Of a stretch of 40,078 nt of DNA, positions 1 through 40,078 are shown in pieces; the first letter of the stretch is position 1; each line of letters opens with the position of its first letter. Position numbers and translations under genes: made by a program. This stretch comes from an uncultured cyanobacterium (lineage in GTDB: Bacteria; Cyanobacteriota; Cyanobacteriia; CACIAM-69d), in the NCBI GenBank assembly GCA_937883785.1, contig CALGDE010000151.1:1-40078 (forward strand), in the 5' to 3' direction. Below the pieces are notes generated by a model. It did no database searches, was not told where the DNA came from, and saw only the letters and a program-made list of their open reading frames with translations.

Positions 1-162
1 AGGTGCTCAAGGAGTGTGAGAACCTTTTTGATGCCATTGCTCAAAGTCTTAGACTTGTTGTCCTAAGTCACTCCGTCGCCGCTATAGAATCGCCTCAAAC
101 TCAGACCCGATTTTGCGACGCTGGCACTAATTAGATTCTTCGCACAAACTTTCGCACAAACG
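1..162 (+). other. Window edge, possible 3' end of an unrecognised gene
   Basis: The frame starting at base 3 stays open for about 44 codons and ends with TAG at 135-137. It could be the tail of a gene that begins before the window, but the translated piece shows no motif I recognise and the length is not far above chance. Just after it, the 9-mer CGCACAAAC occurs twice, at 141-149 and 153-161. I see no promoter or RNA gene here. Treat the coding interpretation as a possibility only. Confidence 0.2.
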
Positions 163-216
163 CCGAACTTCACCAAAAGACTCAAGTGGGTGGTTGGGTC
201 TTTTGGTGAAGTTCGG
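163..216. repeat. Perfect 19-bp inverted repeat (long hairpin)
   Basis: The arms CCGAACTTCACCAAAAGAC (163-181) and its exact reverse complement (198-216) flank a 16-nt loop. The hairpin lies beyond the stop codon of the minus-strand bacterioferritin gene that ends at 316, so it may stop or stabilise that transcript. No T-run follows on either strand, so a classical intrinsic terminator is not supported. A perfect 19-bp stem is stronger than most terminators and could also be a protein-binding palindrome or a remnant of a mobile element. Confidence 0.6.
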
Positions 217-221
217 TCACC

Positions 222-285
222 AGGGGCCGTCGTTATTTAAATTTCAAAGCCCTTAACTGTAAAGGTTTCAGCCCTTGATTTTTTT
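222..285 (-). repeat. MITE-like element, copy F (truncated right half)
   Basis: This stretch starts with AGGGGCCGTCGTTATTTAAA, which matches the terminus AGGGGCTGTCGTTACTTAAA of the better-preserved copy at 34083-34220. The resemblance fades through a CCC..TGATTTTTTTG block near 285. Only the half next to the AGGGGCTGTC terminus is present and the nested-hairpin half is missing. The assignment rests on alignment by eye. Confidence 0.45.
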
Positions 286-315
286 GCCGCCGCATCCTGG
301 ATGTTAAACGGAACC

Positions 316-783
316 CTACATTTGCGCCTGGAGATAGTTGGGCAATCCAATTTTTTCGATTAGCCCCAACTGCTGCTCCAGCCAGTGGGCATGGTCTTCC
401 TCCGTGTCCGCCAAAATCGGCAGTAGCACCTGGCGTGTTTGGTAGTCTCGCTCTTCCTCACAAATGGCGATCGCTTCCCGCAGAGCTGTGGTTACCCGAT
501 ACTCAAAATCCAAATCATTCTTCATCATTTCCGGCACAGTGGACCCTACGTTCACCTCCGCCACATCGGATAAATCAGGCTTCGCACCCAAAAACAGCAT
601 GCGCTTGATAATAATGTCGGCGTGCTGAATTTCCTCTTGCATCTCGTGATCCAAACGTTCATACAGCTTGCTCAAACCTAAATCGTCGTAAGTACGCCCG
701 TGGGCAAAATATTGGTCCCGTGCCGCCAACTCGTTACGCAGCAAAAAACGCAATTGATCAATAACCTTTTCACTTCCTTTCAT
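316..783 (-). CDS. bfr: Bacterioferritin, ferroxidase-type subunit
   Basis: A 155-aa four-helix ferritin-like protein of normal bacterioferritin length, starting with the typical MKG. It oxidises ferrous iron and stores it as a mineral core in a 24-subunit cytoplasmic shell. The di-iron ligands of the family can be placed: E18, E51, H54, E94 and, after a one-residue shift, E128 and H131. The residue at the haem-ligand position, Met52 in E. coli Bfr, is Ile52, so this subunit probably cannot provide the haem methionine. The second bacterioferritin gene, 177 bp upstream on the same strand, shows the reverse pattern. The two products therefore probably co-assemble, as described for the two Synechocystis 6803 bacterioferritins. 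Family assignment is firm; hetero-assembly is inferred. Confidence 0.95.
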   Translation of the reverse strand: MKGSEKVIDQLRFLLRNELAARDQYFAHGRTYDDLGLSKLYERLDHEMQEEIQHADIIIKRMLFLGAKPDLSDVAEVNVGSTVPEMMKNDLDFEYRVTTALREAIAICEEERDYQTRQVLLPILADTEEDHAHWLEQQLGLIEKIGLPNYLQAQM

Positions 784-960
784 TGTTATTCCTCAAAAAA
801 TTAGTAACGAGTAGTGATTCAAAAAGAATTGTAGTGGTCTAAAAAACGCCAAGAAGTCGGACAAATGCAGAAGCACTTGATCAATAAAGTTCTTGTTTTT
901 TTCAATACAACTAATGGCTAGTGATGTCCGAATATCAGGAGGACTAAACCAAGCCGTAAC

Positions 961-1428
961 CTAGTCCATCATTGACTGCATGTAGTTTTCTAGTCCTGTA
1001 TTTCCGATAAGCGACTGTTGAGTTTCTAGCCAATCGATATAATCTTCAGTTTTGCCCAGCAAATCATCGAGAAGGTCACGGCTTAGATAATCACCATCGG
1101 TTTCACAAAAAGCGATCGCTCCCTGTAGCTGCGATCGAATATCGCCATAAATATTGAGGTCGTTACCCAACACTTCCGGTACGTCTTCGCCAATCGCTAG
1201 CCGTCCCATATCTTGTAAATTGGGCAAACCTTCTAAAAACAAAATGCGTTCGATTAGACCATCCGCCTGCTTCATGGCAGAAATAGACATCTTATAAATC
1301 TGTCCATTCAAGGCTCCTAGTCCCCAGTTTTTGCACATACGAGCATGGAGAAAAAGCTGGTTAATTGCCCCAAGCTGCAATGTCAACGCCTCATTTAAGC
1401 GCCCAACAACTTCAGAGTTACCTTTCAT
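961..1428 (-). CDS. bfr: Bacterioferritin, haem-binding subunit lacking the ferroxidase site
   Basis: A 155-aa bacterioferritin homologue. I chose the ATG at 1426-1428, which gives the family start MKG; an upstream in-frame start would add 18 atypical residues, and an ATG at 1432-1434 would add only two. Haem-ligand Met52 is present. Every di-iron ligand is replaced: Q18, A51, Q54, Y94, T127 and Y130 stand where E, E, H, E, E and H are expected. The protein should therefore bind haem at the subunit interface but not oxidise iron itself. It lies upstream of the ferroxidase-type gene on the same strand and divergent from bfd. Complementary losses in neighbouring paralogues point to an obligate mixed shell rather than decay, since the rest of the fold is intact. 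Confidence 0.93.
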   Translation of the reverse strand: MKGNSEVVGRLNEALTLQLGAINQLFLHARMCKNWGLGALNGQIYKMSISAMKQADGLIERILFLEGLPNLQDMGRLAIGEDVPEVLGNDLNIYGDIRSQLQGAIAFCETDGDYLSRDLLDDLLGKTEDYIDWLETQQSLIGNTGLENYMQSMMD

Positions 1429-1743
1429 TAGCATCACCCCCAGTGAACAAAAGTAGTGGAAACAAGGACAGCGGAAAACCAACTGAAAAGCAAGCTATTA
1501 ACTATCGCCTAATTGTCAGAATGACGATGGCGTCACTAATCCCTTTACGTGCTTTTTTAAGTAGTCTTTCGGAATGGAAATTTCCGTCCGCAAAATCAAC
1601 ATAAAACACAACTCGGATTTTCCACAACCCTCGTCATTAAAGGGTTTCCAGCACTTTTATTGAAAGTAATTGCTATTTGTTAATGCGATAGATTATCATC
1701 AAGCCATCCCGGAACTACCCGTTTGAGATAGGTTTTATCGCCC
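1429..1743. promoter_or_regulatory. Divergent bfr/bfd intergenic region
   Basis: This 315-bp gap separates the minus-strand haem-type bfr from the plus-strand bfd, so both promoters should lie here. Its right half is AT-rich and contains GCGATAGATTATCATC around 1685-1700, which resembles half of a Fur box, but the match is too poor to call an operator. Iron-responsive control is expected from the gene content rather than shown by the sequence. Confidence 0.35.
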
Positions 1744-1938
1744 ATGTACGTTTGTATTTGTCACGCCGTAACGGATCGCGATGTGAAGGCGGCAGCGGCC
1801 CAGGGAATTAGCTGCATGTCTGGTCTGTGTCAGTCTTTGAAGGTGGGAAGTCAGTGTGGGCGATGTGCCAAATTTGCCCAGGAAACCTTGGATAAAGCGT
1901 TAGAAAAAGCACCAGTTGCTCCAGGAAAAAAGGCGTAG
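1744..1938 (+). CDS. bfd: Bacterioferritin-associated ferredoxin (2Fe-2S)
   Basis: A 64-aa BFD-like [2Fe-2S] protein. The cluster cysteines follow the family pattern C4-x-C6 near the N-terminus and C38-x2-C41 (CGRC) further on; C24 and C29 are extra. In the bacterioferritin system characterised in Pseudomonas, Bfd docks on the shell near the haem and passes electrons inward to release stored iron. Its position next to a subunit that keeps the haem methionine fits that role. The last dozen residues are Ala/Pro/Lys-rich and look like a flexible tail. The gene is divergent from the two bfr genes. Confidence is high from the cysteine spacing and the neighbourhood. Confidence 0.93.
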   Translation: MYVCICHAVTDRDVKAAAAQGISCMSGLCQSLKVGSQCGRCAKFAQETLDKALEKAPVAPGKKA

Positions 1939-2062
1939 ATGGGGGCAAGTTCTCCTGGATTGCGCTGAATTTCGCTGACAAAGATTCCCGTTGAAAATAG
2001 TGATTGCCTTCCCCCCGGCGTCACATCGTTGCGTGCACAAAAACGCATCTAAATTCCTGAAT

Positions 2063-2095
2063 TTTCTTCAAATCTTTATCAAACCTTCACAAAAC
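2063..2095 (+). promoter_or_regulatory. Three 11-bp direct repeats, Pho-box-like
   Basis: Three consecutive 11-mers occur: TTTCTTCAAAT, CTTTATCAAAC and CTTCACAAAAC. Seven or eight positions match between neighbours, and the phase is one helical turn. Known cyanobacterial Pho boxes are also tandem short repeats with an 11-bp period, but the consensus (CTTAACCT-like) is matched poorly. The site is about 165 bp upstream of the DUF815 gene. It could be an operator for a PhoB/OmpR-family regulator or a chance AT-rich pattern. Confidence 0.3.
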
Positions 2096-2260
2096 TTCTG
2101 CCGAAATTCGACGTGATGCCGTTGCAAGCTGTCTTCACCTTGGACCAGGCGGCTGCTTGTTCTGGGAAATTTCTTGGGAAGAGATAGTAGGATTTAAACT
2201 TGCGCCCTAGGGCGATAAAACTATTTTTGCCGTCAATTTTGTCTGCCTGAGTTTAAATTT

Positions 2261-3709
2261 GTGAGCTACCTCAGATCTGACGCGTCGTCTAGCCGCCGCC
2301 CTTCAACGGAACAGTTGAGAAAACTGTGTGACCGTCTCGAAATGCCGTTGCAGTCGGTGGCGGCTTTGATGTTGTTCCCTGGCGCCATTACTGGTGAGCC
2401 GGGGCAAATGTTTATGGGAGTGCTTCACGGGCTGCGGGATGCTAGCTATCCCTCCACCACGCCATTGGAAGCTTACGGCGATTGGTTTCGATCCCTGGCG
2501 CGGGACGGACGCAGTTGGCGAGGGTGGATTATTGATTGTTTGTTGAGGGCTGAAAATCCTTTTTCGGAGGCAGCCCAGTGCCAGGATTTTGACCAGTTGC
2601 CTACGGCTTTGGTGGTGGCAGCGCGGCAGGATTTGCAGGGGATGGGAGAAATTGCCTGGTGTGATGATCGGGAGTTAGCCCAGTGGGCAGCCACCTTTGC
2701 TCCCCAGGACATTAGCTTGCCTCGATGGGAAGGGTCGGAGCCTGAGCCGATTAAATCCACTGGTAAAGAAGAGTTAGATGAGGCGATCGCCCAGCTTCCG
2801 ATTACGTTAAATGAATCCAAAAACTGGGGGGATCACCTGGAAATGTTGGCGGCATACTATCGTCAGATTGGCGTGGGTACCTACTGCAAAACTCGGGCTT
2901 TTCGCTGGCGATCGCAGCAGCTATCGGGCATTTCCCGACCCAGTTCTATTGCCTTGGCTGATTTGGTGGGGTACGACCGGGCGAAGGAAACCCTGGTGCG
3001 CAATACGGAGTTTTTGCTGGGGGGGCACCGGGCGCTGAATGTGTTGCTCTACGGCAGTCGGGGGTCGGGTAAGTCGTCGTTGGTGAAGGCGCTGCTGTCG
3101 GAGTATGGAGGCGACGGGCTGCGACTGGTGGAGGTGGCAAAGGATGAATTGCGATCTCTGCCGGATTTGGTGGATCGTTTGGCTAGTGCCCCTGACCGCT
3201 ACAAATTCATCGTGTTTGTGGACGATTTGTCTTTTGAGGAGGACGATAACGATTTCAAAGCCTTAAAAGTAGTTTTGGAAGGGAGCACCACGGAGCGTCC
3301 CGATAATGTGGTGGTTTACGCCACGACGAACCGTCGCCATTTGGTGCGGGAGTATTTTGAAGAGCGCCCCCGACCGAAGGATGCGGACGAAATTCACACC
3401 TGGGACACGGTGCAGGAAAAGCTGTCCTTTAGCGATCGCTTCGGGCTGACTTTAACCTTTGAGCCCGCAAACCAGGATAAGTATTTAGACATCGTCAACC
3501 ATTTAGCGTCTCAGGCGGATCTGTCCATTGACCCTGAACAGTTGCGATTTCGATCGCTTCAGTGGGCGACGCAGCATAACGGGCGCTCCGGGCGATCGGC
3601 GCGGCAGTTTATTGACTATTTAACCGCTGAACTCGCAATGGCGTCCGAGAAGGAAACGGTTGAGTCACCTGACGACAATGCGGAAGGCGCTTCGACGGAA
3701 GACGTTTAA
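2261..3709 (+). CDS. DUF815-type P-loop ATPase
   Basis: A 482-aa protein starting with GTG. The C-terminal half is an AAA-type nucleotide-binding domain: Walker A GSRGSGKS at residues 265-272, Walker B FIVFVDD at 316-322, and a GRSGRSARQF stretch near 445 in the sensor/lid region. This arrangement matches the DUF815 family of predicted ATPases, whose cellular role is not established. The first about 230 residues lack a recognised motif; the tail is acidic. No Shine-Dalgarno sequence is obvious before the GTG. The next gene, a cystine-lyase-like enzyme, starts 20 bp after the stop, so the two are probably co-transcribed, but this does not reveal a shared pathway. Confidence 0.85.
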   Translation: MSYLRSDASSSRRPSTEQLRKLCDRLEMPLQSVAALMLFPGAITGEPGQMFMGVLHGLRDASYPSTTPLEAYGDWFRSLARDGRSWRGWIIDCLLRAENPFSEAAQCQDFDQLPTALVVAARQDLQGMGEIAWCDDRELAQWAATFAPQDISLPRWEGSEPEPIKSTGKEELDEAIAQLPITLNESKNWGDHLEMLAAYYRQIGVGTYCKTRAFRWRSQQLSGISRPSSIALADLVGYDRAKETLVRNTEFLLGGHRALNVLLYGSRGSGKSSLVKALLSEYGGDGLRLVEVAKDELRSLPDLVDRLASAPDRYKFIVFVDDLSFEEDDNDFKALKVVLEGSTTERPDNVVVYATTNRRHLVREYFEERPRPKDADEIHTWDTVQEKLSFSDRFGLTLTFEPANQDKYLDIVNHLASQADLSIDPEQLRFRSLQWATQHNGRSGRSARQFIDYLTAELAMASEKETVESPDDNAEGASTEDV

Positions 3710-3729
3710 AAGGATGCCAGTAACAAGAT

Positions 3730-4941
3730 GTGGATGCTAATTACCCAATGCCAATAACTGATCGCGATCGCCAATCTCTCTACCCTGCCCTTGCCAATAA
3801 AATCTATGGCAATTATGGCGGGCAAGGACCCATGTCCCAACCCACTTTGGACGCGATCACCAATGCCTACCAGGAAGTGCAAACCCTAGGTCCCTTTGGC
3901 AGGTCCGTGAATGGCTGGATTGAGCGGGAAGTGCTGGCCTTGCGTCAAGCGATCGCCCAGGAATTGCACGCTGAGCCCAGTGCCATTGCTCTAACGGAAA
4001 ACGTTACCGACGGTTGCAATATTGCCCTGTGGGGGCTGCCGTGGGAGAAGGGCGATCGCATCCTAATATCCGACAGTGAGCATCCTGGCGTTGTGGCGAT
4101 TATTCAGGAGCTGGGGCAGCGGTTTGGGGTGGAGGTGGATATTTACCCCATCCAAAATTTGGCAACGGATGAGGAAGCGGTGGATCCCATTGCTGCTGGT
4201 TTGACCCCCCGCACCAAACTGGTGGTGTTGAGCCATATTGCCTGGAACACGGGCGCAGTGTTCCCCCTTAAGGAAATTGTGGACCATTGCCACCGCAACG
4301 GCAAGCTGGTGCTGGCTGATGCCGCCCAAACGGTGGGAATGCTGCCCCTCAATCTGCCGGAAACGGGGGTGGATTTTTACGCCTTTACCGGGCACAAATG
4401 GCTCTGTGGTCCTGCCGGAGTTGGCGGTTTGTACGTTAGCCCCGACATAAAACTACGCCCCACCTTTATTGGCTGGCGCAGCATTACTTTTACGGCAACG
4501 GGGTCACCCGCAGGCTACGAAGCCACTGCAAAACAATATGAAGTGGCCACCTCCGCCTATCCCCTCTACGTGGGTTTGCGCACCGCCATAGAACAGCACC
4601 GCACCTGGGGAACCGCCGAGGATCGATACCATCGCATTTGCACCCTTAGCGTCCGAACTTGGGAACAATTGCAAGAGATATCGGGGGTGCATTGCTTACA
4701 TCCAACCCCACCCACGTCAGGATTAATTTCTTTCCAGGTGGGCGATCGCTCCGATAACTCCACCAATTCCCCCGGGACTGCGCGAAAACGCCATCAGCAC
4801 ATCGCAGATACTTTGGAACAGGAGCACGGCATCTTAACGCGTACCCTGCTCAACCCCTCCTGTATCCGTATTTGCTGGCACTATCTCAGTACGGAAACCG
4901 ATAGCGACAAATTTATTGACGCTTTACGGACACTCCTCTGA
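3730..4941 (+). CDS. Class V aminotransferase-fold PLP enzyme, probable L-cysteine/cystine lyase
   Basis: A 403-aa fold-type I PLP enzyme of the class V aminotransferase/NifS superfamily. SEHPG with H118 should stack on the cofactor, D197 in LADAAQ should contact the pyridine nitrogen, and K223 in TGHKW should form the Schiff base. I do not see the flexible-loop catalytic cysteine of true cysteine desulfurases. The closest well-known relative in cyanobacteria is C-DES, which breaks cystine into pyruvate, ammonia and a persulfide that can feed Fe-S clusters. GTG at 3730 is the chosen start with AGGA at 3711; ATG at 3748 is an alternative. It lies 20 bp after the DUF815 gene. The superfamily is certain; the substrate is inferred. 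Confidence 0.8.
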   Translation: MDANYPMPITDRDRQSLYPALANKIYGNYGGQGPMSQPTLDAITNAYQEVQTLGPFGRSVNGWIEREVLALRQAIAQELHAEPSAIALTENVTDGCNIALWGLPWEKGDRILISDSEHPGVVAIIQELGQRFGVEVDIYPIQNLATDEEAVDPIAAGLTPRTKLVVLSHIAWNTGAVFPLKEIVDHCHRNGKLVLADAAQTVGMLPLNLPETGVDFYAFTGHKWLCGPAGVGGLYVSPDIKLRPTFIGWRSITFTATGSPAGYEATAKQYEVATSAYPLYVGLRTAIEQHRTWGTAEDRYHRICTLSVRTWEQLQEISGVHCLHPTPPTSGLISFQVGDRSDNSTNSPGTARKRHQHIADTLEQEHGILTRTLLNPSCIRICWHYLSTETDSDKFIDALRTLL

Positions 4942-5094
4942 CCGCTGTGGGGCGTTAGCTGTGAAGAATTAGCACGGTCGCCTGTCCGGATTTAGCCCTG
5001 CTTCTCTCGGTAAAACGAGGGTAGGTTATGGTGTGAACGGTAACACCTCGCAAGGGATCGTCCTACCGCCAACGCTCGGAAAACGCGGAAAATA

Positions 5095-6048
5095 ATGAAT
5101 CAGCCCCCTATGAAGTCCAGCGCCAAAGTCCCCGTTTCTGTTTTAATTCCCGCTAAAAATGAAGAATCAAATCTTCCCGCCTGTTTAGAAAGCGTGGCAC
5201 GGGCGGACGAAATCTTTGTGGTGGACTCCCAAAGTGAAGACCGATCCATTGAAATTTGCGAAGAGTTCGGCGCCAAGGTGGTGCAATTCCACTTCAACGG
5301 CACCTGGCCGAAGAAGAAAAACTGGTCCCTGGAAAATCTCCCGTTTCGCAATGAATGGGTGCTGATTGTAGACTGCGACGAGCGTATTACGGACGCCTCT
5401 TGGGACGAAATTTTCGAGAAAATTCAAGCTCCTGGATTCTCTGGCTATTACATTAACCGCCGGGTCTTTTTCCTGGGCAAATGGATTCGCCACGGGGGTA
5501 AATATCCCGACTGGAACCTGCGATTGTTCCGCCACGCAGTGGGTCGCTATGAGAACTTAGGCACCGAGAATATACGAAATACGGGGGATAATGAAGTGCA
5601 TGAGCACGTGATTATTCATCCTAATGACGGAAAAACGGGCTATCTCGATGAAGATATGATGCACATCGACTTCCGGGATATTTACCATTGGTTGGCGCGC
5701 CACAATCGCTATTCCAATTGGGAAGCTCAGGTGTATTTAAATATTTTGGAAGGTCGCAGCGCGTCGGGTACCATCGGCAGCGATTTATTTGGGGATTCAG
5801 TGAAGCGAAAGCGTGCCCTAAAGCAAATTTGGGTGCGTTTGCCCTTCAAGCCATTTATTCGATTTGTACTGTTTTATATCTTGCGTCTAGGGTTCTTAGA
5901 TGGCTTCCCTGGCTATGTGTATGCGCGAATGTTGAGCCAATACGAATATCAAATTGGCGTAAAGCTGTATGAGCTGCGTAAATTTGGCGGGCAGCTTAAT
6001 GTGCAGGCGGCCCAAAGCTCTGCCAAGGCTGCCCGCAGTCGTGCTTAG
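5095..6048 (+). CDS. Family 2 glycosyltransferase (WaaE/KdtX-like)
   Basis: A 317-aa GT-A fold transferase. SVLIPAKNEE near residues 15-24 opens the nucleotide-sugar domain, VVDSQSEDRS near 42-51 is the second strand with the base-contacting acidic residue, and DCDE near residue 100 is the metal-binding DxD-type motif. WIRHGG and the DWNLRLFR stretch are typical of the WaaE-like branch that adds sugars to lipopolysaccharide core or exopolysaccharide. There is a hydrophobic stretch near residues 245-265 and no signal peptide. It opens the glycan block. Its 153-bp upstream gap can fold a stem with GGTAGG (5020-5025) and CCTACC (5062-5067). The next gene is separated by a MITE-like repeat. Donor and acceptor are unknown. 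Confidence 0.88.
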   Translation: MNQPPMKSSAKVPVSVLIPAKNEESNLPACLESVARADEIFVVDSQSEDRSIEICEEFGAKVVQFHFNGTWPKKKNWSLENLPFRNEWVLIVDCDERITDASWDEIFEKIQAPGFSGYYINRRVFFLGKWIRHGGKYPDWNLRLFRHAVGRYENLGTENIRNTGDNEVHEHVIIHPNDGKTGYLDEDMMHIDFRDIYHWLARHNRYSNWEAQVYLNILEGRSASGTIGSDLFGDSVKRKRALKQIWVRLPFKPFIRFVLFYILRLGFLDGFPGYVYARMLSQYEYQIGVKLYELRKFGGQLNVQAAQSSAKAARSRA

Positions 6049-6067
6049 GTGGCATAAGTCTGTGACC

Positions 6068-6196
6068 AGGCGTGTCATCCATTGAGCACTAGAAGCCTGA
6101 CGTGGCAGGAAGTACACGCCCTTTTAAAACAATCCTTTTTTGGGGGCTACAACCCTGCCAGCTAAAGGCTTTGAGACTTAAATAATCACAGCCCCC
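6068..6196 (+). repeat. MITE-like element, copy A
   Basis: A 129-bp member of the dispersed family. The outer stem is GGCGTGT at 6069-6075 with ACACGCC at 6114-6120; the right terminus is CACAGCCCCC. The middle shares AAGCC, AAAACAATCC, AGCTaAAgGCTTTGAGA-like and TTAAATAAT blocks with copies B and C. It fills most of the gap before the WcaF-type gene, ending 31 bp before that start codon, so it would be transcribed as leader if the block is read through. Confidence 0.7.
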
Positions 6197-6227
6197 AATC
6201 CTGTGACTGAGCCTATAACTGGAGCCC

Positions 6228-6830
6228 ATGACTGAGCTGCCTGACTCTCCTCAAAAAATTGCTCTAAGTACGCCGCCAGCAATGGATCTAACCCGGTACG
6301 ACCAAAGCTGGTATGACCGAGGGCGATCAGGTTGGTACGTGCTGCTGTGGTGGCTGGTGCAGGGGGTGGTTTTTCCCCTGACGTTGCATTCAGCTCACGG
6401 TATTCGCTGCCAGCTTTTGCGATGGTTTGGCGCAGAAATCGGTCGGGGCGTCACCATTCGTCCCACGGCGCGGTTTACTTACCCGTGGAAGGTGGCGATT
6501 GGTGACCATAGCTGGGTGGGCGACGATGTGGTGTTTTACAGCTTGGCTCCTATTCGCCTGGGGCGGCACTGTGTGGTGTCTCAAAAATGCTATTTGTGCG
6601 CCGGCAGCCACGATTTATCAGACCCAGCGTTTGGGCTGGAGGTGGCGGAGGTGGTGATTGGCAATGGGGCTTGGGTGGCTACCGATTGTTTTGTGGCGCC
6701 GGGGGTCACCATTGGAGCTAATGCGGTGATTGGGGCTCGCAGCAGTGTGTTTCGCGATATCCCCAGCGGCAAAATTGCGGTGGGTAGTCCTTGCAAAGTG
6801 CGGGGCGATCGCATTATGAAACCCGGATGA
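6228..6830 (+). CDS. WcaF-type acetyltransferase (left-handed beta-helix)
   Basis: A 200-aa transferase of the LbH/hexapeptide family. The N-terminal about 65 residues carry the aromatic DQSWYDRGRSGW region and a hydrophobic segment typical of WcaF homologues. From about residue 75 imperfect hexapeptide turns follow (IGRGVTIRP, IGDHSWVGDDV, IGNGAWVAT, IGANAVIGARS), and H-containing AGSHDLSDP near 125 is the region holding the catalytic histidine. It should transfer an acetyl group from acetyl-CoA to a sugar in a polysaccharide precursor. Cyanobacterial relatives are annotated in hormogonium polysaccharide synthesis (HpsU), but I cannot confirm that subgroup. GGAG precedes the ATG. Its stop overlaps the next start. 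Confidence 0.88.
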   Translation: MTELPDSPQKIALSTPPAMDLTRYDQSWYDRGRSGWYVLLWWLVQGVVFPLTLHSAHGIRCQLLRWFGAEIGRGVTIRPTARFTYPWKVAIGDHSWVGDDVVFYSLAPIRLGRHCVVSQKCYLCAGSHDLSDPAFGLEVAEVVIGNGAWVATDCFVAPGVTIGANAVIGARSSVFRDIPSGKIAVGSPCKVRGDRIMKPG

Positions 6831-7063
6831 CTGATTTTCACTTAGTAGATTTAGGGTCGCAGCGACAGGCGGTGCGCTGGCATTTGCGTGGCTGCTCACA
6901 GGCGGATATCACCGTGTGGCTGTCCACAAAGGGCTCGCTTGAAGTGCGTAATATTCAGGGCACAGAGATTTTTGACTTCAGATCTGGCGTTGGGGTAGAA
7001 GACTCATTCTTTTTTCAGCAAGACGATTTTATTTTTATTGGTGATCACTGTACATTCACCTGA
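6827..7063 (+). CDS. Small protein of unknown function, translationally coupled to the acetyltransferase
   Basis: A 78-aa product starting MTDFHLVDLG. The start is the ATG at 6827, which overlaps the TGA of the acetyltransferase gene in an ATGA quartet; an upstream in-frame start would add 12 residues and lengthen the overlap. The overlap strongly implies translational coupling. The sequence has alternating hydrophobic and polar residues consistent with a small all-beta protein, two cysteines, an FFFQQDDFIF segment, and no signal peptide or membrane segment. I do not recognise a family. The position between an acetyltransferase and a GT2 makes an accessory role in glycan assembly plausible, but this is inference from context only. 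Confidence 0.7.
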   Translation: MTDFHLVDLGSQRQAVRWHLRGCSQADITVWLSTKGSLEVRNIQGTEIFDFRSGVGVEDSFFFQQDDFIFIGDHCTFT

Positions 7064-7089
7064 GCGATGTAAGTGTCCCCGGAGCTGAA

Positions 7090-7968
7090 GTGGAATCACC
7101 GTCGGTATTATCTCTGTCCATTGTTCTAACGGCTTATCAGTGCACCCGTCGAGACAAGGGAGCCGCAATTTTTCAGCGCACCCTAGATAGCCTCGCCGTG
7201 GCAATTCAGCAGTTTCAACGCCACTATCCCCAGGTGCCATTGGATGGAGTGATTGTGGACGATCGCTCCACCGATCACACCGTGGCGATCGCCCAAACCT
7301 GGCTTAATGCTCTAAATCTCTCGTCCCCTTGGCAACTGGTGAGCCAGCCTCAAAATCAAGGACTATCGGCAGCGCGAAACCGAGGGGCACGGGAAACCCA
7401 GGGAGATATTCTGTGCTTCTGCGATGACGATGATATTTATTTCCCCCAACATTTCCAGAAAATTTACGAAGGCTTTCAAACGCCCTTGCCATTGGCCGCG
7501 CCATTTTTAGTGGATTTACCGGGCGATCGCCCTGCCATCGTCAGCACCAGTATGGGCTTCAGCAATTCCATTCATCCCCAGTGGAAACAGGGATTGGAAA
7601 GCACCATGATTCAAAATCGCGGCATCCGACGCACCTTGCACAACTTTATCGGTGGCTTTCCCGAAGATCTCTGTTTTCGCAGCGGCGGCGAAGATATTGC
7701 CTATTCGCGATGGGCAGAAACCTTTGGACGACGGCACCACTTACTAATAGAAACGCTGGAATATTGTCGCTATCCCGGCAGTCATTTTGATCGACAGTTG
7801 GAACAATTTCAGCGATCGCCCAACCTAGAGCAACTGGGCACAGAGCAAAGCGCCGAAGACCAAGCCCGGGACCAAGCTCGCCATCGAGTTTATAGGGAGC
7901 GCGATCGCCAACTGCGAGCAACGTTTAACCGGCAATGGTGGGCTTTTTGTCATGGTTTACAACCATAG
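7090..7968 (+). CDS. Family 2 glycosyltransferase
   Basis: A 292-aa cytoplasmic GT-A transferase. It starts with GTG at 7090 behind GGAG at 7081-7084. LSIVLTAYQC (from about residue 5) begins the fold, VIVDDRSTDHT near 55-65 is the nucleotide-binding aspartate region, NQGLSAARNRG near 90-100 is the classic GT2 helix, and CDDDDIYFP near 118-126 contains the metal-binding acidic cluster. GEDIAYSRW near 205 supplies the ED motif with the likely catalytic base. It is shorter than the first GT2 and resembles it only in fold. Twenty-six bases separate it from the 78-aa gene, consistent with one transcript. The sugar transferred cannot be read from the sequence. Confidence 0.9.
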   Translation: MESPSVLSLSIVLTAYQCTRRDKGAAIFQRTLDSLAVAIQQFQRHYPQVPLDGVIVDDRSTDHTVAIAQTWLNALNLSSPWQLVSQPQNQGLSAARNRGARETQGDILCFCDDDDIYFPQHFQKIYEGFQTPLPLAAPFLVDLPGDRPAIVSTSMGFSNSIHPQWKQGLESTMIQNRGIRRTLHNFIGGFPEDLCFRSGGEDIAYSRWAETFGRRHHLLIETLEYCRYPGSHFDRQLEQFQRSPNLEQLGTEQSAEDQARDQARHRVYRERDRQLRATFNRQWWAFCHGLQP

Positions 7969-8185
7969 ATTCACCGCAGTAATTGACTAACTTGGCACAT
8001 TGGTCAGTGAAATTAAAGAATTTGCACCGAGGAATTCCCTGAACGCTGTAGGATAAACGCCAGAACGTTCGGTGATTAATTCTTCGAACTTTTTCCCTGG
8101 TTTTAATTCTGAAAATGTAAGGCGTTACTGTTATCGATTTTTTTCGTTAGTGCCCCGTTTTCACAACGACCTATTTTTCTTCCCT

Positions 8186-9484
8186 ATGCGCATTCTGTTC
8201 CTCCACCCCAATTTCCCCGCCCAGTTTCGCCACGTTTCCGCTATTTTGGGGCGGGATCCCAACAACCAGGTGGTGTTTGGAACGAAAAACGAAAATCCTG
8301 AATGGCGCATCGCCGGCGTGCGCAAGGTGCTGTTTAAGCCGTCCCGCGACGCCCACCCGGGCACCCATCATTACGTGCGCCCCACGGAAAACGCTGTGCT
8401 CCAGGGACAGGCTATGTACCGAGTCGCTGACGCCTTGCGCAACAGCGACTTTATCCCCGATTTGATTTACGGGCACTCCGGTTGGGGCTCCACCACTTTT
8501 ATTAAGGATGCATTTCCCGAGTCCAGATTTTTAGGCTATTTCGAGTGGTTCTATAACGCTCGTGGCACCGATGCGGATTTTGATCCCAATGATCCCCTGT
8601 CCGTGGATGATATTGCTCGGATTCGGTTGAAAAATGCGCCAATCTTGCTGGATTTAAATAGCTGTGATTACGGGGTTTGCCCCACGAAATGGCAGCGATC
8701 GCAATTTCCCGCCGAATATCGCCCCAAACTCAACGTAATCCACGACGGCGTTGACACGGAATACTTTGTGCCAAAACCCGGCGCAAAGCTAAAGCTGCCC
8801 AACTTGGACCTGTCCCACGTGGATGAAATTGTCACCTACGTTAGCCGTGGCATGGAACCCTATCGCGGCTTCCCAGAATTTATTGAGGCGATCGCCTATA
8901 TCCAAGAGCGCCGTCCCAACTGCCACGTGGTCATCGTCGGTTCGGAGCGAGTGTGCTACGGCAAACCCTTGCCCGACGGCAAATCTTACAAGCAACATAT
9001 GCTGGAAAAAGTGCCCCTAGATATGTCCCGGGTCCACTTCACCGGCTCCCTGCCTTATGGTCAATATATTCAGGTGCTGCAAGCTTCCTCGGCACATATT
9101 TACCTCACCCGCCCCTTTGTGCTGTCCTGGTCCATGATTGAGGCCATGTCCGTGGGATGTCTAATTATCGGCTCTTCGACGCCGCCGGTGGAGGAAATTG
9201 TCACTGACGGGGAGAACGGTTTATTGACGGATTTCTTCTCCCCCAAGAAGATCGCCGATCGCGTGGATGAGGTGTTGGATCATCCCGATGCCATGGCGCA
9301 AATTCGGCAAAATGCTCGAAATTTTGTGCTGGAACGCTACTCTCACCGCGCCCTGTTGCCAAAGCATATTCAGTTTATTCAGGACGCCGCTGCGGGTAAT
9401 CTGCCACCGGTGACCTATGGCGAAGGGTTGAACCTATGGGATCACTATGACACCGCTCCTAACCCGGCTTTGGTGGGGGTTTAA
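8186..9484 (+). CDS. Family 4 glycosyltransferase (GT-B)
   Basis: A 432-aa GT-B transferase. I start it at the ATG at 8186 because MRILFLHPNFPAQF is the usual first strand of this group; an upstream ATG at 8072 would add 38 residues without family character. The N-terminal half is the acceptor domain. The donor domain begins near residue 210 (TYVSRGMEPYRG), followed by IVGSERVCYG, and near 315-345 FVLSWSMIEAMSVGC and PPVEEIV, the region of the E-x7-E motif, where the first glutamate appears replaced. It presumably extends a polysaccharide or lipid-linked sugar using a nucleotide sugar at the inner membrane. It lies 217 bp after the second GT2 on the same strand. Confidence 0.9.
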   Translation: MRILFLHPNFPAQFRHVSAILGRDPNNQVVFGTKNENPEWRIAGVRKVLFKPSRDAHPGTHHYVRPTENAVLQGQAMYRVADALRNSDFIPDLIYGHSGWGSTTFIKDAFPESRFLGYFEWFYNARGTDADFDPNDPLSVDDIARIRLKNAPILLDLNSCDYGVCPTKWQRSQFPAEYRPKLNVIHDGVDTEYFVPKPGAKLKLPNLDLSHVDEIVTYVSRGMEPYRGFPEFIEAIAYIQERRPNCHVVIVGSERVCYGKPLPDGKSYKQHMLEKVPLDMSRVHFTGSLPYGQYIQVLQASSAHIYLTRPFVLSWSMIEAMSVGCLIIGSSTPPVEEIVTDGENGLLTDFFSPKKIADRVDEVLDHPDAMAQIRQNARNFVLERYSHRALLPKHIQFIQDAAAGNLPPVTYGEGLNLWDHYDTAPNPALVGV

Positions 9485-9598
9485 GGTCAAGATTAATTTA
9501 AATTTGCCTTATATCTCTGCTGTTTTTTCTGCTGTTAAATTCAGCTTTTCCGCTGAGTTTTCCCGTTCTTCGCTTTTCGGTCCTTCGCCTTTCGTTCC

Positions 9599-12592
9599 AT
9601 GGAAAAAGTTGCTTCCCTTTCTGATGTTTTGAATCGTGCCTGGGCGTTATTGACAACGGGCAATGTGGACGCAGCGGAAGGAATTTATCAGCAGGTTCGC
9701 AAGGAGCGTCCCGATAATATTGAGGCGTTTCACGGTTTGGCGCTGGCGAAGTTTGAAAAGGGGGAGCACGGGGAGGCGATCGCCCACATTGATCGAGTTA
9801 TCGAGGCTAAATCCGACAGCCCTCGCCACCTCAATACGGCGGCGGTGATTTGTCAGGGCTGCGGCGAAGTGGACGCTGCCTTGCGCCACTATAAAAGCGC
9901 CTTAGAAAAAATTGATCGATCGCCCCAGGTTCAGGACCCTAGCAATCAGAAATTGCGCCAGGAGGTTTTGCAGAATTTGCGATCGCTGGTGCTGTTTGCC
10001 AGGGATGCTTACGAAGACCTGGTGCAACACTACCTAAACGAAGGGGACCCCATCCGAGCAGCAGCCCTGAAGCTGAAAATTGGCAACCTGTGTCAAGAGG
10101 CAGGCTGGGCTGAACACGCCGTTTTCCATTACCGTCAAGGGCTAGAGTTTTGCCCCGTTAAAACCAACGTCGGTGGTGGTCACGCTATCCGTGCCGATAT
10201 TGACCAGTTGGGTACTCAACCTACGGAAGAGTCTGAAGTCCTTGATTTGGAGAAGGGGCGAGACTGTTGGCAAACACCAGCTCCCCGGGCAACCACTTTA
10301 AAACTGGGACACGATCCGGCTCCTCTCGCGATTGCCAGAGACCCAATTTTTGCCTTGCTGTATCACCAGCTTGGGGAAGTTTATGCCAAGCAAAACCAAT
10401 GGGAACAGGCTAAAGCTGCCTCCCAAGCTGCCCTGCAAATTCACTCCCAACAGCCCAAGGCGTTCAAACTTCTGGGTAACGCCCTAATGCAGCAAGGGAA
10501 TACCCAAGGGGCTGCCGACGCTTACCAAGCCGCCCTACAGCTTGATCCAGAGTATGTGGAAGCTTGGCTAAATTTAGGCAGCGCCCTGTTGTGCAAGTCC
10601 CAGTTGCCGGAGGCTTTAAATTGTTACCAACGGGCATTGGCGGTGGACTCGGATAATGCGATCGCCCACTGGAATATAGGGCTAGCCTACGAAAAAGCAG
10701 AAAAAATGCCGGAAGCTCTGCACCATTGGCAACGGGCTTTAACCCTTAATCCGGCGCAGCAGGGAGACGACGGCTACAACATGCTGGCCAACCACCTGGT
10801 GGCGGCGGAAAAGCGCAACGAAGGAATGACCTGGCACGAGCGCAATATTCAGCGGCATCCGCAAACGTTCAAATCCTATTGGGAAATGTGCGAGCTGCTC
10901 AACAACTGGTGTAGCTACGACCACGCCCATCGCATCGCCACCTTATTTCAAGAAAATGCTCGTACCACCACGATGAAGATTTTGGCGGGCATTATTAAAA
11001 CCAAAGTGCTTTGCAGCATCGGTCTTAATCAGGAGGCGCGGGAATGTTTTGAGACCATTGAAGCTGATATTTTCGAGGTACTACCCACCTTAAGCCGGGA
11101 TTACTTTGTTCGTATTTACATCAACACCCTGTTTGACTTGCCCCATATTCGCGACGATGTGGCGAAAAACAGCACCATCACCGCCACCCTCGGACGGCAA
11201 TATATTAAAAACTTTGAGGAGCAGGCTGCCAATGCTGTTAAGGAAAAGCCCCAGCTTGAATCTACGGTAAACAAACAATATCGGCGATGGACCCGGCGAT
11301 CGCCCAATCGTCCCCTGCGCCTTGGGTTTATGTCCAAGCACTTCCGTCGCCACTCCGTTGGCTGGTGTAGTGCCCAGATTTTTGCCGAGCTGCGGAAGCT
11401 AACGCCCCACCTGTTTTTCTACGTAACCGGCGATTTACACCGGGATGATCGTACTGTTCTGTTCGAGAACGTCGCCGAAAAGTTTTACTATCCCAACACC
11501 CCAGAGCTACCTAATTTGGGCACCGCCACCATTGCCCGGCGAGTTCTAGATGACCAGCTCGACGTGCTGTTGGATCTGGACTCCATTACGGTGCTGCCCC
11601 ACGCTGACGTGCTGCATATGGAGCCCGCCCCCGTTTGTATGACCTGGCTGGGGTATGACGCTCCCCATATCAACCCCAATAATTACAACCTGGTGGATTG
11701 GCACACCCATCCTGCCGGCGTTGACCGTCACTATGTGGAAAAGCTGATTCGTATGCCCGGTGCCTTCGCCGCCATTGACGACTTGCCTATTAGCAACACG
11801 GATCGTGTCCTTCAACGGCGCAGTTTTCGCATTGATGACGACCAGGTGGTGTTCCTGTGTGTGGCTACGGGGCAAAAGTTTAGCCGGGCGATGGTGCAGG
11901 CTCAAATCAATATTATTAAACAGGTGCCCGATAGTTTGTTGCTGTTTAAGTCTCGGGTTGGGGACTTGGACCTAATGTTGAAAACTTACCAAGAGGAGTG
12001 CGATCGCCAGGGGGTTCACCGCAGCCGGGTACGCACGGTACCGCGCACCGCGACGGAGGAGGAACATCGCACGGTGTACATCCTGTGTGATGTGCTTCTG
12101 GATTCCTACCCCTACAGCGGTGCCACCCACAACCTGGAGGCGCTATTTTTCAACTTGCCCATTGTGACGCGGGTGGGAGAGCAGTCTTTTTCCCGGCTGG
12201 GCTATTCCCTGATTCGAGCGGCGGGGGTCACCGAAGGCACCACCTGGAGCTGGGCGGAATATATTGAATGGGGGGTAAAACTAGGGCGCGATCGCCAATT
12301 ACGAGAATCCATTCAAGAAAAGCTGCGGCGGGGGAAAGAGCCTGGCAATTTGCAGCTTTTGTGGGATCCGAAAAGCTTTGCCAACACCATGTATCAAATT
12401 TTGGAAGACCTGCGCGATCGCGTAGCCGGCCCACCCGCCCTGCCCGCCGCTACCCCCTTCCCAGCCCTAACGTCGGGACAGCCTTCCCAAAATGGCAACA
12501 GTGTTAACGACGCCAACGGTGTAACGGCGAATGGGGCAAATAATGCTCCTGGCAATGCTCCTGGCGTGGACTCGACGGTGGCTTTGTTTTAG
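9599..12592 (+). CDS. TPR protein with O-GlcNAc-transferase/SPINDLY-type GT41 domain
   Basis: A 997-aa protein. Residues about 5-90 contain TPR-like helices (ALLTTGNVDAAEGIYQ), a linker follows, and clear TPRs occupy about 255-385 (YAKQNQWEQAKAASQAAL; LGNALMQQGNTQGAADAY). Residues about 570-930 match the GT41 catalytic region: LGFMSKHFRRHSVG, the DVLLDLD and PVCMTWLGY blocks, FLCVATGQKFS, and LCDVLLDSYPYSGATHNLEAL, which forms the UDP-binding site in OGT-like enzymes. The last about 45 residues are Ala/Pro/Asn-rich and probably disordered. Eukaryotic relatives glycosylate Ser/Thr; bacterial ones modify proteins or glycans. In this cluster it may glycosylate a surface protein or add to the polymer. 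The acceptor is unknown. Confidence 0.88.
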   Translation: MEKVASLSDVLNRAWALLTTGNVDAAEGIYQQVRKERPDNIEAFHGLALAKFEKGEHGEAIAHIDRVIEAKSDSPRHLNTAAVICQGCGEVDAALRHYKSALEKIDRSPQVQDPSNQKLRQEVLQNLRSLVLFARDAYEDLVQHYLNEGDPIRAAALKLKIGNLCQEAGWAEHAVFHYRQGLEFCPVKTNVGGGHAIRADIDQLGTQPTEESEVLDLEKGRDCWQTPAPRATTLKLGHDPAPLAIARDPIFALLYHQLGEVYAKQNQWEQAKAASQAALQIHSQQPKAFKLLGNALMQQGNTQGAADAYQAALQLDPEYVEAWLNLGSALLCKSQLPEALNCYQRALAVDSDNAIAHWNIGLAYEKAEKMPEALHHWQRALTLNPAQQGDDGYNMLANHLVAAEKRNEGMTWHERNIQRHPQTFKSYWEMCELLNNWCSYDHAHRIATLFQENARTTTMKILAGIIKTKVLCSIGLNQEARECFETIEADIFEVLPTLSRDYFVRIYINTLFDLPHIRDDVAKNSTITATLGRQYIKNFEEQAANAVKEKPQLESTVNKQYRRWTRRSPNRPLRLGFMSKHFRRHSVGWCSAQIFAELRKLTPHLFFYVTGDLHRDDRTVLFENVAEKFYYPNTPELPNLGTATIARRVLDDQLDVLLDLDSITVLPHADVLHMEPAPVCMTWLGYDAPHINPNNYNLVDWHTHPAGVDRHYVEKLIRMPGAFAAIDDLPISNTDRVLQRRSFRIDDDQVVFLCVATGQKFSRAMVQAQINIIKQVPDSLLLFKSRVGDLDLMLKTYQEECDRQGVHRSRVRTVPRTATEEEHRTVYILCDVLLDSYPYSGATHNLEALFFNLPIVTRVGEQSFSRLGYSLIRAAGVTEGTTWSWAEYIEWGVKLGRDRQLRESIQEKLRRGKEPGNLQLLWDPKSFANTMYQILEDLRDRVAGPPALPAATPFPALTSGQPSQNGNSVNDANGVTANGANNAPGNAPGVDSTVALF

Positions 12593-12600
12593 GGATTTTT

Positions 12601-13497
12601 ATGGACAAATTAGAGGCGATGCGAGCCTTTGTTCAGGTGGTGGAGTCGGGAGGCTTTGCGGCGGCGGCGCGACAAATGATGCTGACGCGATCCACCGTTA
12701 ACAAAGCGGTTATTGCCTTAGAAAAACAGCTTGGGGCGCAGCTTCTCCAGCGCAGCACCCGTCAGGTGAGCGTTACCGCCGCTGGCTGTGCCTACTATGA
12801 TCGCTGCGTTGCAATTTTGGCGGACCTATCCGAGGCAGATCAGGCGATCGCCCAGCTACAAATCGAGCCCCAGGGAGTGCTGCGGGTAAATGCCCCCATG
12901 AGCTTTGGCATCAGCCATCTAGCTCCGGCGATCGCGGACTTTATGGCGCACAATCCTAAAATCCAGGTGGACTGCATCTTAAACGACCGCACCATCGACC
13001 CCATTGAAGAGGGCTTTGATGTGACCGTCCGCATCAGCAGTGCTCCCCCCCTGGCCTCCCTAACCCAGATTGATCTGGCTTCCGTCCCCCTAAATCTATG
13101 CGCCGCCCCTGGTTACCTCAACCAACGTGCTCCCATCGACAACCCACGCACTTTACAGAGCTGGGATTGTCTCCACTACGGCTATCGTGCCCTTTGTACC
13201 CAGTGGCGACTGGCTGGTCCCGACGGCGAAGTTATTTTGCCCATCCGCCCGCGCCTGTGCTCCAATAACGGCGAAGTGCTACGGGAGGCGGCGATCGCCG
13301 GTCAAGGGGTTGCCCTTCTTCCTGAATTTATGGTGCAATCAGCGATGGCGGCGGGACAGTTGACGGCGATTTTGCCCGATTATTGCCCTACCCCCTTAAC
13401 CTTAAGTGCTTTATATCCATCCCATCGATATCTATCCGTTAAGGTCAAGCGTTTTGTTGAATTCCTTGGGGATCGCTTTGGTAATTTAACCCAGTGA
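12601..13497 (+). CDS. LysR-family transcriptional regulator
   Basis: A 298-aa regulator of normal LysR length. The winged helix-turn-helix lies at residues 1-60 (MDKLEAMRAFVQVVESGGFAAAAR, then RSTVNKAVIALEKQLG), followed by a linker helix and an effector domain from about 90 to 290 with the periplasmic-binding-protein fold. The N-terminus resembles the CrgA-like branch. It begins 8 bp after the TPR/GT41 stop, so it is probably on the end of that transcript. LysR regulators usually control a divergent gene or operon and themselves, and here no divergent neighbour exists, so its targets may be the glycan genes or distant loci. The inducer is not evident. Confidence 0.92.
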   Translation: MDKLEAMRAFVQVVESGGFAAAARQMMLTRSTVNKAVIALEKQLGAQLLQRSTRQVSVTAAGCAYYDRCVAILADLSEADQAIAQLQIEPQGVLRVNAPMSFGISHLAPAIADFMAHNPKIQVDCILNDRTIDPIEEGFDVTVRISSAPPLASLTQIDLASVPLNLCAAPGYLNQRAPIDNPRTLQSWDCLHYGYRALCTQWRLAGPDGEVILPIRPRLCSNNGEVLREAAIAGQGVALLPEFMVQSAMAAGQLTAILPDYCPTPLTLSALYPSHRYLSVKVKRFVEFLGDRFGNLTQ

Positions 13498-13552
13498 AAA
13501 AATATCTGTGAAAAAACACGTAAAAATCAGCGCTGGTTTTCGTTATTAATCA

Positions 13553-13586
13553 ATAGCTATTGACCAAAAATAGTTATTGACCAAAG
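13553..13586. repeat. 17-bp tandem duplication upstream of the DUF2288 gene
   Basis: ATAGCTATTGACCAAAA (13553-13569) is followed directly by ATAGTTATTGACCAAAG (13570-13586), with two differences. Each copy contains TATTGACCAAA, which looks like a regulator half-site or a -35 region. It lies in the 159-bp gap between the LysR gene and the DUF2288 gene. A LysR operator is possible, but the palindromic T-N11-A pattern is not clear. Confidence 0.4.
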
Positions 13587-13656
13587 TAAAATCGCGACGC
13601 TTGTCACGGGTCACCTTGCCTGAACGCCCCTTTTTTTAGTTATTTTTCCTCTACCT

Positions 13657-13953
13657 ATGGACCTACGCGAACAGCTAACTGCCGCCCAAGATGAAGCTGC
13701 CTGGGAATGGCTAGAGCCCCATGCAAAGCGGGATGCCATCATTTGGGTTTCTGAGGAAATTGAATTGGTGGACGTGGGAGTCGCGATCGCCTCGGACAAC
13801 ACCACTCAAGTGCAGCGGTGGATTGACGAAGAAGTGATTCGCAAGCCCAATGCGACGCAGCTGGGGCAGTGGAACGAGGATTCCTCCGTACGGTTCCATA
13901 GCTTAATTGTGGCTCCCTTTGTTCTGATCAAAGACTTCGATAAAAGCAGCTAA
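13657..13953 (+). CDS. DUF2288 family protein
   Basis: A 98-aa soluble protein of about the usual DUF2288 length. It has the conserved start LREQLTAAQDEAAWEWLEPHAKRDAIIWV, read here as separate blocks at residues 3-12 and 14-30, then an EIELVDVGVAIASDN segment and a charged C-terminal half ending in FVLIKDF. DUF2288 members occur across cyanobacteria and proteobacteria and no function has been assigned that I know of. There is no signal peptide or membrane segment. It stands alone, with its own upstream repeat region and a 300-bp repeat-bearing gap after it. The family call rests on remembered sequence pattern. Confidence 0.8.
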   Translation: MDLREQLTAAQDEAAWEWLEPHAKRDAIIWVSEEIELVDVGVAIASDNTTQVQRWIDEEVIRKPNATQLGQWNEDSSVRFHSLIVAPFVLIKDFDKSS

Positions 13954-14253
13954 ATTAGATTGATTGAAGGAAGCGTCACAATTATGTTCAGTAATTTCAT
14001 TGCCTTTTGATCGGTTGCGATAGATTAATTGCGACAAGTTAACCGCAGCAAATTAATCACGACAAATTAATCACGACAAATCAATCCACAGTTTCCGCTG
14101 TTTTTCCGCCGTATTTTTATTGAAGCTTAATCAGGACGCTACGTTTTTCAGGGTGTAAGTTTACAAGCCTACTAAACCGTGTAGGTTTGCTCTTATAGGG
14201 CACTTTTTCTGCGATCGCCACACTAACTTTTTGCTTTTATTTGCCACCTTCCC
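13954..14253. repeat. Intergenic region with 14-bp AT-rich tandem repeats and a hairpin
   Basis: About five imperfect copies of a 14-mer like ATTAATCACGACAA run from about 14023 to 14093; two adjacent copies in 14051-14080 are identical. Further on, CAAGCCTAC and GTAGGTTTG can pair across about 10 nt (about 14163-14190) as a hairpin, followed by a GCGATCGC site. The acyltransferase gene starts at 14254. The direct repeats could be an array of binding sites or replication-slippage products. No ORF or RNA gene is supported. Confidence 0.5.
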
Positions 14254-15351
14254 ATGGCAACTTTACCCTCCTCCTCTCCAACCCCATCAACAGTCTCGGC
14301 GTCAAAGCCTATTGGACGCGTTAAGGAACTTGATGGCATACGGGGATTGACTGCCACCTACGTTGTTTTCCATAACTGGGCTGGAAGCTCCACAACATTG
14401 CCCCTATGGCTACAGAAAGGATTACTTTCCTTTGGTCAAGAAGCCGTAATGGTCTTTTTCTTGCTCAGTGGATTTGTGATGTACTGGTCCCTTGCCGGTC
14501 GCCCCAAACAAAACTTTTATCAGTACTTTATCCGTCGATTTAGGCGAATTTATTTCCCGTTCATCTGTGCGATATTGCTGGTTTTGGGAATTTCAGTTTC
14601 TAACCAAGGCTTAATGTCAATTCTGACGGGGCCTGACTTCTGGCCTACGCTGGTGGGCAACTTATTGATGACTCAGGAACTGTCAACCATCAAGCCAGGG
14701 ATCCAAATTTCACCATTTCTAGGCAACTTACCTTTCTGGACTCTGACCTATGAGTGGTGGTTTTATTTTCTGTTCTTCCCAATTTATTGCTTCTTTCTAA
14801 ACCATCCCTGGAGACTACATACTGTCACCTTGTTTTCCCTGGCTAACTTTGCGATCTATACCCAGGTACCTAATATAGTTTCGCTCGTTTGTTCCTATTT
14901 CATTTTGTGGTGGTCAGGATTAGAGTTGGCAACCTTTGTCCATAGAAGAAAACTATCTTGGACAACCCTTTCACCCACTCTTTTTGCGATCGCAGGGATG
15001 ACAGTCATTACGTTGGCTCCCGTTTTATCCGCCGAAAAAATTGCTCTAGGGTACTATCCCTTTCTTGTATTCAGACATTTTTTTGCGGTTTTAATCTTCC
15101 TTCTCGCCGCTAAGATCTGGTATTCTCAGCGCCCTAAATTAATTGAGCGTTTCCTAAGTCCCTTCGAGAAAATCTCCCCTATTTCCTACGCCCTATATTT
15201 GTTTCACTACCCCATCTTAGTGCTTTGGAATCCTGAAGTTTTTGATAAAAACCTATGGATTTCTATTCCCCTCAAATTTGCCTTACTCATTTCACTGTCC
15301 TACCTAGTGGAAGTTTATCTACAGCCCAAGGTCAATAAAGTGGTGAGATGA
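14254..15351 (+). CDS. Acyltransferase-3 family membrane protein (OafA/YrhL-like)
   Basis: A 365-aa polytopic inner-membrane protein with about ten hydrophobic segments. The opening VKELDGIRGLTATYVVFHNW at residues 24-43 is the signature first helix of the acyltransferase-3 family, including the DGIRG motif and the conserved histidine H41. RRFRRIYFPF near 93-102 is the second conserved arginine-rich loop. Such proteins move acetyl or other acyl groups from cytoplasmic acyl-CoA to sugars, lipids or peptidoglycan outside the membrane. It is 1.7 kb beyond the glycan block and could modify that polymer, but nothing links them directly. The first about 20 residues are Ser/Pro/Thr-rich. Family certain, substrate unknown. 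Confidence 0.92.
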   Translation: MATLPSSSPTPSTVSASKPIGRVKELDGIRGLTATYVVFHNWAGSSTTLPLWLQKGLLSFGQEAVMVFFLLSGFVMYWSLAGRPKQNFYQYFIRRFRRIYFPFICAILLVLGISVSNQGLMSILTGPDFWPTLVGNLLMTQELSTIKPGIQISPFLGNLPFWTLTYEWWFYFLFFPIYCFFLNHPWRLHTVTLFSLANFAIYTQVPNIVSLVCSYFILWWSGLELATFVHRRKLSWTTLSPTLFAIAGMTVITLAPVLSAEKIALGYYPFLVFRHFFAVLIFLLAAKIWYSQRPKLIERFLSPFEKISPISYALYLFHYPILVLWNPEVFDKNLWISIPLKFALLISLSYLVEVYLQPKVNKVVR

Positions 15352-15375
15352 TGCGCAATCAATTCACCGCGAAAG

Positions 15376-16350
15376 CTAACTTTTCGTCTCATTTTCTTCG
15401 CGGCTAATTTTGAGGACAGCCTCTTGTAAGTAGCTGGAAACAAAGGGCAAAATCGATTGATCGCGATCGCCAAGGGGACTATCAATGACAACACTGACCA
15501 GATAGGGAAAACCAGTGGGCAATTCAATGTAAGCCGCATCCAAACGCACGCGACTCATCCAGCCTGCCTTCGACCACTGCTTTGCCGTGGGGGGCAAACT
15601 TTCCCCCAGGAATCCAGTAATTTGATTGTAATCCGGGTCTAGCTGGGCGATCGCCTCAGGATCCAAATCTTGCTGAAGATATGCCATTAATTCCTGGGAT
15701 CGAGCTGCCGACACCGCTACACCACCGATGATTCCGTGAAGCATCCGGGCGATCGCTTCTGTGGTCAGCATATTGCGATTGTTGTAAGCTGCCCCCACAA
15801 ATTCCCGCTCCCGCCCGTAGGGGCCGTCCCCCCAAGTTTTTTGATTAACATTAATGGTTTCAAACTCCGACCAGTTGAAGGACTTTAGGTAGCGATTCAC
15901 AATATTTCGCTGGTGTTTCCACGCTTCAAACGGTCCGGGCGATAGCTCCGGCCCACTGCTGGTGCCGCTCAGCACGTCCACCAACAAACTGGTGGCGTCG
16001 TTGCTTGAATCCACCAAGGCATCTCGCAGGGCCCGGGTCAGCTCATCACTAGCGGGCACCATCCCCGACTCCAGCCACTCCTGAATGGCAACCCCGTAAA
16101 ACAGCTTCACCACACTGGCGGGGTAAACTTGCTCAAAGCCACGGTAGCTAAATCCCCGAGGACGATGTTTCCAAAAGTCGGCGGCAGTAAGGGCACCTCC
16201 CGTATTAATGGGAAAAGAGGGATCATAAACAATCCAAGTCAAAGCAAACTGGTTGCGGGCTAGGGTGGGATATCGCTCCCAAAGAGCTTCCAGTAGCTGC
16301 TGCCCCAGTTGATTTAACGTGTCGTCGGTGCGGAAAAATAACGGTGCCAC
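15376..16350 (-). CDS. Class A beta-lactamase-like serine hydrolase
   Basis: A 324-aa protein with the order of motifs of the class A beta-lactamase/penicillin-recognising fold: SVVK at residues 79-82 (nucleophile Ser79 and Lys82), SSN at 115-117 (SDN-type), and KAG in QWSKAGW where KTG is usual. It starts with GTG at 16350 and shows no signal peptide, so a secreted beta-lactamase is unlikely unless the start is further upstream. Cyanobacteria carry several such proteins that probably act on peptidoglycan-like amides or other esters. It ends 24 bp from the convergent acyltransferase gene. Antibiotic hydrolysis should not be assumed, given the altered third motif. Confidence 0.8.
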   Translation of the reverse strand: MAPLFFRTDDTLNQLGQQLLEALWERYPTLARNQFALTWIVYDPSFPINTGGALTAADFWKHRPRGFSYRGFEQVYPASVVKLFYGVAIQEWLESGMVPASDELTRALRDALVDSSNDATSLLVDVLSGTSSGPELSPGPFEAWKHQRNIVNRYLKSFNWSEFETINVNQKTWGDGPYGREREFVGAAYNNRNMLTTEAIARMLHGIIGGVAVSAARSQELMAYLQQDLDPEAIAQLDPDYNQITGFLGESLPPTAKQWSKAGWMSRVRLDAAYIELPTGFPYLVSVVIDSPLGDRDQSILPFVSSYLQEAVLKISREENETKS

Positions 16351-16645
16351 GGTTATTGATTAGTATCCCTTTACGATTTTTTGCGACCTTTGAAGTAGCG
16401 CCCAACTTGCCTCATCACTGGGTTAATAAGTTTGAGACAATTCAACTTAGAACAGTCATTTGAAGCAAGGGGGCAATCTACATTTTTAACGATATCTGCT
16501 CAAACTAAATTATTGAGCTAAACTGCGTCGATTGTACTAAGTCTGTGTAATCTTTTAGGGACTATTGTGGGCTAATTACTATCCAGTATTCTATGGGAAG
16601 TAATCTGAAAAATCCTGTTAAAGTCGCCACCTAACTTTCTAAAAG

Positions 16646-17428
16646 ATGTCAGAAATAGCGTCAAAGAAGCAACAGCAGTATCAAACGCCTATTGATTTAA
16701 ACTTGTATAGCTCACCAGAGTTAAAAGGGCTGGTAACCCAAGGGTCAACGGGACGCTTTCTAATCGTTAAGTCAATGATGGAGCGATCGCTTGATCAGGC
16801 GCCCGCCCAATCCATAAAATCCACCGACGCAGCGGTGGAAATACAGCTTTTAGAAGACGGATATTGCGGTTGGATTTCTAGCGCTGACCATAATCAGTTA
16901 ATGCCCGTTGTGGGAGCAGGGTATCGTCCGGTGACGGTGAGCCGTGATGAAATCGTGGGAAAAATTCCTGGGGTGATCGCCTTCGCGGGAGAAGCAATGA
17001 CCGTTCCCAACAAATACCTGTGGGGGGGGACGACTGCCCCAAATTATGACTGTTCAGGATTAGTACAGGCAGCTTTTGCCTCGGTAGGTGTTTGGCTACC
17101 TCGCGATTCTTACCAGCAAGAAGCGTGGACAAAAACCGTAGAAAAAGATGAATTAGAACCGGGGGATTTGATCTTTTTCTCCCAAAAGAACGCACTGAAA
17201 GGAAAAATTGATCATGTGGCGTTGTTTATTGGCAATGACGAATACATACACAGTTCTGGCTATGAACAGGGTCGTGGAGGGATTGCCATTGATTCCCTAA
17301 GTCCTAAAACCTTAGATTCCCTTGAGAAAAAACCTGGCGATTCTATTGCTAAGCTTTACGCGTCTCAGGTGTGTAGCTTCGGACGGATTGTGGAGAGTTA
17401 TAATCCACGAATTTTGAATGTCAGTTAG
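16646..17428 (+). CDS. NlpC/P60 cell-wall endopeptidase with N-terminal SH3-like domain
   Basis: A 260-aa cysteine peptidase. The C-terminal NlpC/P60 domain has Cys136 in NYDCSGLVQ, His190 in KIDHVALFIG and His202 in EYIHSSG, the Cys-His-His triad of the family. Residues about 15-90 resemble the bacterial SH3-like domain that precedes it in the Anabaena/Nostoc gamma-D-glutamyl-diamino acid endopeptidases; length and layout match these. It should cleave the D-Glu-gamma-diaminopimelate bond of peptide stems, probably in muropeptide recycling because no signal peptide is visible. It has its own 295-bp upstream gap and is divergent from the beta-lactamase-like gene, another cell-wall-type enzyme. 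Confidence 0.92.
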   Translation: MSEIASKKQQQYQTPIDLNLYSSPELKGLVTQGSTGRFLIVKSMMERSLDQAPAQSIKSTDAAVEIQLLEDGYCGWISSADHNQLMPVVGAGYRPVTVSRDEIVGKIPGVIAFAGEAMTVPNKYLWGGTTAPNYDCSGLVQAAFASVGVWLPRDSYQQEAWTKTVEKDELEPGDLIFFSQKNALKGKIDHVALFIGNDEYIHSSGYEQGRGGIAIDSLSPKTLDSLEKKPGDSIAKLYASQVCSFGRIVESYNPRILNVS

Positions 17429-17527
17429 AAGTTCTGACTGTAAAGAGCAAGGGTTATATTCTCAATTTAGAGAGTCTGGTTTGGGAAATCGATTTAGAAA
17501 ACACTTTCAAGAAAATTTTCTGGCGAT

Positions 17528-18106
17528 CTAGCTTGGGAAAGTAATGTAGTGCGCCGGTACGAATTTGGTGAGCCAAACACCATTGTTAGAGAGAAAAAAA
17601 TCAAGTCCTTGACGAGTCATTTCGCCACTGTCAACTTCTAAAATTACCGGTTTTCCATGGCGCTTTCCAACTGTCTCTGCTGTGATTCTCTTATCAGAAA
17701 GATGCACATATTGACGACTTTGGGACAGTAATCCCTGCTGACGAATCGAGTCTAAGAATCGGGTGGCAGTGCCGTGGAATAGCAGTTCTGGAGGGGTTTG
17801 GGAAGACAGGGATAGGTCAATTGCAATGGAGTGTCCTTGGTTGGCACGGATGCGAGTGTGATCGCCATTGAAGCAAAATCGCTGCTTATCATTCTCTGCA
17901 ACAATTTTTTCTAATTGATCTTTATTAATACTAATTCCTTGACCGTGACAATTCATTTTTATTAGTAAATCATCCACATCAGCCCACCCTTGGGGATCTA
18001 ATTTGAGGTCAATGGTTTCCGGTTGGTGCCGTAGAACTAAGCTTAAAAACTTACTGAGTTTAGTGAGTGATTTGTCTACCCTGTTTTTTGGATTGTTTCT
18101 ATTCAT
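17528..18106 (-). CDS. RNA 2'-phosphotransferase (Tpt1/KptA)
   Basis: A 192-aa protein of typical KptA length. I use the ATG at 18104-18106; an upstream ATG at 18166 would add 20 non-conserved residues. SKFLSLVLRHQPE near residues 18-30 holds the conserved R-H pair, RIRANQGHS near 86-94 and LFHGTA near 108-113 form the NAD site, and YVHLSD near 132-137 completes it. The enzyme moves a 2'-phosphate from RNA to NAD+, releasing nicotinamide. In yeast this finishes tRNA splicing; the bacterial substrate is unclear because most bacteria lack that splicing route. It is convergent with the NlpC gene and divergent from the GDT1 pair. Confidence 0.93.
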   Translation of the reverse strand: MNRNNPKNRVDKSLTKLSKFLSLVLRHQPETIDLKLDPQGWADVDDLLIKMNCHGQGISINKDQLEKIVAENDKQRFCFNGDHTRIRANQGHSIAIDLSLSSQTPPELLFHGTATRFLDSIRQQGLLSQSRQYVHLSDKRITAETVGKRHGKPVILEVDSGEMTRQGLDFFLSNNGVWLTKFVPAHYITFPS

Positions 18107-18208
18107 AATGTCTTCATAATGCCTGTACTGTGACGTGTCGGTGGGCGACTGTAATCGAAAAAACACTGTTGTAATTCACCGTAACAGTTGTAAAATTAGG
18201 AATCCCTG

Positions 18209-18649
18209 TTGATTTCAACCTACCCGTTTACCGTGCCTCAGCCTATTCTTGACCCGCCAAAACCCATTGGCGAGTCTACTCAAGTGTCCACGAATTTAGT
18301 TTCTGGTCAGGCTGCTCAAATTTCCAGCAACAGCACTGACAACAACCAAGGGGCTGAAGACTCCAGCACCTTTTTAAGTGTCTTCGGCACTACTTTTCTT
18401 GCCATTTTTGCGGCGGAGTTCGGCGATAAGACCCAGTTAGCGGTTTTGCTGATGAGCGCCGAGTCCCAGCGTCCATGGCTTGTGTTTTCTGGAGCGGCGA
18501 TCGCCCTAGTAGCCACCAGCCTTGTGGGAGTCCTTTTGGGACGTCTTCTGGCGAAACGAGTTTCCGAAAAGCTTTTGGAAAAGCTAGTGGGCGGCATTTT
18601 TCTGGTGGTGGCCATCTCTCTGCTGTGGGATATTTTGCACGCAGCCTAG
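18209..18649 (+). CDS. GDT1/UPF0016 half-protein, first repeat (probable Mn2+ transporter subunit)
   Basis: A 146-aa protein beginning with TTG behind AGGA; a GTG at 18233 is an alternative start. Residues 1-50 are a Ser/Gln/Pro-rich extension. Three membrane helices follow: about 54-78, which carries EFGDKT, the E-x-G-D-K-T motif of the UPF0016/GDT1 family, then about 88-110 and 122-145. Family members, including the cyanobacterial Mn exporter and plant PAM71, are cation/proton exchangers normally made of two such three-helix repeats in one chain. This one has only the first repeat, and the next gene encodes the second. A heterodimer is inferred. Confidence 0.87.
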   Translation: MISTYPFTVPQPILDPPKPIGESTQVSTNLVSGQAAQISSNSTDNNQGAEDSSTFLSVFGTTFLAIFAAEFGDKTQLAVLLMSAESQRPWLVFSGAAIALVATSLVGVLLGRLLAKRVSEKLLEKLVGGIFLVVAISLLWDILHAA

Positions 18650-18730
18650 TGCTTCGCTGGGGGAAGGCATCCCTGGGCAACTACTAATAAGTAACTATCA
18701 AAATCGAGTAATTGAGGGCGCTGGGATTTT

Positions 18731-19057
18731 ATGGATTGGTTGACGCATTGGTTGGCAAATGGAGAAGGGAGCTGGCAGCTTTTAGCCCTCAGCTTTGCCA
18801 CGGTGTTTTTGGCGGAGTTAGGGGACAAAAGCCAGTTGGCGGCGATCGCCCTTAGCGGCAATTCAAAATCTCCCACTGCCGTGTTCGTGGGCACCTCCGT
18901 AGCCTTGGTGACGGCGAGTGCCATTGGGGTTGTGGTGGGTGGCGGTGCCGCGTTGGTGCTACCGACGGTTTGGGTGAAAGGAGCTGCGGCGATAGGTTTT
19001 GCCGTGTTGGGAATTCGTTTGCTTTGGCCTAAGCCCAGTGACGAGGCTGAAAATTAG
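18731..19057 (+). CDS. GDT1/UPF0016 half-protein, second repeat
   Basis: A 108-aa membrane protein with three helices at about 15-38, 47-72 and 80-100. ELGDKS near residues 34-39 is the second signature motif of the family. It begins 81 bp after the stop of the first half on the same strand, so the two are probably expressed together. Helices end in a short charged tail. Each half supplies one acidic motif of the ion pathway, so neither is likely to work alone unless it forms a homodimer. Single-repeat forms are known in this family and are thought to be ancestral to the fused form. I see no yybP-ykoY manganese riboswitch upstream. Confidence 0.88.
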   Translation: MDWLTHWLANGEGSWQLLALSFATVFLAELGDKSQLAAIALSGNSKSPTAVFVGTSVALVTASAIGVVVGGGAALVLPTVWVKGAAAIGFAVLGIRLLWPKPSDEAEN

Positions 19058-19241
19058 ACTAGGAATCGAACTTGAAAATTAAGCGACAGTTCTAGGGGAG
19101 CGTGGCTGAAAAATTCAGCGGAAAAGCCAGATTTACAACGGTCACATTACGGGTTGTCCCCCCCAGACGGTATGTTTCCATTAGGGTGTTAGAGCTTCTG
19201 GGGCTTAGTGAATGATGCGCCCTGGGTAACTGGCTGAGGGA

Positions 19242-19604
19242 ATGGTGGCTATGGGCGATCGCAATCGAAAGGGAAAAGGATCTAAAAACCGGGTGGTGTA
19301 CTCGGAATTTGGCGGTTCCAGCGACGAGGCGCTGGAGCGATCCCCCGTGGAGTTGTCCCCCAGTGAGCAAAAATTACGAGTGCAGGCATCGCGCAAGGGG
19401 CGAGGCGGTAAAACGGTGACGGTGGTGTCTGGTTTTCAATGTGGTCCGGACACTTTGAAAGACTTGCTGAAAAAGCTAAAAGCCCAATGTGGCACTGGAG
19501 GAACGGTCAAAGATGACACCCTGGAACTACAGGGGGACTGCGCTGATCAGTTGGTGAAACTGTTAGTGGCGCAGGGGTATCCGGCTAAGCGCAGCGGTGG
19601 TTAA
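19242..19604 (+). CDS. SUI1/eIF1-like translation factor (YciH family)
   Basis: A 120-aa protein. The C-terminal about 75 residues are a SUI1 domain: RKGRGGKTVTVVSGF near 60-75 is the conserved basic beta-strand region, and LKKLKAQCGTGGTVKDD near 85-100 is the second hallmark, ending with the LVKLLVAQGYPAKR helix. The first about 45 residues are polar and basic. Eukaryotic eIF1 controls start-codon fidelity; E. coli YciH affects initiation fidelity in vitro and its role in vivo is unsettled. ATG at 19251 could be the start instead. The gene stands alone, with 184 bp before it and about 100 bp after it. Confidence 0.92.
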   Translation: MVAMGDRNRKGKGSKNRVVYSEFGGSSDEALERSPVELSPSEQKLRVQASRKGRGGKTVTVVSGFQCGPDTLKDLLKKLKAQCGTGGTVKDDTLELQGDCADQLVKLLVAQGYPAKRSGG

Positions 19605-19702
19605 AGGGATTTAAGGCGACGTTTGGGGCAGTTCGCCAAAGGACTTCGCCAAAGGATTTTGCTAAACAATGACGGCTAGCTGAGTGATGACATCGCAACG
19701 AG

Positions 19703-21526
19703 GTGTTTGTGAAAGGAAAACGGAAGCGGCGATCGCAACGGACTCCCAAGTGGTTGCTTTCAACGGTCCTCACCGCCTGTGGTTTTTTGCTTTCGCCAGG
19801 AAGCGCCTGGGGGGCAGAATCCATTGAATTTGTGTACGGCAGGATCCGGGCACGAATCCAGGTGTCTAGCTTAGAAGCGCTGGTAAATGACAACCGCATC
19901 GAGCCTGATCTGCGCCTGTATGCTCGCCTGTTGGAACCCGATGAAATTGAAGAAATCCGCTCTATTTTAGGAGAGCCTGCCAACGTCAATGCCCAGGTGA
20001 TTTTCAGCTTTTTAAATTCTCCCCAGGGCAACACCATTCTTCACTATCTGGCGCAGATTCTACAAAATTCTAACCAAATTCCCGACGTGCCAGCCCTCAA
20101 AGAAGCCTTGGCAGAGGCGGCAGCGGGGGAACAGGGGCTGAGCTTGCTGTCGGTGCTGCAAAATTATCCGGCAGCCAATTTACAGGTGGACTTGGGACAG
20201 GCTGTCGGCGTAGTCCAGCGCATTGAACAGGTGATGGCGATTCGCAACCGAGCTTTAGGAGTGGTGGCTGCCCAGTTTCGTCAGGAGCGTAACCGGGCGA
20301 TCGTGGCGTTTCCGCCAGATCCCAACGAAGGGACAGTGGATTTGATGGCGTCCGGTCCCTACCCGTGGTCCATGCGTTCGATTCAAACCTCTGGCGGCGA
20401 TCGCCCACTTATGCCCGTGGACGTGTATTGGCCCGGTCAGCCCAATCAGCCGAGCACTTCTAAGTCACCCCCCCGTCCCCAGCACCCCATCGTGGTGATT
20501 TCCCACGGTCTGGCCTCCAATCGCCAGGCTTTTGTGTACCTGGCACAGCACCTGGTATCCCACGGCTTTATCGTGGCGGTGCCGGAACACAAGGGCAGCG
20601 ACACAGCCTTTGTGCAGGCACTGTTAGACGGTCGAGGCAGCGAAATTGCCGATCCCCAAGATTTTGTGAACCGCAGCAAAGACGTGTCCCGCACCTTGGA
20701 TCTGCTGGAAATTATCGGACCACAGCTGCAGGGCTTGGCAGGCACCATAGACTTCGACAACACGGGCATTATTGGCCATTCCTTCGGGGGCTACACCGCT
20801 CTGGCCGTGGGCGGTGCCGAGCTGGATTTTGACCATATAAAAAATCAGTGCACCAACGATATTCTGATTCCCCGCCCCAACCCATCGCTGCTGCTGCAAT
20901 GTCAGGCGATGTTTATTAAGCCTTTCCCCAGCGATCGCTTTGTTTCCCTCCAGGACGATCGCATTAAAGCCGTGATCGCTGTTAATCCTATTGCCAGCTA
21001 CCTATTTGGTCCCCAGGGATTGCGATCGCTTCAGGTACCCACCGCGATTATCGCCAGCAGCGACGACACCATTGCCCCTCCATTGCCAGAGCAATTTCTC
21101 CCCTTCACCCAAATGCGAGCAGTGGGCAAAAAATTATTTGTAATGGTAGGAGCCAGCCATTTTTCCGTATTGCTGGACAAAAATAGCGATGTCTTTAACT
21201 TGCCAAACTTGGGCAGTTCCAATGACCCAAAGCAATATCGCACCTACTTTAAAACTTTGTCCGCTGCCTTTATGGCTCGCCATTTGCGGAACTCTCGAGG
21301 GGGCGATCGCTACTTAGACCCCCGCCAAAATGGAAAAATTCTGTCAAATTCACGCCAGCCTCTCTACAGCCTTAGCCGACTGCGGTCTGACCAATTACCT
21401 AACCCAACCCCCAACGCACCTGACCAATCTACGCCAGACAACCTGCCACTACCGTCTAATTTTGGCGTTTTTCAACAGCTACGGCAGCGTCGACAGTCAG
21501 TGCCTACAGCGCCACAGCGCCCCTGA
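19703..21526 (+). CDS. Exported alpha/beta hydrolase with DUF1400 domain
   Basis: A 607-aa protein beginning with GTG (a second GTG is two codons on). Residues 1-38 form a signal peptide with a basic start, hydrophobic WLLSTVLTACGFLL and a likely cut after AWGA. Residues about 40-170 match the DUF1400 domain common in cyanobacterial exported hydrolases. The hydrolase fold follows: VVISHGLASN near 268-277 as oxyanion region and GHSFGG with the nucleophile near Ser359, then IIASSDDTIAPP (acidic residue) and GASHFSVL (histidine). It resembles PAF-acetylhydrolase/dienelactone-hydrolase-like esterases. The last about 90 residues are Pro/Gln/Arg-rich. It probably acts on an ester in the periplasm; the substrate is unknown. 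Confidence 0.88.
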   Translation: MFVKGKRKRRSQRTPKWLLSTVLTACGFLLSPGSAWGAESIEFVYGRIRARIQVSSLEALVNDNRIEPDLRLYARLLEPDEIEEIRSILGEPANVNAQVIFSFLNSPQGNTILHYLAQILQNSNQIPDVPALKEALAEAAAGEQGLSLLSVLQNYPAANLQVDLGQAVGVVQRIEQVMAIRNRALGVVAAQFRQERNRAIVAFPPDPNEGTVDLMASGPYPWSMRSIQTSGGDRPLMPVDVYWPGQPNQPSTSKSPPRPQHPIVVISHGLASNRQAFVYLAQHLVSHGFIVAVPEHKGSDTAFVQALLDGRGSEIADPQDFVNRSKDVSRTLDLLEIIGPQLQGLAGTIDFDNTGIIGHSFGGYTALAVGGAELDFDHIKNQCTNDILIPRPNPSLLLQCQAMFIKPFPSDRFVSLQDDRIKAVIAVNPIASYLFGPQGLRSLQVPTAIIASSDDTIAPPLPEQFLPFTQMRAVGKKLFVMVGASHFSVLLDKNSDVFNLPNLGSSNDPKQYRTYFKTLSAAFMARHLRNSRGGDRYLDPRQNGKILSNSRQPLYSLSRLRSDQLPNPTPNAPDQSTPDNLPLPSNFGVFQQLRQRRQSVPTAPQRP

Positions 21527-21566
21527 TAAACTCAAGGGCAAGCCTTCCCAACAAGGTGAAAACTAA

Positions 21567-21692
21567 AGGCTGTCATCATTCAAGCTCTAAAACCAGTGCC
21601 CGTGAGGACTTCAGCCCCTATGCGTTTTGTTTCGAAAGGGCGTGCATTACCTACCGTGTCTGGCTCTTGACCCTTAACTGATGACACGCCCT
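21567..21692 (-). repeat. MITE-like element, copy D
   Basis: The plus strand runs from AGGCTGTCATCATT at 21567 to GATGACACGCCCT ending at 21692, so it is reversed relative to copies A and B. It shares the GACTTC-CCCCTA block, TTTTGTTTCGAAAGGGCGTG and the termini with copy C. The inner CACTGC stem is lost. It lies between the convergent ends of the hydrolase gene and psbN. Confidence 0.65.
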
Positions 21693-21704
21693 GACTATTA
21701 ATTC

Positions 21705-21802
21705 TGTATTCAAAGAATGTTGTATTCAAAGAATGCTGGGAACTGCCGTCTTTGCCGCACCAAATCTTGAAATTTATCGAGCAAGCAAAAGTAACAGCCC
21801 CC
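21705..21802. repeat. 16-bp tandem repeat followed by a decayed half MITE-like copy
   Basis: TGTATTCAAAGAATG occurs at 21705-21719 and again at 21721-21735. From about 21736 to 21802 the sequence aligns loosely, in the A/B orientation, with the right half of the element: GTCTTTG, CTTGA-ATTT, and AAGTAACAGCCCCC at the end. It may be a second insertion next to copy D. Similarity is weak and judged by eye. Confidence 0.35.
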
Positions 21803-21813
21803 GGCAACCAAGC

Positions 21814-21957
21814 TTAGTCCTCGTGGTCTTCAAAAGGATCGCTTAGCTCCGCAGACGGAGGACCGAAAGACAAGTAAATCGAATAAGCAGTAACGCCGAG
21901 AAGAATGGTGCAGACGACCATACCAACGGAAAAAGCGGGATCTGAAGCTTCAACCAT
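21814..21957 (-). CDS. psbN: Photosystem II protein N
   Basis: A 47-aa protein encoded on the minus strand from ATG at 21955-21957 to TAA at 21814-21816. It has a single membrane helix (about residues 10-32, including [18 protein letters not shown]) and the conserved tail [17 protein letters not shown], which is the PsbN signature. PsbN is not a stable part of photosystem II; in tobacco it is needed for assembly and repair. As in other cyanobacteria and plastids it is antisense-oriented next to psbH. The 318-bp divergent gap separates the two starts. Identification is firm despite the small size. Confidence 0.96.
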
Positions 21958-22275
21958 AATTCTGAATGATATCTAAACGTAAAGTTTGTTGAACTATATT
22001 CAGCGATCTTAACCGAATTCGCGGGCAATACCCACAGTCGCTCTTAACTTTTGTGCCCCTCAGCCTTCTTCTGACGCTGAGAATCGGTTCTAGGTTCGCC
22101 CTGGTAAATTTATGCTGTCTCCACGCTTGCTGCCTGTATTTTGATACAATGCGGCGACAGCACATGACACGTGGCGAACTGTCAGCGTCGTTGGCAGTTA
22201 CAAGTGGCGATTAACATTTTAGTTAAGATAAACGTCAGAAACAGTTAGTCCTAATAAGATTAGGGTAAGTACAAA
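21958..22275. promoter_or_regulatory. psbN-psbH divergent promoter region
   Basis: This 318-bp gap should hold promoters for psbN (minus) and psbH (plus). Near psbH, TTAAGATAA-like and TAATAAGATTAGGG sequences at about 22222-22265 are candidate -10 and leader elements, and GGGTAA about ten bases before the ATG is a weak ribosome-binding candidate. I cannot choose a transcription start. No ORF is supported. Confidence 0.5.
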
Positions 22276-22479
22276 ATGGCTCAACAAACACGCCTAGGAA
22301 ACATCCTGCGGCCTTTGAATTCCGAATACGGTAAAGTTTCTCCCGGTTGGGGCACTACCCCCCTAATGGGCGTCTTCATGGGACTTTTTCTGGTATTCCT
22401 GCTAATTATTTTGCAAGTTTACAACTCCTCAATTTTGATTGATGGCGTCAACGTAGACTGGCGTTCCCTCGGCAACTAA
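22276..22479 (+). CDS. psbH: Photosystem II protein H
   Basis: A 67-aa single-pass photosystem II subunit of normal cyanobacterial length. The N-terminus [21 protein letters not shown] is stromal/cytoplasmic and lacks the long phosphorylated extension of plants. The helix spans about residues 28-50 ([18 protein letters not shown]), and the lumenal end is [14 protein letters not shown]. PsbH sits near CP47 and helps bicarbonate binding and electron transfer between the quinones. It is transcribed alone toward tatA, with a strong terminator 80 bp after its stop, so read-through into tatA is unlikely to be major. Confidence 0.97.
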
Positions 22480-22559
22480 TTGGCCAGGGCTGCGGATATT
22501 TTTCCGCTTTCAATAAATTGCGAGACTTGATTTTGCATTAGTTCCGTAATTTATTTATG

Positions 22560-22584
22560 AATCCCGGTCTAGCCGGGATTTTTT
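22560..22584 (+). terminator. Intrinsic terminator after psbH
   Basis: AATCCCGG (22560-22567) and CCGGGATT (22573-22580) form a perfect 8-bp GC-rich stem with a 5-nt loop, followed by TTTT to 22584. This is a classical intrinsic terminator for psbH, separating it from tatA. Confidence 0.85.
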
Positions 22585-22654
22585 GTGAATGTTTACCGGC
22601 TCACCTTCCCGGTTTATCTTCAAACCATCAGACGATTTCTAGGACGCAAAAACC

Positions 22655-22984
22655 ATGAATGTTTTTGGCATTGGCTTACCGGAAATGATGCTAATTGGCG
22701 TCGTTGCTCTCTTAGTATTTGGTCCTAAAAAGCTGCCAGAAATTGGACGGAGCCTAGGGAAAACAATTCGCAGTTTCCAGGATGCGTCAAAGGAGTTTGA
22801 AACCGAGTTTAAACGTGAGGCGGAACGGGTGGAAGAATCGGTAAAAGCGCCTATGAAAGCCACCTTGGAAGAGCGTCCTCCCGCTGCGTTGGAATCGTCC
22901 GAGCCCCCGGCAACGGTGGATGCGGAAGTGAATGAGCCCGCTGAGGTGACCGCCACAGAAAAGTCAGACGAAGCCTCAGCGTAA
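22655..22984 (+). CDS. tatA: Sec-independent translocase TatA/E-type subunit
   Basis: A 109-aa TatA-type protein. One N-terminal membrane helix (about 5-21, GIGLPEMMLIGVVALLVFG) is followed by the hinge FGPKKLPEIGRSLGK and an amphipathic helix to about residue 50. The remaining about 55 residues are acidic and Glu/Ala/Pro-rich, presumably disordered. TatA oligomers form the pore that moves folded twin-arginine proteins across thylakoid and plasma membranes. The glutamate at residue 10 before the helix favours TatA/B-type placement, and the short tail favours TatA over TatB. The gene follows the psbH terminator and precedes MITE-like copy B, so it is probably monocistronic. Confidence 0.93.
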   Translation: MNVFGIGLPEMMLIGVVALLVFGPKKLPEIGRSLGKTIRSFQDASKEFETEFKREAERVEESVKAPMKATLEERPPAALESSEPPATVDAEVNEPAEVTATEKSDEASA

Positions 22985-23020
22985 AATCTTTTCTGGCTTC
23001 CCAGTAGTGGTCTGCGGCTT

Positions 23021-23150
23021 AGGGCGTGTCATCAATCCACTGCTAGCAGCTTTACGCAGTGGAGAGTAAACGCCTTAGCAAAGCCAAAAAATCTAGGGGT
23101 TAAAGCCTTCGCCGCTAATAGCTTTGAGAGGTAGACAATGACAGACCCCA
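23021..23150 (+). repeat. MITE-like element, copy B
   Basis: A 130-bp copy starting AGGGCGTGTCATCAAT. It shows nested stems: GGCGTGT (23023-23029) against ACGCC near 23070-23074 outside, and CCACTGC (23037-23043) against GCAGTGG (23056-23062) inside. The centre has AAAAAATCTAGGGGTTAAAG and AATAGCTTTGA, and the end is GACAGACCCC. It lies between tatA and the TRAP small permease gene. Confidence 0.75.
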
Positions 23151-23233
23151 GTTATTTATCAGCTATTTTTTGGCTATTTGTGACTCAGCTACTTAGCGTG
23201 TATTTTCCTTAGCTACTTTTTCTCGTCGTTTTT

Positions 23234-23836
23234 ATGGGTAACTTTGCACCGAACGACAGTTTTGTTTCCAAGAAGGTTTTTAAGAGCGCCCGTTGGCTGG
23301 CTCGATGGATTGATCGATTTACGGAAAGCTTAGGAAAACTGGTGGCCTGGCTGGTGCTGGTGTTGGTGCTGGTGGGCACTTGGAATGTGGTGGGGCGCTA
23401 TGTGGGACGGGCAATTGGGCAAAATTTAACGTCTAATACTTTGCTAGAGCTGCAGTGGTATTTGTTCACGCTGGTGTTTATGTTGGGGGCGCCTTACACC
23501 CTGAAACGCAATGAACATGTAAGGGTGGATTTGATTTACAAAGGATTGTCAAAGCGGAAAAAAGCTTGGGTTAATTTGTTGGGAAGTCTGCTGTTTTTGA
23601 TTCCCTTCAGTGGTTTGATCATTTACTTTTCCTGGAGTTGGACCTTAAACTCCTGGCTGGTGCTGGAGAATTCCTCTGATGCTGGCGGCTTACCGAGATA
23701 TCCCATTAAGTCTCTAATTATTATTAGCTTTGGGCTGTTGATTTTTCAGGGGTTTTCAGAGGCGGTGAAAAGCTTGGTCATCCTTGGGGAAGGTCCAGGC
23801 GATCGCGCCAGGATTAGTTCTGACAACTCTGATTGA
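23234..23836 (+). CDS. TRAP transporter small permease (DctQ-type)
   Basis: A 200-aa membrane protein with four helices at about 37-60, 75-98, 112-135 and 155-175, the DctQ pattern. LQWYLFTLVFMLGAPYTLKRNEHVRVDL near 75-102 contains the conserved E-W-x12-A-x2-L-x3-H-V-R/D motif of small TRAP subunits. It pairs with the large permease encoded 104 bp downstream and with a periplasmic binding protein to import organic acids or amino acids with sodium. The binding-protein gene is not in this window. In Synechocystis a similar system (Gtr) carries glutamate, so an amino-acid substrate is a reasonable guess but not shown. Confidence 0.92.
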   Translation: MGNFAPNDSFVSKKVFKSARWLARWIDRFTESLGKLVAWLVLVLVLVGTWNVVGRYVGRAIGQNLTSNTLLELQWYLFTLVFMLGAPYTLKRNEHVRVDLIYKGLSKRKKAWVNLLGSLLFLIPFSGLIIYFSWSWTLNSWLVLENSSDAGGLPRYPIKSLIIISFGLLIFQGFSEAVKSLVILGEGPGDRARISSDNSD

Positions 23837-23940
23837 TGGCTCGACGCAACAGGACATTGTGTTTGTTCCTATCGCCATATGTACTTTGATCGCCTTCAGT
23901 TTTTAGCGGAAATTTTAAAGAGCAAGACCCAAGGAAAATA

Positions 23941-25302
23941 ATGGACATTCTGGCAGTAGTTGGAGCAGGCGGTCTGGACTGGTTGGGACCGCTCATGTTT
24001 GTAGGGGCGCTGCTGTTTTTGATGTTGGGCTATCCCGTTGCGTTTTCCCTGGGCGGCGTGGCGATCGCCTTTGGAATTATTGGCATTTTGCTTGGCGAAT
24101 TTGACCCGGTTTTTATGACTGCGTTGCCGGGACGAATTTTTGACATTATGCGCAATTACACCTTGCTAGCCATTCCCTACTTTATTTTTCTCGGTGCGAT
24201 TTTAGAAAAATCCGGCATTGCGGAAAAGTTGCTGGAAACTATGGGGATTTTATTTGGGCGAGTTCGCGGCGGCTTGGCGTTGGCGGTGGTGTTGGTGGGT
24301 GCTCTTCTGGCGGCGACTACTGGCGTAGTGGCCGCCACAGTGGTGGCAATGGGGCTGATTTCTTTACCGATTATGTTGCGTTACGGCTATCGGCGATCGC
24401 TGGCAGCTGGGGTCATCGCCGCATCGGGCACCTTGGGGCAAATTATTCCCCCCAGCGTAGTGTTGGTGGTGCTGGCGGATCAGCTAGGGATTTCTGTGGG
24501 ACCGTTGTTTATCGGCTCAATTATTCCCGGTTTAATGATGACTACCGCCTTTGGCGTGTATGTGATGGCCGTAGCCTGGTTGCAGCCCGACGCCGCCCCT
24601 GCGTTGCCAGAAGAAGTGCGCAATATTGGCGGAGCAAGATTACTTAAGCGGATATTGGGGGTAATGATTCCGCCGCTGCTGTTAATTATTTTGGTATTAG
24701 GTAGCATTTTCTTCGGCATTGCCACCCCCACTGAAGCAGGAGCAATTGGGAGTTTAGGAGCAATTATTCTGGCGGCTTTTAATGGGAAATTCTCTAAAGC
24801 TATGCTGACAGAATCGAGTCAGGCGACGCTACGAATTTCAAGCATGGTAATGTTCATTTTGATTGGCTCCACCGCCTTTAGCCTGGTCTTTCGTGGGCTT
24901 GATGGCGATCGCTTTATGTTGGATTTGCTACAAAATCTACCCGGTGGGCAGTTTGGTTTTCTTGCGGTCAATATGATCACGATTTTTATTCTGGGCTTCT
25001 TTATTGACTTCTTTGAAATCGCTTTTATCGTGCTACCAATCTTTGCTCCCGCGGCCCAAGCTTTTGGTATGGATATGATGTGGTATGGCGTTTTAATGGG
25101 CGCTAATTTACAAACCTCTTTCTTAACGCCACCCTTTGGATTTGCCTTGTTTTATTTACGCGGTGTTGCTCCAGAAGTGGTCAAAACCAGCGAAATCTAT
25201 CGAGGCGTGGTTCCCTTTATTGGGCTGCAATTGCTGGTGCTTTTATTGATAATTATTTTTCCGGCGATCGTGACGTTCTTGCCCTCTTTGAGTGCAGCAT
25301 AG
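23941..25302 (+). CDS. TRAP transporter large permease (DctM-type)
   Basis: A 453-aa polytopic protein with about 12 hydrophobic segments, normal for DctM. Family marks include LAIPYFIFLGAILEKSGIAEKLL near 78-100, the GVVAATVVAMGLISLPIM region near 130-147, and IASGTLGQIIPPSVVLVVLADQ-type signature near 158-180 with the PPS motif. FFGIATPTEAGAIGSLGAI near 262-280 is the second conserved sodium/substrate half-site. It is the ion-coupled substrate channel of the complex. ATG at 23941 is preceded by AAGGAAAAT. It is co-directional with the small permease and probably co-transcribed. The absence of an adjacent binding-protein gene means that partner must be encoded elsewhere. Confidence 0.95.
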   Translation: MDILAVVGAGGLDWLGPLMFVGALLFLMLGYPVAFSLGGVAIAFGIIGILLGEFDPVFMTALPGRIFDIMRNYTLLAIPYFIFLGAILEKSGIAEKLLETMGILFGRVRGGLALAVVLVGALLAATTGVVAATVVAMGLISLPIMLRYGYRRSLAAGVIAASGTLGQIIPPSVVLVVLADQLGISVGPLFIGSIIPGLMMTTAFGVYVMAVAWLQPDAAPALPEEVRNIGGARLLKRILGVMIPPLLLIILVLGSIFFGIATPTEAGAIGSLGAIILAAFNGKFSKAMLTESSQATLRISSMVMFILIGSTAFSLVFRGLDGDRFMLDLLQNLPGGQFGFLAVNMITIFILGFFIDFFEIAFIVLPIFAPAAQAFGMDMMWYGVLMGANLQTSFLTPPFGFALFYLRGVAPEVVKTSEIYRGVVPFIGLQLLVLLLIIIFPAIVTFLPSLSAA

Positions 25303-25503
25303 ACAAGGTAAAGGGATTTGACTGGCACCCACAAAGTTCCTGGGCTATCCTGATGTCGTAAGACAGTCGTAAGACAAAAGATTTTGAATGGACACTGTTT
25401 TGGCGGCAATCAAGATCTCGACTTTAACAGTATTTATTCAAGACTGAAACAAGAAAGGGCAAACAATAAACCTTTCAAAATATTATTTTTAGGAGAAAGA
25501 AGC

Positions 25504-25758
25504 GTGGCTATTCCTGGTGCAGAAAAGAAGGTTTCAGCGGGGATTTGCGGGATTCTTATTGGTGCTTTGGGAATCCACAAATTTATCTTGGGGTACTCCA
25601 CTGAAGGAGTCATTATGTTGCTAGCTAGTCTTTTAACCTGCGGGATCGCTGCGCCCATCATGGGAATCATCGGTTTGGTTGAAGGCATTCTCTACATTAC
25701 TAAAGAAGACCAAGAATTTGTTGACACTTATATCAACAACAAGCGCGGCTGGTTTTAA
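25504..25758 (+). CDS. TM2-domain membrane protein
   Basis: An 84-aa protein. I start it at GTG 25504 because AGGAG at 25491-25495 sits 8 bases before it and because VAIPGAEKK leads directly into the domain; an upstream start at 25384 would add 40 polar residues without support. Two helices (about 10-30 and 38-62) surround GIHKFILGYSTEGVIMLL, the GxHxFYLG-like turn that marks the TM2 family. The C-terminus is charged (TKEDQEFVDTYINNKR). TM2 proteins are widespread and their function is mostly unknown. The next two genes encode small membrane proteins on the same strand. Confidence 0.85.
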   Translation: MAIPGAEKKVSAGICGILIGALGIHKFILGYSTEGVIMLLASLLTCGIAAPIMGIIGLVEGILYITKEDQEFVDTYINNKRGWF

Positions 25759-25856
25759 GTATTGCTCTTGAAAAGGCTAGAGGTATATCTTCGAAGAAAT
25801 CCTATTGATACTCTGAGTTTCTTGAAGTCAAAGGTTTGAGTGCTTTGTCGGGAAGT

Positions 25857-26336
25857 ATGCAAAAGCAAGGGCGCTGGAAATACTACTTAGGGATCAGTCT
25901 AGCCAGTGGGCTAGGTGCTGCAATGGTAGGGTTCAGCGCTTTTGACTATGCCTTGCCCCTTCCCCGTTGTTTAATTCAGGCTTTTTTGGGATTTCCTTCT
26001 CCAAGCTGTGGTCTAACTCGGTCGATTAGAGCATTAGCTCACGGCAATATTGGACTGTCCCTTTGGTACCATCTGTTTGGAATTCCCATTGCCGCACTAA
26101 CTTTTCTCGCAGGTGTGACGGGAGCTTTGGCACTTTGTACGCAGCCATTCGCTGAAACGCTCAAAGCGAGGTTTTGGATGCCTTTAGTGAAGCGAAAAAC
26201 AATGGTTGGTTCCCTTGCATTGTTTTTCGCTTACTACGCAACTCGATTGGCAGCCTTTTACGATCTGGAAGTCCCTTCGTTGCTCGGTAATAGCGTTTTT
26301 TGGAGCTTTTTGGAAACTGGGGCAAAGGCCCTTTAA
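25857..26336 (+). CDS. DUF2752 membrane protein
   Basis: A 159-aa protein from ATG 25857, with GGGA just before it; TTG at 25836 would add seven residues. Its mark is PSPSCGLTRSIRALAHGNIG near residues 45-64, the cysteine-containing CGxTR loop of DUF2752, between hydrophobic helices at about 15-45 and 70-95. Another hydrophobic segment lies near 115-135. DUF2752 has no established role. It sits between a TM2 gene and a 60-aa two-helix protein, and the association of TM2 with DUF2752 suggests a common membrane function. The first cysteine of the usual CP-x-CG form seems to be a serine here (SPSCG). Confidence 0.82.
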   Translation: MQKQGRWKYYLGISLASGLGAAMVGFSAFDYALPLPRCLIQAFLGFPSPSCGLTRSIRALAHGNIGLSLWYHLFGIPIAALTFLAGVTGALALCTQPFAETLKARFWMPLVKRKTMVGSLALFFAYYATRLAAFYDLEVPSLLGNSVFWSFLETGAKAL

Positions 26337-26392
26337 TGAGTGTTGGTGATCACTAGACTCTAATTAACGGCGTACAGGATTGTGGGGAAATA

Positions 26393-26575
26393 ATGAAGAC
26401 AAAGAAACAGGTGAGATTAGCGTCCTTAGTTATGGCGGGCGGTCTTGTTTTAGGATCTATAGCTAATACTGAAATTCCTTTTTTTGCCAAGGGATTTATG
26501 TTGCTAATTCCGCTTCAAGTGCTGGCTTTAGGCTACATTTTTTGGAGCCAGCCTAATCTTTTGACGAAGAAATAG
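26393..26575 (+). CDS. Small two-helix membrane protein of unknown function
   Basis: A 60-aa product starting MKTKKQ with two hydrophobic stretches, about residues 9-25 and 32-52, and lysines at both ends. GGGGAAATA precedes the ATG, giving a fair ribosome-binding site. I do not recognise the family. It follows the DUF2752 gene by 56 bp on the same strand and probably shares its transcript. Length is small enough that chance ORF formation must be considered, but the start signal, hydrophobic pattern and placement support a real gene. Confidence 0.6.
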   Translation: MKTKKQVRLASLVMAGGLVLGSIANTEIPFFAKGFMLLIPLQVLALGYIFWSQPNLLTKK

Positions 26576-26635
26576 GATGGCAATCTATTGTTTCTTGAGT
26601 GCCTTGTTATCAGTAACACTGCTTTTTACTGACGC

Positions 26636-27424
26636 TCAACTCCGCTCAATGCGTTGAAACTCATGATCGATCGCCACCCAAAGCTCACGGTTGTGGGGAT
26701 CGGTATGCAACGCTTTCTTTAGAAAAATTCGAGCTTTATCGGGCTCACGGCGGTCCACCAACTCTCGTCCCCACCGATGGTAGCTAATGGCTAACCACTG
26801 TTTCGCTTCAGGATCTTGGGGAATGCGACTTGCTAGGGCTTCGCTCATGGCGATCGCACTAGGAAACCGCCGGGAGGCTAGCAATGCCTTCAAGCGCTTG
26901 TAGGTTTTTTCTTTTAGTTCTTGATCAAACGTGGATAGCTCCGGATTGAATTCCACCTTTGGCCACATCTTTGGCTGCTTACGGGGCTGACTAGGATCCA
27001 CCCCGGTCACCATATCGTCGTTGGGGGAGACCTTGACCTTACGTTTGGTTTTCGGGGTCGGGCCAGACTGGACGCGGACTTTTGGCTGGGACTTGGTGCT
27101 GGCTTGTTGGGGCGTGTTCTTTGGGACCGTGGGTCTTTCCGCAGTCTTGGGCTGGGGGCTACGACGGGTGGTGCGGGTGCGGCGATCGCGTTCCCCCGTA
27201 ATTTGATGCCCATGCTCCATCAGCATTCGATAGGCCGCAGTGACCTGAATAAATTGGTCCTGTGTTTGAGACGGTGTCACCCCGCCACAATTGGCATCTG
27301 GGTGATACTGCCGCGCCAGCTTTCGATACGCTGCCTTCACCTCCGCCAACGACGACCCCACCGGTAGCCCCAGCTTGCGGTAACACTCTCGTAGTTCTGC
27401 CCGTGTATTTACCCGTGAAGCCAT
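26636..27424 (-). CDS. J-domain (DnaJ) protein with C-terminal TPR-like region
   Basis: A 262-aa protein. I chose the ATG at 27422-27424, preceded by GGTGGGA, giving MASRVNTRAELREC; an upstream ATG at 27469 would add 15 residues. Residues about 14-75 are a J domain with the essential HPD at 41-43, so it should stimulate the ATPase of an Hsp70. Residues about 80-165 are Pro/Lys/Arg/Thr-rich and disordered. The C-terminal about 85 residues form TPR-like helices (RRFPSAIAMSEAL; KARIFLKKALHTDP). It is thus a type III J protein, without the zinc finger. The pattern recurs in cyanobacteria; the client is unknown. Confidence 0.9.
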   Translation of the reverse strand: MASRVNTRAELRECYRKLGLPVGSSLAEVKAAYRKLARQYHPDANCGGVTPSQTQDQFIQVTAAYRMLMEHGHQITGERDRRTRTTRRSPQPKTAERPTVPKNTPQQASTKSQPKVRVQSGPTPKTKRKVKVSPNDDMVTGVDPSQPRKQPKMWPKVEFNPELSTFDQELKEKTYKRLKALLASRRFPSAIAMSEALASRIPQDPEAKQWLAISYHRWGRELVDRREPDKARIFLKKALHTDPHNRELWVAIDHEFQRIERS

Positions 27425-27469
27425 TCCCACCTCAGCACAATACCCAAATACCCAATGGCGCTTGGTCAA

Positions 27470-29610
<2,141 letters not shown>

Positions 29611-29658
29611 CTTTTTGTTCCAAACACAATTTCAATAAATCCCGATCAATTAAACCCA

Positions 29659-29692
29659 AAAGGCTCCAGTTCTTTGAGAACTCGGAGCCTTT
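29659..29692. terminator. Terminator hairpin after pgm
   Basis: AAAGGCTCC (29659-29667) pairs with GGAGCCTTT (29684-29692), and AGTTCT (29668-29673) pairs with AGAACT (29677-29682) around a 3-nt loop, leaving one bulged C. The long near-perfect stem starting with A and ending with T can act on both strands, serving pgm and perhaps the convergent hydrolase gene. Confidence 0.85.
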
Positions 29693-29818
29693 CTTAATAA
29701 TGAATTGGTTGGTAACGAACCTTATGCCTGTTCTTCAATTTAGAGAGATTTTGAGAACCCAGCAAGACTGGACTTTAAGGGCAATTAATATCGCCTCAAT
29801 TTGGAGAATTGACATTAC

Positions 29819-30856
29819 TTAGCTGCGGGGCACTTTTTCTGAGACAAGGGCATCGTCGAGAACGCAATGCCTTTTTCCTGGGAAGATAGCGACTTCCCCC
29901 TTTTGAAGGGTTCGGTGCATGTGTTTCACCACCAAGCCCGGTTCCAGTTTCTCGCCCGGCGATTCAGACTCCTCCCCATTAGTGCTGGTGAAATAGTTGT
30001 GACCAACGGGGTGATCGTAGGAATTATTGAAGCTATTGCAATCTAGGGCAAACACATTACTAGGCGTTCGAATCATGTCAGCGGGGCCACTTTGTCCCAA
30101 GCGTTTAGAAATTCCCGCCTTAGAAGCATTAGCAACAATGCTTCCAAACAAAGCCCAATCATCAACAGCGTAATAAACAACAACATTACGGGTCACCAAT
30201 GGGATCCACATGTCCCGATGTCCCGTTTCCAAAACTTCATTTTCGAGATCGGGAGCCACAAGGAAAATATTTTGGAACAGGGAAGGAAATCCGCGCTTGT
30301 AGAAGTGTTTGGCTGACTTTTCTAGGATGCTTTGTAAAACCTTTGACCCCATGGAATGGGCCATCAGGCTAAATCCCTTGCCGGAAGAATCTTTAGAAAT
30401 TGGATTATCTGTTAGCCATTTGAACCCCCGCGCAAATGCAAAGCCGCTACCATCAGCAGAAATTTGATCGTCAAAATAGTCTTTGATAATGCCGAAGTCG
30501 TCATCGCAGGGCCAGATGAGGGGCACCACCTTGATGCTGCCTGTAGGGGCCAATGTATTCAGGTGGTTTTGTAGCTCTTGGGTTTGTTCAAAAATTGGCG
30601 CTTCAGGCAGGCTGGAGAATCCGTGAATGTAAAACAGGATGTGCTCCGCTGGGTCTTCAGCCAGTTTTTTAAGAAACGCAGCGTGCCCAATTTCGCTGTA
30701 GCTGTCTTTTCCGTGGCGATCGCAAAAATAAATAGAGGAGTGAAAGCCGTTATTTTTTAAATCAAAGTTGACGGTTCGCGGCAATAAATTTGGCGAATTT
30801 TTAGTTTGTTCGGGGGTTAATCCTTCTTTAAAAGCACGATTGGTAATAAAGAGCAT
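29819..30856 (-). CDS. Alpha/beta hydrolase of the DUF900-like group
   Basis: A 345-aa protein from the ATG at 30854-30856, preceded by AGGAC; an upstream ATG would add 13 residues. FYIHGF near 75-80 is the oxyanion region and AHSMG at 166-170 holds the nucleophile Ser168. VAPDLEN near 200 could supply the acid, and PVGHNYF near 285-291 the histidine. The motif order and the LFITNR start fit the DUF900 group of lipase/esterase-like hydrolases. No signal peptide is seen, so it should work in the cytoplasm. It is unrelated in sequence to the exported hydrolase at 19.7 kb. Substrate unknown. Confidence 0.82.
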   Translation of the reverse strand: MLFITNRAFKEGLTPEQTKNSPNLLPRTVNFDLKNNGFHSSIYFCDRHGKDSYSEIGHAAFLKKLAEDPAEHILFYIHGFSSLPEAPIFEQTQELQNHLNTLAPTGSIKVVPLIWPCDDDFGIIKDYFDDQISADGSGFAFARGFKWLTDNPISKDSSGKGFSLMAHSMGSKVLQSILEKSAKHFYKRGFPSLFQNIFLVAPDLENEVLETGHRDMWIPLVTRNVVVYYAVDDWALFGSIVANASKAGISKRLGQSGPADMIRTPSNVFALDCNSFNNSYDHPVGHNYFTSTNGEESESPGEKLEPGLVVKHMHRTLQKGEVAIFPGKRHCVLDDALVSEKVPRS

Positions 30857-30995
30857 AGTTATAGTCCTGAGCACTTTCGCTCTCATCCTATGCACCTGCT
30901 CTGTGCAGCAGCGCCTTATGTTGAGAGCCGTTCAACATACTTCAAAGTTTGATTTTGCCTGTCATATAACGACGTCCACATGCCTTAAAACAGCA

Positions 30996-31023
30996 AGAAG
31001 GCTCTTCCGTAGAAAAGCCTTCT
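30996..31023 (-). terminator. Probable psbV terminator
   Basis: AGAAGGCT (30996-31003) and AGCCTTCT (31016-31023) form an 8-bp stem with a 12-nt loop, 66 bp beyond the psbV stop. Read on the minus strand, the stem is followed by TTGCTGTTTTAAG, a moderate T-tract. It separates psbV from the downstream hydrolase gene. Confidence 0.7.
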
Positions 31024-31089
31024 GAAAATCACCTAATTGAAATTGCCGGTGCTAATTGAGCGCCTTGGCGTTTAAAAATCTCTAGGTAT

Positions 31090-31587
31090 TTAGGTGGAAT
31101 ATTTGGTCTTACCACCACCCCAGCGAGGACCGATAATTTTTGGCTGGCTTAGAACGTGACCAGCAACGGCGTAAAGCTCCTCGTCCGTTAAGTTACGCAT
31201 CTCCGGATAAATATCAGAACTACGGGTACTGGGGTGGAATTCGTAAATTTCGATTTCACCGTCATAGGTGGTGGGGTTCTTCATATAATCCACCAAGCCA
31301 GCGATGTTGTCACGGGCAGGAATTGCACCAGCTAGAGAGTCGGGGGACAAATCCAAGTCGGGGCTGGTTTTGGTGACACCACCAGCATGGCACTGGGCGC
31401 AGGTGTCGTTAAACACGCGCTTGCCGATCGCCACCTGCTCCATACTCAAAGTAACAACCTCTCCGCTTTCGTCCAGATTAACGGTGCGTAGCTCGGGGTC
31501 CACTTCAATGGCGTGGGCAGCGTCCACAGCAGTTTGAAAAACAAGGAAAACTGCAGCTATGGCGAACAAAATGCACTTTCTCAGCAT
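31090..31587 (-). CDS. psbV: Photosystem II cytochrome c-550
   Basis: A 165-aa extrinsic photosystem II subunit. Residues 1-26 are a signal peptide ending AHA, so the mature protein starts IEVDPELRTV. The c-type haem is held by C63-A-Q-C66-H67, and H118 in EFHPS is the distal ligand (position 92 of the mature chain), giving the family's bis-histidine haem. The protein sits on the lumenal face near CP43 and stabilises the oxygen-evolving Mn4Ca cluster. The end GGGKTKYST is slightly longer than the usual GGGK-aromatic terminus. It has its own promoter gap of about 320 bp and a terminator hairpin, so it appears monocistronic. Confidence 0.96.
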   Translation of the reverse strand: MLRKCILFAIAAVFLVFQTAVDAAHAIEVDPELRTVNLDESGEVVTLSMEQVAIGKRVFNDTCAQCHAGGVTKTSPDLDLSPDSLAGAIPARDNIAGLVDYMKNPTTYDGEIEIYEFHPSTRSSDIYPEMRNLTDEELYAVAGHVLSQPKIIGPRWGGGKTKYST

Positions 31588-31909
31588 GGATATCTCTAGA
31601 ACGTAGGTCTCTGGTGTCGGTCAGGCATTTAAGCCAGGAAAATCATTGACTCGTGCCGTTAGATTCTGTCGCTGTTTGCCAGCTTGCCCTGACATAGAAT
31701 CTTATGTGACACAGAAGTTAACATTATACTGGCGAAACCAGCAACAATTTTACATCGCGATTGTCGAAAGGCGTTTTGTGTCGATAGGTTCATTAACAAT
31801 CCCTCAACAATCTGCAAATTCTCTCAGACTCCTGGGCTTCGAACCTCATAAATTAAACTGCCATTGAATTGCCCAATTCGAGTGGAAGAAAACTTCCCGG
31901 AAATCACCG
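31588..31909. promoter_or_regulatory. Gap between psbV start and accD end
   Basis: This 322-bp gap lies upstream of psbV and downstream of accD, both on the minus strand, so it should contain the psbV promoter and leader. I see no strong hairpin, repeat copy or RNA gene. An open frame on plus at 31646-31867 has no start signal or family likeness and is not called. Confidence 0.45.
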
Positions 31910-32884
31910 CTAGGGCATAGAAGCTGAGCCGTTCAGGGACTCATTAAAGGGTTGGGATGGATTGCCCGCCAATTCACTTCCGGTGCCGTTATGACCTGTC
32001 GCACTGCCCACAGCCACCTTAGACTCCGGGCGACGGTGCATATTGATTAACTGACTCAAGGTTTTCTTGAGTTGGGTTCGAGGCACGATCGCATCCACAA
32101 AACCGTTGGCCAATAAATATTCCGCCGTTTGAAAATTGTCGGGCAGCTTTTCCCGCAAGGTTTGTTCAATGACCCGCCGCCCTGCGAAGCCAATCATTGC
32201 TTTTGGTTCCGCCAGGATTAAATCCCCCAACATGGCGAAGCTGGCGGTAACGCCGCCGGTGGTGGGGTGGGTTAGCACTGGAATATACAGCAGCCCCTGA
32301 GCCCGATGGCGCTCTAGGGCACCAGAGATTTTCGCCATTTGCATCAGGCTCAGCATGCCTTCCTGCATTCGCGCTCCCCCCGATGCACAGAGGATAATGA
32401 CTGCCACCCCTTGGTTTGTGGCGTGCTCAATGGCGCGGGTTAGCTTTTCCCCGACCACCGAGCCCATGCTGCCCCCCATAAACCGAAAGTCCATCACCCC
32501 CAACACCAGGGGTTCGCCAAGAATTTCCCCCTGTCCCGTTTGCACTGCGTCCACAAGTCCGGATTTTGCCTGGGCTTCCTTGATGCGATCGCGGTAGGCC
32601 TTGCGATCGCGAAACCCTAGGGGATCCACCGGCGCCACTCCCGTATCGAGCGGCAGCCAGGTGTCTTCATCAATAAGCTGTTCAATGCGATCATCGCTCC
32701 ACACTCGCATATGGTGCTCGCAGTTTGAGCACACCATCTGGTTAGCCTTCAAATCTTTGGTGTAAGCCATCACCCCACAGGCTTCGCATTTGGTCCACAG
32801 TCCATCAGCAATCTCTCGCTCTGGGGGCTCCGGTGCGGTGGCATCCACCTTTTGGCGATTTGCAAACCAATCAAATAAAGACAT
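31910..32884 (-). CDS. accD: Acetyl-CoA carboxylase carboxyltransferase subunit beta
   Basis: A 324-aa enzyme from the ATG at 32882-32884 giving [12 protein letters not shown]; the longer frame adds 25 residues with no family likeness. A zinc ribbon has four cysteines in C-x2-C and C-x2-C pairs (CEACG and CSNC, residues about 31-55). The carboxyltransferase core from about 100 to 290 includes [11 protein letters not shown] and the acyl-CoA-binding [11 protein letters not shown] loop, then [25 protein letters not shown]. With AccA it transfers carboxyl from biotin to acetyl-CoA, the first step of fatty-acid synthesis. The last about 35 residues are a Ser/Asn-rich extension. It lies alone between psbV and an LptA-like gene. 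Confidence 0.97.
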
Positions 32885-33201
32885 AGGGGCGATCGCTCCT
32901 GGGCTACACGGCGCAAGCTCAATAGTATTCCTTCGCCTGTGCGCTCGTGGGTCGGTCACGGTGTATCAACCGACGCTATTCACGTAATCGTAGCCAACAC
33001 AATATTGAGCTTGAAATTTCAGTCTAAGATTTTACCGCTTTTCAGCGATCGCCCTGAAATTCTCTAACTTTTAACCCACGGCAAACCCGTACTTAATTAG
33101 AAAATGTAAGCAATCAGCGTCTGCTCCCTAGGCGTAATTTAAGGGTGAACGTCGCCAATTATTTCACCCAAAATATCTGTCACAGCGTTTTGGCAAGGGG
33201 A
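32885..33201. promoter_or_regulatory. accD upstream gap
   Basis: This 317-bp stretch lies between the accD start and the end of the LptA-like gene, both minus-strand, and should contain the accD promoter. A GCGATCGC site occurs near 33045-33052. No repeat copy, hairpin terminator or small gene is recognised. Confidence 0.4.
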
Positions 33202-33837
33202 CTATTGCTCGAAATCAAACGGTCCTTGGTTTTGATCAAAGGATTCGGATCCATTAGCAGGCGGCACAGCTTCAACGGGGACGCTTACCGCACCGTCGGG
33301 GGCACCATTGAGCAGGGACTCGTCAATGGGCGCTGGAGCCGCTCCTGGGGCAGGACCTTCAGGAATTAAGTAAATTGATTCCACCTGACGATTGGGTTGG
33401 GGCAGTGCCACCATTCGACCCTCATCAACGTAGTAGGTAACCACTTCCGCCCGCAGACTGTTGCCCTCTTGCAGGACTAAAACATCCCCCGCCAGCACTA
33501 GACGACGTTCGTTGCTGAAATATTGCGCCTGGGCAGAGGTGGCTTCTAAATTGCGAGACGGGTAGTCCACAAACACATTGCCCCGAGCGGTAACGGTGCC
33601 TGCTTCCGAGTTGGATTCTTGAATATCCGACAGCACGGTAATGGGGTTGCGCACAACGGTAGGCGGGGGCGGGGTTTGCCCTTGGGCGGCAGGGGTAAAA
33701 ACGGTGGCGGCAGCGATGGCGGCGGCAATCAACTTTGCCAAGGGATTTTGTGGGCGATCGCCGCTGAAACCCAGTTGACGAGTCGATATCTGGTCCACGG
33801 ATATTTGATTTGCCACTCCGCCCATTAACTTGCCCAT
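33202..33837 (-). CDS. LptA/OstA-like lipopolysaccharide-transport protein
   Basis: A 211-aa protein from the ATG at 33835-33837 (MGKLMGG); an upstream ATG would add nine residues. A hydrophobic stretch AKLIAAAIAAATVFTPAAQGQ near 35-55 looks like a signal segment with a long N-terminal region before it, so the true start might be further downstream. Residues about 65-160 are an OstA/LptA beta-jellyroll: ITVLSDIQESNSEAGTVTARGNVFVDYP blocks, AQYFSNERRLVLAGDVLVLQ and GNSLRAEVVTYYVDEGRMVA are the repeated strand pattern of this fold. It would bridge lipopolysaccharide transport across the periplasm. The C-terminal about 50 residues are Pro/Ala/Glu-rich. Confidence 0.8.
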   Translation of the reverse strand: MGKLMGGVANQISVDQISTRQLGFSGDRPQNPLAKLIAAAIAAATVFTPAAQGQTPPPPTVVRNPITVLSDIQESNSEAGTVTARGNVFVDYPSRNLEATSAQAQYFSNERRLVLAGDVLVLQEGNSLRAEVVTYYVDEGRMVALPQPNRQVESIYLIPEGPAPGAAPAPIDESLLNGAPDGAVSVPVEAVPPANGSESFDQNQGPFDFEQ

Positions 33838-34554
33838 GTCCAGTGTTTGCCTCACGTCCTCCACAGCTCTTCACACATTAACGAAGATTGCGCTTAATGG
33901 CGATTTTGTAATTACTTTGCTGATGGCCTGTTGTTATTGGCGTAATCTCCATAGACCTAGTTCCCATGGTTACGATTTTTGCCTGTGCAATTTCATCGCG
34001 TAATTTTTACCGAGGCAACTTTCATCCAAAGCACAGTCGTTCAAAGCAAAGTCGTCTAGAGCACACAGGACATCCCCTTGCTAGGGGCTGTCGTTACTTA
34101 AACATCAAACAAATGTCAAAGCTATTGCCACCAAGACTTCGACCCCTAGGATTTTTTGTTTTGGAAAGGCGTGTACTTTTCACTGCATGAAGCTTCTAGC
34201 AGTGCATTGATAACACGCCTTTAAATCACCAAATTTTTGAAAAGAGTGCCTTAAAGACCCGCCTAAAAAATTCACAAGAGATATAAAGGAATTAGTGCGA
34301 TATGCCCTTAATGCTGTTTGACATGGTGAACATTTGACGCGTTAATTTCGCGTATTTTGTCAAGGCGGAACTTCGGGTGTGTCTAACTCAGGGGTGGTAT
34401 TGGCAACGGGGCGATCGCAAAGGGAAGCCCATTACAACGTTAGGTATAGTCGCGGCTCATTTTTTGGGGTTGGCAATAGGCTGAAGGAAGAACACTCGTC
34501 CCCTGCTAGAGCTCCTGCAATAGAGCCCGCAGAAAATATTGACCACAGAAAAAT
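33838..34554. other. Long divergent gap containing MITE copy C and a 15-bp tandem repeat
   Basis: The gap of about 715 bp lies between the LptA-like gene (minus) and the cyclase gene (plus). AAAGCACAGTCGTTC (34028-34042) is followed by AAAGCAAAGTCGTCT (34043-34057) and a partial third unit. MITE copy C occupies 34083-34220. The rest, including the open frame at 33966-34190, shows no coding signal. Promoters of both flanking genes must lie here but are not identifiable. Confidence 0.5.
34083..34220 (-). repeat. MITE-like element, copy C (best preserved)
   Basis: A 138-bp copy, reversed relative to A and B. Plus-strand ends are AGGGGCTGTCGTTACTTAAA and AACACGCCT. The nested stems are GGCGTGT (34169-34175) with ACACGCC (34213-34219), and CACTGC (34181-34186) with GCAGTG (34199-34204). 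The centre CCCCTAGGATTTTTTGTTTT matches copies B and D. Confidence 0.78.
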
Positions 34555-36618
34555 ATGACTGCTATGGACCCACTCCTGCTGAGTTTTTTGATGTCCCAAG
34601 GTATGGCGTACCTGCGGGTCAATCATGACGGGCAGATTTATGAGGCGTCGCCCGAGGTGCGTCAGTTTTCGGAGGCTCCAGAGGACTTTGATACCACTAG
34701 CACGTTAGATAACCACTTTCCTGAGCTAATTGGTTTAGAGGCGATTTTTGAAGATTTAATCTGTGGTGAGCTCAGTCATTTTCAGCTTCAGGGCATTGCA
34801 CGCCCCGCTTTCGAGCCGGATCCGTCGTTGTATTTTGATTTGACGATTTTGGTGGATCATAGCCGCGATCGCGCCCCTTTTATTTTGTTCCTCAACGATG
34901 TGACTGAGGATATGAAAATGAAGCAGCGCCTTACCCAAAATGCCAACGAGGTGGCGCTGCTATACGATCAACTGTCCGCTTCACAGACGTACATCAATCG
35001 TGTGATTGTATCTATGGCCGATGGGCTGTTGGTCACCGATAAGGACGGCATTATTGAAACCTGTAACCCCGCCGTTAAGACTTTATTGGGGTACCATCCC
35101 CAGGAATTGCTCCACCGGTCCCTCACGGTGTTGCTGGAAGGGGATAGTTTTGCGATCGATAGTCTTCATCCCAAAATTGACCAAGGGGAAGAGCTGGTTA
35201 GTGACCTAGAAGTGATCGGGCGAACTAAGCTGGGGCAGCGACGTACCCTGTCGTTTTCCTGTGGGGTGCTCCAGGGGAAACGGGTGGATGAGCCGCGATT
35301 TATCCACGTTTTTCGCGATGTTACTGAACGTCAGCGATCGCAAACGCGGATGCAGGTGCAATACAGTGCCGTGAGAACGTTCACCACTGAATCAGACATG
35401 AGCCAAGCGATCTCCAAGATCTTGCAAATTGTTTGCAGCGCCTTGGATTGGCACCTGGGTCAACTGTGGCTGGCCTCGGACAATGAAAAACACATTCTGC
35501 GCTGTACTCATACCTGGAAGCGTAGCCAGCGCCTTAAAACCTTTGCCAATTTCCTAAGCAACACTAGACCGGGCTGGGGCAGCGATTCAGGGGACAATGT
35601 TGACCCCTTCCACCTGAGGAAAAAGCCTGTGTGGATAGAAAACTTGCCGCGATGGTTAAAGGAGCACAAAGCCGATGGGGTCAGCATCAGCGTTGATAAC
35701 CAGTCTTTTAACTCCACCTATGCCCTGCTCAGTCAAGCGGCCACCGCCGGGGCAAAATCTGTGTTTGGCTTTCCCCTGTACAACTCCCTGGACCATATGG
35801 GCATGGCGCTGTTCTTTGACACCGTTGAACGTCCCTCTGAGCCAGACTATTGGCCTTTAGCAGCAATGCTAGGCAGCCATTTGGGGCAGTTTATCCAGCG
35901 TAAGCGAGCTGAAGCAGCGTTGCGTATTAGCCAAGCCGAAACAGAACGATTGCTGCTTAATATCCTGCCGGAGTCCGTTGCCGACCAGTTGCGCAATGTG
36001 GACCAAACCAAGGGCAGCGATATGGAAACGGTGTTTGGGGCTCGGCGAGCCACCATTGCGGAAGATTTTCCAGAGGTTACGGTGATGTTTGCCGATATTG
36101 TGGGCTTCACGGCTCTGGCCGATAAGCTACCACCGCTGGAGCTGGTGCAATCCCTAAATCAGATTTTCTCTCGCTTTGATCGACTGACCGAGGCTTACAA
36201 CCTGGAGAAAATCAAGACCATTGGTGATTCCTACATGGTGGTGGGCGGTTTGCCGGAGCTGCGTACTGACCATGCCCAGGCGATCGCCAGCATGGCGCTG
36301 GATATGCAAGAAACCCTGGGACAGTTGAATCAGGAACAGGGAAAGTCCTTTCAAATTCGCATTGGCATCCATACGGGACCGGTGGTCGCCGGGGTCATTG
36401 GGCTGAAAAAATTTGCCTATGACCTTTGGGGGGACACCGTTAACGTGGCTAGCCGTATGGAATCCCATGGCGAGCCCGGCAGAATCCAAGTTAGCGAAGT
36501 CACCTACAACCGCTTGAAAGGTGACTATATTTTTAAACCCAGGGGAGAAATTAAAGTGAAAGGAAAAGGGGGGATGACCACCTACTTTTTACAGTCAAAA
36601 TGTTTGTCTGAAACTTAA
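34555..36618 (+). CDS. PAS-GAF class III adenylate cyclase
   Basis: A 687-aa cytoplasmic signalling protein. A PAS-like region spans about residues 15-120, a second PAS with PAC about 145-265 (SMADGLLVTDKDGIIETCNPA; FIHVFRDVTERQ), and a GAF domain about 275-440. A short coiled coil leads into a catalytic domain at about 500-680. FADIVGFT near 511 holds the first metal aspartate, GDSY near 555 the second, K in KIKTIGD and D in YDLWGD are the adenine-selecting pair, and NVASRM supplies the transition-state Asn and Arg. ATP specificity, hence cAMP, is therefore predicted. No membrane helix is seen, so the PAS and GAF domains sense an internal signal. Confidence 0.93.
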   Translation: MTAMDPLLLSFLMSQGMAYLRVNHDGQIYEASPEVRQFSEAPEDFDTTSTLDNHFPELIGLEAIFEDLICGELSHFQLQGIARPAFEPDPSLYFDLTILVDHSRDRAPFILFLNDVTEDMKMKQRLTQNANEVALLYDQLSASQTYINRVIVSMADGLLVTDKDGIIETCNPAVKTLLGYHPQELLHRSLTVLLEGDSFAIDSLHPKIDQGEELVSDLEVIGRTKLGQRRTLSFSCGVLQGKRVDEPRFIHVFRDVTERQRSQTRMQVQYSAVRTFTTESDMSQAISKILQIVCSALDWHLGQLWLASDNEKHILRCTHTWKRSQRLKTFANFLSNTRPGWGSDSGDNVDPFHLRKKPVWIENLPRWLKEHKADGVSISVDNQSFNSTYALLSQAATAGAKSVFGFPLYNSLDHMGMALFFDTVERPSEPDYWPLAAMLGSHLGQFIQRKRAEAALRISQAETERLLLNILPESVADQLRNVDQTKGSDMETVFGARRATIAEDFPEVTVMFADIVGFTALADKLPPLELVQSLNQIFSRFDRLTEAYNLEKIKTIGDSYMVVGGLPELRTDHAQAIASMALDMQETLGQLNQEQGKSFQIRIGIHTGPVVAGVIGLKKFAYDLWGDTVNVASRMESHGEPGRIQVSEVTYNRLKGDYIFKPRGEIKVKGKGGMTTYFLQSKCLSET

Positions 36619-36700
36619 GTCATGTTATCAATTAAGCGTCAAAAACCTTACATAGTGGGGAATTTACGTCCTTTCAAAACAACGTAATTAGGGGCTGAAA
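36618..36700 (+). repeat. MITE-like element, copy E (decayed)
   Basis: This gap sequence retains AAGTcaTGTTATCAATtaa, ATAGTGGGGAATTTACGTCCTT and TCAAAACAAcg followed by TTAGGGGcTGAA, which align in order with GGCGTGTTATCAAT, GCAGTGAAAAGTACACGCCTTT and AAAACAAAAAATCCTAGGGGTCGAA of copy C. The right half is lost or unrecognisable. It lies between the cyclase gene and the OmpA-like gene. Confidence 0.45.
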
Positions 36701-36775
36701 TTTATATCATTAAAATCATTAACCTACTGCCCAGTCTAGCGTGATTGATTTGTCCAATAATCCCGACTACTTTTT

Positions 36776-38872
36776 ATGTCTACCACTGATTCTGTTGATA
36801 GTAATTCTGCAATAAAAAGAAGTTCGGACACGACCAGTCAAGATTCTATCGCTCAAAATTTCACTGAATCTTCCCCTGAGAATGGAGAAATCCAAAGCGT
36901 TGAAGATGGTGAAGATGCCCTAGAGCAATTGCGGGTTTTGCTGCTGGGAAATGGCATCAGCCACTTAGAAAATCAAATGGGCAATATGCAGGGAAGCCTG
37001 AATAAGGTGGAGCATGTTCTATTTGATTCACAGGAACTTTTAGATCGACTGGTTCCCATTGGGGTAGAGCTAATTTCACGGGAAATTAGCGAGTCTCGGG
37101 ATGAAATGTGCGATGTTTTAGCGCCAATTATTGACCGCCTAATTTACGAACGTGGAAAGGAAGATCTGGAGTCGATGGGGGAGGCGATCTCCCTAGCTTT
37201 ACCTTCGGCGATTCAAGCCCAAATTGAGTCTTCTCCCGAAACCTTGGCCCGGGTTTTGGGTCCAGAAATTTCCGCCGCTATCCGCACCCAAATGGATCTT
37301 AAACACGGGGCGATCGCTGAAGCGATTGCCGCAGAAATGGGCGAGGCGATACAGCGTCAAATTGAACTTGATCGCGATGTCATGGTGGATGCTCTCTATC
37401 CCATTATTGGGGGCACCATTAATAAATATCTGCAAGAGGTTATTAACGACATCAACGAAAAGGTTTCTGATTCGTTGAGTCCTGAAGGTATTAAGCGAAA
37501 AGTGCGGGCGCGCATGCAGGGAGTGTCGGAGGCGGAATTGATTTTGCGAGAATCGTCTCGTTTTTCGGCGCGGGCGGCATTCCTAATTCATAAGGAATCG
37601 GGACTAGTTATTGCTGAAGCCCAAAGCGAAGATGCAGAATCATTAGAGTCCGATATGTTGGCGGGGATGCTAACAGCAATTCGTAGCTTTGCCGCTGATT
37701 GTGTTATTGCAGATGATGGTGGCTCAGAACTCAATGAAATCGAGTACGGTTCGTCTCGAATTTTGTTGGAGGTGGCAGGATATTGTTATGTGGCAGTGAT
37801 TGCGTCAGGGGAAGTTCCTAAGGTTTATTTGCATAAACTACGCAATACTTTTGGCAGTTTAGTGCAGAACTATCGTAAGGAAATTTCTGAATTTGAAGGG
37901 GATTTAGGTACTGTTCCGGAAGATGTCACCACACGCCTTAGCTGGTTAATTGAACAGGGTTCATCGAAGGAGAAGAAAAACAGCGATGATAAGGAATCCT
38001 TCCCCGTTGTTACTTGGGCTCTGGGGGGAATTGGGGTGGCTATTGTTGGGCTATTTGGCTTTTTTTCTTATCAGAATTACCGAGTTAATCAATTAGAAAC
38101 GGCGGCCATTGAATCTGTTGCCCAAGATCCCACCTTGGGGCTGTATAACTTAACGGCGGCACTGGATGGCGATCGCATGGTAATGCGCGGTCGGGTGCCC
38201 AGCGACAACTTGCGGATACTGGCAGAACATCGGATGACCACGGCGGTGGGGGCGATCGACGATGGGATTGCTGTGGATAATCAGGTGCGGGCGGTCAATG
38301 TGCCCCCCAACCCTACGGCGGTGGCGGCGGAGGTGCATCGAACAATCCAGCTCTTTAACCAGCGAGAGGGGGTCAATTTGGATCCTGCCTATCGCCTGCG
38401 GTACGACCCGGCGAGTGACACGACCCAGGGAGAGGTGACTGTTAATGGCAGTGTGGGGGCGGTGCCGGTGTCGGAGGTGCGATCGGCGTTGGCGACAATT
38501 CCAGGGGTGGATCAGGTGGTGACAAACCTGGAGCCGATTATGCCGAAAATTGGCACTCGCCTATATTTTTCGGTGGGGTCGGCCAATGTGGTGACCATCG
38601 ATCGCCAGGTTAAACTTACGCCGATCTCTAATTTATTAAAGCGATCGCCCCAGGTGCGCCTCAAGATTATTGGTTACAGTCCCAGCGACGAAACGGGGGG
38701 CGGTCAGGGGTTGGCCTTGGAGCGATCGCGGCTGGTGCGACAGGATTTAATCGAGCGCGGTATTGCGCCAAATCGCTTAGAAGCAGAGGGGCGAGTGGGC
38801 GTGCCCGAAGATGTTACTGCCACGTCGCCCGATTGGGCTGGGCGGTCTGTCGCTTTTCAGGCAATTCCGTAA
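36776..38872 (+). CDS. Single-pass membrane protein with BON and OmpA-like C-terminal modules
   Basis: A 698-aa protein. Residues 1-60 are polar. About 75-235 contain helical repeats (LVPIGVELISREISES; LAPIIDRLIYERGKED; LGPEISAAIRTQMD; LYPIIGGTINKYL). About 240-375 form an alpha/beta domain resembling the roadblock/longin type (AAFLIHKESGLVIAEAQ; GMLTAIRSF; YGSSRILLEVAGYCYVAVI). One membrane helix lies near 412-432 (ALGGIGVAIVGLFGFFSY). BON-like segments follow (about 445-580), then an OmpA-type peptidoglycan-binding region with FSVGSANV and LERSRLVRQDLIERGI. The N-terminal 400 residues should be cytoplasmic and the end periplasmic. It may link a cytoplasmic signal to the wall. Domain names are inferred by pattern. 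Confidence 0.8.
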   Translation: MSTTDSVDSNSAIKRSSDTTSQDSIAQNFTESSPENGEIQSVEDGEDALEQLRVLLLGNGISHLENQMGNMQGSLNKVEHVLFDSQELLDRLVPIGVELISREISESRDEMCDVLAPIIDRLIYERGKEDLESMGEAISLALPSAIQAQIESSPETLARVLGPEISAAIRTQMDLKHGAIAEAIAAEMGEAIQRQIELDRDVMVDALYPIIGGTINKYLQEVINDINEKVSDSLSPEGIKRKVRARMQGVSEAELILRESSRFSARAAFLIHKESGLVIAEAQSEDAESLESDMLAGMLTAIRSFAADCVIADDGGSELNEIEYGSSRILLEVAGYCYVAVIASGEVPKVYLHKLRNTFGSLVQNYRKEISEFEGDLGTVPEDVTTRLSWLIEQGSSKEKKNSDDKESFPVVTWALGGIGVAIVGLFGFFSYQNYRVNQLETAAIESVAQDPTLGLYNLTAALDGDRMVMRGRVPSDNLRILAEHRMTTAVGAIDDGIAVDNQVRAVNVPPNPTAVAAEVHRTIQLFNQREGVNLDPAYRLRYDPASDTTQGEVTVNGSVGAVPVSEVRSALATIPGVDQVVTNLEPIMPKIGTRLYFSVGSANVVTIDRQVKLTPISNLLKRSPQVRLKIIGYSPSDETGGGQGLALERSRLVRQDLIERGIAPNRLEAEGRVGVPEDVTATSPDWAGRSVAFQAIP

Positions 38873-38889
38873 GCTGTTGCCAAAATCTA

Positions 38890-39265
38890 CTTCAACAGCT
38901 TTTTCCGTTGCTGACGGGCGGACAAATTTTACGATGCCAGAATCCTATTCGTTTGCCGAATGTCAGCGAGCCTGAGCCAGACGTTGCCATTGTGCGACAG
39001 CGGAAAGATAGCTATCTCGATGGTCATCCTGAACCTGCTGGCATCCTTTTTTTGCTGGTGGAGGTGGCGGATTGTCGTTGGCGTTTGACCGTGATGTGAA
39101 GTTGCCGCTGTATCGGGGGTGGGGATTGAGTGGGTGTGGTTGGTGAATTTTCCCCAGGATCGCATTGAGGTATATCAACAGTCCGGGGAAGAGAGGTTTT
39201 GTGGGCGGGGGGAGTTGATTGAGTTTGGAGGGCGGATGATTGCCGTTGACCAGGTTTTGCCGTAG
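38890..39265 (+). pseudogene. Uma2-family (DUF820) endonuclease remnant
   Basis: Three frames together encode a Uma2-like protein. The first has QNPIRLPNVSEPEPDVAIV with the metal-binding Asp and LLVEVAD (to about 39072). A frame change near 39073 leads to SLAFDRDVKLPLYR, and another near 39115 to GIEWVWLVNF and DRIEVYQQSG, ending with TAG at 39263-39265. The N-terminal about 80 residues are absent. Uma2 genes are abundant in cyanobacteria and often decay. Two frameshifts and a 5' truncation make a working product very unlikely unless the sequence has errors. Confidence 0.8.
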
Positions 39266-39375
39266 GAAGAAGTGGACCGATGCTGGACGTTTTGCGTGCC
39301 TGTCTCGCCCCTGCTTTGGCATAGCGGCGATTAGGGGGGGGCGATAAGATTGGGGCGTGGGTTTTAGGTGGTGTG

Positions 39376-39918
39376 ATGGTGAAAGTGAGATTGCTGGGGG
39401 CGATGCTGGCTGGAATGTTGCTAGTGCCGGGGATAGCGCTAGCGCAGGGGCAAAGCTTAGATCAGTTGATTGAGCAAGGGGAGCGCCTTCGGGGACAGGG
39501 TGATTTTCGCGGGGCGGAGCAGGTTTTTCAGCGGATGGTTCGAGAGTTTCCCCGCAGCTCCAGGGCGTTTGCCAACCTGTGCAATGTTTTGGACGATTTG
39601 AATCGGCTGGATGAAGCGAGACGGGCTTGTTTACGGGCAGTCACTATCGATGATGAAAATCAATGGGCACATTTTCTGCTCGGATACGTTGCGCGTCGTC
39701 AGGGAAATTTATATGCAGCGATCGCCAGTTACGACCGTGCCATAGAGCTCAATCCCAATTACGCCATCGCTTACTACAACCGCGGGATTGCGCTGTCTGA
39801 CCAAGGGGAATTGGAGGCGGCGATCGCCAGTTACGACCGTGCCATAGAGCTCAATCCCAATTACGCGAAAGCTTACTACAACCGCGGGCTTGCGCTGAGA
39901 GACCAAGGGAAATTGTAA
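39376..39918 (+). CDS. Secreted TPR protein, shortened by an in-frame stop
   Basis: A 180-aa product as read. ATG 39376 follows AGGTGG at 39366-39371; a GTG three bases earlier is an alternative. Residues 1-23 form a signal peptide with likely cut at ALA/QGQ. TPR units start near residue 30 (LIEQGERLRGQGDFRGAEQVFQ) and become near-identical 34-residue repeats of the [16 protein letters not shown] type from about residue 114. TAA at 39916-39918 ends the frame where the neighbouring units have Glu or Ala, and the same frame continues with further TPRs to the window edge. The intact gene would be a periplasmic or surface TPR scaffold. Partners are unknown. Confidence 0.8.
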   Translation: MVKVRLLGAMLAGMLLVPGIALAQGQSLDQLIEQGERLRGQGDFRGAEQVFQRMVREFPRSSRAFANLCNVLDDLNRLDEARRACLRAVTIDDENQWAHFLLGYVARRQGNLYAAIASYDRAIELNPNYAIAYYNRGIALSDQGELEAAIASYDRAIELNPNYAKAYYNRGLALRDQGKL

Positions 39919-40078
39919 GCGGCGATCGCCAGTTACGACCGTGCCATAGAGCTCAATCCCAATAACGCCACCGCTTACAACAACCGCGGGAATGCGCTGA
40001 GAGCCCAAGGGAAATTGGCGGCGGCGATCGCCAGTTACGACCGTGCCATAGAGCTCAATCCCAATTACGCCATCGCTT
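39718..40078 (+). repeat. 102-bp TPR-coding tandem DNA repeat array
   Basis: Units of exactly 102 bp (34 codons) start at 39718, 39820, 39922 and 40024, each beginning with GCGATCGCC and AGTTACGACCGTGCCATAGA. The 48 bp at each unit start are almost identical, so the array expanded recently or is kept uniform by recombination. A HIP1 octamer lies at each junction. The array runs off the window. Confidence 0.92.
39919..40078 (+). pseudogene. In-frame continuation of the TPR gene after the stop codon
   Basis: After TAA at 39916-39918 the frame remains open and encodes more TPR units ([28 protein letters not shown], and a partial next unit) to the window end. No new start signal is visible. It is the severed part of the preceding gene unless the stop is read through or is a sequencing or assembly error in the repeat array. 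Confidence 0.7.

Follow-up and report, generated by a model that had tools for sequence, protein, structure and literature searches.

The cyclase and OmpA protein genes

The window, a 40,078-nucleotide stretch from an uncultured cyanobacterium (contig CALGDE010000151.1), carries two neighboring genes of interest on its forward strand. The first (34555–36618, +) is a 687-aa open reading frame (ORF) for a class III adenylyl cyclase, in which an N-terminal PAS domain of the Rup-output type is followed by a second PAS domain, a GAF-like region, and the catalytic domain. The second (36776–38872, +) encodes a 698-aa protein with helical, longin-like, transmembrane, BON, and OmpA parts in that order, a candidate member of a Group 1 Rup system. 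The 157-bp gap between them holds a repeat copy (36623–36701, +), already noticed in the preliminary description, that matches at least 39 other places in the same genome (40 of 91 candidates scored). Because of these many copies, and because the gap differs in a sister species, we identify the element as an interspersed repeat. Promoter- and terminator-like matches near both genes did not exceed those in shuffles.

The cyclase catalytic domain (36058–36594, +; PF00211) matched Guanylate_cyc over residues 502–680 with E 3.5e-70 in a Pfam scan of the window protein. Alignment with mammalian cyclases and relatives revealed the full class III residue set, and the ATP-type residues described from the sequence are indeed all intact: D514, K554, D558, D623, N630, and R634, which we take to be two metal-binding Asp, a Lys/Asp pair for adenine, and an Asn/Arg transition-state pair. 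D514 is present in 24/25 aligned cyclase relatives and each of the other five in 25/25. As for the PAS/GAF sensors proposed earlier, the second PAS domain (residues 148–261; 34996–35337, +) stood, matching Pfam PAS families at E 1.6e-12 over residues 156–258. GAF gave no match at E ≤ 1 in the same scan of the window cyclase; since a Roseofilum homologue carries GAF_2 (E 3.9e-7), a GAF region here is plausible, with homology as its sole basis.

In the second protein, a helical region (residues 75–251; 36998–37528, +), modeled by AlphaFold with moderate to low confidence, precedes a predicted longin-like domain of the roadblock superfold (residues 252–395; 37529–37960, +), whose pLDDT lies mostly at 80–97 and drops to 66 and 74 in two blocks. 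The model superposed best on the Sec22b longin 1ifq (VIA Z 13.7, rmsd 2.7, 125 residues), closely followed by 4afi (Z 13.6, rmsd 2.4, 118 residues), against Z 10.5 for MglB 3t12 (rmsd 2.5, 105 residues); longins and MglB belong to one superfold, and the gap between 13.7 and 10.5 is partly an effect of length. The predicted structure thus agrees with the helical and roadblock/longin-type parts first proposed, and suggests a domain nearer to longins than to MglB.

Sequence profiles were less telling. Fuz_longin_1 (PF19036) matched 2/62 family members at E ≤ 1, with a best E of 1.6e-4, under the Pfam cut-off; in one member the sub-threshold match fell on its longin-like region. No match exceeded the cut-off in a profile search of 48 genomes, profiles run against solved structures yielded nothing of use on longin homology, and 10 divergent members of the OmpA protein family returned OmpA and noise only, with no longin profile match. 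Robl_LC7 (PF03259) had no match in the window's own genome at E ≤ 0.001 (a control matched in 3/14) and is absent among the 25 families listed for 62 OmpA protein members. Since the own genome lacks a Robl_LC7 match and the structure favors longin over MglB, we dropped the MglA/roadblock reading, in which a "roadblock GAP" had been the first choice.

A single predicted membrane helix (residues about 409–431; 38000–38068, +), the only hydrophobic helix by hydropathy, separates these parts from the BON-like stretch (38420–38530, +) and the OmpA-like domain (residues 597–675; 38564–38800, +). The two modules, anticipated in the preliminary description, match weakly in the window protein and clearly in a homologous locus (L017): BON scored E 0.4 in the window protein versus 4.1e-12 in L017, and OmpA 9.1e-6, just below the Pfam cut-off, versus 1e-12. 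The usual peptidoglycan-binding motif of OmpA domains places an Asp and an Arg at the ligand site. In a 67-row motif check, Arg650 is kept in 66/67 rows, and Asp is not among the five commonest letters of the expected ligand column. The wall anchor envisaged at first is therefore doubtful, as the motif Asp is mostly lost, although the Arg is kept.

An N-terminal domain common to Rup outputs

The preliminary description knew no characterized system of this architecture. It is already outlined, as an uncharacterized Group 1 Rup system, from genome context in the 2014 work of Wuichet and Sogaard-Andersen (main text of PMC4316618); we found no later experimental work on Rup in the open-access papers searched. 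As in the main text of that paper, the genes here would comprise a Ras/Rab-like GTPase, a coiled-coil protein, a protein of domain–membrane helix–OmpA layout, and an output whose N-terminal region bears an invariant Gln, for which supply in trans was speculated (PMC4316618). The typical outputs given there are diguanylate cyclase/phosphodiesterase fusions or histidine kinases, and the words "adenylate", "adenylyl", and "cAMP" are absent from the main text.

The most informative part of the window cyclase is its N-terminal domain (residues 1–154; 34555–35016, +), unlisted in the preliminary description. Its AlphaFold model (pLDDT 92.3) had PAS/LOV domains as best Foldseek matches, which points to a PAS fold, followed by a predicted signaling helix. 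In an alignment with 52 other output proteins (A5, 53 rows), the window domain keeps all 8 invariant residues. Two glutamines (codons Q124 to Q128; 34924–34938, +) are near-invariant, Q124 in 51/53 rows and Q128 in 52/53, and we infer that Gln124/Gln128 correspond to the invariant Gln in the main text of PMC4316618.

Alignment establishes that this domain is common to differing outputs, namely kinase, cyclase, SpoIIE phosphatase, and GGDEF types; 24 further cyanobacterial cyclases with the domain were found (25 with the window). A scan of 60/62 ORFs carrying it (L102 and L078 left out) found histidine-kinase domains in 37/60 and cyclases in 16/60, which puts cyclases in the minority among outputs. 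On a tree of the domain, built by a quick method from 83 rows and 148 columns, the cyclase/other label changed 9 times, against a mean of 20.2 in shuffles, and the starred branches force only 2 changes. A single clade of cyclase outputs was rejected (p-AU 0.0105). We lean toward at least two recruitments of cyclases; given the few columns and long branches, this is a lean, not a result.

Linkage to a Rab-like GTPase

To place the two genes in context, we collected 88 loci matching the helical/longin part of the OmpA protein (72 stretches, 10 of 13 more, 5 more, and the window itself), a set holding at least one seemingly redundant pair (L019 and L102); 62/66 non-redundant segments entered one comparison and 38/39 another. 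In 74/88 loci (56/68 strong and 18/20 weak matches), the 1.5 kb downstream contain a GTPase gene in the same orientation, and a coiled-coil gene lies upstream of the OmpA protein in 70/88 (51 strong, 19 weak). The output protein is often encoded downstream of the coiled-coil, OmpA protein, and GTPase genes in cyanobacteria. The linked GTPase is of the Ras family (Pfam Ras E 4.2e-31). The small-GTPase link raised at the outset held in these loci; by sequence the GTPase resembles the Ras/Rab group and agrees better with the Rup type than with MglA. In the MglA–MglB polarity module, too, a small Ras-like GTPase has a partner of the roadblock superfold, whereas the partner here is membrane-bound and predicted longin-like. 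A role in motility or polarity, as first suggested, found no support in this analysis.

The same linkage emerged from the cyclase side. Across the 25 cyclases with the N-terminal domain, a GTPase occurs in the fetched stretch in 19/25 and directly upstream in 9/25; for the 9 fetched by that domain alone, it is directly upstream in 5/9. A stretch of about 7 kb in a same-family relative (G002, locus L022) holds all four genes, those for the cyclase, the coiled-coil protein, the OmpA protein, and the GTPase. Rows also occur outside cyanobacteria: on a Mesorhizobium plasmid, the genes for a coiled-coil protein, an OmpA protein, a "Rab family GTPase", and a cyclase follow one another at distances of 3–11 bp, two Rhizobium plasmids have the same gene order, and the Gln motif region could be aligned. 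Such organization in rows elsewhere is established by gene order.

Co-occurrence followed the same pattern. With cut-offs of our choosing (longin part E 1e-60, N-terminal domain 1e-15, GTPase 1e-60), strong matches were found in 60, 66, and 61 of 388 genomes, respectively, and all three in 57; the accompanying Fisher tests ignore the genomes' shared ancestry. Two genomes (G160 and G255) have the longin part and GTPase without a strong N-terminal-domain match, and in seven, including the sister species G001, the N-terminal domain matched strongly but the GTPase did not. Judged from these genomes, the pairing is not accidental and the same set recurs in many of them. The neighbor survey thus found a recurring linkage both to the GTPase and to cyclases with the N-terminal domain; neither an unrelated fold nor a lack of conserved linkage, two of the outcomes named beforehand as adverse, was found. 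With 28 PF00211 matches in a 4.84 Mb genome, some chance adjacency is likely. The window cyclase, however, carries the genome's sole copy of the system's N-terminal domain, and the linkage repeats in other genomes and another phylum; we rejected chance adjacency on the domain and the synteny, and consider it extremely improbable.

The window itself has no GTPase gene and no coiled-coil gene. The own genome has a single full-length match for a Rup-type GTPase, on another contig (G000:C142:57723-58244), with 63% identity to the GTPase of the Roseofilum row and Pfam Ras E 2.2e-27, and a coiled-coil gene on C167 (209 bits) beside another OmpA/BON protein. Sequence matches thereby establish that the genome holds the gene set, spread over three contigs rather than in the single neighborhood used as a criterion. 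Relatives such as that of L022 have the set in one row, and we therefore treat the window as a dispersed form of the system.

One mark of Group 1 Rup GTPases is the absence of the catalytic Gln of G3. The own-genome GTPase keeps G1, G4, and G5, and its G3 reads DLEGRN, with Arg replacing the Gln. Among strong GTPase relatives 13/56 retain the Gln, so its loss is not universal here; the others have mostly Ser, His, or Asn. A glutamine that is near-invariant in the output and missing from most GTPases, together with the in-trans speculation in PMC4316618, would also suit a reversed flow, in which the cyclase is an in-trans GAP upstream of the GTPase, the OmpA/longin protein an envelope effector, and cAMP a side branch. 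We regard that order as unlikely: a domain found on several output types is typically an input domain, and the cyclase catalytic residues are fully kept.

Several observations count against assigning the two genes to a Rup system: the window lacks the GTPase and coiled-coil genes, the cyclase and OmpA protein genes are separated by a repeat, and a search of the sister species G001, an assembly of 730 contigs that is 93% complete, found no GTPase. The preliminary description had taken the repeat to argue against tight co-transcription. Dispersal, the repeat insertion, the G001 result, and the eroded OmpA motif would together fit a system dissolved in this genus, with the cyclase acting alone through PAS/GAF and the OmpA protein a leftover with another role. 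Against this stand the intact G1, G4, and G5 of the own-genome GTPase, the 8/8 invariant A5 residues, and the adjacency of cyclase and OmpA protein in both species of the genus (86% and 82% identity), and we judge dissolution quite unlikely. Separately, the cyclase's own PAS and GAF-like sensors could regulate it alone, which counts against the cyclase-output model.

A possible Ras-to-cAMP pathway

Taken together, the two window genes are probably parts of a dispersed Group 1 Rup system with the cyclase as its output. In our working model, the remaining Rup genes would have moved elsewhere in the genome (GTPase to C142, coiled-coil to C167). The OmpA/BON part may signal the state of the periplasm or wall across the membrane by way of the single helix, and the cytoplasmic helical and longin-like part may bind the GTPase and alter its nucleotide state as an exchange factor or scaffold; we hold an exchange-factor role for the longin-like domain to be less likely than not. 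The GTPase might then dock on the N-terminal PAS/signaling-helix domain of a cyclase dimer and switch cAMP synthesis, and we somewhat favor its control of the window cyclase. Gln124/Gln128 may aid GTP hydrolysis in trans, along the lines speculated in PMC4316618.

Relative to the main text of PMC4316618, three features differ: an output that is a class III adenylyl cyclase, genes that are scattered, and the prediction that its "domain of unknown function" is longin-like. Actinobacterial conservons also link a GTPase to a signaling enzyme and a roadblock-type protein, but have an MglA-type GTPase, a histidine kinase, and no OmpA protein (PMC4316618).

Eukaryotic longin-type Rab exchange factors (Mon1–Ccz1, Fuzzy–Inturned, TRAPP) also combine a longin fold with a Rab-like GTPase, whereas the candidate here is a single longin-like domain in a membrane-spanning bacterial protein. 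In yeast, a Ras-type GTPase is tied to adenylyl cyclase. The shared pairing of Ras-type GTPase and adenylyl cyclase implies no homology of the GTPase-binding part, and the resemblance is likely convergent.

A cyclase output gives a Rup-type system a simple enzymatic readout, measurable in a test tube, and the tight four-gene rhizobial row offers a tractable set for reconstitution. At its fullest, the model would describe a bacterial Ras-to-cAMP pathway in at least two phyla, running from the envelope through a longin-like exchange factor and a Rab-like GTPase to adenylyl cyclase, an extension that we consider possible though rather doubtful. A longin-like partner beside a bacterial Rab-like GTPase bears on the origin of the eukaryotic longin–Rab pairing, and, if the pathway is real, this partnership would be a bacterial counterpart of the eukaryotic longin-type Rab regulators.

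The cyclase and OmpA gene pair

The window, which includes a cytochrome c-550 gene, corresponds to contig C151 of a cyanobacterial genome of 4.84 Mb. On its forward strand, the gene at 34555–36618 encodes a cyclase in which a PAS domain precedes the class III catalytic domain, and the gene at 36776–38872 encodes the OmpA protein, built of helices, an alpha/beta domain and a single membrane helix together with BON and OmpA parts. Aligned to relatives and mammalian enzymes, the cyclase retains the whole set of residues expected of an ATP cyclase, confirming the preliminary description. cAMP and motility in cyanobacteria are the subject of published papers; a motility role for this particular cyclase is conjectural. 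The BON and OmpA parts are weak in the window protein but clear in its relatives. The 157-bp gap between the genes differs from that of the sister species and, as first described, holds an interspersed repeat copy (36623–36701, + strand, ~79 nt); at least 39 more are scattered through the genome. The cyclase–OmpA finding is real.

Adjoining the OmpA gene is a frame-broken piece of a gene for a putative Uma2-type restriction endonuclease (38833–39322; PF05685, E 3.3e-6). Beyond it, a TPR-repeat gene (39373–40078) consists of near-identical 102-bp units; a TAA inside one unit ends the frame, and the repeat runs on to the contig end. This TAA is either a premature stop or an assembly problem.

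A Ras-family GTPase beside relatives of the OmpA protein

Relatives of the OmpA protein occur in 12 of 39 genomes (own counted) and on five named contigs, and a profile built from its helical and longin regions matched 79 of the 388 genomes of the class. Around these relatives one order recurs: a coiled-coil protein upstream, and a GTPase of ~190 aa downstream, followed by outputs. The downstream protein belongs to the Ras family (Pfam Ras, E 4.2e-31; best solved relative Rab22A, E 8.1e-26). It lies at most 1.5 kb from the OmpA protein on the same strand in 74 of 88 loci, and the coiled-coil gene lies upstream in 70 of 88, so that genome context bears out the small-GTPase link guessed earlier. 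Where the adjacent GTPase is missing (12 strong loci), a strong match lies elsewhere in every genome except that of the window's sister species, G001, in which a genome search found no strong GTPase match.

Among 25 cyclases sharing the window enzyme's N-terminal domain (residues 1–154), a GTPase is present in the fetched stretch of 19 and directly upstream in 9, with GTPase and cyclase frames touching or overlapping in 4 (loci L027, L179, L105 and L112). Nine of the 25 were retrieved solely through the N-terminal domain rather than through the OmpA protein; in 5 of these nine the GTPase lies immediately upstream. Beyond the cyanobacteria, on a Mesorhizobium plasmid, a coiled-coil protein, an OmpA family protein, a 'Rab family GTPase' and a cyclase are separated by gaps of 6, 11 and 3 bp, an order identical on two Rhizobium plasmids. 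Family profiles scored 54, 212, 128 and 187 bits against the corresponding genes of the row at locus L185, and the rhizobial cyclase N-terminus aligned to the N-terminal domain through its Gln motif with modest significance (hhalign probability 68%, E 4.8e-5). Strong matches across the 388 genomes numbered 60 for the longin part, 66 for the N-terminal domain and 61 for the GTPase; 57 genomes had all three. The Fisher p-values for this co-occurrence take no account of shared ancestry, and no weight is placed on them.

Twenty weak loci (L031, L032 and L121–L138) form a divergent branch with a coiled-coil gene in 19 and a GTPase, with G-E-D in its G3 motif, in 18. An output bearing the N-terminal domain was nearby in none of the 20.

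A predicted longin-like domain and a shared output domain

The helical and longin region of the OmpA protein was modeled with AlphaFold from 62 sequences (overall pLDDT 80, pTM 0.51). In part of the helical region the scores were 46–59. The alpha/beta domain scored mostly 80–97, although two blocks of ten dropped to 66 and 74. The structures it resembles most are longin domains, namely those of Sec22b (Z 13.7, rmsd 2.7 over 125 residues), VAMP7 (13.6), TRAPP subunits, Ykt6 and a Fuzzy-Inturned chain (11.5). MglB, at Z 10.5 over 105 residues, falls below the best longins; by Foldseek alone, longins and MglB rank near one another. The initial label 'roadblock/longin-like' thus holds for the predicted structure, of which longin is the nearer name, with thin support in sequence.

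Cyclase residues 1–154 resemble the N-termini of histidine kinases, SpoIIE-type phosphatases and GGDEF proteins at these loci. Among 60 outputs scanned, 37 carried histidine kinase domains, 16 cyclase, 3 SpoIIE and 3 GGDEF. The domain is predicted at high confidence to be a PAS fold leading into a long helix (AlphaFold pLDDT 92.3; PAS/LOV structural matches), and its 53-row alignment has eight invariant columns, with Gln124 kept in 51 rows and Gln128 in 52. In the window's own genome it occurs on the window cyclase only, although the catalytic family of class III cyclases has 28 matches there, a large number for one bacterium with a genome of 4.84 Mb.

A probable, scattered Rup gene set and a proposed route to cAMP

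The same parts appear in Group 1 Rup neighbourhoods outlined in the main text of PMC4316618, so the system is partly anticipated in print. According to that text, no Rup had been characterised at the time of writing, none was found coupled to MglB homologues, and an invariant Gln in the N-terminal part of the output might stand in for the one that the GTPase lacks. The outputs it names are diguanylate cyclase/phosphodiesterase and histidine kinase; 'adenylate', 'adenylyl', 'cAMP' and 'longin' are absent from it. Later open-access literature returned MglA, conservon and eukaryotic papers and no Rup experiment. PMC4917890 already notes longin/roadblock domains in bacteria, so finding a longin in a bacterium is not in itself new.

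The single full-length Rup-type GTPase of the window's genome lies on contig C142, next to genes for RNA processing and DNA polymerase, and the one coiled-coil relative on C167, flanked by a mechanosensitive channel (PF00924) and a BON/OmpA protein in which the longin part was not detected; this C167 arrangement is at 8381–13441 of locus L029 (G000:C167:40000-58000). In a same-family relative, G002, the cyclase, a CBS/PAS protein, the coiled-coil, OmpA protein and GTPase are kept together. Because G002 keeps the genes together and the window's genome has them scattered, we infer that the window seems to represent an ancestral gene row that has since come apart. Genomes G003, G004 and G005 of the same family carry a second GTPase immediately 5' of an N-terminal-domain cyclase.

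At locus L032 (578–3860), a relative of the C167 channel gene directly precedes a longin/OmpA-type protein; the two arrangements are possibly a channel-linked variant of the Rup system. At Roseofilum-type loci (L016–L018), a SpoIIE phosphatase that carries the N-terminal domain lies between GTPase and cyclase, along with a DUF6272 protein and a STAS/SiaC-like protein, which suggests that the system has a partner-switch branch.

Of 67 relatives, 66 retain the OmpA-domain Arg, but most lack the expected Asp, which leaves firm binding to the wall putative. Of the mechanism, the gene set and domain anatomy alone are demonstrated. Inferring each interaction, we consider the most likely route to be one in which the OmpA protein would sense wall or periplasmic state at its envelope end, its longin-like part would act on the GTPase, and GTP-bound Rup would act on the PAS/signalling-helix domain of the cyclase to alter cAMP synthesis.
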